A DNA stretch of 64,000 nt, taken from Petasospora fabianii. Taxonomy: Eukaryota; Ascomycota; Saccharomycetes; Phaffomycetales; Wickerhamomycetaceae. Position 1 is the first letter of the stretch. Each line of letters begins with the position of its first letter. The notes under the pieces were generated by a model, which worked only from the letters and a program-made list of their open reading frames with translations, was not told the origin of the DNA and searched no databases. This document shows, in pieces, positions 1 through 64,000 of the stretch. The stretch spans positions 124,001-188,000 of the forward strand of contig CP048725.1 of assembly GCA_022641835.1 (NCBI GenBank), in the 5' to 3' direction. Made by a program: the position numbers and the translations under genes.

Positions 1-1878
1 GTTGTTGCTGTAAGCGATTCGGCCAAGGACTATAAGTAGTTCATGAGAGGTATCCTTCGTGAGAACTGGTGATGTAGATTCTAAATCAATTGTGGAGATA
101 TCCCAAATGGCGTGAAGGCAACGAACGATGGATGATATGAGTTTGGATCTGATATGGGTGAGGTTGTTTCGTGGATTGTTGAAGATCAGCTCTTGCTGTT
201 TTCCGATAGCAAAGACGAGGTTTTTGAGAAGGATGGCATCCTTATTGAATGGCGAAATTCCTTCAGTTGTTGTTATGAGTACTTTTTCTAGGAGGCAGAT
301 GATATTTAGTTGAACAAGGAGAAGTGTATGTTGATGTGAGTTTTCAACTTTAAACTTATTTTCGAGTCTGATTGGGTGTATAGCACATGGTAGGTGACTA
401 AGTTTATCACCAACCAACCCTTCAACCAAGACGTTATCGACTGTATTCCCCATAAGACGATTGAGTCCACTGAAAAGCCAATTAGGTTTCCAATCAATGC
501 CCTCAAGAACAATGTTCACCAATGCAGAAACAATCTCATGATTCATCAGTGGGTATTTCTCCTCCTTCTCTTCGAATGACTTCAAGCAACAACTCAACAC
601 TTCCACACATGGATAAATCACGAGGATGTCCGAGCTTGTACCAACAGCCAGTCTTGTCCACTTAACAAACTCATCATTCTTGTTCAAGACACCTACAATC
701 TCCTTCAATATCTCCCTATCCAATCCAGCACACATCACCAACTCCTCCAACAAATCACAAACGTAGACCAACACGAGCCTCTCAATGATCTCCTCATGTA
801 TTGCAGCGATGCCGAGCCTCTTATGTCTCTGATACGTCTCACCGCCTTCTTCATCGGGTTTGAGTAACTCTTCGGATAATCTCAAGAGATCTTTACATAG
901 TTCTACCATTTCCTTGAGTGTATCTTTCGTCACCGCCTTAGGTCTGAATCCGATTATGCAATGCATGAGGGCAAGGATGAAAGGAACTGGGAAGCGGGCA
1001 TGTTTTCGCTCAAGGATAAAGAGTTCCATGATGATGTCCTTGAATGAGAAGAGCATCCTCGTGATGAATTGATCAAGACGGAGTGCTTCACGATGACGAA
1101 CAAGCGATTGGAGAATGTATGTTGAGAGTGGTTCGAATGCCGAAATCGTGGTGCTGCTAGTGGATATTGCACAGGGGAGAGAGATTCTAGAAAGAAGGGT
1201 CATGGTTGGTGTGGTGAGGCCCGGTATTGTGTGATGCATGATTGTATCGATAAGAATTGCATTTTCGTTAAACTTGGAAGGATTTGTGATTCGTACTGTT
1301 GGTCCAGAAGTGGTAATACGACGCGGTGGTGGTGGAGCTTGTTGTGGTTGTGGTTGAGGAGCCGGTTGTGGTAAAGTTTGTGCTGGTGTAACTGGATCTT
1401 CGGTTGGTGTCTGAGATTCATCATCAGGGCGTCTAAATTGGTCCTTATCACCTGCACTCTGTCTCTTCCGACGCTTATTAGCACTCAAATTACGAATCTC
1501 GACTGAGAGGAATTTCTTCTCATCTTCCAAACGCTTCACCATGGCCTCCAGTGCCTGGATCTTGGAAAGCTTATCAGCCTTGTCATTGTTAGAATCCCTC
1601 AAGAGGGACTCACGCTCCTGACGTCTGTGTTGTTCGAGCTCATCAATCTTGGCCCTAAGCACCGCAACCTCACCCTTAGCCGCCAGCAGATCTGCACGTT
1701 GTGGGTCCTGTGACTGAGAAGATGTTACACGTACTCCAGCGCGTTGTGATGAGGATGAAGATGAGGCGTGTGGTGGTATATGTGGTCTCTGTGTCGATTG
1801 TGCGGGTCTCGCGGGTTTCAACGTGAGGGCAAGAAAGTCCTCATCGTCGTCACCAAAGTCGTCGTCTGACAACGACAT
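1..1878 (-). CDS. LCD1: DNA damage checkpoint protein Lcd1/Ddc2 (ATRIP homologue), C-terminus off window
   Basis: Open frame of 626 codons from the ATG at 1878 to the window edge with no stop, so the C-terminal part lies outside. The ATRIP family partners the checkpoint kinase Mec1/ATR and recruits it to RPA-coated single-stranded DNA. The N-terminus is acidic (SDDDFGDDDEDFLAL), as expected for the RPA-binding element. A predicted coiled coil follows at about residues 70-130 and contains LEDEKKFL, which I recall almost unchanged in S. cerevisiae Lcd1. A later stretch, VPFILALMHCIIGFRP, also matches the yeast protein (VPFLVALMYQIVQFRP). Between the coiled coil and the helical body is a Pro/Gln-rich linker. 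The gene is divergent from EMG1 across 276 bp. The assignment is by recalled sequence resemblance. Confidence 0.88.
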   Translation of the reverse strand, partial: MSLSDDDFGDDDEDFLALTLKPARPAQSTQRPHIPPHASSSSSSQRAGVRVTSSQSQDPQRADLLAAKGEVAVLRAKIDELEQHRRQERESLLRDSNNDKADKLSKIQALEAMVKRLEDEKKFLSVEIRNLSANKRRKRQSAGDKDQFRRPDDESQTPTEDPVTPAQTLPQPAPQPQPQQAPPPPRRITTSGPTVRITNPSKFNENAILIDTIMHHTIPGLTTPTMTLLSRISLPCAISTSSTTISAFEPLSTYILQSLVRHREALRLDQFITRMLFSFKDIIMELFILERKHARFPVPFILALMHCIIGFRPKAVTKDTLKEMVELCKDLLRLSEELLKPDEEGGETYQRHKRLGIAAIHEEIIERLVLVYVCDLLEELVMCAGLDREILKEIVGVLNKNDEFVKWTRLAVGTSSDILVIYPCVEVLSCCLKSFEEKEEKYPLMNHEIVSALVNIVLEGIDWKPNWLFSGLNRLMGNTVDNVLVEGLVGDKLSHLPCAIHPIRLENKFKVENSHQHTLLLVQLNIICLLEKVLITTTEGISPFNKDAILLKNLVFAIGKQQELIFNNPRNNLTHIRSKLISSIVRCLHAIWDISTIDLESTSPVLTKDTSHELLIVLGRIAYSNN

Positions 1879-2154
1879 GTTGTGTGTGTATTGTTTACAT
1901 TTCCAAAAGAGAACTAGTGTTAGCATAAAAGCACAGTAGTTGAAGATGTAGTTATTTGTTTAGTGGTGTCCGGGTGGAAGGCTTGATCTCATCGCCAAAG
2001 CGCGAACCGGTCAGAGAGGAAAAAAATTCAGGTTTGGAGCAGAAAGGCCCCATTGATGGCCTATTCGCTTTGCTTAGTTCTGCGTCCACTTAGCGAGTTT
2101 GCCCCCATTCGTTCCAGTTCTATTGTGAACAAATAGTGTTGACTTATATTACAA

Positions 2155-2916
2155 ATGGCCTCGGAAACCACCAATACGAAGGAGACGAAGGAGACAAAGA
2201 AGGGTGTGCTTCCAGCATCGCTCGTTCCTGAGCAGCCTGCAGCTCCTACATCTAGAGACAAGAACACACAGAGACTGATTGTGGTGCTCAGTGCCGCATG
2301 TCTCGAGACACACAAGATCAGCTCTGGCCATGGAGGAAACCAGGACAAGTATGCCCTGTTGAACTGTGATGACCACCAGGGTCTCTTGAAGAAGATGGGG
2401 AGAGACATCTCTGAGGCAAGACCAGATATCACACATCAGTGTCTTTTGACACTGCTTGATTCACCTATCAACAAGGCTGGTAAGTTGCAAGTGTACATCC
2501 ACACTGCCCGTGGAGTGCTCGTGGAGGTGAATCCATCTGTGCGTATTCCAAGAACGTTTAAGAGATTTTCCGGTTTGATGGTGCAGCTTCTGCATAAGCT
2601 CAGCATCAGATCCGTCAACTCTGAGGAGAAGTTATTGAAAGTGATCAAGAACCCAATCACAGATCACTTGCCTACCAAGTGCAGAAAAGTTACTCTCTCG
2701 TTTGATGCGCCATTGATTAGAGTGCAGAACTATGTTGAAAAGCTCGATGAGGACGAAAGTATCTGTGTGTTTGTCGGTGCCATGGCTAGAGGTAAGGATA
2801 ACTTTGCCGACGAGTTTGTCGATGAAAAGGTTGGTCTCAGTGACTATCCACTCAGTGCCTCTGTTGCGTGCTCCAAGTTCTGTCACGGTTGTGAGGATGC
2901 CTGGGGCATCTATTAG
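2155..2916 (+). CDS. EMG1: Emg1/Nep1, 18S rRNA pseudouridine N1-methyltransferase
   Basis: 253 residues, close to the usual yeast length of about 252. Emg1 is a SPOUT-fold methyltransferase that methylates N1 of a hypermodified pseudouridine in 18S rRNA and is needed for 40S subunit biogenesis in the nucleolus. The family pattern is visible throughout: [13 protein letters not shown] near residue 42, [20 protein letters not shown](T)[10 protein letters not shown], the basic [20 protein letters not shown], and C-terminal [22 protein letters not shown]. The Thr/Lys/Glu-rich first 20 residues are variable in the family. No intron is needed. The start is the first ATG and no upstream in-frame alternative is supported. 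Confidence 0.97.
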
Positions 2917-3505
2917 ACTGGTTGTAGTGAAGGTTGTGTTTGCATGTGTCCACTTCATGATGGTTGGTATTGTTGATGACTGGTTTTTAGCATTTTTCCC
3001 TGTTAATATCTGAAGGATCTGTATCTTATCTGGGGCGTATACTGTAGTGTAATGTCATGCAGTGATCGCCTGTAACCGTTGGTCTTGATAGTGGTCCCAC
3101 TGGGGAGCTGACATTTGGTTGATCGGCCGATAGCGGATGGAAGGAGATCGGAGTTGCGTGGGGGAGCTAGTCGGTCTTTGCTGTAGACTCAGCGCTGATG
3201 GAGAATAGTTGTAAAAAAAGAGTAAGGGGTAGTAAACAACAGGTAATAAATATACTTAAGTATCCTAAATAAGAAGTTAACGAGAAAAGCACCGTCAAAG
3301 TGAAGTCGTATGCACTGTTTGAGTCCAGCCAATCTGGACATCGAGTCAGGTTGCGGTACCCCGGACTTTTCTCCGGCTCGCGAGGGTGGCCAATAACCCT
3401 ATGGCTATAAAAGGCGCCTGATCACCCACCTTTATTTCTCCTGTGTCACTATTTCTCAATCTCATCTGTCGATCTCAACCATAGAACAACAAATATCCTA
3501 CTAAA
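2917..3505. other. Intergenic region, EMG1 3' end and promoter of the Cys-rich gene
   Basis: No coding region seen. The promoter half carries a CCAAT box at 3390-3394 (a possible Hap2/3/5 site) and a TATA box, TATAAAAGG, at 3406-3414, exactly 100 bp upstream of the ATG at 3506. An AGGGG stress-element-like core lies near 3225. The TATA is clear; the factor assignments are inference from short motifs. Confidence 0.5.
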
Positions 3506-3838
3506 ATGTGTCAAACTTCCATCTGTGGTCTCTGCAGTACGTTGTCACACACCATATCTCCATAATTCCGCTTCCCTCTCCCCTGATACTAACCCCACAC
3601 CACCCCAGACAAGAAGAGCTGGACGGGCTGTGGTGCCCACGTTGCCTCCGTGATGGACCAAACCGATCCAAAATATTGGTGAGTCTCTCCTTCTGCATCC
3701 TCATCATCTTAATAATCTGTTTTGTTTCCTATAAGACCACTAACACGCCCCAGGTGCACTTGCAGACATACCCACGTCGACGAAGGCGTCGACACAAAGT
3801 ACCCACCAAAGGCGGGTACAGGTCGCACGAGCTTGTAA
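3506..3838 (+). CDS. 61-residue Cys-rich small protein, three exons
   Basis: Spliced by hand as join(3506..3536, 3609..3678, 3754..3838), giving 61 residues. Intron 1 (72 bp) has donor GTACGT, branch TACTAAC at 3587-3593 and acceptor CAG. Intron 2 (75 bp) has donor GTGAGT, branch CACTAAC and acceptor CAG. The product begins MCQTSICGLCNKKSWTGCGA, continues through SVMDQTDPKYWCTCRHTH and ends in a Pro/Gly-rich tail. The CxxxxCGxC...W.GCG.H...VMD......WC.C pattern resembles a family of small fungal proteins of unknown function that I remember only in outline. Six cysteines and histidines could bind metal, but that is inference. The upstream TATA box suggests inducible expression. The splice model rests on two consensus introns and on the coherent Cys pattern that results. 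Confidence 0.8.
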
Positions 3839-4124
3839 CTCTCTGTTCAATGCTCTAATGTTCTGTTTAGTTTTTACACAAGGTTACGACTTTTCTGCTG
3901 TTCGGGCTGTTTGTCCCTGTAGAGAGTTTATACCTCGCGCTGATGACTGATGGCTGCTTGTTAGAGGTTTGTTTCATCGTCACCACACTTGGCACATCCA
4001 AAACAAACATCTCCAAAACGCATAAAACTACAAGCCTCTGCCCTATAACCTGCCTCTGTACACCTCAGGATGTGTACCATGGCTTCATCTCCCTATTTTG
4101 CAAGACTCCACCAACCGATAAGCC

Positions 4125-6440
4125 ATGGAGCAGACCCCGTACCTCCTCCTCAGAGAGCGCCTCTCGCAGACATGGATCAACAAGAACACCATCATCCTCG
4201 CTCTCATGGCGGTAAAACTTGTTATCTTTGCCACCTCTCTCCAATCTACACTGGAGACTGCAAAGTACTACACTCTCAGCTCATGCCCGACCATAGACTC
4301 CATGGCATCGAGTGCCGTATCCATCCCACACTACCTTTCAAAGTCCGCAAACTACATGATCCAAAAGAGCATCCAGGAAATCAACGACAAGACCGTTGAC
4401 ACGCTTAGCCTGATGCTCACGGGTGCTGAGGCACTCATCATCTTCTCCCTCGAAATGATTGTCGGGACATATGCGTGTGTCCTGGTCTCCACCATCGATG
4501 GTGCAGTGGATGTTGCCGTCAACGGTACAGAGTCTATCATCTCTTGGGTCAACGGTACGCTTGGTGACATCGTTGATGAGATCGAGGACGGGCTCGGTGA
4601 CCTTACTAAGGTTATCAACAAGGTCATCGACACTGCTGAAAAAGCAACTCGCCTGTTTGATGATGATGACGACGATGACGGTGACACATCAACCACATTC
4701 AAGAAAGTCAACCTCACCGTGGCGTCGCTCAGGAACATTCACATCCCAAGCTCTATCAATGATAAGCTCGAACAGCTCAAGGAGAACACTCCAGACTTTG
4801 ACACTGTGAAGAACAAAACTGAGGCCCTGATCAGAGAGCCCTTCGATCTCGTCAAGAAGAAAATCACCAATGCCACCCTCATCTCTGGTGATGACGAAGG
4901 TCTCTACACACCTGCCCTCCAAAACGTCCAGATCTGCTCTGATAACTCCGATTCTATCAACAATTTCTATAACGATCTCGCCCAAACAGTCCACAGGGTC
5001 ATGGTCATCCTCGTGGTGCTCATGTTTACAGTGGCTTTGTTTGTCATAATCCCCTCCGTGATATCTGAGCTCCGCAAGTGGAGGAAGCTCCAAAATCTCC
5101 ATAACAAGCTTGACTTTAAGTCGCAAGAGCTGCAACCCCATGACCCAATCACTGTATTCGAAGAGACTTTCAACAGATACCCATCTACAGCTGGGAAATT
5201 TGCCTCTAAATTCTCCTCTAACCCATCTCGCCAACTCTCTATCCGCTGGTTCATGTCCTACATCTTCTCACCACGAGCATCCATCGTCCTTGGTCTTTCG
5301 CTCGCTGGATTTCTTGTCATAATCGCCCAGTTTATCATGATCAAGGCGCTCGAATCTTCAATCTCAAACCAGCAATCCCCTTTCAATTCCATATCCAGTT
5401 CACTCACTTCTAAAGTATCGGAATCCATCGCAAACTGGACAGACTCTACAAACACTTATCTCGAGACCCGCGAGGATACCATCAACGAGGACCTCTTCTC
5501 CTGGATCCAAACCACCACCGATGCAGTAAACATCACTATTTCCACATTCGTGGACGATATGAATGATGCAATTGCAAACGCCTTCAATGATACAATTCTT
5601 TATGACCCAGTGAAAACAATCGTTGGTTGCGTCATTGAAGACAAGCTAATTAGGATGGAAAAAGGACTCACTTGGGTCCATGATAATGCTGAGATATCTT
5701 TACCCAGAGTCAGCGAGAAGTATCTATCGCTAGCGTTTGATGATTCATCAAATAGCACCAGTGCCAATGTGACTAGTTCTATTGGGAACAGTACTCAGGA
5801 TTACTCCCAGACTGCACTGATGTCCAGGACCAATGAGTTGATGGATAACGCAGAGTCACTTATGGGCAATATTTTACAAAAGGTGATCACGCAGTATAAG
5901 AAGGGGTTGATGATTGAAGTTTGGATCGCTGTTGCACTGTTTATTATCTGGTTGTCACAAATCTTGATTGGTGGTATCATGGCGCTCTTCAAACTGAATC
6001 AAGCAACAGCACAGGATGATGGCACCATAAGTGGCCATTCTAATGGCTCTGAGAAGTTCACTGGTGCTGCATACAGGGCCCCTCAACCTTTTACAATCAG
6101 TCATCCACGGCCTTTGAATAGGGATGAACAACTGATGTATGGGTTCCCATATAACGACCCTTTCAAGACACCAGTTTCAACAACTGATCTGGGTATAGTT
6201 AAAGGTCTCAATGACGTCAAGGATCCCAATCACGTCAAAGGTCCCAATCCCTTCCGTGATAACTTGGAGGTGGCCACTCCACAATGTTGGTCCAGTTCTG
6301 ATACCGTTCAGCAATATCCATCCGCTTTGCAGGACAATTTGCGTGTGTCGCCGATACGTGACAGGTCGAGGGCCCTGTATGCCAGACAGAGCTCGATTTA
6401 CAGTACGATTCATAATTCTAGTTCGACTGATGAAGATTGA
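4125..6440 (+). CDS. PRM1: Plasma membrane fusion protein Prm1
   Basis: 771 residues. Prm1 is a multi-pass glycoprotein made during mating that acts at the cell-cell contact zone in plasma membrane fusion. Hydrophobic membrane segments are visible near residues 22-40, 95-125, 290-312, 385-410 and 600-630, separated by large loops rich in N-glycosylation sequons. The loop containing TKVINKVID followed by a run of seven Asp matches the equivalent loop of S. cerevisiae Prm1 (SKIINKVIK then GDDDDS), as do LRNIHIPSSINDKLEQL and NDTILYDPVKTIVGCVIEDKL. The protein is longer than the 661-residue S. cerevisiae one, mainly in the cytosolic tail. An upstream ATG near 4079 is out of frame. I saw no pheromone-response element that I would defend. 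Confidence 0.95.
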   Translation: MEQTPYLLLRERLSQTWINKNTIILALMAVKLVIFATSLQSTLETAKYYTLSSCPTIDSMASSAVSIPHYLSKSANYMIQKSIQEINDKTVDTLSLMLTGAEALIIFSLEMIVGTYACVLVSTIDGAVDVAVNGTESIISWVNGTLGDIVDEIEDGLGDLTKVINKVIDTAEKATRLFDDDDDDDGDTSTTFKKVNLTVASLRNIHIPSSINDKLEQLKENTPDFDTVKNKTEALIREPFDLVKKKITNATLISGDDEGLYTPALQNVQICSDNSDSINNFYNDLAQTVHRVMVILVVLMFTVALFVIIPSVISELRKWRKLQNLHNKLDFKSQELQPHDPITVFEETFNRYPSTAGKFASKFSSNPSRQLSIRWFMSYIFSPRASIVLGLSLAGFLVIIAQFIMIKALESSISNQQSPFNSISSSLTSKVSESIANWTDSTNTYLETREDTINEDLFSWIQTTTDAVNITISTFVDDMNDAIANAFNDTILYDPVKTIVGCVIEDKLIRMEKGLTWVHDNAEISLPRVSEKYLSLAFDDSSNSTSANVTSSIGNSTQDYSQTALMSRTNELMDNAESLMGNILQKVITQYKKGLMIEVWIAVALFIIWLSQILIGGIMALFKLNQATAQDDGTISGHSNGSEKFTGAAYRAPQPFTISHPRPLNRDEQLMYGFPYNDPFKTPVSTTDLGIVKGLNDVKDPNHVKGPNPFRDNLEVATPQCWSSSDTVQQYPSALQDNLRVSPIRDRSRALYARQSSIYSTIHNSSSTDED

Positions 6441-6724
6441 GTGGATCGATAGCTCGTTTATCAAGTAATTGATGCTTAGATGTATTTTATGCCAATAACG
6501 ATTGTATACTCGGACCTAATACTATTACCTTCATACTACTTACCATAGTGTAGCTGCAACAGACTTACAATTATTATTCGATCAACGATTGTCTATTGCA
6601 ATATTAACAAACTTCAAGGGATAAAGACAAAACAAAACAACAAAATCACAAAACATCATAATGTACATGCACGAAACAGAAACCAAGCCATTAATAAAAG
6701 GGGAAAGTCACCAGGCGAATCACA

Positions 6725-9700
6725 TCACATGGCAAATGCAAGAACGTTTTCTCTGCTCAAGATCCTCTCAATCTCACCAACAAGAGTCTTGAAGGACTTG
6801 CTCGAGCCCTTAGTCTTGTCAAATGTCACAGAGGAACCTTTCTTACCATACTTTGCAATGGTCACCTTGAACTTGGCCTTGTTCATACCAACAATGTTAT
6901 TCTTGGCAATATCACCAAAGATAACAAGCTCTTCTTCCTTAGCATCAATGTTTCTCAACCCATAATCACTCCAGCCAGTCATCAATCTCTTCAGCGTTGT
7001 GAACATCTCATATGGCTCGTATACCGTGTTGAGTGTCTTCGTCTGTGGCTTAGATCCACTGAATATACGGAAGAATGAACTCTGTTGAGGGGCAACAACA
7101 GCACCTTGCTCAAGCTGAGACATCTCCTTCTTACCCTTAGACCACTTTCTGAAGAAAGAGCCACCGCTAGCGGTTCTCTTATTGGCCTCATTCGTGATGT
7201 CTCCCAAAGCTGGCTTGGACTGGGATGATGGAGTCACCTTGGTAGTGGAAACAGAAGTACGGCCATTGTCCTCAACTCTCACAGACTCACGCTTTCTGGA
7301 CTTTGGCAGTGGCTTTGGAGCAGCATTGTCAGCGGTATTATTAGCTGGTCTCGAGGCAGGAGCATCTTCATGGACGGAGAAGTGAGACTTCTTGGCTGGC
7401 TTGACAATGTCAAACTCATCTGGCAACTCTGGCAACTTGACAGGCTTCTTAGGCTGGATGTCACTGTTTTCAGCGCTGTCATCATGAGACTCAAGAGCGG
7501 TGAGCCTATCAGCATAACTCAGTCTCAAACCAGACGCCTTGGAGTAAGACGGTGTGGTGGTTTCAGAAGGCTTCTCTTCAATGATGTCCTCTTGAAGAGC
7601 CTTGGAAGCAGCAGCATCAGCCTCGGCCTTCTCAATGTCACTATTCAGCACTCTCAACTTGGAAGCCAGATCAGTGTAGGATGTTCTGCTGGAGTAGATG
7701 GACAACACGGAAAGTCTCTTGTTAGAAGCAGAGTACATTCTTGACTTTCTAGTAACCTGTGGGATTTTAACATCGGCAATAGTCTTTGGCCCTGAAAACT
7801 CAGAATCAAATGGCAACTCGTTAACCTCGTCGGCCCCCTCAACAGCATCTATGGTCTTAGAAGACTTTCTTGAAGTGGACTTCTCATCTTCATAACTGGC
7901 AAGAATATCCTGCTTTTTCTTCAAGGTGGAAGCTCTCTTGATGGCGAGATCAAACTTAGAGCCGAGGAACTTGGATCTTCTGATGGCTTGAGTGACATTG
8001 TCTTGCTCCTCATATGTCAACTTGGATGGAGCCCAATCCTCAGCGTTGAAGTGAAGGCCCGGATCCAATCTAGACTTTGGTCTCGTAGCATATGGATTAG
8101 TAGTAGCTCTCTGTTGGATCTGGTCCAACTCTTCCTTATCCAGAAGGGCAGACGATTTTGCAGCAGGGCCAGAAGCGGAACGAGTCTTGTTGCTAGAGAT
8201 CTTTGGTTCAGAAGCCAACCTAGCCTCTTCATCAGCTTCCGCCTGGAGTTTCTCCTGGCGCTCCAACTCTTCCTGTTCCTTTCTCAACTTTTCTCTCTCC
8301 TCCTTCTCCTTTGCCAGCTTCTCCAATCTTTCGGCCTCCTTTCTGGCCTTCTCCTCAGCCTTCTTTCTAGCCTCCTCCTGTCTGATCTTCTCATACTTCT
8401 CATGCTCAAAGATCTCATCACACAAAGTGGCAAAGTCGGAAGATGTTCTCTTGGCCTCACGGTCAATGTAAACCCAATCATTGTCACTAGCGAGCTTGGC
8501 ATACACGGCAATCAACTTACTGGTAATACTGTTTCTCTTGGACCCCATCATGGAGGATCTGAAAGAGCGTCTCTTACCCATGTTGACAGAGTTTCTTTGG
8601 GCAGAAGCCAATGACTGAGCTTGGATAGGGGCCTGTTGCTGTGGAGCAAGTGCTGGAGCAGCGGAAATACTGGCAGCAGCGGCATCATAGACATGACGAG
8701 GGACAGGTGGTTGTTTCTGTGGGGAGATACGTGGTGGGGAGTACTCGGTGAGGGACTTGCGTTTGTTGTTGAAAGAAACGGACTTTCTGTGGGCAGATGA
8801 TGCACTGATGATAGAACGTCTGTTGGCCTTTCTTGGGGTGCCTTGGGAACCGGAACCGCCAGAAGAACTGGAAGCAGAAACTGGAACACGAGTATTGACG
8901 GACTTGGCAATGGACAAGGATCTGACAAGGGAAGAGTTGGACTGGTTGTGTCTGTAACGTAACAAGAGGAAGTAGAAGATCTTCTCTGTAGTGGACTCCT
9001 TCTTAAGCAAGCTCTGAACAATGTCATCCTTCTCTCTACCGTGCCACAAGATGACCAAGTTCTCAAGGATGGAATCATCAATCTCATCTCTGGATGTGAT
9101 TTGGTTGAGGTAGGTGTTTGGGTTTGGCAATTCGTTCATAGTCTTCTGGTCAACAGCAGACACAGGGTACTTGAGCAAAAGAGGGTGGGACAAGATGTCA
9201 TGTGTCTTGATTCTCTTCTCTGGCTCAACGGTAAGCATCACAGCAATCAAGTCCTGAGCTTCAGTGGAGATGTCTGTTGGCATCTCAAAAGAACCACTCT
9301 GGACCTTGAGCAGCAAGTTTCTGATGTTCTCGTCATCGAATGGTAATCTTCCCGTGAGCAAGGCAAACAAGATAACACCACAGGACCAAACATCACTTTC
9401 AAAACCGTGGTATTGCTTACCGGAAACGATCTCTGGAGCAGCGTAGTGAGGAGAACCACAAGAGGTCTCAAGCATTCTATCGTTGTTCTCGAGGGCAGCC
9501 ATACCGAAATCAGCAAGCTTGACGTTCATGTCATGATCAAGCAGCAAGTTCTCTGGCTTCAAGTCTCTGTGGCAGATACCCAAAGCGTGGCAGTAAGAGG
9601 CACCCATGATGATCTGTCTGAAATAGCGGACAGCCTCATACTCTGGCAATGGACCTTTCTCAACGAGCATATCAAAGAGTTCACCACCTTCGACGTACTC

Positions 9701-10060
9701 CAAGATCAAGTACAAAGACTTGGAAGTCTCCCAAACATCGTATAATCTGAGCACGTTTGGATGGTTGAGCAACTTCATAATGATGATTTCTCTCTCGATA
9801 CCGTATGCCAAACCGGCAGCATCACGGCCCTTGTCGTCATTCAACTCCATTGAGTTCAAGACGGACTTGGAAACAACCTTAACTGCGGCTCTCTGGCCAG
9901 AGTTCATGTGTTCAGCGAGCAGGACACGTCCTGTGGATCCTGTACCCAGGGTTTTACCGAGACGCCATGGGCCAATCTTATTGATTTGAGAGGTGTTGTT
10001 GAATGTGGACGATGACAGTAGTGACGAGGCCACGGAGGGCTGTCTTGAATGGTACGACAT
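6725..10060 (-). CDS. GIN4: Gin4/Kcc4-type septin-associated Nim1-family protein kinase
   Basis: 1111 residues. Gin4-type kinases localise to the bud neck, control septin organisation and relay morphogenesis signals to Swe1. The kinase domain spans about residues 30-300: glycine loop GTGSTG at 39-44, ATP-binding Lys61, HRDLKPEN from 164, DFG at 184-186 and APE at 208-210. A strongly charged predicted coiled coil (repeated EEARKKAEEK-type sequence) lies around 545-610. The last 100 residues form a KA1-like membrane- and phospholipid-binding domain. The opening IGPWRLGKTLGTGSTG is typical of the Hsl1/Gin4/Kcc4 group. The length fits Gin4 (1142) or Kcc4 (1037) better than Hsl1 (1518), but the choice among these paralogues is an inference. 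Seven ACGCGT boxes lie upstream. Confidence 0.88.
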   Translation of the reverse strand: MSYHSRQPSVASSLLSSSTFNNTSQINKIGPWRLGKTLGTGSTGRVLLAEHMNSGQRAAVKVVSKSVLNSMELNDDKGRDAAGLAYGIEREIIIMKLLNHPNVLRLYDVWETSKSLYLILEYVEGGELFDMLVEKGPLPEYEAVRYFRQIIMGASYCHALGICHRDLKPENLLLDHDMNVKLADFGMAALENNDRMLETSCGSPHYAAPEIVSGKQYHGFESDVWSCGVILFALLTGRLPFDDENIRNLLLKVQSGSFEMPTDISTEAQDLIAVMLTVEPEKRIKTHDILSHPLLLKYPVSAVDQKTMNELPNPNTYLNQITSRDEIDDSILENLVILWHGREKDDIVQSLLKKESTTEKIFYFLLLRYRHNQSNSSLVRSLSIAKSVNTRVPVSASSSSGGSGSQGTPRKANRRSIISASSAHRKSVSFNNKRKSLTEYSPPRISPQKQPPVPRHVYDAAAASISAAPALAPQQQAPIQAQSLASAQRNSVNMGKRRSFRSSMMGSKRNSITSKLIAVYAKLASDNDWVYIDREAKRTSSDFATLCDEIFEHEKYEKIRQEEARKKAEEKARKEAERLEKLAKEKEEREKLRKEQEELERQEKLQAEADEEARLASEPKISSNKTRSASGPAAKSSALLDKEELDQIQQRATTNPYATRPKSRLDPGLHFNAEDWAPSKLTYEEQDNVTQAIRRSKFLGSKFDLAIKRASTLKKKQDILASYEDEKSTSRKSSKTIDAVEGADEVNELPFDSEFSGPKTIADVKIPQVTRKSRMYSASNKRLSVLSIYSSRTSYTDLASKLRVLNSDIEKAEADAAASKALQEDIIEEKPSETTTPSYSKASGLRLSYADRLTALESHDDSAENSDIQPKKPVKLPELPDEFDIVKPAKKSHFSVHEDAPASRPANNTADNAAPKPLPKSRKRESVRVEDNGRTSVSTTKVTPSSQSKPALGDITNEANKRTASGGSFFRKWSKGKKEMSQLEQGAVVAPQQSSFFRIFSGSKPQTKTLNTVYEPYEMFTTLKRLMTGWSDYGLRNIDAKEEELVIFGDIAKNNIVGMNKAKFKVTIAKYGKKGSSVTFDKTKGSSKSFKTLVGEIERILSRENVLAFAM

Positions 10061-11732
10061 CGTTGTGTAATGTGTGCAATTGACGCGTTCTTCTTCTGGT
10101 TTGCACCTTTTGAGGTTGGATGGTGGATTAAAACTATTCAGTTGGGGGGAATCCGTTGAAGCTCCTTTAAAAATGTGGAAGGGGTAGGAGAAAAAGGACC
10201 AATTGAAAGTGTTTCTGAGGTGTTGGTGGTGATTAAACAGGGGAAATAAGTGTTAACGGTGTGTAATAAAGAGGAGGGAGGGACTTTAGTTGGAGAGAAG
10301 TGTTGGTGATGGAGGAAAGTTTGAAGTTTGGCGTCGTGGGAGAAGGGTGAAGAACGCGATGCGTGGTGAATTTTTTGGTTCTTGGGGGCTGTTGATGAGA
10401 CGCGTCGAGGAAGATTTAGCGGCGGAATCTGTGGTAACGTGCTACTGAATGGTGCTTACTTGGACATGAATGTGCACTGGATTGCCACGCGAATCCCTAT
10501 AAAGGGCAACTTGATGGTCCGTTTGGACTAGATCTATCCGCATATGGAAAGAGCGTACCTGTGGGATGTGCCATTGTGCGCTGCTCGAGCGCTCCACTGG
10601 ACGCGTTTGTTTACCTTTCCGTCGCGGCAAAGGGGGTGGAATTTGAACGCGACACTGAAGCGCCACTTAACGCGTCTCTTATGTAAGCAGTCTTTTCGCG
10701 CTATGAGCCGCAGTTAGGCCAATCACCGCTAGTGGTAGTCTCTACGAGGCGCGCGACGCGTAGTTCTATTCATCTGGCTCGAGCAGCTGTTTCACCATGA
10801 CGTGGGCAATAACCTGGGCCAAATTAGCCGATCTCTTGTACATGAAAAGCTGTATATGAATGTGCAACGCGTTGCTTTTTCGCTAATGGTAACTGCGCTA
10901 ATACTAACAGACGGTCAAGGACGCTGAGATGACCCCAGTCGTCTACCATATACTTCCAGAAAATAGTACACTGGAGCACAACCCGTCGAACATGACACTA
11001 TACTCAATCAATTAGACCTTTGTGATTCAGTTAATTGACAAGGAAGATTCCAAGCCGGGAATTCTTACCCATATGCGTAGCGTCAAATGATAAATGAGAC
11101 GCGTTCTCGTGTTCTCGAATCCTCGCATTCTCAAACTATACATTGGCGCACCGATACCCTTCTCGACAAGATACCCATTCCGTGTCTTGAATTCATGGGA
11201 GGTTGTATGCTCAGGATGTTTGAGTGATCTTTGTTTCTTTTGCTATATAAAGTCTAGATCTCAATGTTGTGAGATCCGAATTACGCCCTAAGCGACGCCC
11301 ATAAACTCACATGTGAAACCTGGGCCATTCAGACAAACTATAAAATATAATAAGTATATAATAAATATATATAAATATAGATATTCAATGAAACAAAGAA
11401 TCCAATTGAAATTAACTGCTACTGTATTAGTTTTTTAAAATTCGAATATTCTTTCATTTTTATATATATTCATTTCTTCTATTATGAATGACTTTATATA
11501 TATATAATATATTAGATATTGAAAACAAAAAATAGATCAAACGGAAGTTATTTAAGCAGATTTTGTCAGCTTCTTTCACAGCCGCTTTTGAGAGCACTGG
11601 AGCACTTCTAGATCTACTGTTGTTTTGAGCTTTCTTGCCTTGACAGGAAAGACTAACTACATTTTCAATTCCCAATTTAGAACTGCAAAAAACAAACAAG
11701 AGAATTCATTGATGACATAGAACAGTTGCAAT
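10061..11732. other. Long intergenic region: GIN4 upstream region and AT-rich SMT3 3' flank
   Basis: No convincing gene. The GIN4-proximal 1 kb is moderately GC-rich and dotted with MCB hexamers (separate entry). From about 11335 to 11540 the sequence becomes extremely AT-rich, with runs of TATATA and AAATATA, and forms the 3' flank of SMT3. This AT-rich stretch could hold a poly(A) site or a replication origin; neither can be shown from sequence alone. Confidence 0.6.
10083..11104. promoter_or_regulatory. Cluster of seven MCB (ACGCGT) elements upstream of GIN4
   Basis: The hexamer ACGCGT occurs at 10083, 10400, 10601, 10670, 10756, 10867 and 11099 (start positions). About 0.25 copies would be expected by chance in 1 kb. 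ACGCGT is the Mlu I cell-cycle box bound by MBF (Mbp1-Swi6) in G1/S transcription in yeasts. The nearest copy is 23 bp from the GIN4 start codon, probably in the 5' leader. Regulation of GIN4 is inferred; SMT3 points away from the region. Confidence 0.7.
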
Positions 11733-12106
11733 TTAGAAGGCACCACCGAGCTGTAAAAACTGTTAGTACTCCGTTTCCTTCGATCCCATTCAAAGTGTAA
11801 ACGATAATGACAATAACATACCTGTTCCTGGTGGGCCTCGATAACATCACCATCCTCCAATTCCAACTCATCAGGGGTACTCTCCGGGGTAACTCTAGTA
11901 CCATCGGCAAAGAATCTCAACGATGTGAGAGCCTTACCCTGTCTCTTAGCAAAGGCCTCCATAAGTCTCTTCAATGGGGTTGATCTCTTGATCTTGAAGA
12001 AGATCTCGGACTGACCATCAGAGACCTTCAAGTTGATATGTGTGATAGACTCATCCTTCTGGTCCTCACCAGCGACCTGTGGCTTCTTCTCTTCAGTGTC
12101 GGACAT
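11733..12106 (-). CDS. SMT3: SUMO (Smt3), two exons
   Basis: Exon 1 is 12106..11822 (95 codons) and exon 2 is 11750..11733, giving a 100-residue precursor. The 71-bp intron (11751-11821) has donor GTATGT, branch TACTAAC and acceptor CAG. Smt3 is the small ubiquitin-like modifier conjugated to lysines by Aos1-Uba2 and Ubc9. The beta-grasp body is evident: [44 protein letters not shown] and DVIEAHQEQ. Exon 2 encodes only LGGAF: the conserved di-glycine plus a two-residue tail that must be removed by a Ulp1-type protease. Without splicing the frame runs on with unrelated sequence to a stop at 11657, losing the di-glycine. S. cerevisiae SMT3 has no intron, so this one is unusual in position. Confidence 0.95.
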
Positions 12107-13913
12107 TTTTGTGAGTCGTGTGTGGCCTTAAATGATAACGTCACGTTGGGAATCGTGTGGCAAACTACTCTCATTACACCGCTCGCTCTTTGTCCACCAC
12201 GTATTTTGATCGCGCCTTGCGCGAGCGCGAGAGCTCAGATGCTTTTTGGAAGACCTGGGGCGGGTAAGACCTTTAACTATGGGGATCATCCGAATCTAGC
12301 ATCCACTAAAGTATAATGTTCTTTGTTAGATGGATGATACATAGGTTGTCGATTTCAAAGTCAGTATAGATTGTATCCTTCCCAGATATCTCAAGCACGC
12401 CCACAAAACGTAGTGTCAGTGCACATCCCCTATAAATAGTTCTAAATATCCATTTCGAAATATGGGCCGGTACACATACGATGATGTCAGCTGATAGTGG
12501 CACTGATATCCAATACTGAGATCAGGTTTGCGAGCTGTAGGATAGATCTGTACCGGGAAGGTGTAAAGATGAACAAATTGGAGGTTGAACTGTATTACAT
12601 GAGGATCTGATTGGGTAGATCAGTCATGAACCGTGATATATGACAGCTCCTTACGAGGAATAGAGACAGTGGCTGTCTCCGATTCTCCAGCTTGGCATCC
12701 TGGTCGTTTCAGAGATAAGCGTGCCTGGCAGATTAATTTTTGTAGCTGATGATGCACGATAATCACCCCGCAATAAGGTGGTGTCTTTACCGGTACTTTT
12801 ATGACTAGTGAAGCCCACTTTAAATATGTCAGTAGGCAGCTCATAGACAATATCAGGCCTTCGTATTTAGGATATAGGATATGGGTGACATTGATTCTTG
12901 ACCCACTAGAAGTCTGAGGTGTTGAGGGGTCATTCAACTGGGCTCCTGATGTCATAACGGCGCCAGGACAAAGAGCACCCAGGACTTGCTTGTCCGCGGT
13001 TGCAACCTGCGGCGTATCGAGCTCGTGACCGCGCATGATGACGGAGCGTCGTTGAGTATGCTTGTTCGGGGACCGTAGCATCGAAAATAGCTAGGAGCGC
13101 GGCATTACGAGAGTCCCTCCGCCGAAAAGCAGTTAATCTCTTGCGTTTTGACGTTAACTTTGACATTGTTAACGACTGTCCCTTGTGATGAAAGTGTTAT
13201 CAGTGTCGATAACATCCCTTTAAACCGTTGCCCCGCACTGAACCACTGGACCTGCCCCGCCCCACATCCCCCGGCCAAAAACACCACTGTAAAAAAAAAA
13301 AAAAAAAAAACTGTGAAGCTCCAGCCGCCAACCCCGCCCATGCGCGTCGAAACACCCGCCTCCGAAGCTTCTCCACCCCCACAATATGCGGCCCCTACCG
13401 CACCCGTCAGTTCGCGTCCCCCAGATTTTTCCTGATGGAAAAATCCCTTCTCTGTTCTGTTTGACGCCCCCCACTTACAACACCCACAGAACCTCTTGAC
13501 TACACTACACTGTCCTTACAACAGCCCGATCCGCCCCTACTCTCCCACTACCGTCTAGATCTACACGCTTCTCTCTTCTCACCGGCCCTTTCCCTCCAGA
13601 GCCTCCTCCTCCTCTCTACCCGCCGTCGCTCTCAACATCTACTTCACGCGGAGTCATAGCCGCCGACAAATCAATCACACGCCGCACGCTACACGCCACT
13701 AGGATTCCAACTGCTCTCAACGCAACCCGCCGCGTACATTTGTCTCTTGATCTGCCTATCAAAGCACATCTTCTTGAGTGACATTTTACTCCGTGCAAAA
13801 TCAGAGCTTTTTCTCTCTCGTGCTCCGTCATCCTGGATCTCTCACACGATCTCTTTCCTCACAGCATCATAGCACACCGCAACTGATACACCATATAAAC
13901 TCCATCTCGAGAC
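12107..13913. other. Long intergenic region between SMT3 and PSP1 (divergent)
   Basis: 1.8 kb serving as the upstream region for both genes. It holds an uninterrupted A20 tract at 13291-13310 and a strongly pyrimidine-rich strand (C/T runs) from about 13440 to 13640, upstream of PSP1. One ATG-initiated frame of 153 codons exists on the minus strand (12620-13081), but it has no recognisable domain and this length is about what chance allows. No tRNA or known RNA gene was seen. Confidence 0.5.
13291..13310 (+). repeat. Poly(dA) tract, A20
   Basis: Twenty consecutive adenines, flanked by CACTGT and CTGTGA. Such tracts commonly exclude nucleosomes in yeast promoters; here it lies about 600 bp upstream of PSP1. 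Its length may vary between isolates or be affected by sequencing slippage. Confidence 0.9.
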
Positions 13914-15701
13914 ATGAATCAATATAACATTTGGAATCAATCTGCATCAAAGTCCCAAACAGCGCCTCAGCATATTCTTCCTTCGTCTGAGGGAAATTTT
14001 GGTTCAATAGACCATAATCAGCACCCACAACAGCAGCAACAGCCAGCATTTGCCAACGCGCCAGCATCTTCCCCGCCAGGTCAGTCCTCTCTGTCACCAG
14101 ATGCTTTGATTGCACGTCTTAATGGCCTTCCAACTTCATCAAACTACACAAATTTCATTCAATCTCTCGACAATCCATCCGTAACGCAACCATATTCTGA
14201 TTTTGACTACGACTCTCATTCAAACTACTCTTTCCACCTGCCTTTAGAGCTTCAAGGTGGTGTCTCCTCCATCAACTCACGCAGACCAAGTTTTGCCGCG
14301 GAACAGACATACACACACACAAATAGTGCACAGAACTTTATGGCTCAGCCGCAGTTCTCACTTGAGCGTTTTGCTCAATCCAACAACTTCCAGATGTCTC
14401 AGGGAAATACCCAGAATACAGCATCTTTCGACTTCCGTTCAAGACGTCCCTCAATCCAGATAAACTCCAATTACACCACAGAGCATGCTTCACCGCATCC
14501 ACAACAACCTCATTTGAATCAGCAGCTTCGAAATCAGCAACAACAACACCAGCAGCAGCAGCAGATTCCAAATGAAACATCACAGTTCTACCAACATCAC
14601 CCACAACAACCGCAACCACATCATCAGGATCAGGGGTCGCTTCAAGGATTCAATAACTTTGATAAAAACGGATTCCAGTCCTATGGAAATGGTAACAGTG
14701 CACCACAGTACCAAAAGCAAAAACAGCACCAGCAGAGCCAGCAGCAGTTCCAGCAACACCAGCATATCGCGGGTGGTACACTCGAGCTGGAAAACGGTTT
14801 GCTATTGAACAATGGCGTCATTGTCTCCTCTCCAGCTCTTCAACAAGCATTTGCCAAAACGAAGAACTACTTCTGTGCTGAGTCCGCTTTATCACTGTAT
14901 GACGACCTGTGCAAGAAATCGGCTGAAATTCCTTTCCTACAAAAGGTCATTCTTAACCTTAAGAAGCTGAACAACATGTTTAGTCTTATCAAGCCAGTTG
15001 TTTTGGTCTTGACAAAGTCGGGTAAGTACGAGATCCTGTCCATCCCAGCAAATTCCAACATCCGTCTCCAGAAGAATGACGTTGTTATCGTTGATGGAGA
15101 TCGTGGTAAGGATTTAGTATACGTTCTAGCCCCATCAATCACACTTGATGTTGCCATCCTCATCAACTATCTCAAGAAACGTCAACACTCCAAATCGATC
15201 TCGTATGGTGGCACTGTACAGAACAACTCTGGTATCAGCAACACTGTCACTGATCTTGTCAAGGGTCAAGGTATCTTAGACGAGGAAACGCAGTTCCAGA
15301 TCCCAACAAAGCAGGTTTTGAGATTTGCTACATATCAGGAAATCTCCAACTTGCAATTCAAGCTCATTGAGGAAATCAAATCTTTCAAGACAAGTTTGCT
15401 AAAGATCTCGAACCAGCCACTGTTGAATGGTAACCTCACAATCTTGAACTCTGAATATCAATTTGATCAGAAAAAGCTGACATTTTTTTACTACTCTAAC
15501 CAAAGACTGGATTTTAGAAATTTGATCAAGGAACTCTTCAAGATATACAAGACAAGAATTTGGCTTTGTGCTGTTCCAAAACCGGAGGGACAAGTAACTA
15601 CGGAGTTGAGCAATGATGTTGGGATCGAAGATTGCTTGATTGATGACTTCCACGTGAGAAGCTTTGCAAATACATTGAGTGAGTTATTGGCAGGTGCTTG
15701 A
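13914..15701 (+). CDS. PSP1: Psp1-type protein with PSP1 C-terminal domain
   Basis: 595 residues. The first 290 are low-complexity, Gln/Asn/His/Ser-rich, with Q runs interrupted by H. The C-terminal region (about 450-545) carries the PSP1 domain: KLTFFYYSNQRLDFRNLIKELFKIYKTRIWLCAV, listed here only as landmarks KLTFFYYS, RLDFRNLIKELF and YKTRIWLC. In S. cerevisiae PSP1 was found as a high-copy suppressor of DNA polymerase mutations, and its paralogue is YLR177W; the biochemical role is not settled. The Gln-rich N-terminus suggests condensate or RNA-granule behaviour, which is inference. It has a long, pyrimidine-rich upstream region and ends 160 bp from the convergent DPP1-type gene. Confidence 0.87.
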   Translation: MNQYNIWNQSASKSQTAPQHILPSSEGNFGSIDHNQHPQQQQQPAFANAPASSPPGQSSLSPDALIARLNGLPTSSNYTNFIQSLDNPSVTQPYSDFDYDSHSNYSFHLPLELQGGVSSINSRRPSFAAEQTYTHTNSAQNFMAQPQFSLERFAQSNNFQMSQGNTQNTASFDFRSRRPSIQINSNYTTEHASPHPQQPHLNQQLRNQQQQHQQQQQIPNETSQFYQHHPQQPQPHHQDQGSLQGFNNFDKNGFQSYGNGNSAPQYQKQKQHQQSQQQFQQHQHIAGGTLELENGLLLNNGVIVSSPALQQAFAKTKNYFCAESALSLYDDLCKKSAEIPFLQKVILNLKKLNNMFSLIKPVVLVLTKSGKYEILSIPANSNIRLQKNDVVIVDGDRGKDLVYVLAPSITLDVAILINYLKKRQHSKSISYGGTVQNNSGISNTVTDLVKGQGILDEETQFQIPTKQVLRFATYQEISNLQFKLIEEIKSFKTSLLKISNQPLLNGNLTILNSEYQFDQKKLTFFYYSNQRLDFRNLIKELFKIYKTRIWLCAVPKPEGQVTTELSNDVGIEDCLIDDFHVRSFANTLSELLAGA

Positions 15702-15861
15702 GAGAAACAGAAACTATCACGTTATGAAAGGACTATAGAGAATAGAACTGTTTATGAGGCACGACTGTCACCTCACTACCCATCTACACTTTTTATCAAC
15801 TATTAAAGCAAAGAACGGTTCAAATACAATGTCAGTGATTAATTCATCTATAGACTATCTA

Positions 15862-16746
15862 TCAATCCTCGATAGTATTGTACATCGGAAGAGTAGGTTC
15901 TGTTTCTTGTAAGTATGTTGGATCCTTACCAGTAAACATCTTCTTGTACATCAGATGAGACACTGCAACACCAAGGAGACCACCCATTAAGATGTCACCA
16001 AAGTGATGTCTATAGTCCTGCGTTCTGCTCAATGCAATCCAGATTGCAACCCATTCTGGAGCAGTACATGCAAGCATCTTCCAAATGTGGAATTGTGAAG
16101 CGAACACTTCGAATTGAACACACATCCACAGAGTGATATAGTGCAATCCACTAAATGCCAAACTTGAATGACCACTCGGTGTCGATCTAAGACCTTCGAG
16201 AATCACTGATGTCGTCCCTGTACAGATATCAGTTGTATATGTCGTCTTTCCTGGAACAAGAAGTGATGTGTCGGGCACGCAACGGGCAAGGAAATCAGGA
16301 CGTGGACGTGAGATCCAGTTCTTCACAATCACCGTCATCAGGCCCGTTATCGTCACTGAAAGGATTAATCCAAGACCTGAGATATGGGTGAAATGGATTT
16401 CCTTCTGCGTAAGGCGGCGAGGGGAGAAGTTGATACGAGAGAGGAAGTTGAGAAAGAGGATGAAGCCAGGAATAAATGTTGTGATGATCTATACCAAAAG
16501 TTGTTAGTAGTAGCCCTGCAAAGTCTATATTCAAGTCAAACGTACCAGACACTGCCAGTCTGTCACTTGCTCATGTTCTGTGAATGGATGTTGAATCGAT
16601 GGGTCCTCGATGTTGAACTCTCGAAGGAATGGTTTGGTTCGAAGACCAATTGTGAAGACATAGATCTGACAGGCAACGCATACGGCCCAATCTCCAGCGT
16701 ACCTGGAGATATACTTTAAGGAGGCAACATTCACATTCAGTTGCAT
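15862..16746 (-). CDS. DPP1: PAP2-family lipid phosphate phosphatase, Dpp1/Lpp1 type, two exons
   Basis: Exon 1 is 16746..16546 (67 codons) and exon 2 is 16488..15862, giving 275 residues. The 57-bp intron has donor GTACGT, branch TACTAAC and acceptor TAG, phase 0. The family dephosphorylates diacylglycerol pyrophosphate and phosphatidate at the vacuole or Golgi membrane without Mg2+. Exon 1 contains DPSIQHPFTEHEQV, a signature of this group. Exon 2 has the three PAP2 motifs: K..ISRPRP, PSGHSS and SRTQDYRHHFGD, with the catalytic His pair in the second and third. Several membrane helices lie between them. The length fits Lpp1 (274) as well as Dpp1 (289), so the paralogue name is uncertain. 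The gene sits directly downstream of PAH1 on the same strand. Confidence 0.9.
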
Positions 16747-16992
16747 TGCGTTGTTTTGTCCAATATATTAGTGTCCGTGTAAGAGGTTTAGAGTCGTGGC
16801 TAGTAGCTGCGTGTTCTGTTAGTTGATCGACAGCACGGCCTTCTCGGTTGAGCCACTTTTTCGCGCGATAAGTCTATCCATCTACCCCGCATTCAAACTA
16901 TCAGACTTTCTTTTGGCTATTCTGAGAAATAATGTACTGAAGTATAATGTACTGCTTATGCTCGTCGTATTTTTTAATATATGCTATGCAAT

Positions 16993-19248
16993 TTATTTTG
17001 GTGGGGCCTTTTCTGGCGTGGCAGGCTTCGATCCCTGAGGCGTGTGAAAGTCGTTAATGCTGAGTTTGTTCATCAACTCACTGGCCCTAACAAACGATTT
17101 TGAAGACAAATGAAGCCCACTAGCGGTAGCTTGATTGAGTGAAAGTCCACTACTTTCCCTCATTGATGGTAAAATTCCCCTTGGAATTCCACTTGTGATT
17201 GCACTTCCTGTAGTAGGAGAATCCAATAGGTCAGCATCAAGTTCATCTTCGCCAAGCTCGCCATCCTGAACATCGGTGTTTATCGAAATTTCACCATCTA
17301 GTTCGTCAGCATCATCATCGTAATCCTCATCAGCAAATGACTCATCATCAGATCCATGGCTGAACTCATCTTCTCCTTCTAATTCATCATTCTCGTCATC
17401 ATAATAGTCATCTTCTCCTTCATCAGCATCGTCATCATCGTCTTCGCCGTCATCAGCATCGTCATTCTCATCATTCTCATCAACGTAATCAGCATCCTCC
17501 TCCTCGTTGTAGTTACTTTCCAAGTCGTCATTGATTGTCAGCCTGGTGCTATTGTACTGGTTCATAGGGTTGGCATTACTAGAATCAAGCTCATCATCAC
17601 TCAAGTCACTCAACTCCGGAAGTGGCTCTCTCCAGAAGTTCACGTCAGTGAAGTTCTCATCATGTACGATACCAGATCCTGTGACGGCTGGGAAGAAGTG
17701 GTCCACGAGTTCGTTGATGTTGACATACGAACTCTTGTAACCTGCCAACTCAAGCAACTCCATATGGACGTCACCCTCGGGATTGATCGTGAAAATTCTA
17801 GAGCTTGGAATCCCAACAGATCTGTAACTCAAAGCATCTGTGATTCTGTTACCAAACCCAGCGTAAAATGGAGTCTCATGGTCACCATACAACTTCTTCA
17901 AGTCACCCAGACATGCCATTTTGAACACCTCTGGCTTCTTCAGGATCACCTCTCTCTTCAATGCAGCAATCGTTCTGTCTGGTGACAAAATCACAGGACC
18001 GTCAGGCAAAGTCATACCTTCCTGCTCGATATTTCTGAGATAACTTCTTGTAGAATCTGCCTGTCCAACAGATCTTGCAGTCAAATACATGATGTTGTAT
18101 CCGTTGTACTTTATATCAGTGAACAGTTGGGCAACGCCAGGATGTGTCCAATCACGCCCCAGCATGGTCAATACATGACCCAATGCATCAGATTTGGTAA
18201 TTGTACCATCAATATCCGATATCACAATTGGAACATCTTTCTTCCAAAGGAACAACTTGGCGGTGATGAGTGCCTTACCCTTGTCGACAGAAAAGCACAC
18301 TTCGTTGGCACCAGATTTGAGGTCGAGACACTTGAGTTGGTCAGATGTGAGACGGAGGGTCTTGACATAATTGAATGATGAGCTCGCAGATGCAGCGGTT
18401 GTGTTGGTCTCTTCGTCAGAGTATATACTTCCTGTATCAACGGAATCGGCAGACATGGCCGATGGTGAGTTGACGTCGTCTGTCGAAAAGATTTTGATGT
18501 TTCCTGTCTCGTCTTGCTTCATGAGCCCAGAGACATCCACATCAGCCCCAAATTCTTCTGCAATCAACTTCTTGACCTCCTCGTCGGCATCATGTGTGTT
18601 CTGCGCGTTAGACTTGTAACCGTTCATATCTAGAAGCAGATCACCGTTGTTGTCAATCTTTGTGGGGATGTTGATCTTTGTGAGCTTTCGAGAAATCTTC
18701 TGGAACTTCTCTAACGTGATCTCCTTTGGAGATGTGGCAAGTGATGAAAACGTTGCAGACTTGGACAGCTCTGGGCTTGACCGCATGGCAGATGGAATGT
18801 CGACTGGAGGTACCTGTGCCAACTCTGGGGTAGAGAGTGAGATATCAAGATAGTCAGGTTCCTGCAATGCTGGTTTCCCCGAGGACTCTTTCCTTGGTGA
18901 AAGTGGTGGTGATGAGGCTGGAGAGCTCGCAGCCGAAAGCACAGGAGAGGTGATCATATCATTCGGAACATCAACATCCTTCGAAGCTTCAAAGACAAAG
19001 AATGCTTCGCCACCATCACCCAACTTCATGGGCAAATTGGTCATCTTTCCATTTATAATAAAGTCCACTTTCTTCTGAGAGGGCCTAAGTAATTGGAATT
19101 TTCCAAATCTCACGTGGAACGGTGAACATTGCAAGTCACCCGCCTCGTTTTCAACAACAATGACATCGATTGCACCAGACAAAGTTGACGGGTTTATCGA
19201 GTTCCACGTCTTCGTGACGGAGTCAAACGCACGCCCGACGTACTGCAT
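16993..19248 (-). CDS. PAH1: Lipin-type phosphatidate phosphatase Pah1
   Basis: 751 residues from the ATG at 19248, chosen because lipins begin with an amphipathic helix (MQYVGRAFDSVTKTWN); the frame runs further upstream only from a TTG. Pah1 makes diacylglycerol from phosphatidate at the nuclear/ER membrane and controls the membrane-versus-storage lipid balance. The N-LIP domain ends with KLGDGGEAFFVFE, containing the conserved Gly. The HAD-like catalytic motif DIDGT is at 345-349. A conserved Trp motif (NFWREPLPELSD) follows the catalytic domain. Residues about 575-680 form an extremely acidic stretch of Asp/Glu, far longer than I recall in S. cerevisiae, where the acidic tail docks Nem1-Spo7. 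A perfect Ino2/Ino4-type element (CAYRTGAARW) lies 140 bp upstream. Confidence 0.96.
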   Translation of the reverse strand: MQYVGRAFDSVTKTWNSINPSTLSGAIDVIVVENEAGDLQCSPFHVRFGKFQLLRPSQKKVDFIINGKMTNLPMKLGDGGEAFFVFEASKDVDVPNDMITSPVLSAASSPASSPPLSPRKESSGKPALQEPDYLDISLSTPELAQVPPVDIPSAMRSSPELSKSATFSSLATSPKEITLEKFQKISRKLTKINIPTKIDNNGDLLLDMNGYKSNAQNTHDADEEVKKLIAEEFGADVDVSGLMKQDETGNIKIFSTDDVNSPSAMSADSVDTGSIYSDEETNTTAASASSSFNYVKTLRLTSDQLKCLDLKSGANEVCFSVDKGKALITAKLFLWKKDVPIVISDIDGTITKSDALGHVLTMLGRDWTHPGVAQLFTDIKYNGYNIMYLTARSVGQADSTRSYLRNIEQEGMTLPDGPVILSPDRTIAALKREVILKKPEVFKMACLGDLKKLYGDHETPFYAGFGNRITDALSYRSVGIPSSRIFTINPEGDVHMELLELAGYKSSYVNINELVDHFFPAVTGSGIVHDENFTDVNFWREPLPELSDLSDDELDSSNANPMNQYNSTRLTINDDLESNYNEEEDADYVDENDENDDADDGEDDDDDADEGEDDYYDDENDELEGEDEFSHGSDDESFADEDYDDDADELDGEISINTDVQDGELGEDELDADLLDSPTTGSAITSGIPRGILPSMRESSGLSLNQATASGLHLSSKSFVRASELMNKLSINDFHTPQGSKPATPEKAPPK

Positions 19249-20431
19249 TTCAGTAGAGTTCGGTTTATGTGTGTTATGATGCACTTCTAGAAGGCACAAT
19301 TCCTTGTCACGGGTCCTGTGGGATCTTTTTTTGTGGATGTTATAGTTCCCAATGAAGTGGCGTTGCTCTTCACGCGCGCTATTTTAGCACATGAAAACAC
19401 ATCTAAACACTGCATAATCAACCCGAACACCATATAGTCAAGACACCCTTACACCTTTTTGAACAACGTTATACTTCATAGCATTAAAGCTCACAATGAA
19501 CATACAGAGATAATAACCTAGACCTAAATAAGCGTAAAATAATCCTCTGTATTAATGTAGTGCCTTAAAATGTGCTTTTGTATTGTAAGATAAATCAATT
19601 AAATTTTGAAAGTTCTAAAAATCCGTTCATTAATTGGAAGAACTTTAACTTCAATTTGTATAAAACACTCTAAATTTCATTCTTTTAGCCAAATTTGCCC
19701 TATAAAAAGTCTTCAACTTTCAATCTTACACATAATGACAAAATCTCTGGCTTGAAGTGACCAAAAGTGATGCGAATGGACCTAGAAAGTGAAAAAGCTT
19801 GTTCTGCGAGATGTGGGGTAATGCAGAACATTATCACGATAATGATCGATCAATCAGTTAGATAAAGCAGCGGCAGAGTGACTATAACATGACTGTAAGA
19901 TTTTTGAAGTGATGCTAGATGTTTAGCGCATCCTCATCTAGAAGTGCTGTCACAGCCACATTCGAGCTGTTGGTATAGATGCTTAAGACCATGTCATGGC
20001 ATGAAATCATTTGCTTTCGCTACAACAGTAATACGTTTAATTGAGCTTTGAAACAAACTTGACAGTAAACAGAACTACGGATTAGCCAGAGAACAAGGTA
20101 GAGGAAAGAAATGAGTTACAATGGCTAAAAACAATGGAATTCAATTAATGATTAGTGTTTCAAAACCGATTTGGCAGCACAGTTGGAAAGATTTGCAGAT
20201 GTCAGCCAATAAGGGAAGATACATTAGAGTACAATGTATAGATACTTCTGCATATAAAAAGCTTCTAAACAGCTCGTGGGCCCCGCTATTGTGGATAGAA
20301 CTTTGATCTGTAGGCTATGTGGCTTACCGAGATTTCAAGCACCGGCGAGATCCGCGAGATCCATGCTCCAGCATTGCAGAGAATATCATACTGGGCCCTA
20401 ACTGCAGTGATCTCACAAAAGAGGCCCACAT
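19249..20431. other. Intergenic region between PAH1 and the MLH2-type gene
   Basis: About 1.2 kb, AT-rich especially at 19540-19740, containing the PAH1 promoter and the 3' flank of the downstream MutL gene. The longest ATG frame (20121-20306, 61 codons) has no recognisable similarity. No RNA gene seen. Confidence 0.5.
19388..19397 (+). promoter_or_regulatory. Inositol/choline-responsive element match (CACATGAAAA) upstream of PAH1
   Basis: The ten bases match the Ino2/Ino4 consensus CAYRTGAARW at every position. They lie 140 bp upstream of the PAH1 start codon. A random match is expected roughly twice per 64 kb on both strands, so the location is suggestive only. Confidence 0.4.
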
Positions 20432-22513
20432 TCAATATATAGCAACGTTCCAGTTCTCACCGATCCTCCACTCTTTCATCTTGTTATCCATGAATTGGTG
20501 TATTATTTGTTCCACACACTCCCGATCGAGTATTCCCTCAGTTTCACCTTCCGCACCAAATGGTGAGAAACTTGGATCAACGGGCACGACAACTTGGCAG
20601 ACCCTCAAGGGCTCATCATCAGCTCGTGGATGGGTTGCTTCCGTCCCTTTGCTGTGTTGTAAGACAGCCTCGGCTCTCGTCGAGGTACATAGGGGTAATA
20701 CGGATTGACGCTTGACATGGGTGCTAACTGAACGCACAGGGGAAGGTGTCGGGATGAGTGTGGGAGTAGCGATAAGCGAAATTTTAGAGACACGGGGTGT
20801 TGTGCTTCCTAAAGGAGGTTTCATGACCCTGCTTGGAATCCTTTTCCTCCGAGGTTTCTTCACTCGGGAAGCAGGAACTAGCATGGACTGATTTGCATCT
20901 GCCAAGGTTGCTGAGCATTGGGTGGATGTTACATGTGGAGGTTGATGTGTCTGGTCCAGAGGATGGTTTTTTGTTGATGATACCTCACGGTCTGGGCGCA
21001 TCAGAATGAGTGTAAAAGGGTTAGAGACAGTTATGGACTTCGATAATCCCAATTCATCGTCTTGCTCGTCTTCGTTATAGTTGTAGGACGTGATTGATGT
21101 GTTCCTACTAAGAGACGTATTGACGCTCGGGGATGGTGGTGTGAGATACCCCTCAGAATCATCAGATGAAAGCTTATCATGCATGAAGTGGCTCCAGGAT
21201 TTGTCGCTGGCGGTAACTTCTTCTGAATCTGGACGCTGAGAAACGTCATCAGAGAATTGCTTCAGCTTTGGGAAAGAAGGTCGCTCATGCGCAACGGGTA
21301 ATATTATTGATCTTTCCGGGGTAATGGTATCTGTGAGTGAACAGGCTAACCCGGAATCAATGCATGAAGCACGGATCCCAAATTGGGGGTCAGGTGTACA
21401 ATAGGATCCTGGAGACGCAAGTTTCAAGTAATCATCCAAAAGTTGATCAAACTGTAGGATAATAGACTCAAGGTGGACAAGATAAACGTCATCCTTTTTA
21501 GGCTCGATGTTAGCATCCACATCTTGATGTGGAACATCAATCTTAACCATCCATGGAAAGTTCTTCGGAGGTGCTCCGTGTATGTTAGACAACTTGGAGC
21601 TTAACTTACGCTTAATCAGGATGCCAGTGGCGGATGCACCAGCCAAGAGGCGGCCGTTAACACTGATTAGGGACTGTAAGCCCATCAAACTAGCAGATGA
21701 CAGGAAGGATGCAGGAGCGGTTATAGAGATGTTTGCGTGACAAGGTGCGTCCGAGGAAGATGAAAGGGTGGTGAAGGTATTATGTTGGGACCATAGGGAC
21801 AATAAAGCGGTCAGATTTGTGACTGGAGGCGTTGCAAACCGTTGTGTGGTGCCGATCTCTCTGTAACCAGCAGACTTGGTGACGAGATTGAAAATGAATC
21901 TTACTCGAGGGGCATGAAGAATTGCGTAGTGTTTGATGACGAGCTCGATAGCACTTATGAACTCCTTAGGGGGCTTCTTCAGAAGCATTTTTCTACGCGC
22001 TGGGGTGTTATGAAAGAGACCCTTGACAACGACGGTGGTTCCCACAGGTGCGGCAACACGCTTCACAGGCGCCCGCATACGAGCTGTGGGGAAAACGATC
22101 TGAGGGGGGAGGTTAGTGACAGCGGGAGCTGTAGAAGAAGAAGCGACTGTCGGTTCCCATTGGAATGCAGTGGCATCCGAGGCTGTACGTGTGGTGCATT
22201 GACACCGTTCGGTGAGACGGCAGATCAAGTGGAGCGCTTCACCACGGAAGCCTAAGTCTCGAGAACCCGGTGCTTTGGAGGAGGATGCTGGGGCAAAGAC
22301 GAGGTGATGGTCTTCTTGGAGAATACCGTTGCCGTTGTCACTGACGGAGATGTAGGATAAGCCGCCCGTTGGTGAATCGACTGCAATGGCGATCTGCGTG
22401 CTGCCGGCGTCTAGCGCGTTGTCGAGGAGCTCCCTGACCACAGCGACTGGGCTATCCACGGCGGCAGCTGCCTGGAGGGTCCTGCCCGTGGCTGTGATGG
22501 ATCTAATTGACAT
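20432..22513 (-). CDS. MLH2: MutL-family mismatch repair protein, Mlh2 type
   Basis: 693 residues from the ATG at 22513, which opens a canonical MutL start (MSIRSITATGRTLQ...SPVAVVRELLDNALDAG). The frame extends 61 codons upstream only from a TTG. The GHKL ATPase motifs are present: ELLDNALDAG at 28-37, DNGNG at about 59-63, and LGFRGEAL near 90-97. A transducer-domain-like region follows, ending DVDANIEPKKDDVYL. The rest is Ser/Thr/Pro-rich linker with a short C-terminus. The endonuclease motif DQHAxDExxxxE of Pms1 and Mlh3 is absent. Length and missing endonuclease fit Mlh2 (695 in S. cerevisiae), an accessory partner of Mlh1. A degenerate Pms1 paralogue cannot be excluded. Confidence 0.78.
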   Translation of the reverse strand: MSIRSITATGRTLQAAAAVDSPVAVVRELLDNALDAGSTQIAIAVDSPTGGLSYISVSDNGNGILQEDHHLVFAPASSSKAPGSRDLGFRGEALHLICRLTERCQCTTRTASDATAFQWEPTVASSSTAPAVTNLPPQIVFPTARMRAPVKRVAAPVGTTVVVKGLFHNTPARRKMLLKKPPKEFISAIELVIKHYAILHAPRVRFIFNLVTKSAGYREIGTTQRFATPPVTNLTALLSLWSQHNTFTTLSSSSDAPCHANISITAPASFLSSASLMGLQSLISVNGRLLAGASATGILIKRKLSSKLSNIHGAPPKNFPWMVKIDVPHQDVDANIEPKKDDVYLVHLESIILQFDQLLDDYLKLASPGSYCTPDPQFGIRASCIDSGLACSLTDTITPERSIILPVAHERPSFPKLKQFSDDVSQRPDSEEVTASDKSWSHFMHDKLSSDDSEGYLTPPSPSVNTSLSRNTSITSYNYNEDEQDDELGLSKSITVSNPFTLILMRPDREVSSTKNHPLDQTHQPPHVTSTQCSATLADANQSMLVPASRVKKPRRKRIPSRVMKPPLGSTTPRVSKISLIATPTLIPTPSPVRSVSTHVKRQSVLPLCTSTRAEAVLQHSKGTEATHPRADDEPLRVCQVVVPVDPSFSPFGAEGETEGILDRECVEQIIHQFMDNKMKEWRIGENWNVAIY

Positions 22514-23057
22514 ATTTCCGAATGCAGTTTCCGTATCTCTAAAGGGGTCTTCTTCTTTCAGTTGGCGGGTGGTGCTTAGAGAGAAGCAGTGTGCCGCTGT
22601 AGAGTACAGCAGTGTGACGCGTGCGAAATTCATCTCGGCCAAGCGATGTGGGACCTGGAAAGGGGCCTCACTGACAGGGATCTTGGCATTGGCCAAGCTG
22701 TCTCCTTCTCGATGCAGGCTCAGATAAAGAAACTATCATTAGCTTACAGTAGCCCTTGATCATGCCATTTTGCATCCGATCCTCGATGCGGGATAGTTCA
22801 AGGCAGCACCAAAGCCTCTTTTTTTGAGGTGCACCTGCAGCTAGCTGACCTCCCCGCACCAACATGAGTTCGAAATGCAGAGGTAAACTGGCAGATTGAG
22901 GCTGACAGACGGCACCTGGGTACAGTCAACTTTTGCAAATCCCTCTACTCCGATCCACACTGTGATCTTGGAAAAGGTACAAAAGGCCGTCATGATCCCG
23001 TTTGTTGACCCCTCAATGGCTCGCTAAAATGGCCCCTAATTCAATAAGATCTTTAAG
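22514..23057. other. Intergenic region, divergent promoters of the MutL and lipase genes
   Basis: The first 180 bp upstream of the MutL start are still open in frame but lack an ATG at the far end. Nothing else gene-like was seen, and no clear TATA box is present near the lipase start. Confidence 0.4.
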
Positions 23058-24104
23058 ATGCTTCTCCCACTCGTTGCCCTCTCCACCATTATTACACAGG
23101 CTCTGGCTACTATATCCGACGCACAGTACTCACAGCTCTTTGAGGGTGCCTCCTGGGCGAAGGTTGCGTACTGCACAGCTGACTTGACCTTTGACGAGGG
23201 AAACCTCGCCAATGAGTGCCCTCTTATGGACTTCTGTACCGAACACAACACTGTCCAATTGATCGATGTCATTCGCCCAAACATCGCTGAGCTCGAAATC
23301 TCAGGCTCGGCTTATGTCGCTGCTGACGACACCAACAAGAAGGTGTACGCCGTCTTCCGTGGTTCTCTCTCCCCTGGTGACTGGATCACGGACATCACGT
23401 TTGCCCAGTGTGATTACGTCCCTTACATTGGCTCCACTCTTACTGCCGAGAAGCTAGTCAGAGCCAATGGCTCCGACGTCGATACCTTAAACGCCGTGAT
23501 CAATGATAACGGTGACTCGGACGCCTGTGTTGATTGTAAGGTGCACTGCGGTCTCTTCATCGCCTACACCCAGTTTATGGAGCGTGTCTACACCGCTGCT
23601 AAGCCATATATTGAAATGGGTTACAACCTCACCGTCTCTGGTCACTCACTTGGTGGTGGCTACGCTGCCTTGGCCGGTCTTGACTTCCAGCTCGCCGGTG
23701 CTAACCCATTGGTCATCACCTACGCTTCTCTCAGATCAGGTAACCCAGAGTTTAACAAGTTCGTCGATGAGAAATTCGGCACCGCTGACAAGGATGCTGC
23801 CGTTGCCGCCGGTAATGCATTGGAATACGGTACTTACGCCAGAGTCTACGAGAGATCTGATATCGTTCCAGAGCTCCCACCAGGCGATTACACCCACTCA
23901 GGTCTCCAGTTCGAGCTGACTACTTCCATGCTGACCCAGACAGCCGATGAAGTCGTCTACAACGGTCCTTCTAACAATGATGAGAATTCTGCCTTCGACT
24001 TTGACTGGTCCAACCCTCTTAACTACTTCATTGTCCTTCAGCACTTAAACTACTTTGTGAGAGTCTCTTGGCCATGTACTGATGCTTTCAATATCAAGGA
24101 GTAA
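23058..24104 (+). CDS. Secreted class 3 triacylglycerol lipase
   Basis: 348 residues with a signal peptide (about 1-18, MLLPLVALSTIITQALA). The alpha/beta-hydrolase nucleophile elbow GHSLGG places the catalytic Ser at 197; Asp268 (SDIVPELPPG) and His329 (LQHLNYF) complete a plausible triad in the order of fungal class 3 lipases. The oxyanion-side motif VYAVFRGS lies near residue 97. Numerous cysteines and N-glycosylation sequons suit an extracellular enzyme. Relatives include the secreted lipases of Yarrowia and Geotrichum and the S. cerevisiae YJR107W group. Codon choice is strongly biased toward preferred codons, hinting at high expression. Substrate specificity cannot be told from sequence. 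Confidence 0.93.
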   Translation: MLLPLVALSTIITQALATISDAQYSQLFEGASWAKVAYCTADLTFDEGNLANECPLMDFCTEHNTVQLIDVIRPNIAELEISGSAYVAADDTNKKVYAVFRGSLSPGDWITDITFAQCDYVPYIGSTLTAEKLVRANGSDVDTLNAVINDNGDSDACVDCKVHCGLFIAYTQFMERVYTAAKPYIEMGYNLTVSGHSLGGGYAALAGLDFQLAGANPLVITYASLRSGNPEFNKFVDEKFGTADKDAAVAAGNALEYGTYARVYERSDIVPELPPGDYTHSGLQFELTTSMLTQTADEVVYNGPSNNDENSAFDFDWSNPLNYFIVLQHLNYFVRVSWPCTDAFNIKE

Positions 24105-24368
24105 AGTAATATCTACGATCTGATATCCCGTACTCATTCAAAAAGATATATCTTTGGACATTCTGGTCAATATGTGTCATGATCAGGGCTGCTCTCCGGA
24201 AGAGTAGTTTACAACTTATGAGCAGTTCTCTTTCCTTTTTCTTCTCCTTCTACCCGTTTAATAAAAACGTTTCGGAACTCTTACCAATAAATGTCACTTT
24301 CATTAGCTTCAAGTAAAAATTCAATCTAAAACGAAAAAAAAAAACAAAAGCAAATGCCTTAAACATAA

Positions 24369-26000
24369 TCAACGAATAACGTAGTCACCAGTCCTACAGA
24401 TGTACTTGACACCTTTGTAAGGCTGAACGTCTCCCCAACCTCTCACAATCTTCAAACTATCAACCTTGATACCACTCGGAAGGGCACCTTTCAACTCATA
24501 CTTCAATGCAATCTCCTTCGGTTCATGAACAGCACCATCATTTCCACCTTCGGCTTTCTCATCACCATCATCAACAAGCTCATCGGCATCACTAGCATCC
24601 TCGATGATACCACGCAAAACGGCGGTGACACCAAGCTTCTGACTTGGTTCAAAGACCCACTCGAACTTACCTTGGGATCCAGACTGGAAATCACCATGAC
24701 TCAATCTCAAGATCTTGACACTTTGATGCGCCTCAGTCTTGATCTCCACCTTCAAATGCTCAATTTTGGAAACACCAGTATGCATACTGATATTAACGCT
24801 AATTTCAAACTCATTCCCCTTGACACCTAGACCATGCCTATAATCAGGCGTGATGACACCAATTGGCTTTTGTGAGCGATGCGTTGATGAGAGGCGGTCA
24901 AGTTCGATGGTGTATTGGGCAAGCCTACTCTTACCATCTGCTGGGATGAATGACAAAACACCCTGTCTGTTCAGCCACTTATCAACACGAACAGCACGAT
25001 GGAATGATGGATGTGGAATGTTGTTACCAGCCAAGTTCAGCGTGAGGAGTACATCTGGGATACCGCTAAGATGGGATGTGAAATCAATTGTTCCCTCTAT
25101 GAAGGCAATTGTAGTGAGAAGCTTGTTTGTGGTAATAGAGGATTTGGCTCCCTTGGTAGTCTTGTGAGACACGTGATACGGTGAGAGAACAACGTTGATT
25201 GTCTCTATGAGGTCAACAAAGACTTCGTTGTTGGTGTATTTCACATTTGGTCTTCTCCATGGGGCCCTTTCCTGAGCCATGTCTGAAGATGAGATACCAC
25301 TACTGGAACCCAACGAGCTCAGTTTGGCACCACCACTGACATAATTTTTGGCAAATTGGTTCGTGGTGGCAATAATGTTTGATGTGAGTGAGTTGTTGAA
25401 TGGGACAAGATCTCTGAGAGCATTCAGATCGGTGATGTATGGTTTTCCACCTTGAATAAGCTCTTGCATCAAGTTGCACATCACGTCATAGTTGGCTTCA
25501 ATCTTGAGCGGATTCAAGGGTTTACCAAAGTAGTCAAGAAGCGTAGTGATGACACTATGGAGGAAGACAAACACAAACGCTGGATTGACGGGTACCATGG
25601 TTGTACGTTTTTTACCCTTGGACTTCTTCTCTTCGTTACTGGCGATGGCCGACGCGTCAACACCATCATCATCTTGGAACTGGTCGTAGTCGTTGTCTGG
25701 GGCGGAGTCGTCGCCATCATCATCGGAGTCACCTATCGTCTTCAATCGAAGCGACTCCTCGTCGTGGTACTGTCTGACAAAGGCATATGCAACAATACGC
25801 CCTTGCTTTTGGCGATATACGGTGTGGGTCTGGGAGACCTCAACGACGGCCTCGTTGTGGCTGGCATGTGGAGAAGTGGTGGATGATCCGCGGACCGTAG
25901 AGAGCACAGTCTTGAGAGATGGGGAGGAGGCGCTTGTAGGATACTCGAATATCAGATTATCTCGGTCATCAGTAAGGTAGACACCTTCAATCGTGGCCAT
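24369..26000 (-). CDS. APM3: AP-3 adaptor complex mu subunit Apm3
   Basis: 543 residues. AP-3 mediates direct Golgi-to-vacuole transport of cargo such as alkaline phosphatase; the mu subunit recognises tyrosine- and leucine-based signals. The N-terminal longin-like region (1-150) is interrupted by an acidic insert rich in Asp (about 90-125). LLDYFGKPLNPLKIEANYDVM matches the end of the longin domain. The mu-homology domain begins with APWRRPNVKYTNNEVFVDLIE (near 245), the usual W-R-x-x-x-x-KYxxNE signature, and runs to the C-terminus with a second acidic insert. The protein is longer than S. cerevisiae Apm3 (483). It is convergent with the lipase gene. Confidence 0.93.
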   Translation of the reverse strand: MATIEGVYLTDDRDNLIFEYPTSASSPSLKTVLSTVRGSSTTSPHASHNEAVVEVSQTHTVYRQKQGRIVAYAFVRQYHDEESLRLKTIGDSDDDGDDSAPDNDYDQFQDDDGVDASAIASNEEKKSKGKKRTTMVPVNPAFVFVFLHSVITTLLDYFGKPLNPLKIEANYDVMCNLMQELIQGGKPYITDLNALRDLVPFNNSLTSNIIATTNQFAKNYVSGGAKLSSLGSSSGISSSDMAQERAPWRRPNVKYTNNEVFVDLIETINVVLSPYHVSHKTTKGAKSSITTNKLLTTIAFIEGTIDFTSHLSGIPDVLLTLNLAGNNIPHPSFHRAVRVDKWLNRQGVLSFIPADGKSRLAQYTIELDRLSSTHRSQKPIGVITPDYRHGLGVKGNEFEISVNISMHTGVSKIEHLKVEIKTEAHQSVKILRLSHGDFQSGSQGKFEWVFEPSQKLGVTAVLRGIIEDASDADELVDDGDEKAEGGNDGAVHEPKEIALKYELKGALPSGIKVDSLKIVRGWGDVQPYKGVKYICRTGDYVIR

Positions 26001-26456
26001 TCTTCGTGGTGGGCGAGTGTGAACGGCGAGTCTATGAGGGGTGTGTGAGGCAACGGAAAAGCAGTGGCTTAATGGTCTGAAGGGCCTGTGATGAAGATCC
26101 TCTGGGGTATGTGTCTTGTTCTTAAGGGAAGCTCTGGACAGGGAGAAAAAGTAAGAGGCAGTGAAATGCGCAATTGAGGATGTCGAGCTGTTTGTCCCTG
26201 AACCAGGTTTATCGCCGTGATCCCGACTCCACGCGAACGATCAAGCTCGGCATCGCGCTATTGCCCAGCGTAATCATCAGCACGAACGCCACGCTGAGGA
26301 GATACAAATGTTAGCTACAGGCGTTTATCTCAGCACGGAAATCTTACAGCCCCTGCTCCTTCCAAGGCAAACTTATCTACAAAATCGTTGCTTTCATCTG
26401 ACAAGCATGACATGGGGCATGGACATTAATACCAAAGTAGTCTTTGGTCGAGGGCA
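26001..26456. other. Intergenic region, APM3 promoter and GCN20 3' flank
   Basis: 456 bp with no gene, repeat or RNA that I can recognise. GCN20 ends at 26457 and APM3 starts at 26000; note that the two are tandem on the minus strand. Confidence 0.4.
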
Positions 26457-28715
26457 TTAGTGCTTCTTGACAACACCAGAGTTGTCTGCAGAGGCAAGAA
26501 TGTACTTCTTGTAGTCGTAGATCGTACCATCAAACTTCTTGACAGTACCAGCTTCACTGACCCAGATCTCGTTACACACTCTGTGAATGGTATCAACATC
26601 GTGCGAAACCATCAAGACACCACCCTTGAACTTTCTCAAAGCATCACTGAGTGCATCTAAACCAGCAGTATCCAAATGGTTAGAAGGCTCATCCATGATG
26701 AGAATGTGTGGGTTGGAGAGACAGAGAGATGCGAACGCAACACGGGATTTTTGACCACCAGAAAGCAGCTGCATCTTTTGCAAACCGAGAGTACCAGTGA
26801 TACCGAAGGATCCCAAATGACGTCTATACTCCTCATCGGTCTTACCTGGGAATGCCTTGGACATCCAGTCAACAGCGGACAAGGTAAGATCCATGGAATC
26901 AACGTGATGCTGGGCAAAGTAACCAATTCTGAGACGTGGGTTCTTAGAGACCCAACCCTTAAGTGGACGGAGCTTCTCCATCAGCACCTTCAACAGTGTG
27001 GTCTTACCACAACCGTTAGCACCGACAAGAGCAATACGAGAGTCCATCTGAACGTCCAAGTCAACATCCTTGAGCAACAGATCGTCTGGGGAGTAACCAA
27101 AGGACACCTCCTTGAGTGTGAGAATAGGTGGAGAGATTCCATCTGGTTCTGGGAAGGAGAAAGTGATAGCCTTGTCCTCCTCTGGTGGCTCCAACACTGG
27201 CATTTTCTCGAGCTTCTTGATACGAGACTGAGCCTCAGAGGATTTAGCAGCGTTGTATCTGTACTTGTCAATGAATGCCTGCATATGAGCTCTGACCTGC
27301 ATCTGGTTCTCGTATTCACGCTGAGCATTCTTACGTCTTTCCTCCTTCGTAGCGTAGAAGGTGTCAAAGTCCTGACCACGGTAGTAATCAAGACGCTCTG
27401 AATGCTGATGGATAATGTCGGTGGCAACTTCGTTCAAGAATGCACGATCGTGCGACACAATGATGACTGTGTTCTCGTATGTTTTCAGGTAGTCACCAAG
27501 GAAAGTGATGGATGGAACATCCAACATATTGGAAGGTTCATCAAGAAGCAAAAGGTCCGGCTTACAGAACAAAGCACGTGCAAGAGAGAGTCTCATTCTC
27601 CAACCACCAGAGAAGGAGTTAGTTGGTCTCTGTTGGGAGTCCTTTGTGAAACCAAGACCGTAGAGAATAGAAGCGGCACGGGCCTCAGCCTTATCGGACT
27701 CCATCTCGTTCAACTTCTCGACAACCTCCAGAAGATGCTGTTCAAGATCCTCTCGCTCGTTATCAAGCTTCTTAACCTCCAAACTCTCTTCATCAAACTC
27801 CTTTCTGAGTTCCTCAATCTCATTGATTCTCTCCTGGTGCTGCTTCTCCTCTTTCAAAAGACTCTTTCTCCAAACGTCTGCATCCAACACAGACTGAATG
27901 GCACTGGTTTCCGAACCTGTGATCTCCTGCTCAACGTGCAAGATCGTAATATGCTTTGGAACATTCAACTCTCTTCTAGACAACGCTCTAAGAAGTGTGG
28001 ACTTACCGATACCGTTCTGACCAACGATACCATATCTGTGACCATGAGCTAAGGAAAGTGATGCATCACTAAGAATTCTCTGACCATCACCAACGTATAA
28101 ATCAAAGGTGTCAATTTGAATATCCTTGGACTTACCAGCAGCAGAACCAAACTCAATTGGGTTAATCTTGAGGAAGAACTCATCGTAGTCTTCCTGGGTT
28201 GTCTCGTTGATGAGCTTGGAGGCCTCATACTTAACGAATTTGTTGGCTCTCTTGGCCACCTTAGCGGCAATCTTCTTCTCAGCCTTCTCGAGCTTCTTTT
28301 TGTCAACCTTGGACTCAACATGTCTTCCCGTGTGTTCGATGTCTCTGGAAACACCAAGCAAAGCGAGTGACGTGTTAATGTTTCTCTTGGAGGCGTGATT
28401 CTTGAGGAGGTTAATGTCAAGAAGTCTCTTCGATGTATCACCAGTAAGTTCAAGCTTGGCCTGATTGGCCTTAAGCTCGGTAGAGAGCTTTTCAGTCACA
28501 GAGCCGGTAAGTTTGTCGACCTTTGCGGCATCACCACCAGCGTTCTTGAGAAGGTCAGCAATGAAGGCGATCTCATCCTCAATGTTCAGCTGCTGGGCAA
28601 AGACACTGTCCTCTGTGGCCTGTTGGAGGTTGTTGATGTATCCAACGGCATAATCTGCCACAATTGGGTCAATCTGTGGCACGGCCTGGCGCACCTGGAG
28701 ACCGATATTGGACAT
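26457..28715 (-). CDS. GCN20: ABC-F translation factor Gcn20
   Basis: 752 residues, the same length as S. cerevisiae Gcn20. Gcn20 partners Gcn1 on ribosomes and helps uncharged tRNA activate the kinase Gcn2. The N-terminal 190 residues form the Gcn1-binding region and a charged Lys-rich segment. The first ABC domain has Walker A GQNGIGKST (about 231-239), signature SGGWRMRLSLARAL and Walker B LLLLDEPSNMLD. The second has GANGCGKTT (about 562), LLSGGQKSRVAFA and ILIMDEPSNHLD. A helical linker typical of ABC-F proteins lies between them, and there are no membrane segments. It is divergent from COA6 across 236 bp. Confidence 0.97.
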   Translation of the reverse strand: MSNIGLQVRQAVPQIDPIVADYAVGYINNLQQATEDSVFAQQLNIEDEIAFIADLLKNAGGDAAKVDKLTGSVTEKLSTELKANQAKLELTGDTSKRLLDINLLKNHASKRNINTSLALLGVSRDIEHTGRHVESKVDKKKLEKAEKKIAAKVAKRANKFVKYEASKLINETTQEDYDEFFLKINPIEFGSAAGKSKDIQIDTFDLYVGDGQRILSDASLSLAHGHRYGIVGQNGIGKSTLLRALSRRELNVPKHITILHVEQEITGSETSAIQSVLDADVWRKSLLKEEKQHQERINEIEELRKEFDEESLEVKKLDNEREDLEQHLLEVVEKLNEMESDKAEARAASILYGLGFTKDSQQRPTNSFSGGWRMRLSLARALFCKPDLLLLDEPSNMLDVPSITFLGDYLKTYENTVIIVSHDRAFLNEVATDIIHQHSERLDYYRGQDFDTFYATKEERRKNAQREYENQMQVRAHMQAFIDKYRYNAAKSSEAQSRIKKLEKMPVLEPPEEDKAITFSFPEPDGISPPILTLKEVSFGYSPDDLLLKDVDLDVQMDSRIALVGANGCGKTTLLKVLMEKLRPLKGWVSKNPRLRIGYFAQHHVDSMDLTLSAVDWMSKAFPGKTDEEYRRHLGSFGITGTLGLQKMQLLSGGQKSRVAFASLCLSNPHILIMDEPSNHLDTAGLDALSDALRKFKGGVLMVSHDVDTIHRVCNEIWVSEAGTVKKFDGTIYDYKKYILASADNSGVVKKH

Positions 28716-28951
28716 TGTTCTGTGGATAAGCTGCTGAATAAGAAGAAGAGTCTACAAGTCTTAGTTGGTCTTCCATCACGACCTTCACCACTTTTTTCCA
28801 GCGTGCCCGTTACCAAAAAAATCCGCGAAATCTGGATCACCATCACCATCCCGAAGCCCGACCGAAGGTTTGAAGCAACATCATCTCTTCTCTTAAACGA
28901 CTGAGCTGCTCTTGAGACCGAGAAAGCCATATTTAAAATATCAAACACAAA

Positions 28952-29272
28952 ATGGCTCTTTTCTCGTCGTCAACACCGAAGGAATCCACCCCGCCAAACC
29001 GTTCCAAGCGTGAACAGTGCTGGGACGCTCGTGACAAGTACTACCAATGTCTTGAGACGAACAAGGTTGATAACCCGCTCGAGGACAAGTTCGCCCCTGT
29101 GATCAAGAAAGAGTGCTCTTCAGTGGAGAAGGAATTTGAGGCTAACTGTGCTAGCAGTTGGGTCCACTACTTTAAGGAAAAGTACGTTGTGGATCTCAAG
29201 AAGGAGAGATTCTTGAAGGAGATGGAGGCAAAGGGCGGTCAGCAATTGCCTTTCCCAATTGACAGAAAGTGA
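28952..29272 (+). CDS. COA6: Cytochrome c oxidase assembly factor Coa6
   Basis: 106 residues. Coa6 is a soluble intermembrane-space protein that assists copper delivery to Cox2. The twin-Cys motif is of the Coa6 kind: CWDARDKYYQC is CX9C and CSSVEKEFEANC is CX10C. The flanking SSWVHYFKEKYVVDLKKE matches the family C-terminal helix. No presequence is present, as expected for an import route through Mia40. No intron. Confidence 0.95.
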   Translation: MALFSSSTPKESTPPNRSKREQCWDARDKYYQCLETNKVDNPLEDKFAPVIKKECSSVEKEFEANCASSWVHYFKEKYVVDLKKERFLKEMEAKGGQQLPFPIDRK

Positions 29273-29670
29273 AATATGAGGACGGAAAAGGTTTCAGCTT
29301 TGTACATATTTTGAAAATTTATGATCTTGTTTATGTGAGAATGGCGTTGTTGTAGTGCACAGAACAGCTTTGGACCAGTGGTGGCAATCATTTTGCAAGC
29401 GATGTATGTCCGACACTGGCCGTGATAACTAGTGCTGAATTATGACTACGTCATTCCAAGCAATATATTAGACATGGATGAATTGTGAGCTATATTAAAC
29501 ATGAGAAAGTCAAATGTATATGAGTGTGCAGCATGGTGGGGGCATCAAGGAAACAAAACAACCGGGTGGGATACAAAACATTATATGCAACAGGAAACAG
29601 ACAAAAAGAATAAAAAAACAATAGGAACATCTTTCAAACCAATAACAAAAAAGTGTGCCTTACCAACTCC
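29273..29670. other. Convergent 3' flanks of COA6 and FAA
   Basis: About 400 bp of AT-rich sequence with A-rich stretches near 29590-29650. No gene or RNA recognised. Confidence 0.4.
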
Positions 29671-31758
29671 TTAAACCTTGCTGTACAACTCGTCGACAGC
29701 CTTCTTGTTTGCCTCGAGAATCTTCTTTCTCTGCAGCTTCTGAGCAGAGGTAACGAAACCATTCTGTGGGGTCCACTCCTCATCAACAAAGACGACACCG
29801 GCAATCAACTCAATACCATTGAGACCTTGGGACTTGGCAGTGCTGATGAGGGAGTTCAACACCTTCGAGTTCAACTTCTTGTCATGGATGGCTCTGTGCA
29901 AGTCCTCTTCGTCGCTCTTGATCAACTTCAATTCCAGTGCCAGCTGGCGGACGGCATTCTCATTAGGGAAAATGATAGCAATTGGCTTGGCGTGGTTGTC
30001 ATCAGCGTAACAACAAATGTTGGAAACATACGAGTTGGAACGGTAGACGGACTCCAACTTCTCCAAGGCAATGTACTCACCATTCAAAGTCTTGACCAAG
30101 TTCTTCTTACGGTCAATAATCTTCAACTGACCAGTAGAGGTCCACTCACCAATATCACCAGTCTTGAACCAACCCTCTTCGTCAAAGGATTCCTTGGTCT
30201 CCTTAGGATTCTTGAAGTATTCTGGTGTGACTGGGGCACCGTGAATCCAGATCTCACCCTGGTCGTTCTCAGCTTTGTAGCCAGCCTCTGGGACATCAAC
30301 CAACTTGACCTGAATAGCACCGGAGAGGGCACCCTGAACATCAAACTCAAAGTCGTATGGGGAGACGACGGTGGTGTTGGCAACGGTCTCAGTGAGACCA
30401 TAACCGATAAGCATTGGTGCGAGCAAGTTTGTCACGAACAATTGTGTGTCCTTAGACAATGGGGAACCACCATTGAGGACATAACGCAAATGACCTCCTG
30501 TAGCAGCCTTCACCTTCTTGAAAATAACATTGTCAATGATATAGGAGGAGCCTGGAATCTTCCAGCTCTTGGACTTGTAGTGGTAGGCAGCCCAGAAAAG
30601 CTTCTGGTTGAATGATGGCTGCTTGGCAACCTGGGCAAGAATACCCTTCTTGATGGTCTCCCAAACCGCAGCAACACCAACCATGATGGTTGGCTTGAAA
30701 CTTTTCAAATCACCAGAACAGTTTCTGACAGAGATATCGGACAAGGTCTTGACGTTTGCATAACCCATACAACCACCCCAGTAGAAGGAAATGAGCTCGA
30801 ATACCAACTCAAAGATATGGGCCAATGGCAAGAATGCAATAATACGGTCCTTTTCGTTGACAATGTCACGACTAACAATAAATGAGACACCAGCAATACC
30901 GGAAACGAGGTTGTCGTGTTTCAACACAACACCCTTTGGATCACCGGTGGAACCAGATGTGTACATGATACAGGACAAGTCTGTAGCCTTTGGTGGGCAG
31001 ACTGGAACGTCATCGTCAGCACCAAGGGCAAGGACATCATCGAGGGAGATGATCTTGATGTCTGGACGGGCTTCAGCGATGGCATCGGCAGCCTTCTTGG
31101 CTTCAGAGTAAAGAGAACCATCGAGTCTCTTGTCGTTGGAATCAATCGGCTCAGAGTGGATGATGTATTTGACGGCGGTAGCGGAGGCCAATGGCTTGAT
31201 GAGGTTCTTAAGCAAGGCATTATCTGTGAAGATCGCCTTTGTCTCAGTCTGGATAATGGAATGGGTCAAACCCTTCTCACCCAAAGTGTCGTAGGCGGTA
31301 ACTACTGGGATAGCCTGGGACTGGGCGGCAATGAATGTCTTCATCCACTTGTGGGAGGTAGATGCAAAGATGTGGATCTTGTCAGTGTTTCCTGGCTTGA
31401 GACCGAGCTTGATGAGACCACGACCATATTGATGCGTGTACTTGTGAACCTGCTTGAAAGTTTCATACTTGTAGTCTGAGAGCTCGTAGTAGAGCCACTC
31501 CTTCTCAACCTCAACCTCCTCGCCTTCAACCAACTTCTTCACCTTCTTGACTTCCTTGTGAATCTCCTTGGTGTCTCTGTAGGCGATGGCATTGCGGTTG
31601 CCGCCCTTCTCAAAGGCCTCGAGGATAAATTCGTACACAGTGGAACACTTATACCCGACTGGTCTAAGGAGCGGCTTGCCGTCTTTGAGACGGCCGTTGA
31701 CTCTTGGGGCGGTCTCACCCGGGCGGGCTTCTCCGATAGGAACGTTGACGAGACCCAT
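29671..31758 (-). CDS. FAA1: Long-chain fatty acyl-CoA synthetase (Faa1/Faa4 type)
   Basis: 695 residues from the ATG at 31758. Faa proteins activate imported and endogenous long-chain fatty acids with ATP and CoA. The AMP-binding loop is YTSGSTGDPKGVVL, and the fatty-acyl-CoA-synthetase signature ends in DRKKNLVKTLNGEYIALEKLE. An in-frame ATG at 31830 would add 24 residues, but the TATA box (TATAAAA, minus strand, 31850-31844) is only 14 bp from that ATG and 92 bp from 31758. Other TATA-containing genes in this window have their ATG 68-100 bp away, and S. cerevisiae Faa1 begins in the same place (short VPVGKA-like start). Faa1 and Faa4 cannot be separated here. Expression is probably high, judging from codon choice. 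Confidence 0.93.
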   Translation of the reverse strand: MGLVNVPIGEARPGETAPRVNGRLKDGKPLLRPVGYKCSTVYEFILEAFEKGGNRNAIAYRDTKEIHKEVKKVKKLVEGEEVEVEKEWLYYELSDYKYETFKQVHKYTHQYGRGLIKLGLKPGNTDKIHIFASTSHKWMKTFIAAQSQAIPVVTAYDTLGEKGLTHSIIQTETKAIFTDNALLKNLIKPLASATAVKYIIHSEPIDSNDKRLDGSLYSEAKKAADAIAEARPDIKIISLDDVLALGADDDVPVCPPKATDLSCIMYTSGSTGDPKGVVLKHDNLVSGIAGVSFIVSRDIVNEKDRIIAFLPLAHIFELVFELISFYWGGCMGYANVKTLSDISVRNCSGDLKSFKPTIMVGVAAVWETIKKGILAQVAKQPSFNQKLFWAAYHYKSKSWKIPGSSYIIDNVIFKKVKAATGGHLRYVLNGGSPLSKDTQLFVTNLLAPMLIGYGLTETVANTTVVSPYDFEFDVQGALSGAIQVKLVDVPEAGYKAENDQGEIWIHGAPVTPEYFKNPKETKESFDEEGWFKTGDIGEWTSTGQLKIIDRKKNLVKTLNGEYIALEKLESVYRSNSYVSNICCYADDNHAKPIAIIFPNENAVRQLALELKLIKSDEEDLHRAIHDKKLNSKVLNSLISTAKSQGLNGIELIAGVVFVDEEWTPQNGFVTSAQKLQRKKILEANKKAVDELYSKV

Positions 31759-31843
31759 TGTGACTTGTGTGTATGTGCTGCTTGGGTCAAGATGTAAAGC
31801 TGGCGTTGCGGTGGCGAGAAAGGTTGCCATCGGGGGATGGGCG

Positions 31844-31850
31844 TTTTATA
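31844..31850 (-). promoter_or_regulatory. TATA box of the FAA gene
   Basis: TATAAAA read on the minus strand. Its distance of 92 bp to the ATG at 31758, against 14 bp to the ATG at 31830, decides the preferred start. Confidence 0.65.
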
Positions 31851-31858
31851 AGTGATCA

Positions 31859-33213
31859 TGACGCGCTCTGACGCATCTTCGCTCGGGCCACCGTCTGCGG
31901 TTTCAGAGAGTTCCGCCCGAGGGCCTTTTGCGGGGGGTTCTTCACCTGAATCATTGATGTTCAGCTAGGTGATGATGTCGTTCGGTGATCATAGTTATGT
32001 TCTGCTGATATCGGTGGGTTTAAACTATGATTCGGGTGCATTTGAGCCCCTTTCGCTGTGTCGGTAGCTCCCCCACAGCCCCACAAGAAACGCAACTTTA
32101 ACCTTTTGCTCCAGATAACTCTACTCCTCATGCCCAGCTCTAAAGACCAGGAATACACACCAAGACTTAGTAAACACGTCATTTTAGCTGTGGGGTATAT
32201 CTCAAAGACAGCATATTCTGTGGTAACTAAACTATTGAACAATAGGGCCTGCACTCATCGTCCCTTGTTCCTTAACCCGCCCCTTGTCTACCTCTACTCC
32301 TTCCCTCTCCCTACGGACAAAGCGGACATAGTAAGGTCAATGGCAAAATCAGAGATCATCGTATGCGCCAGATTAAACACGCTTACGCACGAAAGTCGTG
32401 GTTCTATTGACTAGTATTGCAGCGCTCCTGGCTGCCGTCCGTAGAGGAGGCATTCTTTGAGCCAAGACAAAGACCTGTTTCTCCACTCTAACAACAATAA
32501 AGTGAGGGGAAAGCGCAGCCCGACTACACCGATGCCACTACATCCGAACTCTGTGGCGGCACAGCCACTTAGCCAATTGATACAAGGGACACAGAGCCGA
32601 GTATGCCAGTGACAATTACACTAGAAGACACCTCTACAAAAGCACTACTACTCAGTCACAAAGCTCATCAATAAGTGCTGCCAAACCGAGGGGCAGCGAC
32701 CAGACAATCGTGCATTGACCCGCAGCACTGTCTTAGGGCGAACGATTTCTCCTTCTCAACGCACACAGGCTGTCAATTGATGTATCTCACAGTCTCTTCG
32801 CACCAGCCGGGCTCAAAATGAACATCATCAACATTTCCGAATTGTGTCAAAACACGCACACGCGCTTCAAGGCCCTGTCATAAGAGCCTGCATCTTTAAA
32901 CCCGACTGTACGGTTTTTATTTTTTTGTTGGGCTAGCGCGCCCCAACAAATCTACTCCATGCCTGCTTCGGGAACATTCCGGGACCTATCACGTGCACTA
33001 ATACTTTGCGGTATCAATTACATAAGCAGTGCAATAATGCTAAGTCATCCAGAAGACACATTCACCCCGGAATAATCATCGCGGAGACTGAATCTGGGAG
33101 AAGTTGTCTAAAGCTTGGCTAAAAGGACAGCGCATTAGCGTTGAAAAATGTTTTCTTCTTACAATTCTGCCCTTCTTTTTACACACCCAATTAGCTAAAG
33201 ATCACAAGGTATC
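31859..33213. other. Intergenic region between FAA and the acetyltransferase (divergent)
   Basis: About 1.35 kb without a supported gene. A CACGTG E-box lies at 32990-32995, and a T-rich run occurs near 32913. The longest frame (32058-32414) starts without ATG and resembles nothing. No RNA gene recognised. Confidence 0.45.
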
Positions 33214-33981
33214 ATGGCACAGAGACTCGAAAAGAACACAGAGCTCATTGAGTGGGCATACAACAACCTTGAAGGCATCCCAAAGGGGTCCGATGACTAC
33301 GAGAGACTCATCTCCGGTATGAGGTAAGTGTTTTAGTCTCCACCAAAATTACGTCAACCTTCATCCAGAGACTAACCACATATCTATAGTTACAACTGCT
33401 GGGCCCCAGAGCTCAATGTTGCCCGTTTGACCCGTCACGAGCGAGCTCGTAGGTACGGTGATCTCTCCATCGAGGGCAAGTCTGAGGCTGAGTTCATGAA
33501 GGAGAGATATGAGTACATCAAATCCGTCTTTGGGAAAGTTGGCGCCAACGTATACCTTGAGCCACCATTCAACGTTGACTACGGGTTTAACATCTCTGTG
33601 GGAGACAACTTTTATGCCAACTTCAACTTGACCATCTTGGATTGTTCGGTTGTCAAGATTGGTAACAACTGCATGGCGGGTCCAAACGTCACAATCACTT
33701 GTGCTACACACCCTGTTGACCCATACGAGAGAAACGTCAAGAACGTTGAGTGGGCGCGTGAAATCATCATCGGCGACAACGTCTGGATCACCACTGGTGT
33801 AGTTATATGCCAGGGTACTGTTATCGGCAATGGTGTCACCCTTGGTGCTAATTGTGTTATCCCGCCGGGAAAGACCGTCCCTGACAACTGTGTTGTTGCT
33901 GGAAACCCTGCACGTATCATCAAGAAGCTCAAGGGATATGTTGAGCCAGAGCCAAAGGAAGGTGTTGACTACATCAAATGA
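33214..33981 (+). CDS. Maltose/galactoside O-acetyltransferase-like hexapeptide-repeat enzyme, two exons
   Basis: Spliced as join(33214..33323, 33390..33981), giving 233 residues. The 66-bp intron has donor GTAAGT, branch GACTAAC and acceptor TAG, and splits a Ser codon. The N-terminal helical region (YNCWAPELNVARLTRHERAR) is the Mac domain of maltose acetyltransferases. The left-handed beta-helix repeats follow (IGNNCMAGPNVTI, IGDNVWITTGVVICQGTVIGNGVTLGANC), with the catalytic His in TCATHPVDP. The C-terminal VAGNPARIIKKL is universal in this group. The enzyme transfers acetyl from acetyl-CoA to a sugar hydroxyl; S. cerevisiae YJL218W is the likely counterpart. The physiological substrate is unknown. 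Such genes are often of bacterial origin, but the intron shows long residence in a eukaryotic genome. Confidence 0.92.
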
Positions 33982-34047
33982 TGAGGAGTGGTCATCTCAC
34001 TGGTTGATTATAATTCATAAACCATAGCATTGTGAAAAAAATAGAGA

Positions 34048-35766
34048 TCATGTACAGATCATATCTAGTACCTTTGTATCAAATAAAAACATCAATCCAA
34101 CGTTTTGGTCTTCTTCCCACACAATACTCAAATATCTCATAACTTTTTGCGCAAGACTTGATCTGATTAATCGACTTATTTGTTCAAACCCATCCTGTAT
34201 AACATCCCTATGATTTTTCCTAATAGCAGCACTACCACCAATCAATAAAGCCCAGATGGAGAACAAATGATCATTATTAAGCTCTCTGACATATTTTAGT
34301 TCACTCACAAGCAAGCCAACATTCATCTGGACGCTCTCATCATCAATGACCACTGCAGGATTCATTAATTTCGCCAAGGTGATCGAAGCAGCATAAAGCT
34401 TTGACCTAGCGTACGCAATGCTCTCCTTCTGCAGAGCAGTGAGGGACTCTAGCTCAATCAGAGCACACAATCTATCAAGCTCAGCATTAGTCTGCTCCCT
34501 CAAGTTGAATGCCCTAAGTGTGTCCTCAGGAGTCAGTGGTAGTGTCTTTGTTCTGAAAAGCCATGTCGTCTTGGCGCAAATCTCATGGGCACGGAGACTC
34601 ACCCCAAGAATTGGATGATCCTTCCATTCTTCTCGTGGGTCTGAAAATGTGGAGCGGGAGAGCATGCTGCAAAATTGTTCAAAAAATTGGAACGGTGAGG
34701 GTACTTTAGAGAGTTTATCATGACGACAAAGGATTAGCGTGATGGGGAAGTTGAAGATGAAGTGTTCCGTAAGAATCCGATCTAGTGAAGATAGTCGAAA
34801 GGAATGCGATATTGATGCTGTAACGTTCTTGATAAATCTCTTTTTGATAATTTCATATGCAGCAGCTATATGTCCCGCTGACTTGGTAGCATTTAAACCA
34901 AGAGATTTGTCTCGGAGACACAGTGTTTGGAGGAGCTGAACACAGATGAAGAGATGGTCTTCACAACCTTCGGTGGAATTCTTGATGTCACTGAGAAGTA
35001 GATTCACACACTTGACGTATCTTTGGTAAGACTTGCTGATGAATTCATCTTCATTGTAAGCAATTTGAGCCGCTCCACACGCTAGAAAGATCTCTCGTAC
35101 GGTTTCACTGATAGCGGCATATGGGAGGAGCATCTTGCGGGGTTGAAACTGTGGATCACAATGACCTGGTGCGATAGTTGGGAGGAACATCCCGACAAAG
35201 GCATCGTAGCATCGTGATTCTTCACTATTTAAAATAACACCTGGGATGTTAAACTCAAAAGTTACTTCCGAGATCCCAGATACCGAGGATCTGACATTAG
35301 ATGGACTCCTTTCTTCAAACTGATCCTCTGCCTCATTCTCGAGAACACTCTGGAGATGAAGGATTTGATAAAGCAGCGGGTCAATAGCAAAGTCCTTAAT
35401 GTCAGGTATGAGATCAGCATTGAGGTTATCGGACGAATCCACTTCCTGGCTAGAGATGCCCAAGAGACCCTGAACTCCCGTGTTCAATCGTTCTTGTCCC
35501 TCCTCATCTGTCTCAGTATGGCCCGACACAACACCGGGCCATACACACTCCAACCCTCTCTTTAAGCAAGCACTGCATATGGGCCTCCGCTCATCACACT
35601 TCTTCCTCTTTTTCTTGCAGCCAAAGCAGCCATTGTGTGATCTTGTGAACTTCCTCCTCTCCCTCCGTTGTCGCAGACTCTGTACGCCCGACGTTCCCGG
35701 CTCGAGGTTCAGGATGTGTTGATACGTGTGGTAAGTGACTGTTTTGGGTGGAGACGGGCCTGCCAT
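34048..35766 (-). CDS. Zn2Cys6 fungal transcription factor
   Basis: 572 residues. The zinc cluster is at 47-74 with spacing CX2CX6CX6CX2CX6C (Cys47, 50, 57, 64, 67, 74) and a basic KKKRKK between the second and third Cys. Such proteins bind CGG-type half sites as dimers. The remainder is an alpha-helical regulatory region of the fungal-specific kind ([18 protein letters not shown], then [12 protein letters not shown]), reminiscent of the Uga3-like group but not securely placed. The gene is divergent from the PYD3-like enzyme with only 251 bp between starts, so it may regulate that neighbour; this is inference from position. Target and ligand are unknown. Confidence 0.9.
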
Positions 35767-36017
35767 TCCTGTGGGTCTTGAAGTGGCTCTTTCTGGCTTG
35801 TACTTGTAAAATGTGGGGGGACGTTGTGGTCGTGCGTTGTTTGGGGGATCAACTCGGTATCATTGATGGACGCGCTTGCCGTTTACGGTAACCGCTGCGA
35901 TGCTGATACCATCGTACTCTCTCATGAGGAGGGGATCTATATTTAAAGGGCCCCGGTTGTCCTTTTTCTCCCACAGACTTCAATAAATGGGCTAGACCGT
36001 AATATTTATAAGCAGCA

Positions 36018-37361
36018 ATGTCCAGTACTCAGACATCCACCGAAACAACAACGCTCCGTCTGTCATCACAGCACCCAGCGCATGCTTTGACCATCCAACC
36101 AGGCAGACTCATCAACACCATCCACGAGACTGCTGAATGGGGAGCTAAATTCCCATGGGGCGACGAGCCAACTGAGACTGGTGTCTGCAGACTGGCACTC
36201 TCAGACAACGACAAGAAGGTCAAAGATTGGCTTGTTGAGGAGACTAAGAAGCTTGGATGTGAGGTCACTGTTGACTCCATGGGTAATATCTTTGCGCTGT
36301 ACCCAGGCCTGGAGAAGGATGCTAAACCAACTGCTATGGGCTCCCACTTGGACACACAGCCAACTGGTGGGCGCTATGATGGTATCTATGGTGTGCTCAC
36401 CGGGCTGGAAGTTCTCAGAACGCTGAAGGAGAATAACTATATCCCACGTTTTCCAATCGTGCTCATCAACTGGATGAACGAAGAAGGTGCTCGTTGGCCA
36501 ATGGCATGCATGGCCTCCTCCGTCTGGGCTGATGTCTACTCCGCAGAGAAGATCTATAAGATGGAGTCCATTACTGATGATGTTCCAAAGAGAGTTGTTG
36601 ATGAGCTCGAGAGAATTGGATATAAGGGCGAGTTACCATGCTCTCACTTGAACTATCCGATAGCTGCACACTTTGAGATTCACATAGAGCAGGGTCCAGT
36701 GCTTGAGCGTCTCGATAAGAAAATTGGTATTGTCACTAGCGTTCAAGGACACAGCTGGTGGAAGGTTCATGTTAAAGGTAAGGCTCAGCATACCGGTACC
36801 ACACCAATGGATATGCGTTCTGATACATTGCTCGCAGCTGCTAAGATGATTGTCCGTGTAAATGAGATTGCACTGGAATGTGGTGGATATGGGTCCACTG
36901 GTACTTTGGATCTGGCTCCTGGTGTCATGAATGTTATTCCTGGTGAAGTTACCTTCGGTCTCGACTTCCGTCATGTTGAGGACACTGGCATGAAGAAACA
37001 AATTGAGATGGCCAGAGAATCATTTATCAAGATTGCTAAAGAGACTGGTGACAAGGTCACAGTTGAGCTTGAGCACATCCATACTCATGATGCCACACAC
37101 TTCAACAAGACATGTATCCAATGCGTCCGTGAAAGCTCTGTTGAGTTGTATGGGGAGGATCAGTGTCTAGAGATCGTCAGTGGTGCTGCTCATGACTCTT
37201 GCTTTACTGCCCTGCATGTTCCAACTTCGATGATTTTCATTCCTTCCAAGGATGGTGTTTCTCATAACCCGGAGGAGTACAGTACACCTGCCCAATGCCA
37301 TGAGGGTTTCTTGGCTATGCTTGGTGCTGTTCTCAAGTACGACGCCCTTAGAGATCATTGA
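36018..37361 (+). CDS. PYD3: PYD3-like beta-ureidopropionase / N-carbamoyl amino acid amidohydrolase (M20 family)
   Basis: 447 residues. In Lachancea kluyveri Pyd3 (455 residues) hydrolyses N-carbamyl-beta-alanine in the last step of reductive pyrimidine catabolism. Recalled stretches agree: GSHLDTQP..G.YDGI.GVL.GLEVLRT, NEEGAR, AHFEIHIEQGP, and the end FIPSKDGVSHN.EEYS. The di-metal ligands His and Asp, the Glu pair and the late His are all present. Related enzymes act on allantoate, ureidoglycolate or other N-carbamoyl amino acids, so the exact substrate is uncertain. A TATA-like TATATTTAAA at 35938 lies 80 bp upstream of the ATG. Upstream, divergently, is a zinc-cluster regulator. I know of no close S. 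cerevisiae counterpart. Confidence 0.85.
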   Translation: MSSTQTSTETTTLRLSSQHPAHALTIQPGRLINTIHETAEWGAKFPWGDEPTETGVCRLALSDNDKKVKDWLVEETKKLGCEVTVDSMGNIFALYPGLEKDAKPTAMGSHLDTQPTGGRYDGIYGVLTGLEVLRTLKENNYIPRFPIVLINWMNEEGARWPMACMASSVWADVYSAEKIYKMESITDDVPKRVVDELERIGYKGELPCSHLNYPIAAHFEIHIEQGPVLERLDKKIGIVTSVQGHSWWKVHVKGKAQHTGTTPMDMRSDTLLAAAKMIVRVNEIALECGGYGSTGTLDLAPGVMNVIPGEVTFGLDFRHVEDTGMKKQIEMARESFIKIAKETGDKVTVELEHIHTHDATHFNKTCIQCVRESSVELYGEDQCLEIVSGAAHDSCFTALHVPTSMIFIPSKDGVSHNPEEYSTPAQCHEGFLAMLGAVLKYDALRDH

Positions 37362-37469
37362 GCTTTTTGGATCCAAAACTTGGTTAACTGGATGACGCAC
37401 TAGGAATAACACAGATCATAACTATCATGGAAATTGTCATAAACGTCGTAAATAATATGATACAATGGG

Positions 37470-38657
37470 TCACGTAGTGAGTCGTTTGAGTTGGCCGATG
37501 AGGTAGGTATAGAAACTTTGAAAAGTCCTGAACGACTCACCATAGATGAAATGGCACTCTGAAGAGGTTATGACAAATTTGTGCACGGACTTTTCCATTC
37601 GTTCCGGGTGACGTCTATATGCTCTGGACCATACAATCCCCGGTGTTGTGACCTTGACCTGGACTATACTGTCGTCATCCATTGTCTTTTCGATCTCGAC
37701 ATTCAGAGGTCTCAAGATGTTAAATGTGTGTCCTAGGTTGAAATTTCCGGATTCGACTGTTGCTTGAACGTTTTTAAAATCCTGCTGATGGAATATGCGG
37801 GGATGGTATGCAGCATGGGACCAGAAGAGGATCCAGCGACGAGTCTGGCCCAGTTGATAAGACTGTACATGGAAGTTGGTGATTGATAACTCGAGGAGGT
37901 AATCAATGAGTTCCTGAATCGATGATCTAATACCAAGAAGGGAGCTAAACCAGGTCCTACCCCCATGAACATAGTGCTCTTTACTCTGATTGATCAATTT
38001 CTTCACGAATCCCACTTCACCGCCTTCGAATACCAGCTCTGTGGGCATTCCAATGACAGCCGCTCTCTTGATTGATGTTTCCTTAGAGTCCTTCCGCAAT
38101 TCCATATCCTCAATTGTGTGATAGAATGGTGGATTGCAAACAGTGAAATCTATACTTCTTGTATCTCTCGAGATACCATCAGCTTCCACAACCTTGATGT
38201 GTTCCATACCGTTCCTTTGCACAATTTCATTGGCATGAGCCACACTCTCTACATCGATATCCACACCAATCATCTCCCACCCAAACTCTTTGACCCCAAG
38301 GATAGCATAAATTGCATATGGACCTGTACCAACATCCAATCCTCGACATCTAGTTCGCCCGATGACACTACCGGATTCTCGTAAAACCCTCTGCACAATC
38401 CTGAGATAGGCAACGCGGGACGGGACAGCAGGGACTAGATGCCCCTCCATAGCATCGATGTCAATATCGTAGTCCTCCTTAATGATCGCACAAGTAAGGG
38501 CACATTGTCCTTCGTAGGAGTATTCGAACTTGCCATCATGAAGAAAAGGTCGGAGGTACTCATACTTGGAGGCAAGAGCAGCGTAGTCTCTGTAGTGATT
38601 CGCTTGTAGAGAGGTAGCGTCGGACTCCCTGGGTAGGGATGATCCTTCCTCGGGCAT
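37470..38657 (-). CDS. METTL16/RlmF-family RNA N6-adenosine methyltransferase
   Basis: 395 residues from the ATG at 38657; the frame is open 14 codons further but begins there with GTG. The family domain starts at NHYRDYAALASKYEYLRPFL (about 20-39), matching the human METTL16 opening YKDKPPDFAYLASKYPDF. SAM-binding GLDVGTGP is at 106-113 and the adenine-N6 catalytic motif NPPF at 175-178, with VCNPPFYHT around it. Eukaryotic METTL16/Mtl16 proteins methylate the A in the ACAGAGA box of U6 snRNA; bacterial RlmF acts on 23S rRNA. The human C-terminal vertebrate-conserved region is absent, as in fission yeast. S. cerevisiae is reported to lack this gene. It is divergent from ADH. Confidence 0.87.
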   Translation of the reverse strand: MPEEGSSLPRESDATSLQANHYRDYAALASKYEYLRPFLHDGKFEYSYEGQCALTCAIIKEDYDIDIDAMEGHLVPAVPSRVAYLRIVQRVLRESGSVIGRTRCRGLDVGTGPYAIYAILGVKEFGWEMIGVDIDVESVAHANEIVQRNGMEHIKVVEADGISRDTRSIDFTVCNPPFYHTIEDMELRKDSKETSIKRAAVIGMPTELVFEGGEVGFVKKLINQSKEHYVHGGRTWFSSLLGIRSSIQELIDYLLELSITNFHVQSYQLGQTRRWILFWSHAAYHPRIFHQQDFKNVQATVESGNFNLGHTFNILRPLNVEIEKTMDDDSIVQVKVTTPGIVWSRAYRRHPERMEKSVHKFVITSSECHFIYGESFRTFQSFYTYLIGQLKRLTT

Positions 38658-39421
38658 CACGTGTGGAAGAAACTCGGCGAGCGCTGGAAGGGCTATCACA
38701 CCCAGCCGAGAATGGTGGCACCCGGTGACATGTTAGGCTTGATTGTTTCTTCGCGGTGGGGGATCTTGGCGGAATCTGGGGGAGGTCCATTCTGAGACAA
38801 AAACAATTGCCATTTCATTGTATGATTTATTAGGAGTAGACTCCAGCGGGTTCAGACTAATCAATGGCTCTGGTTAAGCTAGTCACTAAGATCGGGTGGC
38901 TGGCCTTGCACTCTGGCGCCCTAGAATGTGAACTCCGAACCATAGCACCATCGCGTTATGTCATTCACTTTGGGTGTATTTGGATGCCTCAATCGCTCCC
39001 ATTGGTTTTGAAGGTGACACAGATCTAGTTGTGGGTGAAAATTTCGTATACTACATCCCTCAAAGCCAAGAAGATCGATGTAGCGCAAAAGAGACTGCCC
39101 TAGTGCCAGAGTTGTTCCGGCACACCACCACCTGCGTCACCAGTTTCTCCGGAGTTTCTCCGATCGCACCACGGGAGTCAGCAAATCTACCATCCCACGT
39201 CCATAGTCATGACGCTTTGACACGACTCAATAGCGAATCAATTGGATGCCAGCCTCTCTCAGCACTTGTTGCCAGCACACCACCCCACCCTACCTCACAG
39301 CACAGCGCGGAACCATCACCTCACCCAGTCACTCCGCAATTATATAAGACCCATTTATTCTCACCCGCACTCAACCTTATCAATCATACACATAGTCTCT
39401 CTTCTTCCACATCAATTAAAA
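38658..39421. promoter_or_regulatory. Divergent promoter of the METTL16 homologue and ADH
   Basis: 764 bp. A TATA box, TATATAAG, sits at 39341-39348, 81 bp upstream of the ADH start, followed by a CT-rich leader typical of strongly expressed yeast genes. The frame upstream of ADH is open from a TTG at 39242 but is the leader, not protein. No other gene was recognised. Confidence 0.6.
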
Positions 39422-40483
39422 ATGGCTACACAGGAATTCAAGATCCCAACTACACAAAAAGCCGTCGTGTTCTACGAGAACGGTGGACCTCTCTCTTATC
39501 AGGACTATCCAGTCCCAACGCCAAAGCCAAACGAGATCCTCATCAATGTCAAATACTCCGGAGTTTGCCACACAGATTTGCACGCATGGAAGGGTGATTG
39601 GCCATTGGACACCAAGCTTCCACTTGTTGGTGGACACGAAGGTGCAGGTGTTGTTGTCGCCAAGGGTTCCGAAGTGAAGAACTTTGAGATCGGCGACTAT
39701 GCTGGTATCAAGTGGTTGAATGGGTCATGTATGGGCTGTGAGCTTTGTGAGAAGTCATTTGAGGCAAACTGTGCCCAGGCTGACTTGTCAGGTTATACAC
39801 ATGATGGTTCCTTCCAACAATACGCTACTGCTGATGCCGTACAGGCCGCTCACATCTCTCAAGGAACCGATCTTGCAGAAGTGGCTCCAATCTTGTGTGC
39901 CGGTGTTACTGTTTACAAGGCCCTAAAGACTGCCGACTTGGCTGCTGGTGAATGGGTTGCCATCTCTGGTGCTGGTGGTGGTCTTGGCTCTTTGGCTATT
40001 CAGTTTGCTGTTGCTATGGGATACAGAGTTGTCGGTATCGATATGGGTGATGACAAGGCCGAATTGTGTAAGAGTCTTGGAGCAGAAGTCTTTATTGACT
40101 TCACCAAGGTTAAGGATATTGTGAAGGAGATCCAGGAGGTTACTGGAGGTGGTCCACATGGTGTTATCAACGTTTCTGTCTCCGAGAAGGCTATTGAGCA
40201 ATCGACTCAGTACGTTAGATCTTGTGGTACTGTTGTCCTTGTTGGATTGCCAGCTGGCGCTGTTGCTCGTGCCCAGGTCTTTGATGCCGTTGTTAAATCT
40301 GTCTCCATCAAGGGTTCTTATGTTGGTAACAGAGCTGACACCAGAGAGGCCATTGACTTCTTTGAGAGAGGCCTTGTTAAGGCTCCAATTAAAATCGTCG
40401 GTTTGTCTGAGTTGCCAGAGGTTTACAAGCTCATGGAGGAAGGTAAGATCTTGGGCCGTTACGTTGTTGATACATCCAAATAA
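39422..40483 (+). CDS. ADH1: Cytosolic zinc alcohol dehydrogenase
   Basis: 353 residues from the ATG at 39422. The enzyme interconverts ethanol and acetaldehyde with NAD(H). Catalytic zinc ligands Cys49 (GVCHTD) and His72 (GGHEGAG) are present, and structural zinc ligands are Cys103, 106, 109 and 117. The nucleotide-binding glycines GAGGGLG precede an Asp (VGIDMGDDK) that favours NAD over NADP. There is no mitochondrial presequence, so a cytosolic form is expected. Codon choice is highly biased and the promoter has a good TATA box, both pointing to high expression. The ADH1 name reflects the family, not proven orthology among yeast ADH paralogues. Confidence 0.95.
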
Positions 40484-41734
40484 TCGCTTGACAGTTGTTA
40501 TTAGACCTGCTGTTTGCTTTATAGAGTATATATATGCACCGAGGATATCATGTCGCTCTGGTAGCAATTTGATGAAGAAGTTTTCTGCTTTAAAGTGTGG
40601 TTTGGTGTAGACAAAGCTGTTGCATGCTGAGTTGACCAATACGAGTCTATTGTTGCTGCACTAGGTCTAAATTTTAGTTTTGGATAGAACAGACAGACTA
40701 AAGAAACAAAAGCAAGAGCCAACAGACTACAGAGATGGCTCATGGGACATGCAGGGGATCGATCTCTGCCGAGTTGTGTTGTTTGTATGTACTCTAGAGA
40801 GAGGGGAGGATCTTAAATTGCAGAAAACAATGCCATATTCGGCAGCTTTTTGGCAAGAAAAGCTGTCTTGTCATGCAGTAACGCGCATCTTTTTACTAAG
40901 TTTAATCTACTCCCTTAGCCCATATCTTGCGCCCAGTTGCAGATTCGGAGTGTCAAAAAGCGCGATATAGCGCAATATGGCGCGATTTTTGTCTAAAAGA
41001 GTACCAAATTTCGCCAAAGTGGCGAAACGATGTTTGAGCTTGGAACAGAGAATTTGGGCAGGATGGCGCTTGAGACTAAGTGCAGAGCACAAATAGTGTA
41101 GAGCCAAGTAAAGCTGTATAAAACCCATAAGTACACACATAGAGCCATCTCTCCTGACTTCTTGAAGAGAAATAGATAAGAGGAGAGCATTCTACATGGA
41201 TACAAGGATTCTCCATAGCAACGGAAGTGCATCGAGATGCATTAGACTGCAGAAAGGCGTCAAAAAATTGCGCCAAAAGCGTCCGCAACAGAAAAATAGG
41301 CGTAAAAAAGGCGCTTTGGCCAGCGCGACCGCGAAACGCAGTAGAGAAACACAGCGGAAATTGAGAAATTTGGGAAATTAGAATCGGTTGGTAAGAGGCA
41401 AAGCACCGCACGCAAACAAACTCTCCCGTTTGCCATCCACAGGACTCACTCACACCTACACAGACAAATACCCACAAACTGCTCCGCAGAACACGAGAGC
41501 AACTTTTCACGTTGACCTTACGGACCCAAACGGATCACATACTTTTACCGCGCTTCCGGGTCGCATCCGAACGAACTGCCCTTTTTGACGGCTCCTTCTT
41601 CCCCTCAGCTTTTTACACGGACACCTGTTACTGACACACCGACTCGTTGTCGCTGCTCTTCAGAGGTCCAATAGAGTGCTTAAATCTCACACACTCCTAT
41701 CTCACAGCAAAGTACGCCTCTTATCCGACACACA
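40484..41734. other. Intergenic region, ADH 3' flank and long SREBP-type gene upstream region
   Basis: 1.25 kb with no supported gene. Between about 40955 and 41340 GCGC, GCGCC and TTTCGC motifs recur, including the perfect inverted repeat TTTCGCCA-AAG-TGGCGAAA at 41009-41027. These may be protein-binding sites for the downstream bHLH gene. The longest frame on the minus strand (41076-41510) lacks an ATG start and resembles nothing. Confidence 0.5.
41009..41027. repeat. Perfect 8-bp inverted repeat with 3-bp spacer
   Basis: TTTCGCCA, then AAG, then TGGCGAAA. The arms resemble E2F/SBF-type cores (TTTCGC), so it may be a palindromic regulator site; function unknown. Confidence 0.6.
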
Positions 41735-44347
41735 ATGAACGAAGCCTACTCATTTGAGGATACAGAAGCCCTTCTGGCGTCACTCTCAAGCTCCTCAGTC
41801 CCCACTCTCTCACCTTCAGACGCTGGACACACAAGCTCCAGCGGTAAGAGTTCCTTCTACGGTCTTTCGCCAGAAGATCAGAATAACATGTTCAACATTG
41901 GACAGTGGGATGGGAACCTTGATGGCAACTCCGACAACAAGGAGGTTGACACCTTTCTCAACTTGGAGCAGACCGAGCAATCAGTTGACAACTCCGGCTT
42001 CCAGACAGACGACATCAACTTCTACGCTTCACAGAATTTTTCAGATGAAAGTCCTTTAAACTTCCAGAACGGTGAGCTCAGCCCGTCAAAATCCACTGAC
42101 GCCACTAGTTACCCTTTAACGACGATCAAGTCCGAGGATGACTCTTCTCCAGAGTCGTTCAGAACCTCACCATCCGGTGTTTCCTCCTCCTCCAAGAACA
42201 AAATCTCGAAGCCACTCCCACAGAAAAAGCATAGATCATCCCACAACGTTATCGAAAAGAAGTACAGAACGAATATCAACGACAAGATTGGTGCCCTTAG
42301 AGACGCCGTCCCGGCGCTCAGAATGGCTGCTGGTGACGCCGAGACAACGTTACAGGATCTTGACGGTCTTCCACCAGCCTCAAAGCTGAACAAGGGTGTT
42401 ATTCTCACAAAGGCCACTGAATACATCAAGCACTTGGAGAGAAAGAATCACGCGCTGCTCATGGAGGCTCACCAACTCAGACTCATGATGCAAAACGGAA
42501 CACCACCAAGTCGACAGATTCAACAGTCGCAGCCACAACAGCCACAACCACAGCCCCAGCAACAACAGCAACAACAATCACAACAACCACAGCAGTTCTC
42601 ACAACAGATGTTCCAACAGCACCAGCCTCACCATCACCAGAACATGTCTCAGTTCCAGCCTGCCTCTGACTACAACGGCCAGCCAATCAATATGGTGTCC
42701 CAACAGCCACAACAGTACCAGATGGGCTTGCCAGGTAAGGTGATCATGGGTGGTCTTGCCACTATGGTTGGTCAACAGATGTTTGATGGTGGTGACGGCT
42801 ATGATTATCGTGGAATGTCCGCTTTCCCTATCTTTGGCCTCCCACAATTCCAGACGTTTGCATCCGTGGTTAAGATGATACTCCTTGCCGTTTCGGTTAT
42901 CTACATCTTTGTTCCTTCCGTCTTCCACAGAACGGCGAAGCATGATTACTCTAAAAAGGCCAGAACTGTCACTATGAAAATGTGGTATGACTTGGTCAAA
43001 GAACTTGTCTTCATCCAGGCTGATCCGAAATTGAAGAAGGACATCAGCGACATAGAGGTGGCCACGGTGCTGAATGATGAACTCATTGGCGTTGAGACCA
43101 AGTGCACCTACACATCCGTATTTTATCAATTGCTCAAACTGCACACTTACAACCCAACATTTGAGGTTTCATTTGGTAAACTGATCCTCGCCAAGCTTTT
43201 GCTTACTTCTTCTGACCTCTTTGCACTCATCGGTGTCAAATCTGTTGTTCCAGAAAGCATCAAGGAGATTTCCAACCAGAGAGTCGCTGACACCAGCTTG
43301 AGGTACTTCTCTAAGGAGCTTCAGACCCCGAATGGTCAAAAAACCGAGGCATTCAGAAGATTTGTCAATTTAGTTTGTGGTTGTGGTCTTGACAAGTTTT
43401 GTGAAAGAGGTCAGAACGATAAGGGATACAGACTTATTCTTAAGGATGAAAGAGTGATTTATGATTACAAGAAGCTGCTCATCTCATTCAGGGCCAATGA
43501 ACTCTTCCGTGAAGTCCTTTTGAAGTACATTGATTTGACTTTCAACAAAGAGCTTGTCTCAAAGTTAAGCAGCGATGAACTCAAAGAGCACAAGAAGGAG
43601 ATTTGGGATCTTCTGAATCTTGCTGAGAATATGTGCCCTGAAAGATCCATCATTCAGATCCGTGTCAAGATTTTCAAGTCTATCTTGAATGAGAAGTACG
43701 TCGACTCACTTCTTCAGCTCGTTACTACAGAGGCAAGTCTGACCAAATCCACTGAGACTTTGGTACCAGAAAATGCTTCCACAGAGACTCTCAAGTCTGC
43801 CACGCAGCCTAAGGATGAGGAGATTTATAAATCCGACGATGATGATCAATACGAGGAGAGGCTTGCTGCAATTGGACAGGATGACGACGAGGAAGAGGAT
43901 GCGCTTCTTGAATCCGACTCCGACTCTGCCACAGAAGCACCATCTTCTAGAAGAGGTTCCACTCAGATTGACTCCAAGTTCCAGAAGCTCCTTTCTCGAG
44001 ACTTGACCAATGCTCTCACTTGCTCCTCTGTGCTCAAATACATTCAGTTGAACAAGCGCGAAGAGGCCAAGACCTTGTTGAAGTTCATCAAAACTAACAG
44101 ATCTGAATTCACGCTGTTGTCCTTCATCTCAATCTTCAGGGTTGTGCAGAAGTATCCAAAGGACTGGCTCACCTCCGGTGCCGAAGGAGAGGCTATTGAG
44201 TCCTTTATTGGCCAGTTGAGATTATGGGCTGGTGACTCTGCCAATGACTCTTTCAATGATGTTGAGGATGGCGGTCTCCAATTGAAAAGAGAGATTAGCG
44301 ATCAGTTAGTGGAGGCCGGTGTTGCCTTCAGCGAAGTTGACGGTTAA
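41735..44347 (+). CDS. SREBP-type bHLH transcription factor with membrane segment (Cph2/Hms1-like)
   Basis: 870 residues. The bHLH spans about 164-240 and carries the SREBP-specific Tyr in [16 protein letters not shown], followed by helix 2 and a leucine-zipper-like stretch. After a Gln-rich linker (about 265-310) comes a hydrophobic segment at about 378-397 ([20 protein letters not shown]), then a large soluble domain with acidic patches. The layout matches fungal Sre1/Cph2 relatives, which can be tethered in the ER and released by proteolysis to control sterol, hypoxia or morphogenesis genes. Only one membrane segment is obvious to me, whereas classical SREBP has two. S. cerevisiae Hms1 is much shorter. 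The T-rich 3' flank holds tetranucleotide repeats. Confidence 0.85.
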
Positions 44348-44397
44348 AAAGATTGGTTCTGTGTTGATCTTTTCATTTTTAGGGCGTTTTCTTCTTT

Positions 44398-44487
44398 CAT
44401 TTATTTGTTTTGTTTGCTTTGTTGTTTGTCTGTTCGTTTGGACGTTTGTCTGTCTATTTGTTTGTTTGTCTGTCAGTTTGCTTTATT
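44398..44487 (+). repeat. Degenerate TTTG/TCTG microsatellite in the 3' flank
   Basis: Repeated TTTG and TCTG units (for example TTTGTTTGTCTGTC) over about 90 bp, just after the stop of the bHLH gene. A simple-sequence repeat, probably transcribed in the 3' UTR. The remaining flank to 44774 is T-rich with no gene. Confidence 0.75.
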
Positions 44488-44774
44488 GCGTTTGCATCCT
44501 ATGAGGTGTATGTCTTGGTTTATTTCTTGTGACTTGTTTTGGGCCCAACACGGTGTTCGGGACTATCTTACTTGTCTTTTCGATTCTATCTCAGAGCCTG
44601 CGGTGCTGCCACGGTGATGCCCGTACACGGTTTTTCTTTTCCCTTATACAGTACTTTGGCGTTTTATACTATTTCTGCTCTCTTATCACTTTCATACACG
44701 GTATCCCAACTTATATACACTAGTGTCATAGTACGTAAACATAAATACCTAGTTGTTCATTTCTGTATCAAAAT

Positions 44775-47051
44775 CTAAGCTGCACGGTTACTGTTCAACA
44801 TCAACTCCACCAAGTCCTCCACTGGATCATCAGAGTACTTTGCCCTTTCAATGTTAGCCAGGGCGTTTTTGATACCAATGTTGAAGTTCTTGGAAGTAAT
44901 ACCCAACTGATTCAACACCTTGACTCTAGAAGCATCATCCAAGAAGTTTCTCTCAATCATAACGTTGTTAAATTCATCCAGTCCTTGCAAGTTTGGAACA
45001 GCAATCTCATTGGTGAAGCAGTGCACCATATCCAGCTGTTGCAAGAGTGAAAAAGATGAAGTCGTGGTAAGGATCAAGAGACGACCATCTTGTGGTGGTC
45101 TGCGCGTGAGGTATGTCATCAAAGTCTGGAGGATATTGTTGGAGAATCTTGGACCAATAGGCACCCATTCAATGATTCTCTCAAGGTTATCAATGACAAG
45201 AATGTTCAGTGGGGACTTGTAGGCATCACGGAACATGTTGTCCAAATAGGCAATCTTGGCACTCTCATTCATGGCCACCATTGCATCTGGAGAGATGAGT
45301 TTAACAAATGGGAACTCTGAGGCAAGTGCGATAGAAGCAGCAATGGCCGTCTTACCTGAACCGGAGGGACCATGAATCGCCAATGAAACGAGTTGTGTAG
45401 CGGAGGATTCTCTCACTTGTTTGACGTAGGAGGCACCAGACCTCAAAATTTCATCAACTCTGCTAGAATACTTGATTAGACCGTAACCCTTCAGACACAT
45501 CTTCAAGTCATCTTCACTGACACCAAATGCTGGGATCACTTCGTCAAGGGCATCTAAAAAATCCTGTCTTGTAACCTTGACACTTGCCAAATCCTTATGT
45601 TTGATGTTTGTCTTACCATTACCAATCTGAACCATCTGGTTAATAGCAAAAGAGGTTGCACTCTTCACTAAACCTTCAATCTCAGCACCGGAGAAGTTCT
45701 TAGTACGAGCGGCCAACTCTTTCAATTCGACATCTGGAGCCATCATCTTGTTCTCTCTCATCTTTTTTGTCTGGATTTCCAAGATCTGGAAACGTCCATG
45801 TTCATCTGGCAAATGGATCTCGACTTGAACCTCGAAACGACCAGGACGCAAGAGGGCATTATCAATCAAGTCACGTCTGTTAGTCATTCCAATCACCAAG
45901 ATGTTGTTCAATTGATCGACACCATCCATCTTGGCCAAGAGCTGATTGACGACGTTATCACCGACACCAGTACCATCACCTCTTGAACCTCTTTGCTTGA
46001 ACACAGAATCCAACTCATCAAATATAATGATGTGTAAACCGGACTCCTCACCTTTTTCCTTGTATTCCTTCTCAGCATCTTTGAACAAATTTCTAATGTT
46101 CTCTTCGGATGAACCAACAAACTTGGACAAGACTTCTGGACCATTAACAATCTTTGGTTCCTTAGCATTGAGCATTTTACCAATCTTTCTAGCAATGAGT
46201 GTCTTACCAGTACCCGGAGGACCATAGAGCAACATACCCTTCACGTGGGAGATACCCAATCGTTCAACAACAGCAGGAGGGAAGATACGCGAGGCGAACG
46301 CACGTCTAAAGATCTGGGTAAACTCCTTATCGAGACCACCGACTCCCATATCTTCAAACTTGAAGTCTGGTCTAATGATGGCATCTGAACGTGGTCTCAC
46401 GGAGCTCGATTTCAAGTTGACGAGTCCGTCACGTCCTTTGAAGAAGTTGATGATCGTTTGTCCCAAAAGGATACCTTTCGCATTGAGGTCCGTTACCATC
46501 GGACCATTGTTCTCCAAATCAGCAAGATCAACAACCTGGACACTTTGTACCTTCACCTCAAAGATGACGCCTTTGAAATCAAAGAGATAGAGCTGTGTAG
46601 GAGTGAACACCTGCCCTTCAAACTTAGCCTGCATGGCCTTGGCAAGCTCATCCTGGTCAAATGGGGTAGGCACGGCCTTGTTCTTGTTTCTGAAGCATAG
46701 CTCCACGTTCATGGTACCCAAATAGGATTGCTTCCCCGTGTGTGCCATGATATCGTACTTGGAAACTGGTACTGGTTGGTCCAGCGAGAGACCAATCCAC
46801 AGACGCTGCGTACCATTGAGGCCAATAGTGCCCGGCGGTGTCTCGGGAGAGACACGAGTGGTGAAGACGTAATAGTCACCGATGAGCACAATGGCCCCAT
46901 CAGGAAAGTCTGCAGCGTTGACGGCGGCAACGTTTGCGAGGGCATAAACATTGTTCGGGGCATTGCCCGTGATGAGTGTCTTCGTCGGCTCGCGTGGCGG
47001 AGGCGGTGGGCGGTTGTGGTTGGCCTTGTGGCCAAATCCGAAGCGTTCCAT
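44775..47051 (-). CDS. SEC18: Sec18 (NSF) AAA+ ATPase
   Basis: 758 residues, the same as S. cerevisiae Sec18. It disassembles SNARE complexes after membrane fusion throughout the secretory pathway, together with Sec17. The N domain (to about 215) recognises the adaptor. D1 carries Walker A GPPGTGKT, Walker B IIIFDELDS and the sensor region MTNRRDLIDNALLRPGR. D2 carries GPSGSGKTA and ILVIDNLE and is the hexamer-forming domain. No intron is needed. The proline-rich PPPPPR near residue 15 is a local oddity. It lies convergent to the bHLH gene and upstream of EMC10 on the same strand. Confidence 0.98.
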   Translation of the reverse strand: MERFGFGHKANHNRPPPPPREPTKTLITGNAPNNVYALANVAAVNAADFPDGAIVLIGDYYVFTTRVSPETPPGTIGLNGTQRLWIGLSLDQPVPVSKYDIMAHTGKQSYLGTMNVELCFRNKNKAVPTPFDQDELAKAMQAKFEGQVFTPTQLYLFDFKGVIFEVKVQSVQVVDLADLENNGPMVTDLNAKGILLGQTIINFFKGRDGLVNLKSSSVRPRSDAIIRPDFKFEDMGVGGLDKEFTQIFRRAFASRIFPPAVVERLGISHVKGMLLYGPPGTGKTLIARKIGKMLNAKEPKIVNGPEVLSKFVGSSEENIRNLFKDAEKEYKEKGEESGLHIIIFDELDSVFKQRGSRGDGTGVGDNVVNQLLAKMDGVDQLNNILVIGMTNRRDLIDNALLRPGRFEVQVEIHLPDEHGRFQILEIQTKKMRENKMMAPDVELKELAARTKNFSGAEIEGLVKSATSFAINQMVQIGNGKTNIKHKDLASVKVTRQDFLDALDEVIPAFGVSEDDLKMCLKGYGLIKYSSRVDEILRSGASYVKQVRESSATQLVSLAIHGPSGSGKTAIAASIALASEFPFVKLISPDAMVAMNESAKIAYLDNMFRDAYKSPLNILVIDNLERIIEWVPIGPRFSNNILQTLMTYLTRRPPQDGRLLILTTTSSFSLLQQLDMVHCFTNEIAVPNLQGLDEFNNVMIERNFLDDASRVKVLNQLGITSKNFNIGIKNALANIERAKYSDDPVEDLVELMLNSNRAA

Positions 47052-47332
47052 TGTCCTGGTTGTATTAAGGGGTATTTTCAGCGTAATTGTGGCTAGTTTG
47101 ATGTAAAGTAAAGGTTGATTTTTGTGAGTAGCTGCTGATAGGGAAATATATATACGTGGCGAGCATCTGGAGAGTGCGCGAAATGGCCGGATACGGTAAC
47201 TACGGAGTCAGCTGGCCCAGGCTGGGTCACTGGTTGCTGCTATTGCGGTATCTTAGGCACATAGATTAAGTTATTAGGTGTTGACTATTGGTGCTGAGAT
47301 GTACCTGTAGTTTGTTCCTTTTCTGGTGAATT

Positions 47333-48032
47333 TTAATTACCCGTCCCGGCACCCTGGCCCTCCTCCGATGGCGACATCAATACCAGGAGCAACAGAGGCA
47401 CAATGTACATCCAGTACTTCTGGATGAATGATCTCTTGTCCTGTAGGTGTTGTTAGTTCTCAATTCAGATATTTTTGCTAAAAAGTTGTTGACTCACCTC
47501 TTCTTTCTCTTCGTCAGGGGATCCAGGAGCTTGTCCACCAGCCTTACCCTCAGCAGCAGAGGCAGTCCGGGACTTGATGATGGGCTCTGGACCAGCCTGC
47601 ACCTGCGTGTGCTCCACGGTGAGACCCTCCGTGGTGGATTTGACAAAGTTGATGGTCATCAGCTCGCCATCTGGCTTGTGCACCAGCTTGACCCTGTAGC
47701 TCAATGGGAAAGTGAGGTCCTGTACTATGTTAGTCTCGAATCAACTGCGGGAGATCGAGGGGGAAGAAGAATAAGAAGAATATACGCACCTCCACTAACG
47801 TATAGCATTTGAAAAAGCCCTTAATACGGGCACCGAGACAGTATTGGCCAGCAACAACGTCAGCAGTGGCTGGGACATCGACAATCCTCACGGATGCTGA
47901 CTCGTCTGAGAACTGGATCTTGCCGATGGGCGTTGTGTTCTGCGTGTCAAGGCTCTGGGCGAGCAGCTCGAGCGACTGGGCAGCCACGAGCACTATCGTC
48001 ACCAGAAGCTGCAGAATTGAGAAGAGAAGCAT
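47333..48032 (-). CDS. EMC10: ER membrane protein complex subunit Emc10, three exons
   Basis: Exons 48032..47790, 47719..47498 and 47440..47333 give 190 residues (81, 74 and 35 codons, all phase 0). Intron 1 (70 bp) has donor GTGCGT and branch GACTAAC; intron 2 (57 bp) has donor GTGAGT and branch AACTAAC. The product has a signal peptide (1-18), a luminal beta domain (GARIKGFFKCYTLVEDLTFPLSYRVKL) and a C-terminal membrane anchor in exon 3 (SFIQKYWMYIVPLLLLVLM) followed by a Pro/Gly/Glu-rich tail. Emc10 belongs to the insertase complex EMC. The C-terminal YWMYIVP anchor is characteristic. S. cerevisiae YDR056C is 205 residues. It shares a 176-bp divergent promoter with YOS9. Confidence 0.92.
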
Positions 48033-48208
48033 TGGACCGTGTACGTGGTGAATAATCTAGTGAAAACCTTATGTTTGAATGCTTAGAGAGAAGAGAAGAG
48101 AAGTTGATGGAGCGCGAAATGGGTCAAACAAGAGAGATATCGCGGGGAGGCCACCTTTGCCTCTTTCTTTACCCAACCAGATGAGCTATTAATACGCAAA
48201 GGTACATA

Positions 48209-49698
48209 ATGAAAGTGCTATCTCTGCTGCTGCTTGCTCCATTGGCAACAGCACAGTTCAAAGTCTTCGAGGACATATTCTCCTCACCTAAAGTGCGTAA
48301 TTGGCCCCATTTGATCCCCTCTCTCCTCCACACATCATATCACTAACTACTCTGATTCCACAGTACGTTGTGCGATACAATCACACAGATCCCCTCACCC
48401 ATGATGAGGCACAACTGATGATCTCCTCGGAGAACTCGCCCTATGTCATCAACCACGGCTCAGAAAACACATCCTACCTCTGCGAGCTGCCCTCCACAAC
48501 CCCCACGTCCTCAAAACCATTCAATGCCTCCACCATCAATCTTAACGAGCTGTCGGTGGAGATCTCCCTCAAGCTCAAAGAAACCATGCTGATCTTCCAT
48601 GACATGTACTGGACCTACTCCTTCACACCCCGTGGCCGCATCTCACAATTCCATGGCGATCCAAGGCTGTATCTCACTGCACCGGACAATGCAAAACATC
48701 TTTACGTCCTCGGCCGTGCTGATACACGCATAGATTTCCCCAAACTTGAGCCGAAACAGAGTGACGATACCATGATACTGACACACACAGTGGCAAATGG
48801 ATCTATCTGCGATATCACACTTCAACCGAGAAAAGTTGAGGTGCAATACTTTTGTGATCCGGAGATGACTACTCCAAGCCTTGTGAGTGTTAGAGAGCAC
48901 AGAACATGTGAGTACATTGCCAAAGTAGCGATTCCGGACCTTTGTGAAATTCGAGAGCTGCGGCCAATGGAGGAGTCATTTAGGGAGATCAAGTGTGTCC
49001 CAATTGTGGAGAAGAAAGACCGAGAAAATAAGCGTAATGCTGATGATGTGTTTGGTGAAATTTCGGAGAAAGTGAACGTTGTGGACTACAAGTTGATCAG
49101 TGTCGATGATGGTATATTCTTGGGGAAACCAAAACAGGGTCCTCTTGTGATATTTGATATTGGAGACAAAGGAACTTATCAGACTCGATTGCTCAAGTCG
49201 TTCTTGAAATGGTTTCCAAACAGATATATCGAAGGTGGTGATGATACCAAGAAGATGCTGCTCAACAGGCTATTTTTCCAATTCAAGGCACTCACATATG
49301 ACATGAAGGGAAACTACATAACTACTGGTATTGTGGGGATCACAAGAGATGAACGTGGCCAATACGTGGCACATGTTGATACGAAAAAAGTTGTCGTTAC
49401 GGAGAACATTGAGCTATTGAACACTCCAGTCCCAGAATCTGGTATGGTGGAGAAGCTGCAAAAGGAGAAGGAGGAGCTCATGAGACTGGTTGAGTCAATG
49501 AAGGAGTCTGCTGGCCAACATAGACAAGCAGAGGATACTGGAGAAGACAGCGTAGAAGACGACATATTTGTCATTGAGGACTCTGAAGGTGATGATGATT
49601 CAGCCGATGAAGATAATGTCTACGTGCTTGTGGATCAAGAAGACACTACACACGAGAAGAACAACGAGGACAAAAACCGGAACCATGACGAGCTCTGA
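48209..49698 (+). CDS. YOS9: Yos9, ER lectin for ER-associated degradation, two exons
   Basis: Spliced as join(48209..48292, 48364..49698), giving 472 residues. The 71-bp intron has donor GTGCGT, branch CACTAAC and acceptor CAG, phase 0. Exon 1 encodes a signal peptide (MKVLSLLLLAPLATA). Yos9 reads trimmed N-glycans on misfolded luminal proteins and hands them to the Hrd1 ligase. The mannose-6-phosphate-receptor-homology domain is recognisable from CEL through YWTYSF, ISQFHGDP and HRTCEYIAKVAIPDLC, with paired cysteines and the Gln, Arg, Glu and Tyr sugar ligands. The acidic C-terminal tail ends in HDEL, the ER retrieval signal. It sits beside EMC10 and BIG1, two other ER proteins. Confidence 0.95.
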
Positions 49699-49907
49699 AA
49701 TGTTCAATAAATACACGACATTGTAACAAGCAACCCACCGTAGTCATCATATATATACGCCCTCTTCCTACAGGCATCTCAGTTGTGTTCGCGGGATGTG
49801 CCAAAAACATCAAGCTGATCTCTCGAGTCTACCTCTCTTCCTCTCTCTCTTTCTTTGTAATCCAACTGCCCAGATTAGCCCAGCCTCGTCCATAACCACA
49901 AACAACA

Positions 49908-50873
49908 ATGAGGTTTCTCCTACTACTGGCTCTTATAAACACGGCAGTGGCTACTGTGCCACTCCTTATGTTCTCGCACAAGCTCGTCCCGCGCGTGCAG
50001 TCCTACGTGAACAACTTTGCCCACCTTACCTTCCCCCTCGAACGAGTCCAGGAGGTGACACACAAGCTGTATGAGCCTTGCACATCCGATGCATACGTGA
50101 TAGTGGATATGCCGGGACTCACGCTTGATGACCTTCAGGACCCATCCGTGTTTGTGTTTCTCAGAACACATATGTTCAAGGCCTCGACGCTCGCCGTAAT
50201 GCCTCGTGTCGAGGCGCTACCGGATTTTGATCTGCTCAGCGAGTCGATCCAAAGAAGGTGTAATGCCATTGAGGTCAAGATAAATGGGTACGATGAGGTG
50301 CCGACTTACATCGATACAAAGACACGCGTGATTCGTATACAGTTTCCTCCGTTGCCCGAGGAGGATGATGAGGGACAGAGGAAAGTGGCGTTGATGAGGG
50401 CCGATGAGGCACTCAAGAGAACCCTGAGAAAGCTCCCAAGTCCGCATTTCACAGTGATGTACACCAACACAGAGGACAAACTGCTTAATAAGAACGATGA
50501 GAAGAGATGGGCCAAATTGGATGTGTTTGCTGATATCGTCAAGGATGCATCTAGGTCACAGGAGTTTGAGAGAAACGATAACGTTAAAGAGGAGGAAAGA
50601 TATTTCCCAGAGAAACGTGTCAATCTAATCGACAGAAAACTATACGAAGGTTCCACATTTATTGATCCGGAACTAATCTATGAGAACGAACTGCTTGTGC
50701 TTGGAGTTGTGCTAGTTGTGGCATTGCTTGTCGTGTACCAGTCCATCTTGTTCCTGAAGTGGATCGTGACGAGTCTCTTCGCTGGAAAATCACAGTCAAA
50801 ACAGACAACATTGAAAACAAAGAGCTCCAAAGATAACAAGGAAACATTGAAGGACACCAAGAAGTCTAAATGA
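49908..50873 (+). CDS. BIG1: Big1-type ER membrane protein (beta-1,6-glucan synthesis)
   Basis: 321 residues: signal peptide (1-16), a luminal domain, one membrane segment at about 261-283 and a basic cytosolic tail ending KKSK, a dilysine KKXX ER retrieval signal. In S. cerevisiae Big1 is an ER type I membrane protein needed for normal cell-wall beta-1,6-glucan. The N-terminal VPLLMFSHK, the SDAYVIVDMPGL segment, VIRIQFPPLP and HFTVMYTNT agree with my memory of fungal Big1 (SDIYVLVSQPGL, VIRVDFPALP, YTVLYTTT). The related Voa1/Ac45 V-ATPase assembly family is the main alternative, and the tail is more basic than usual. Confidence is moderate because recognition is by short motifs. Confidence 0.78.
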   Translation: MRFLLLLALINTAVATVPLLMFSHKLVPRVQSYVNNFAHLTFPLERVQEVTHKLYEPCTSDAYVIVDMPGLTLDDLQDPSVFVFLRTHMFKASTLAVMPRVEALPDFDLLSESIQRRCNAIEVKINGYDEVPTYIDTKTRVIRIQFPPLPEEDDEGQRKVALMRADEALKRTLRKLPSPHFTVMYTNTEDKLLNKNDEKRWAKLDVFADIVKDASRSQEFERNDNVKEEERYFPEKRVNLIDRKLYEGSTFIDPELIYENELLVLGVVLVVALLVVYQSILFLKWIVTSLFAGKSQSKQTTLKTKSSKDNKETLKDTKKSK

Positions 50874-50943
50874 TCATCCCTGCCTCTTTGCTCCAATTGA
50901 ATGCTATTTATTCGCCACGTAACCTCAAATACCCTATTGTAGT

Positions 50944-50977
50944 CACGTGCATAGGCTGTGCCAGTATGCGCACGTGA
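50944..50977. promoter_or_regulatory. Two TCACGTG sites upstream of PEP12
   Basis: CACGTG at 50944-50949 (TCACGTG on the plus strand) and at 50971-50976 (TCACGTG on the minus strand), spaced 27 bp. RTCACRTG is the Cbf1 site in yeasts; Pho4 and other bHLH factors share the core. A TCACGTGA palindrome also lies at 53190-53197 before CIA1. Confidence 0.5.
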
Positions 50978-51114
50978 CGTGCTGCCCCTGCTCAAAAACT
51001 AGCTTCCAGCTTTTGCCCCGATAAACTCCACTCGCATTGCCCCTCCCACCTTCATTTATCTTCACCTCTCTTCATATTCACCGCACAATAAAACTTACAA
51101 CACTTAACTACAAG

Positions 51115-51918
51115 ATGTCATTCCGATCAGTCGATGTGGATCTTGAGTCCCAGGCTCCCTTCTCGGACTCCCCAGAGTTCGATCGTGCCACGGACGCTGC
51201 CTCTAATCTTCTGCTTGATCTCACAAATTCCGTGTCGCATCTCTCCAAGCTCGTGACGCTGTTAGAAGGACGTACATCAAATTCTGAGACATCAAATAAG
51301 AATTGTGAAAAGTGTACGAGGATAATTGAGACAGCCACGGGGCAGTTTAGGGAATTGAGTGAGAGTTGTAAAGAGTTGAATGCCCTCGTGGATGATGAGC
51401 ATCCTGGTCATGTCTTTACTAGAGATAGAGTGGCAAGGGAAACCAAGAGCTTATTTGAAGAGTTCCAGTCATTACAAGAGAGGTTCAAGAATGTTAACTC
51501 GTCTTTGAATGAACAGACTAAAGCTTCTCTCGGGGAACAGACAGACCTTCTTGACATTGAAGAGCCTCAACAACAGAGACAGGAGATGGTTCTTGAGCAA
51601 GACGTCATTAACAACGAGGAGTTTGTTTACCAACAGGCTCTGATTAGAGAAAGAGAGGAAGAAATCCAGAATATTGAACATGGTATCCAGGAGTTGAATG
51701 ATATCTTTCGGGACTTGGGTACGATCGTACAGGAACAAGGTACGATGGTTGATAACATTGAAACCAATATTTACTCGGTGGGGCAGTCTACAAGATCAGC
51801 TGCAGGTGAATTGAAGAAAGCCCTGAGGTATCAAAGAAGTGCTAGTAAAAAATCGTGCTATCTACTGGTTATCATCGTATCTATATTGTTGATTGTGATC
51901 TTGGGAATCGTGATCTAA
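51115..51918 (+). CDS. PEP12: Endosomal Qa-SNARE (syntaxin) Pep12
   Basis: 267 residues from the ATG at 51115; the frame is open further upstream only from a TTG. Pep12 directs fusion of Golgi-derived vesicles with the late endosome. The N-terminal half forms the three-helix Habc-like region. The SNARE motif covers about 180-235, with the zero-layer Gln in TIVQEQGTMVD, and the C-terminal tail anchor is at about 246-267 (CYLLVIIVSILLIVILGIVI). Length (288 in S. cerevisiae) and tail favour Pep12 over Vam3, but Vam3-like function cannot be excluded. The promoter has two CACGTG sites. It adjoins CIA1 convergently and lies in a run of secretory genes. Confidence 0.85.
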   Translation: MSFRSVDVDLESQAPFSDSPEFDRATDAASNLLLDLTNSVSHLSKLVTLLEGRTSNSETSNKNCEKCTRIIETATGQFRELSESCKELNALVDDEHPGHVFTRDRVARETKSLFEEFQSLQERFKNVNSSLNEQTKASLGEQTDLLDIEEPQQQRQEMVLEQDVINNEEFVYQQALIREREEEIQNIEHGIQELNDIFRDLGTIVQEQGTMVDNIETNIYSVGQSTRSAAGELKKALRYQRSASKKSCYLLVIIVSILLIVILGIVI

Positions 51919-52022
51919 GGTGCACAGTGTGCCGTGCTGTTTTTAGAACTTTTTATTAACGAACTTGATGAATGACATATGCTGATAATGCAACTGTGTA
52001 ACTCTGATAAATATTTCACACA

Positions 52023-53039
52023 TCAGTTGATACTCCAAACGTTGACAAAGCCATCATCACCACCAGTGATAAGGACTTCCTTACCACCAACAGTGGCCCA
52101 TTGGACACAATTGGCTTCATAGACACCATGTGAAAGTTCCTGAATAGCAACGACTTGCCACTTAGATTTGTGATCATCATCACCATCCGACTGTGGTCCC
52201 TCTTCATACACAACAAGCTTACCATCAGATCCGATACTGGCGATACGACCCGAGAGTCCACTCCACGAGACAGAATAGACAGGCCTTGTGTGCTGCTGCG
52301 GTAATGTCGACTCCAGGATCCAATCATGTTCGTGATCATCAACACATTTCCACACTTTGACAGTGCAATCATCACTACCACTCACAAGTCTTGTTCTCAT
52401 CTCCACTTTTTCGAAATCAGAACACCAAACAGTACCTTCATGACCTTGTAGTGTGGCGACACATGCCCAATCGTCATCATCTTCCTCTTTCCACAATTTG
52501 ATGGTGTCATCATACGAACTTGAAGCCAACATGTTTTCAAAAGGATGCCACACGACATGCTTCACATCCTGCGAATGTTCCTGTAGGACACTGACACATT
52601 CAAACTCCTCATTCTCATCATCGGCCTCCCAGACCCAAATACTCTTATCTCTAGAGCATGATGCCATGAAGTAGCCATCTTTGCTCCATGCAACACCCTT
52701 CACTTCGTTCTCATGACCCTCAATTACTGCGAGAAGAGACCATTCATCCTCGACAAACTCATCCTCTTCTTCCTTTCCCCACACGGAAATTGTTGAGTCA
52801 AAAGAGCCACATGCTAAAGAGGGTAAGTTACCAGTCGGTTTCCATGCAACGGAACGGATACTGCGCTTGTGTGTATCGTCCAGTTCTGCGAGACGGGCAT
52901 ATGAATCGAGAGAAAAGATCTTGCACGTCTTGTCAGTGGAGACGGAGGCGAGGAGGGGCAGACGTGGATGCGTGGAGATGCTCCAAACTTTATCGGAATG
53001 TGCTGGTATCTTTTTCAGGGATGTAATCTCTCGTGTCAT
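52023..53039 (-). CDS. CIA1: Cia1, WD40 cytosolic iron-sulfur cluster targeting protein
   Basis: 338 residues forming seven WD40 repeats that start at [12 protein letters not shown] and end in DDGFVNVWS. Cia1 (CIAO1) with Cia2 and Mms19 docks Fe-S clusters onto nuclear and cytosolic apoproteins such as DNA polymerases. The typical signatures are present: [44 protein letters not shown] and [30 protein letters not shown] (cited as landmarks). Acidic Glu/Asp inserts occur in loops between blades 2-3 and 4-5. S. cerevisiae Cia1 is 330 residues. The promoter contains the TCACGTGA palindrome at 53190-53197. Confidence 0.96.
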
Positions 53040-53652
53040 CGTTCAAGCGTCAGTCGGTGGGTCTTGTAGCTGGTAAATCGAAGTCTTGAAGTGGTGGGGA
53101 ATATCGTTAGTGCTGGTTGATCTGGACGATGGCGGCCACTGATAATGGAGGGGAGCGAATCGAATGAGTTCGCGAAGAAAGCCCTTTAGTCACGTGACCC
53201 CCTCATTGTGCCACTTTACAGACTGTTTGATTGCCCATCAGAGCACCGGTGGTGAGTCTCCCACCTCCGTCGGTGAGTGAAGCAGCAGATCCAAGTGGAT
53301 ATATTTTTCGGCTCCACATAAGTGACGAGACTGATAGCTGTGCCTTATCAGCTTGTGCTTTTCCTATGTTAGTATTTATTATAGCACCCGACGGCATAAG
53401 GGCTCAGCCGACGGTCCGTTATTCTGCGAAAAGTCTCTCGGTGAATGCCGTACACGAAATTTTAATTGTTCCTGTCAAGAAAAAAAAAACACTCTATCTC
53501 ATCGCAAGGTATTGCTTCCTGGACCCCTGTTTGTTATCTCTTGGAGCCTTTACAAGGAAACCCGTCCCATAATCATAATATAAGCTGGCACACACATTGT
53601 TGCATCTCTCAGTGTCAACGACCTTCACACCCCAGATATAACATAAGCCACA
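53040..53652. promoter_or_regulatory. Divergent promoter of CIA1 and HPT1
   Basis: 613 bp. A TCACGTGA palindrome lies at 53190-53197 near CIA1. No TATA box is clear for HPT1 and no other gene is supported; several short frames are chance. Confidence 0.45.
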
Positions 53653-54303
53653 ATGACCGACACTGCTGATATTGAAGCCACCAAGATGTACATCTCGTAC
53701 AATCACGTCCACCAGTTGATTCAGGAGTCTACGCCCCGTCTTAAGAAGTTCAACCCAGATCTTCTGGTTTGTCTCGCTGGTGGTGGTCTCGTCCCAACTC
53801 GTTTTGTCCGTACATTCCTCAAGGAGCCAGGCCAGCCAAATGTTCGTATCATGAGTGTCGTCTTGTCTCTCTACGAGGCTACCGATTCTGTCTCCACACA
53901 GGCTGAACAGGTTGGAAAGGAAGTTGTTCGTACCCAGTGGCTTGACTACACATCCACAGACTTCACATTGATTGGCAAAAACATTCTGATTGTCGATGAG
54001 GTTGACGACACAAGAACAACACTTCACTATGCCGTGTCGGAGTTGAAGAAGGATTTGGAGAATCAGTGTAAGGCCAAGGGCATCACTGTAGAGGAATCCG
54101 GTACCAAGTTTGGTGTGTTTGTTCTGCATAATAAGAACAAGCCAAAGAAGGCTGAGCTTCCTCCTGATGTCTTCAACGATGACAACTACATCGTTGCTCG
54201 TGAAGTTGACGATGTTTGGATTGCTTACCCATGGGAATCTAATGACATCGTCTACCACACTAAGAGAGCCGTTGAACAAGGAAACGATGTCTTCTTGCCA
54301 TGA
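53653..54303 (+). CDS. HPT1: Hypoxanthine-guanine phosphoribosyltransferase Hpt1
   Basis: 216 residues (221 in S. cerevisiae). It salvages hypoxanthine and guanine with PRPP to IMP and GMP. The PRPP-binding signature ILIVDEVDDTRTTL is at about 110-123. YISYNHVHQLIQ, PDLLVCLAGGGLVPTRF.RTFLKEPG and AYPWESNDIVYHTKRAVEQGND match the yeast enzyme closely. No signal or membrane segment. It is divergent from CIA1, and the next genes include URH1, also nucleobase salvage. Confidence 0.97.
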   Translation: MTDTADIEATKMYISYNHVHQLIQESTPRLKKFNPDLLVCLAGGGLVPTRFVRTFLKEPGQPNVRIMSVVLSLYEATDSVSTQAEQVGKEVVRTQWLDYTSTDFTLIGKNILIVDEVDDTRTTLHYAVSELKKDLENQCKAKGITVEESGTKFGVFVLHNKNKPKKAELPPDVFNDDNYIVAREVDDVWIAYPWESNDIVYHTKRAVEQGNDVFLP

Positions 54304-54555
54304 GTGTGTTGTCTTCATAAATTATGTCATGGTGCCCAGTGCGGAGCATCACCACACTTTATTAATAGTCATTCACTGGAGAAGTTTTGATAGAGTGTGT
54401 TAGGCTGTAGTACATTTAAGCTGTCGTATAAGTCGTTAAGATTAATGCATAAACTTCTCACCAGCCTTGAGTCCGAGTGGCTCCGATCTGAATGAGAATG
54501 ACGGTCGTGAATATATATGATTATCCCTCAAGATGTGATGTTGCACGGAGATGAA

Positions 54556-56010
54556 TCAAACTTTTCTGGTTTTGGAACGAACAAACATGTCCTTAATGCA
54601 CTCCTTCATGGAAACGCGTATGTGCAATTCATCATTGTCTTCAGCAGTTCCCTGTTCCTCAGCAACACGGTCCCTGGCAATCAAATATCCTCTCAATGTC
54701 CAAAGGGCAATTGCAGAAGCCAAATATGTCAATCCACACCAAACTGCAGGCCATTTGTATTGACTTGGATCATACAGGGCTCCAACAGGAGCATGTCCTC
54801 TTAGTTTGATTCCAATAACTGGAGAGACAATACCAAAGGCACCAACAATGAACCACATCATCGAGAGACCAACATCAATCTTGCGTAGGCCACACATACG
54901 GGACACTATGGCAGCATTACAAACCCAGATTGAACCCATAGTACCACCAACAAGGAATGCAAATGCGATCGAAGTAGCCAAATTGCGAGCTGGAAGCCAC
55001 ATTGCGAAACAAATCACTGATACAAAGACGTGAGATGCAATCATGGTGGTGACTGGACCAAACATATCAGCGAGTTTACCGACAATGGGACGACCAATAA
55101 CAATACCAACAGAGATCATGCATGCAACAATAGATCCCTGGTGTGCTGTGTATCCCAGTGATAACGTAAAATCGGCTAAGTTGTACATCAAGACAACGTA
55201 ACCGAGAAGACATGTAAAGACGAATGTGGCAAATATGAGATAGATTGGTTGGAAAAGCATCTTCCAGTCCCAAATTTTGAGAACAGATTTGATTTGGGTC
55301 TCTCTAGTTCTGACAAGAAGGAGACCAACAATGGTGAAAATGGTACACATGATACCCTGGATAATCATGGCCCATCTGAGACCCAGACTCTTCAGGGCAG
55401 CCTGGATGGCGACATTGAAGACGACACCACCGACACCGGAGCCAGATGCTGAAATGGCCATTGCCAAGGACCTTCTCTTTCGAAACCACTGTGCCACAAG
55501 GGTCATAGATGGGATGCCGATGAAACCAAGACTATATCCAATCATAACACCTTGAGTGAGATATATCTGCCAGAGCTCAGTGGAGAAGGCAGCAAGGAGG
55601 ATTCCGACAAGTTGTAGAACACCGCCGAATGCAATAGTTTTACGAACACTTGTCTTGTTGACGCAGAATCTGATGAATGGAGCGGCATTAAGGCCAGCAC
55701 CAAATGCAATTCCACCAACAGCGGCATAGTCAAGTTTGGTTGCACCTTCAAAGAGTCCCTCTTTGAGGTAATGCGCCAAATAAATGGAATAGGCAGCGTT
55801 GGAGCCCCATGTCGTACAGTTGAAGAGGAAAGAAGCGGCACATGTCATCCAGCCGGGGAGTGTGCCTTCGGGGACTTCGATGGCTTCTGTAGAAACCTTT
55901 AACTCTGTTTTAGTGTTGGATGTCTTCTCAAGATCGATATCAAAGGATTGTTCGGTGCTGCTATTTGAGTGTTCCATGGTGAGATGGGTCTCAGTGTATC
56001 GTTTCCCCAT
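54556..56010 (-). CDS. MCT-like major facilitator transporter (Mch family)
   Basis: 484 residues from the ATG at 56010. The family resembles mammalian monocarboxylate transporters, although the S. cerevisiae members do not carry pyruvate or lactate; Mch5 carries riboflavin. About 12 membrane helices are visible after a 65-residue hydrophilic N-terminus. GWMTCAASFLFNCTTWGSNAAYSIYLAHYL and GVMIGYSLGFIGIPSMTLVAQWFRKRRSLAMAISASGSGVG (landmarks) are typical of Mch/Esbp6 proteins. Alternative ATGs at 56049 and 55977 exist. The TATAAG at 56099-56094 (minus strand) is 89 bp from 56010, the spacing seen elsewhere in the window, so I prefer it. Length resembles Mch2 (473), but the substrate is unknown. 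Confidence 0.85.
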   Translation of the reverse strand: MGKRYTETHLTMEHSNSSTEQSFDIDLEKTSNTKTELKVSTEAIEVPEGTLPGWMTCAASFLFNCTTWGSNAAYSIYLAHYLKEGLFEGATKLDYAAVGGIAFGAGLNAAPFIRFCVNKTSVRKTIAFGGVLQLVGILLAAFSTELWQIYLTQGVMIGYSLGFIGIPSMTLVAQWFRKRRSLAMAISASGSGVGGVVFNVAIQAALKSLGLRWAMIIQGIMCTIFTIVGLLLVRTRETQIKSVLKIWDWKMLFQPIYLIFATFVFTCLLGYVVLMYNLADFTLSLGYTAHQGSIVACMISVGIVIGRPIVGKLADMFGPVTTMIASHVFVSVICFAMWLPARNLATSIAFAFLVGGTMGSIWVCNAAIVSRMCGLRKIDVGLSMMWFIVGAFGIVSPVIGIKLRGHAPVGALYDPSQYKWPAVWCGLTYLASAIALWTLRGYLIARDRVAEEQGTAEDNDELHIRVSMKECIKDMFVRSKTRKV

Positions 56011-56049
56011 GTTGGTAGTAGGTGACAATGGTAGTACTAATGAAAGCAT

Positions 56050-56539
56050 CACTCGATGATATGGCCTAGTTAGAGTATGGGGGCTACTACATTCTTATAT
56101 CTTGATACTCTCTTATCGGGATTAGTGAGTATGTGACTCAGGATCTCAAACGCAAGGCCGAGCCTCCATATCCGGCAGAAGATGCCATGTCTCTTGTTCG
56201 GAAAGCCAATCCTCACACACTCGACATCAATGGCTGAACGTAGATATACAGATCACTGCAAGAGCCGAAGAGTGGTTAAGCCCGAGCGGCCCTTCAGCGC
56301 TCCCACATAAAAATCAAACTCGGCAATCGAAGGATCTGAGCGCCGCCGCCAACAGCCGAACACCCAGACACACATACATCCGCACACCATCGGATGATGT
56401 GGTAGCCGCGCTACTCGATGGAGAAGAGCTTTAGTTTGGCCGAGAGGGGCCCTTGTCCCTTTCATCAACTCCAACGTCGCCCCTTTTTGTTCCAAGAATT
56501 GGTCTACACTTTGGAGACTTTAGCCAAAAGACTAAGAGG
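56050..56539. promoter_or_regulatory. Divergent promoter of the MCH-type gene and URH1
   Basis: About 490 bp. TATAAG on the minus strand at 56099-56094 serves the MCH-type gene. No other gene-like frame with an ATG was supported. Confidence 0.45.
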
Positions 56540-57523
56540 ATGACCATCTCAAAGATCCCAGTGTGGCTCGACTGCGACCCAGGCCATGACGACACCGTTG
56601 CACTCCTGCTCGCCCTACACCATCCAAGCATCGATCTTATCGGTGTCTCCACGACCCATGGCAACGCCTCTCTTAAGAACACCACACACAATGCCCTCTC
56701 CATGATGTCCGTGTTTAACCGTGATCCGAACCGCAAGGTGCCCGTGTACGCGGGCTGCATCTCACCACTCACGAGACAACCAAACTATGCGCCAGGGATC
56801 CATGGCGCCAATGGTCTTGGTGGTATTGAACTTCCAGAGCCAACGCAAACCACCGAAAATGAGTTTGGCGACGAAGAAGCTTTCTTAGACGCGTTGTATG
56901 AGGCCACGAAAAAGTACAAAGGTCAATTGGCATTGGTGCCAGTCGGGCCATTGACTAACGCCGCTAGACTCTTTAGAAAATATCCAGATGCCAGGGAGAA
57001 CATCAAGGTGTTGAGCATCATGGGAGGCGGTTACAATATCGGCAATATTGGTGATGGTGCTGAATTCAACATTTATGATGATGCTACTGCCGCCAATGAA
57101 ATATTCACTGACTCAATTCTTGCTCCAAAGACCGTTCTTGTTCCATTGGATGTGACGCATACAGTGATTTGCACTGATGAGATCCAGGACCGTATCGTTG
57201 AAGGTGGAAGTCCATTGAGAGTCATGTTGAAGGATTTAATGACTTTCTTCGCAGATACTTATAAGAAGCAGCAGACCCAGTTTGCATTGGGCGCTCCTGT
57301 GCATGACCCCGTTGCGGTCTACGTCCTTCTAGAGGAGTATGGTATTGATAATGTCGGTATCAAGGCTCAGAAGTATGCAATGTCAGTGATCGAACAAGGC
57401 CCACAAGAGGGGAAAATTCTTTTCACACCAGATGAAAATGGGTCCAAAGTTGTTTTCGGAATTAATGTTCCAAAGTTTTGGGATGACCTTCTCGCTGCCT
57501 TGGCAAAAGCTGATAAGCAGTGA
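56540..57523 (+). CDS. URH1: Uridine/pyrimidine nucleoside hydrolase Urh1
   Basis: 327 residues from the ATG at 56540; the frame is open upstream only from a TTG. Urh1 cleaves uridine (and cytidine or nicotinamide riboside) to ribose and base. The nucleoside hydrolase calcium site is VWLDCDPGHDD (Asp11, 13, 17, 18). Other family marks are STTHGN, LVPVGPLTNAA, IMGGG and the late HDPVA that completes the active site. S. cerevisiae Urh1 has 340 residues. It is divergent from the MCH-type transporter and close to HPT1, suggesting but not proving a nucleobase theme. Confidence 0.93.
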   Translation: MTISKIPVWLDCDPGHDDTVALLLALHHPSIDLIGVSTTHGNASLKNTTHNALSMMSVFNRDPNRKVPVYAGCISPLTRQPNYAPGIHGANGLGGIELPEPTQTTENEFGDEEAFLDALYEATKKYKGQLALVPVGPLTNAARLFRKYPDARENIKVLSIMGGGYNIGNIGDGAEFNIYDDATAANEIFTDSILAPKTVLVPLDVTHTVICTDEIQDRIVEGGSPLRVMLKDLMTFFADTYKKQQTQFALGAPVHDPVAVYVLLEEYGIDNVGIKAQKYAMSVIEQGPQEGKILFTPDENGSKVVFGINVPKFWDDLLAALAKADKQ

Positions 57524-58543
57524 AGAACTGCTGGTATACAAACGATATGTCTCCTCTCTGCTGGCCAGAGTTTTATAGATTGATTTGTTCAACTGGTTAA
57601 TGAAGGGCTATAGAAAGACTGAACTCCTCATGATCATAAATTTGTAGCTAGAACCAATCCATACTGCTGTATTAGGCGGGATCAAGTGGTGCTTCTTCAC
57701 CGACATGCGCATGGTGAACCGACGGCCCGCGGGATCCGGTTGCGATTCTACACAGCTCTGGCTTAGCAATTGCGCCAATTAGTCGTTGTTTATCAGACAA
57801 ACGGCTCTAAAGGGCCCCGAGACTCTTTTTACTACGCGCGGCGAGACAGAAAGGGACAGTGGATGTACTGATAACGAGGCTTTTACGGAACCCCGCGTTC
57901 GTACCTCAAGTCAAAGTCCCGACTATGCTGTCAGGCGAGTTGGACAAGAAGCTTGGCGGGGGGTTAGACCGATGTGTATGCGATATGTATATATATTAAG
58001 TGGGAATACTAACAGGCTCTACCGCCAAGTCTCGAGGAGGTGCCCCTGTAATGTCTGTCTTTTGGCAAGGCTTATCTTAGCGCCGTCGGCAAAAGCTGTG
58101 CGACTGGAAGCCCCCTGACTGTAGAGAAGATCTGCGGCTGGAGAGGTCGTGTGCCTGGCTCGAAGATGCCTCGTTGACAATGGAAAGTGCAAAGAAAGGC
58201 CGCTAGAGGTGCTCAATTGGGTCTATAAAGCAGACAAGCGGGAGAATTTATCCTGTATTGAACGTAAGACACTCTAGGGGTTTAATGGAATAGGGTATCT
58301 AGGAGAACAGAGCAGCCAGATACAGTCGAGGCTCGAGACATGCGCTTTGCCGCACCTAATCAAGTAAGCACTATGCAGATAATCTAACTCTTCATGTATC
58401 GAGCATCTATCTAAAAACGATATACAGATAAGATTGTTACTGGTTTTTCGATGGACAAGCATATAAGTGCCGCCTTGATCCCTCTCACTTTTAACTGATT
58501 CCAACATCAATATGTCCCACATTCTTCTTCAAATCATTTCATT
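57524..58543. other. Intergenic region, URH1 3' flank and SurE paralogue 1 promoter
   Basis: 1 kb without a supported gene or RNA. A TATA box (TATAAG, 58462-58467) lies 82 bp upstream of the first SurE-type gene. I found no CACGTG or CACGTT site here, in contrast to the region before the second paralogue. Confidence 0.5.
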
Positions 58544-59518
58544 ATGAAAAGCGTCGGTCTCTTTACACTTGCTGCAGCCTGTCTAGCTTCTGCTAAGAAT
58601 ATTCTCCTCGCCGATGATGATGGCTGGGCTTCAACTGGTATTCGTGCCACATACCGTGACTTGACCGCTGCAGGACACAACGTATATTTGGTTGCCCCAC
58701 TTGAACAAAGATCCGGATATGGTGGCACTTTCTTCTTCCCTGACTCGTTGACTCTCCACCATGATGATCAGTTTGGTTACAAGAAGGCTGGTGACCCATC
58801 TTGGGGCCACGAGGAGTTTGATGATCACATCTGGTACTTTAACGGTACACCACACGCTTGCATCTCCTTCGCCTTTGACTGGTTGCTTCCACGTTACTTC
58901 GCCAACGTTTCCATTGATCTCGTTGTATCTGGTCCAAACCAAGGTCCTAACGCTGGCAGTCTTTATACCATGTCCGGTACCATGGGAGCTGTTTACAACT
59001 CTGTCAACAGAGGTTACCCTGGTATCGCCTTCTCTGGTTCTAACTTCAACAACACTTTCTTCAAGGATCTTCTGAACGACGATCCACTCAACATTTGGAA
59101 CATCTACTCCAAGAAAGTTGTTGAATTTGTTGATACTCTCTTTGCCTCTCAGGGAGACAACCCACTCCTTTTGCCAAAGGGCACCGGTCTTGATGTGAAC
59201 ATGCCACTCGTTGCTGCTGACTCCAAGACCGGATGCGTTGATCCAAAGTTCGTGTATGCCCGTATGAGTGGTGCTGAGACCAAGACCCCAGGGTTAAATT
59301 ACAATGAAACCACTGGGCTGTTCTCTTATGGGTACGTTCCCGCTCCAGGTATGAACGTTGAATACAACGGTGATCTCTCTCTTCCATCAGAGGATATCGT
59401 TATGAACCATGGGCATTGTGTTTCTGATGTCGCCCTGTTCTCCATTGATTATACGGCTCCGGAGGAGCAGCAGAAACAAGTCCAGGGAATGCTTCAGAGT
59501 TTGCTTGTTGAGATGTGA
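58544..59518 (+). CDS. Secreted SurE-type phosphatase, paralogue 1
   Basis: 324 residues with a signal peptide (1-17, MKSVGLFTLAAACLASA). The SurE fold is clear: the metal-binding Asp pair lies in ILLADDDGWASTGI (Asp25-Asp26), then QRSGYGGTF, then SGPNQGPNAG. The usual Asn before the Asp pair is replaced by Asp. Bacterial SurE is a cytoplasmic nucleotidase or polyphosphatase; a secreted acid phosphatase of this fold (PHO2) is known from Yarrowia lipolytica. In S. cerevisiae the domain appears only fused, in Pby1. N-glycosylation sequons and the signal peptide indicate an extracellular or cell-wall enzyme. A close paralogue lies 1.5 kb downstream, so a tandem duplication is likely. Codon choice is biased as in highly expressed genes. 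Confidence 0.92.
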   Translation: MKSVGLFTLAAACLASAKNILLADDDGWASTGIRATYRDLTAAGHNVYLVAPLEQRSGYGGTFFFPDSLTLHHDDQFGYKKAGDPSWGHEEFDDHIWYFNGTPHACISFAFDWLLPRYFANVSIDLVVSGPNQGPNAGSLYTMSGTMGAVYNSVNRGYPGIAFSGSNFNNTFFKDLLNDDPLNIWNIYSKKVVEFVDTLFASQGDNPLLLPKGTGLDVNMPLVAADSKTGCVDPKFVYARMSGAETKTPGLNYNETTGLFSYGYVPAPGMNVEYNGDLSLPSEDIVMNHGHCVSDVALFSIDYTAPEEQQKQVQGMLQSLLVEM

Positions 59519-59970
59519 TGGATTACACTAACACATTCCTCTTTTCGTTTCTGATATAGGTCGCCACAACTTGGTGTTGAGCACCGCTTGTCAGACCTAC
59601 ACGCTGAGCCATCTGCTAAATTCTGCGATGTGCTTTCTTTTATTATTTGAGGGCCACTAATGGCTTTGATGGTTGCTGAATATTTTTTTAAATTAACTCA
59701 ACTATGTAGTCAAGCCCTAGGATTATGCGTTCGTAGGGAAAGAATCTCAAGTATTAATTTCTCACAATGCTAGGGGCCTGGTCCCGCTGCCTTCCCTGCG
59801 TCATACCTCAGCTGACATTAGCTGCTGAAATATGCACTCAAGTACCCTTGAATAGACAAGATAGCTTGCACTGTTTATAATGATCGGAAGTGTACTATGT
59901 AAGGGAATATGGTAGGCGAAGACCAATTGAAACGGTCAATAAAACAGTGCCTATCAAATCAATATCCATA
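59519..59970. other. Intergenic region between SurE paralogue 1 and tRNA-Ala
   Basis: 452 bp, AT-rich, including a T-run near 59690. Nothing gene-like was recognised. Confidence 0.4.
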
Positions 59971-60043
59971 GGGCGTGTGGCGCAGTTGGTAGCGCGTTCC
60001 CTTAGCATGGGAAAGGTCTTCGGTTCGAATCCGGACTCGTCCA
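59971..60043 (+). tRNA. tRNA-Ala (anticodon AGC)
   Basis: 73 bases folding as a standard cloverleaf without intron. The 7-base anticodon loop TTAGCAT (60002-60008) gives anticodon AGC, decoding GCU/GCC after inosine modification. The acceptor stem has the G3-U70 wobble pair (59973 with 60040), the universal alanine identity element. Internal promoter boxes are TGGCGCAGTTGG (box A, 59978-59989) and GGTTCGAATCC (box B, 60022-60032). A T9 pol III terminator follows at 60045. It closely resembles S. cerevisiae tRNA-Ala(AGC). Confidence 0.98.
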
Positions 60044-60044
60044 C

Positions 60045-60053
60045 TTTTTTTTT
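60045..60053 (+). terminator. Pol III terminator of tRNA-Ala
   Basis: T9 run one base after the discriminator A, followed by C and a further T6. Confidence 0.9.
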
Positions 60054-61059
60054 CTTTTTTGCCCTTGAACCTTTGAGTCTACCCTACCCTACTGCGTGGC
60101 CATTATACAGGGTCAACTACGTTCAGGAACTATTAATATAATCATTTTAGAGATATTTGATGGTTGGTAGCAGCCATGACAGTACGACTGCTCAAATTAA
60201 TTATGCTCTTACGTGAGGCAAACCAAGTTCGCTGCAGTCCGTGTTGAAGACCCTGGAAGATGCCTATTTCGGCCATAATTACTGGACGATTATGACCCCT
60301 ATTCGGGTGTGCATTGTGCACTAAAGCGAAAGCCCATGTGCCGAATTACCTGGTGCTTGTCAACTGATCGATCATATGGCCCAGACTTCATGAAAGTGAT
60401 CGCCAAGGGGCCAAGCACCGCAGAACCCGAGACAATGCAGTGGCCCACAAATATATATATCGTGTATTGAAGGTGCTTAAGATTTAATGTGTCAAAATCA
60501 CACACACTCTCCACAAGGAGAGCGTTATCATTTCGATCATCATCGGCTTCGACAAGCGGCAGAACGACGCAGGTTGTTGAGGGAGTCAGGCGCACGTGTC
60601 TTTGTCCGCGCGCGACCCCAAGGCTTTAACCCCCATGCTGAACAGCTTTACCTTAAGGATCCTCTTCAAGCTGCGGGAAGCTCCATCAGCGACCAAACTT
60701 GTGTAGTAGTAGTTACCAATCATTAATCATCGTCTTTATCGATAGCCACATCAGCTGCCGCTCTTAGCCAAGAGATAGCTCCCCACATTCTTGGCTATCA
60801 TGACATGTGCTGTTACGAGTCTTTGAAAGTCATGCGTAGCGCGCATGTGGGATCTGCAAGCACTTACTCTTCCCAAAAGGGAGCAACCACCTCAGTTCAC
60901 AATGGCAAGATGTGTTAGAACGTGGCCCTCGAGGACCCGAGAGCCCTTCTCGAGAGCCGGCTTAAGTGAAAAGTTTATAAAGGGTCCCATACCCTCGAGA
61001 TGAATTAATCACACAGGGGTCCTCGATCTCTTCTTCGTCACTACAGACATAACATCACA
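60054..61059. other. Intergenic region between tRNA-Ala and SurE paralogue 2
   Basis: 1 kb with the promoter of the second paralogue. A CACGTG lies at 60593-60598 and a CACGTT (as AACGTG) at 60919-60924, both possible Pho4 sites; TATAAA at 60976-60981 is 84 bp from the ATG. A 79-codon ATG frame (60487-60726) lacks recognisable similarity and is not called a gene. Confidence 0.5.
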
Positions 61060-62031
61060 ATGAAGTTCACATTCGCATTGGCCACCATCTGTGCTTCCAC
61101 AATTGCTACTGCTAAGAACATCTTGCTTACCAATGATGACGGTTGGGCGTCCACTGGTATTCGTGCCACTTACCGTGAGTTGACCGCTGCTGGTCACAAC
61201 GTTTACTTAGTCGCCCCAGTTGAGCAGAGATCAGGGTACGGTGGTACTTTCATGTTCACATACACTTCCACTTTGCTCCACGATGATCAGTTCCACTACA
61301 AGAAGGAAGGTGATCCAGCTTGGGGACACGAAGAGTCTGATGACCACATCTGGTACTTCAACGGTACTCCATCTGCATCTGTTGCATTCGCCTTTGACTA
61401 CCTCTTGCCAACTTACTTTGCCAATGCCTCCATTGACCTTGTTGTGGCTGGTCCTAACCAGGGTTTGAACCAGGACTCTCTCTTTACCCTCTCGGGAACC
61501 ATTGGTGCCACTTACAACGCTGTTTACAGAGGATACCCAGCCATTGCCTTCTCTGGATCTAACTCCAACAACTCCTTCTTTAAGGATTCTCTCAATGATA
61601 ACCCGGATGATGTTCAGAACATCTACGCTTCTAAGGTTGTTGAGCTTGTTGACACTTTGTTCGCAGCACAAGGTGATAACCCAGTTCTCCTCCCAAGAGG
61701 TACCGGATTGAACGTCAACTTCCCAAAGGTTGCTTCTGACTCCACCACAGGGTGTACCGATCCAAAGTACACATTCGCCCGTCTCTCCGGTCCGGAAGTC
61801 CTCATTTCCTCCTTGAAGTTCAACTCCTCCACTGGTCTCTTTACATTCTCCTATGGCAGCGCCATTGGCTCCAACGTCATTTACCACGGTGACGCCGCCC
61901 TCCCAGATGAGAACCAAGTCATCAACCACTTGGACTGTACCTCGGACGTTGCTCTGTTCTCCGTTGATTACACTGCCAACATTGAGCAGGAGAATGAGGT
62001 CAGAGGCATGATCGGCTCCATCCTTTCCTAA
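61060..62031 (+). CDS. Secreted SurE-type phosphatase, paralogue 2
   Basis: 323 residues with a signal peptide (about 1-18, MKFTFALATICASTIATA). It has the canonical SurE metal site ILLTNDDGWASTGI (Asn25, Asp26, Asp27), then QRSGYGGTF and AGPNQGLNQDS. It aligns along its whole length with paralogue 1, including the start of the mature protein and the C-terminal SDVALFSIDYTA/SDVALFSVDYTA. The two probably arose by tandem duplication, with the tRNA gene now between them. The promoter has a TATA box, CACGTG and CACGTT, hinting at phosphate-starvation control by a Pho4-like factor; this is inference. Substrate not determined. Confidence 0.93.
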   Translation: MKFTFALATICASTIATAKNILLTNDDGWASTGIRATYRELTAAGHNVYLVAPVEQRSGYGGTFMFTYTSTLLHDDQFHYKKEGDPAWGHEESDDHIWYFNGTPSASVAFAFDYLLPTYFANASIDLVVAGPNQGLNQDSLFTLSGTIGATYNAVYRGYPAIAFSGSNSNNSFFKDSLNDNPDDVQNIYASKVVELVDTLFAAQGDNPVLLPRGTGLNVNFPKVASDSTTGCTDPKYTFARLSGPEVLISSLKFNSSTGLFTFSYGSAIGSNVIYHGDAALPDENQVINHLDCTSDVALFSVDYTANIEQENEVRGMIGSILS

Positions 62032-62339
62032 TTAGATTGCGGTAACTTTGCTCGCATCCAAAGCCGAATTTCAATTCTTCACCACGTCCAGACCCGAGAC
62101 AAACTTCGTCGAGTGTCACATATATAGCCTACCCTAAGAAAAGGCACTGATTAGACTTGAAAGAAAGCTCGTAGATCACACAGATTTGAGTAAAATACAC
62201 GGTGCGCGTGCGATGACGCCAGGTCGCGGAGAAGGGAAAAATTACCGAGAACACTACATCTCTGATCTCTTTATAAGGCGGTGATCCAGCTCTTCTTCTT
62301 AATTGAGTTACAGACTTTTTATTTTATCAGACACACACA
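62032..62339. promoter_or_regulatory. Promoter of the free-Met-sulfoxide reductase gene
   Basis: 308 bp. TATAAG at 62272-62277 is 68 bp upstream of the ATG. No other element is defensible. Confidence 0.45.
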
Positions 62340-62873
62340 ATGGGTAACGACAACGAACACCACGCTTCGTACGCCAATTTCACCACATCCTCGCGCAGGG
62401 AGACCCTTGAGCAAGTTCTTCTCTCATACGAGGCACTCAGCGATGGCCAGGACAACTGGGTTTGTAATCTCTCCAATGCATCCTCCCTGATATGGCACGC
62501 ATATCATTCCCTCCCACTCAATATCAACTGGGCAGGATTCTATGTTCAGGATCCAAAGGACGAGTCTCAGTTGATCCTCGGCCCGTTCCAGGGCAAAGTG
62601 GCGTGCCAAACAATTAAGATCGGCAAGGGTGTCTGTGGTACAGCTGCTGGTAACAAGGAGACACAGGTTGTGCCGGATGTCGAGAAGTTTCCCGGTCACA
62701 TTGCCTGTGATGGTGAGACCAAGAGTGAGATTGTGGTACCGATTGTGGACGCTTCTGGTGTTGTGAGGGGTGTCATCGATATCGATTGCTTAGAATATGA
62801 AGGCTTCGGAGAGGTTGATAAGGAGTTGTTAGAGAAGCTGGCGCAGTTAATTGCCAAGACAAATGCTTGGTGA
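62340..62873 (+). CDS. Free methionine-(R)-sulfoxide reductase (fRMsr), GAF domain
   Basis: 177 residues (S. cerevisiae YKL069W is about 180). It reduces free Met-R-sulfoxide with thioredoxin as donor. The single GAF domain shows LNINWAGFYV, LILGPFQGKVACQTI, GKGVCGTAA, FPGHIACDGETKSEIVVPI and GVIDIDCLE (landmarks). The three cysteines of the catalytic mechanism are Cys89, Cys99 and Cys123, matching Cys91, 101 and 125 of the yeast enzyme. No targeting signal, so cytosolic. The TATA box points to inducible expression, plausible for an oxidative-stress enzyme. Confidence 0.95.
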   Translation: MGNDNEHHASYANFTTSSRRETLEQVLLSYEALSDGQDNWVCNLSNASSLIWHAYHSLPLNINWAGFYVQDPKDESQLILGPFQGKVACQTIKIGKGVCGTAAGNKETQVVPDVEKFPGHIACDGETKSEIVVPIVDASGVVRGVIDIDCLEYEGFGEVDKELLEKLAQLIAKTNAW

Positions 62874-63634
62874 TGGACGTAATAGATTTCCTATGTTGGA
62901 GGTTATTGTCTGTGTACTAACAGATTGGATTGTAGCACCGCCCAGTGGTCATAATGTGCGGGTTAGATAAGGGTTAACAACTTTCGAAACACCTTGACAG
63001 CCAAAACAATTGGTGTAATGATACAATAGAACGTATGACACTACATCACTTTCAAGAACAGATCAAGATCTGGTATCAGGTTCCTTCTGGACAGCCATTT
63101 TAGACGATCTATCTTCTTCATAAGTGCTTTAATGACCCACAAGTGGTCTCAGCTTGACTTGAAGACACTTGAATCTGATGAGGAGCCAGCGTATCCCTTG
63201 GCATAATCCCATTTCGATAATTGAGGGCTGCCTAAAGTGTTTATGGCTAAGGCTAAAGTAGTGTAAGAGGCAGTTGATCCGGGTCATTACACCGGTGGGC
63301 CATACACCTGGCAACACTGAACCTGGGAAAGCTGAATCAAGAATGTTGGCAGATAATCATCTGTATCAACTACCCCATAATCACCATAATATTTCGCCTG
63401 TGTACTGTGGATAAGACGGTGTCGACCGCATACCTTAACATGAGGTTGATATGAATCGAGAAGTGACAGATTACAACATACACTGTGACAATTCATTGTC
63501 GTTGCAAGTTAGTGAATTCGTGACATAGTATACAGTACATTTTGGCCTTTTTCTATTATTTTTTTTCAATCACCCTCACCATGATTATGGAGTTGTTGTT
63601 TATCCTCGTTCTGCTTTCCTGATTGAAAAGCTCC
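62874..63634. other. Convergent 3' flanks of the fRMsr gene and RPB7
   Basis: 761 bp. A 69-codon ATG frame on the minus strand (63287-63496) is open but matches nothing that I know and is not called. No RNA gene recognised. Confidence 0.4.
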
Positions 63635-64000
63635 TCAGAGAGCACCAAGATAATCCTCCTTTATACTTCCAATGGCATAGATAGCATTAACGTCTGCTCT
63701 CGTACCCACAATTTTCAGTCTCACTCTGCTTCCCTTTTCAATTACCTGATCATCCGATTGGTATGCTGGTGGATTTGCAGCCGGGTTGAAGGACATGTCA
63801 GGTGGAATCAAATGCGTAGACACAAACACCGTGAGTGGTCCTACATCGACAAAGAAACCGAGCTTGGACACCTGACTGACAATACCATCGACAACTTCAC
63901 CTTTAAACGGCTTCCAGACAACAGCACGGTATTTCACTGCAAATTCTGCTGATCCATCTCCTGGTATGATCGTTCCCTTGTCAATCTCAATGGACATGCA
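63635..64000 (-). CDS. RPB7: RNA polymerase II subunit Rpb7, N-terminus off window
   Basis: The visible 122 codons carry the C-terminal part of Rpb7: [29 protein letters not shown], then the OB-fold region FFVDVGP...[12 protein letters not shown] and the end [15 protein letters not shown] (landmarks), closely following the S. cerevisiae protein. Rpb7 pairs with Rpb4 as the stalk of RNA polymerase II and binds emerging RNA. The Met just inside the window edge (MSIEIDKG) is internal: the yeast protein has about 55 further residues before it, so the start lies beyond the right edge. Confidence 0.96.

What the first reader, a model, noticed from the sequence alone, without database searches (positions are those of the whole stretch)
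11733..12106. An intron separates SUMO from its conjugating di-glycine
The SMT3 intron (11751-11821) lies after codon 95, and the last exon encodes only LGGAF. Splicing is therefore required to make any conjugatable SUMO. Retention keeps the frame open for some 50 further codons without a di-glycine, giving a tailed, non-conjugatable product. S. cerevisiae SMT3 has no intron, so this lineage could in principle tune its SUMO supply by splicing. The intron and the di-glycine exon are seen directly; the regulatory idea is inference.
Basis: partly seen in the sequence, partly recalled or inferred. Interest (0 to 1): 0.7.

Follow-up and report, generated by a model that had tools for sequence, protein, structure and literature searches.

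The report
Yeast SUMO gene with terminal intron
A yeast gene for the protein tag SUMO is interrupted by a short, ordinary-looking intron just before the two glycines the tag needs to be attached to other proteins, so this copy works only after splicing, but nothing in the sequence shows that the yeast uses this as a switch, and it has a second, uninterrupted SUMO-like gene.

Summary
On the minus strand SMT3 has a 95-codon exon, a 71-nt phase-0 intron (11751-11821; GTATGT, TACTAAC, CAG) and a last exon encoding only LGGAF. Retention gives a 149-residue protein without the di-glycine. Among 45 introns sampled from this genome it is the most 3'-terminal (5 codons left), where 27 of 45 lie in the first tenth of their frame. 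The regulatory idea has little support in the sequence: the splice signals are strong, their spacing is typical, and 11 of 45 sampled introns are stop-free, as shuffles predict for this one (24%). Another modifier gene, RUB1, carries four introns, so needing splicing before the GG is not peculiar to SMT3. Best reading: a constitutively spliced, probably old intron in an unusual place. Non-conjugatable SUMO made by splicing is already known in human cells (PMC9911741). No RNA data and no related yeast genome could be examined.

The parts
11822..12106 (-). SMT3 exon 1, codons 1-95 (MSDTEE...EAHQEQ), SUMO domain
   Evidence: translation; Pfam Rad60-SLD 3.1e-15; SMT3 chain 1l2n E 2.2e-35
11751..11821 (-). 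phase-0 intron, 71 nt (3n+2), no in-frame stop
   Evidence: pattern 84 against 16 reversed control in the genome
11816..11821 (-). 5' splice site GTATGT
   Evidence: sequence
11762..11768 (-). branch site TACTAAC, followed by 11 nt to the end of the intron
   Evidence: 11 nt is the median of 71 candidate introns
11751..11753 (-). 3' splice site CAG
   Evidence: sequence
11733..11750 (-). SMT3 exon 2: L-G-G-A-F-stop, carries the di-glycine
11657..11821 (-). frame read if the intron is retained: 54 codons plus stop, no di-glycine
   Evidence: tail below pLDDT 50 in the model
11683..11700 (-). possible alternative 3' splice site CTTGTTTGTTTTTTGCAG in the 3' UTR; use would give ...HQEQF-stop, a SUMO without di-glycine; no evidence that it is used

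Best explanation
This is the SMT3 (SUMO) gene of a budding yeast with one ordinary spliceosomal intron at an unusual place, between codon 95 and the five-codon exon that encodes the di-glycine. Shown: gene structure, signals, and the products predicted with and without splicing. Inferred: the intron is removed constitutively and efficiently; the LGGAF precursor is then trimmed after GG by the Ulp1 orthologue; the intron is a relic that this lineage kept, as RUB1 has four; unspliced message gives at most a little GG-less, tailed SUMO that cannot be conjugated.
For: GTATGT, TACTAAC and CAG, with 11 nt from branch site to end (the median of 71 candidate introns) and length 71 within 44-87; GTATGT is the commonest 5' site of hemiascomycetes according to PMC2911113 (passage). 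Stop-free on retention is common: 11 of 45 introns in frames of at least 90 codons. 54 open codons is only mildly unusual (3.6%); the tail's hydropathy is ordinary and its model is below pLDDT 50. RUB1 needs four splices to reach its GG. A Ulp1 orthologue is present (E 3.6e-49 to the ULP1 chain 1euv). The exon-intron-exon fold is not special (z -1.0).
Against: No RNA data, so efficient splicing is inferred. The intron sample was chosen by the same exact motifs, so it cannot show how strong these signals are compared with other introns of the genome. The position is an outlier: fewest downstream codons of 45, and of the 6 introns in the last quarter of their frame it is the only one without a stop inside. 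The age of the intron was not tested.
Confidence: 0.78

Rival explanations
1. Regulated retention tunes conjugatable SUMO: under stress or in some growth phase the unspliced mRNA accumulates and encodes a 149-residue, non-conjugatable SUMO that lowers supply or competes for SUMO-binding partners.
For: The retained frame runs past the normal stop for 54 codons, so no premature stop inside the intron invites decay; the GG exon is isolated; human SUMO1 and SUMO2 have non-conjugatable splice forms whose abundance changes with stress (PMC9911741, abstract); S. cerevisiae PTC7 makes a second protein from a stop-free retained intron (PMC3597508, passages); retention of UBC9, the SUMO E2, changes with age in S. 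cerevisiae (PMC10897858, passages).
Against: Strong splice signals and typical geometry; the PTC7 intron is 3n, this one is 3n+2; no special fold; tail hydropathy like shuffled sequence.
Confidence: 0.08
2. Alternative 3' splice-site choice, not retention, makes a GG-less form: skipping the CAG at 11751 for the uridine-rich TTTGTTTTTTGCAG ending at 11683 gives a SUMO that stops one residue after codon 95 (HQEQF).
For: Strong-looking pyrimidine tract and CAG 80 nt after the branch A, leading straight into a stop.
Against: Yeast splicing usually takes the first usable AG after the branch site (recalled), here 12 nt away; of the 15 YAG sites listed between intron and 11319 this one was picked after the fact.
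Confidence: 0.05
3. The terminal intron was gained recently in this lineage and is neutral, rather than old. (This concerns the age only and overlaps with the best explanation in what the intron does now.)
For: S. cerevisiae SMT3 has none (recalled); late introns are rare in the sample; PMC8476143 infers secondary intron gain in four Saccharomycotina yeasts (passage).
Against: The same paper finds a general bias to loss across fungi, Saccharomycotina included (passages); RUB1 of this genome has four introns; most filamentous fungi are reported to have one intron in SMT3 (PMC9866417, passage; position not given).
Confidence: 0.2

Closest known systems
Human SUMO1/2/3 splice variants, the SUMO alphas (PMC9911741; abstract, outline and one passage seen)
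   Same: Splicing decides whether a SUMO gene yields a conjugatable protein; SUMO1-alpha and SUMO2-alpha are non-conjugatable and variant levels respond to stress.
   Different: There the alternative forms were measured; here one intron lies exactly before the GG exon and no variant transcript has been seen.
S. cerevisiae PTC7 (PMC3597508; passages seen)
   Same: A stop-free intron can be translated if retained.
   Different: PTC7's intron is 3n and the retained part adds a membrane helix near the N terminus, with both products functional; here 3n+2, at the C terminus, and the retained frame loses the functional end.
Fungal SMT3 genes with introns (PMC9866417, PMC11111931; passages seen)
   Same: Intron-bearing SUMO genes: most filamentous fungi two exons and one intron; Cryphonectria three exons and two introns.
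   Different: Intron positions are not given in the passages seen, so it is unknown whether any lies before the GG.
RUB1-like gene of the same genome (C3, L091; named from its sequence)
   Same: A ubiquitin-like modifier whose GG exon is reached only by splicing.
   Different: Four introns; the last exon encodes 28 residues, not five.

Membership tests
SUMO (SMT3) family | SUMO domain | tested here: met
   Rad60-SLD 3.1e-15, over the cut-off; SMT3 chain 1l2n E 2.2e-35
SUMO (SMT3) family | C-terminal di-glycine followed by a short tail to be cut off | tested here: met
   QEQLGG-AF after splicing; GG aligned with SMT3 GG
SUMO (SMT3) family | Ulp1-type processing protease in the same genome | tested here: met
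   C2:1509585-1510082, E 3.6e-49 to ULP1 chain 1euv; 3 of 4 C48 matches over the Pfam cut-off
SUMO (SMT3) family | conjugation to target proteins | not testable with these tools
   no protein data
Spliceosomal yeast intron | 5' site, branch site, 3' site, and a restored reading frame | tested here: met
Retained intron making a second functional protein (PTC7 kind) | intron length a multiple of three and free of stops | tested here: not met
   71 nt = 3n+2, though stop-free
Retained intron making a second functional protein (PTC7 kind) | both mRNA forms present and translated | not testable with these tools
   no RNA or protein data
Retained intron making a second functional protein (PTC7 kind) | open retained frame conserved among relatives | not testable with these tools
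   G000 has no relatives in the collection; the scan of genome contigs gave 2 loci, both an Smt3 sequence with linker, read as vector contamination; viral contigs gave none
C2 homologue as a second SUMO | SUMO domain and GG in register with known SUMO | tested here: met
   Rad60-SLD 1e-11; SUMO-1 chain 2las 3.7e-11 with GG under GG
C2 homologue as a second SUMO | expressed, processed and conjugated | not testable with these tools
   no expression data

The most novel reading that the evidence does not exclude
The yeast runs two SUMO pools under different rules. The main Smt3 can be switched at the level of splicing, giving a non-conjugatable SUMO-like protein, while the divergent uninterrupted SUMO (ending NDGGC) escapes that control. 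As SUMO is itself needed for full splicing of two tested introns in Magnaporthe (PMC9767378, passages), SUMO and the spliceosome could form a feedback loop, and a fall in splicing would shift conjugation from one SUMO to the other.
Probability: 0.05. Interest if true: 0.75.

Novelty: new member of a known kind. Interest (0 to 1): 0.33.

Why it matters
If splicing gated SUMO supply, a yeast would offer a simple, testable link between spliceosome activity and SUMO conjugation. As the evidence stands, the gene is a clean case of an essential C-terminal motif placed behind a terminal intron, and a warning for annotation: an intron-blind reading gives a 149-residue SUMO without di-glycine. The second SUMO homologue may be the more interesting lead, since the budding yeasts I know of have one SUMO (recalled, not searched systematically).

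Tried and rejected
Tried without result: SUMO scan of viral contigs (17 stretches, none a relative); scan of genome contigs (171 stretches, 2 relatives, both an Smt3 sequence followed by a Gly-Ser linker, read as vector contamination and useless for intron position); rRNA search to place the species (searches gave no answer). Placing the clade by solved structures failed: the outputs name molecules, not organisms, and the best chains are, as I recall, from S. cerevisiae and Lachancea. CTG reads as leucine at conserved sites, judged by eye. Ten literature searches listed at most 20 of up to 262 papers each; among those listed I saw none on an intron before the SUMO di-glycine or on two SUMO genes in a budding yeast. 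The library lacks most subscription papers, so this is weak evidence of absence. Rejected: that the retained tail is a designed membrane anchor (19-residue hydropathy maximum 1.45, reached by 55% of 353 stop-free single-base shuffles); that the AG ending at 11760 is a usable 3' site (too near the branch site; its use would add FLQ and keep the GG).

Rows dropped before counts: of 71 candidate introns 5 had no ATG frame and 21 had a best frame under 90 codons; 45 remain. Two of the 71 are nested candidates with one branch site (L073). The sample holds only introns with exact GTATGT and TACTAAC and a CAG; RUB1's introns 2-4 do not fit it. Frames were chosen as the longest, without gene models.

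Full report
Observation. The reverse strand of 12106-11733 encodes SMT3. Exon 1 is 285 nt and encodes 95 residues ending EAHQEQ; the 71-nt intron runs from 11821 to 11751; exon 2 is CTCGGTGGTGCCTTCTAA, LGGAF and stop. The spliced 100-residue protein matches the solved SMT3 chain 1l2n (E 2.2e-35; S. cerevisiae, recalled), and its GG lies where that chain has GG. If the intron is kept, the frame stays open to 11660: a 149-residue protein with 54 new residues and no di-glycine.

Is the intron real? It has GTATGT, TACTAAC and CAG. This ordered pattern occurs 84 times in the 12.3-Mb genome, overlapping matches included, against 16 for the pattern read backwards. Over 71 candidate introns in 69 fetched stretches the median length is 61 (44-87) and the median distance from TACTAAC to the end is 11 (6-25); the SMT3 values are 71 and 11. 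GTATGT is the commonest 5' site in hemiascomycetes (PMC2911113, passage). It is a strong, typical intron, which speaks for efficient splicing; but the sample was chosen by the same motifs, so it cannot rank signal strength within this genome.

Is its place unusual? Yes. Of 71 candidates, 45 could be placed in reading frames of at least 90 codons (5 had no ATG frame and 21 had shorter frames). Of these 45, 27 lie in the first tenth of the frame, 4 beyond 85%, and SMT3 has the fewest codons after the intron (5; next 11). The next one, in a 93-residue protein that I take by eye for the Pol III subunit RPC11, also puts a cysteine-bearing C-terminal end (CTKCGHQWREN) behind its intron, so SMT3 is an extreme of a small class and not alone. 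Of the 6 introns in the last quarter of their frames SMT3 alone has no stop inside the intron; but 11 of 45 introns overall have none, and shuffles give 24% for a stop-free intron and 3.6% for 54 open codons. This was noticed after the fact and is weak.

Other ubiquitin-like genes of the genome. A Rad60-SLD search gave 13 matches at E up to 1 and a ubiquitin search 22. A RUB1-like gene (named from its sequence; its ubiquitin-family match is split in two) has four short introns of 67, 59, 52 and 54 nt and splices to a 78-residue protein ending LRGGCL (splice sites set by eye). Polyubiquitin has an intron after codon 16 and the ubiquitin fusion on C6 one inside the third codon (sites by eye), while the ubiquitin fusion on C8 has an open frame throughout. 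Needing splicing before the GG is thus not special to SMT3.

A second SUMO. C2:1372120-1372401 (minus) holds a 93-codon uninterrupted frame plus stop, MPPRATSPPTEDD...VKSKNDGGC. It passes the Rad60-SLD cut-off (44.9 bits, 1e-11), finds the SUMO-1 chain 2las at 3.7e-11 with GG under GG and the SMT3 chain 1l2n at 1.9e-8, and is 33% identical to this Smt3 over 70 residues. The gene upstream of it on the same strand encodes 671 residues whose C-terminal part weakly resembles it (28.5 bits; no Pfam match up to E 1). Whether this protein is made, processed or conjugated is unknown; its residues before GG (KSKND) differ from the QEQ(T/I/L) seen in the other SUMOs aligned here.

Mechanism. Shown: the gene layout. 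From established knowledge: GG is needed for activation by the E1 enzyme and is exposed by Ulp1; a Ulp1 orthologue is present, as are two other C48 proteins over the Pfam cut-off. Inferred: constitutive splicing; unspliced message, if translated, gives a SUMO domain with a tail. In an AlphaFold model from a two-sequence alignment the SUMO part is mostly at pLDDT 70-90 and residues 96-149 are below 50; the model draws two helices in the tail (101-113, 124-148), but at that confidence they mean little. Such a product cannot be conjugated and is probably short-lived (inference). Tail hydropathy is no higher than in shuffles and the local RNA fold is ordinary (z -1.0).

Comparison with what is known. 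Splicing that makes non-conjugatable SUMO is known for human SUMO1 and SUMO2, with stress-dependent levels (PMC9911741, abstract, outline and one passage). Introns in fungal SMT3 are common (PMC9866417 and PMC11111931, passages). In the S. cerevisiae ageing study PMC10897858 (passages) retention of UBC9 peaks early in ageing, so changing retention inside the SUMO pathway of a yeast has been seen. In Magnaporthe, loss of SMT3 lowers splicing of two tested introns through the SR protein MoSrp1 (PMC9767378, passages), which leaves room for a feedback loop. In Yarrowia 90-94% of introns carry an in-frame stop (PMC2911113, passages); in the present sample 34 of 45 do. PTC7, the yeast model of a functional retained intron, has a 3n intron without stops (PMC3597508, passages); SMT3 here is 3n+2. 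On the age of the intron the literature cuts both ways: a bias to loss across fungi, but secondary gain inferred in four Saccharomycotina yeasts (PMC8476143, passages).

Verdict. A correct and well-read observation of an unusual gene structure; the regulatory idea is possible but has no support in the sequence beyond the absence of a stop. The age of the intron and its retention remain open for lack of relatives and RNA.

Noticed in passing
G000:C2:1372120-1372401 minus (L002:1495-1776; L090:4821-5102): A second, uninterrupted, divergent SUMO homologue of 93 residues ending NDGGC; budding yeasts are thought to have one SUMO (recalled).
   Followed up: partly
L090:5600-7615 minus: The gene next to the second SUMO, same strand, encodes 671 residues with a weakly SUMO-like C-terminal part (28.5 bits to it) and no Pfam match up to E 1.
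   Followed up: partly
G000:C3:776700-777300 (L091): RUB1-like gene of 78 codons with four introns of 52-67 nt, two with branch site GCTAAC.
   Followed up: yes
L090:4871-4876 minus: The second SUMO gene contains a GTATGT inside its coding sequence before the di-glycine; I saw no convincing branch site and acceptor after it, so probably chance.
   Followed up: no
window 58544-59518 and 61060-62031: Two similar neighbouring genes of SurE-like look (DDGWASTGIRATYR in both), an apparent local duplication.
   Followed up: no
NZ_MSIF01000054.1 and NZ_QBUK01000018.1 (L004, L005): Contigs of identical length (6623) in two unrelated bacterial genomes carry an Smt3 sequence followed by a Gly-Ser linker: looks like the same vector contamination.
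   Followed up: partly
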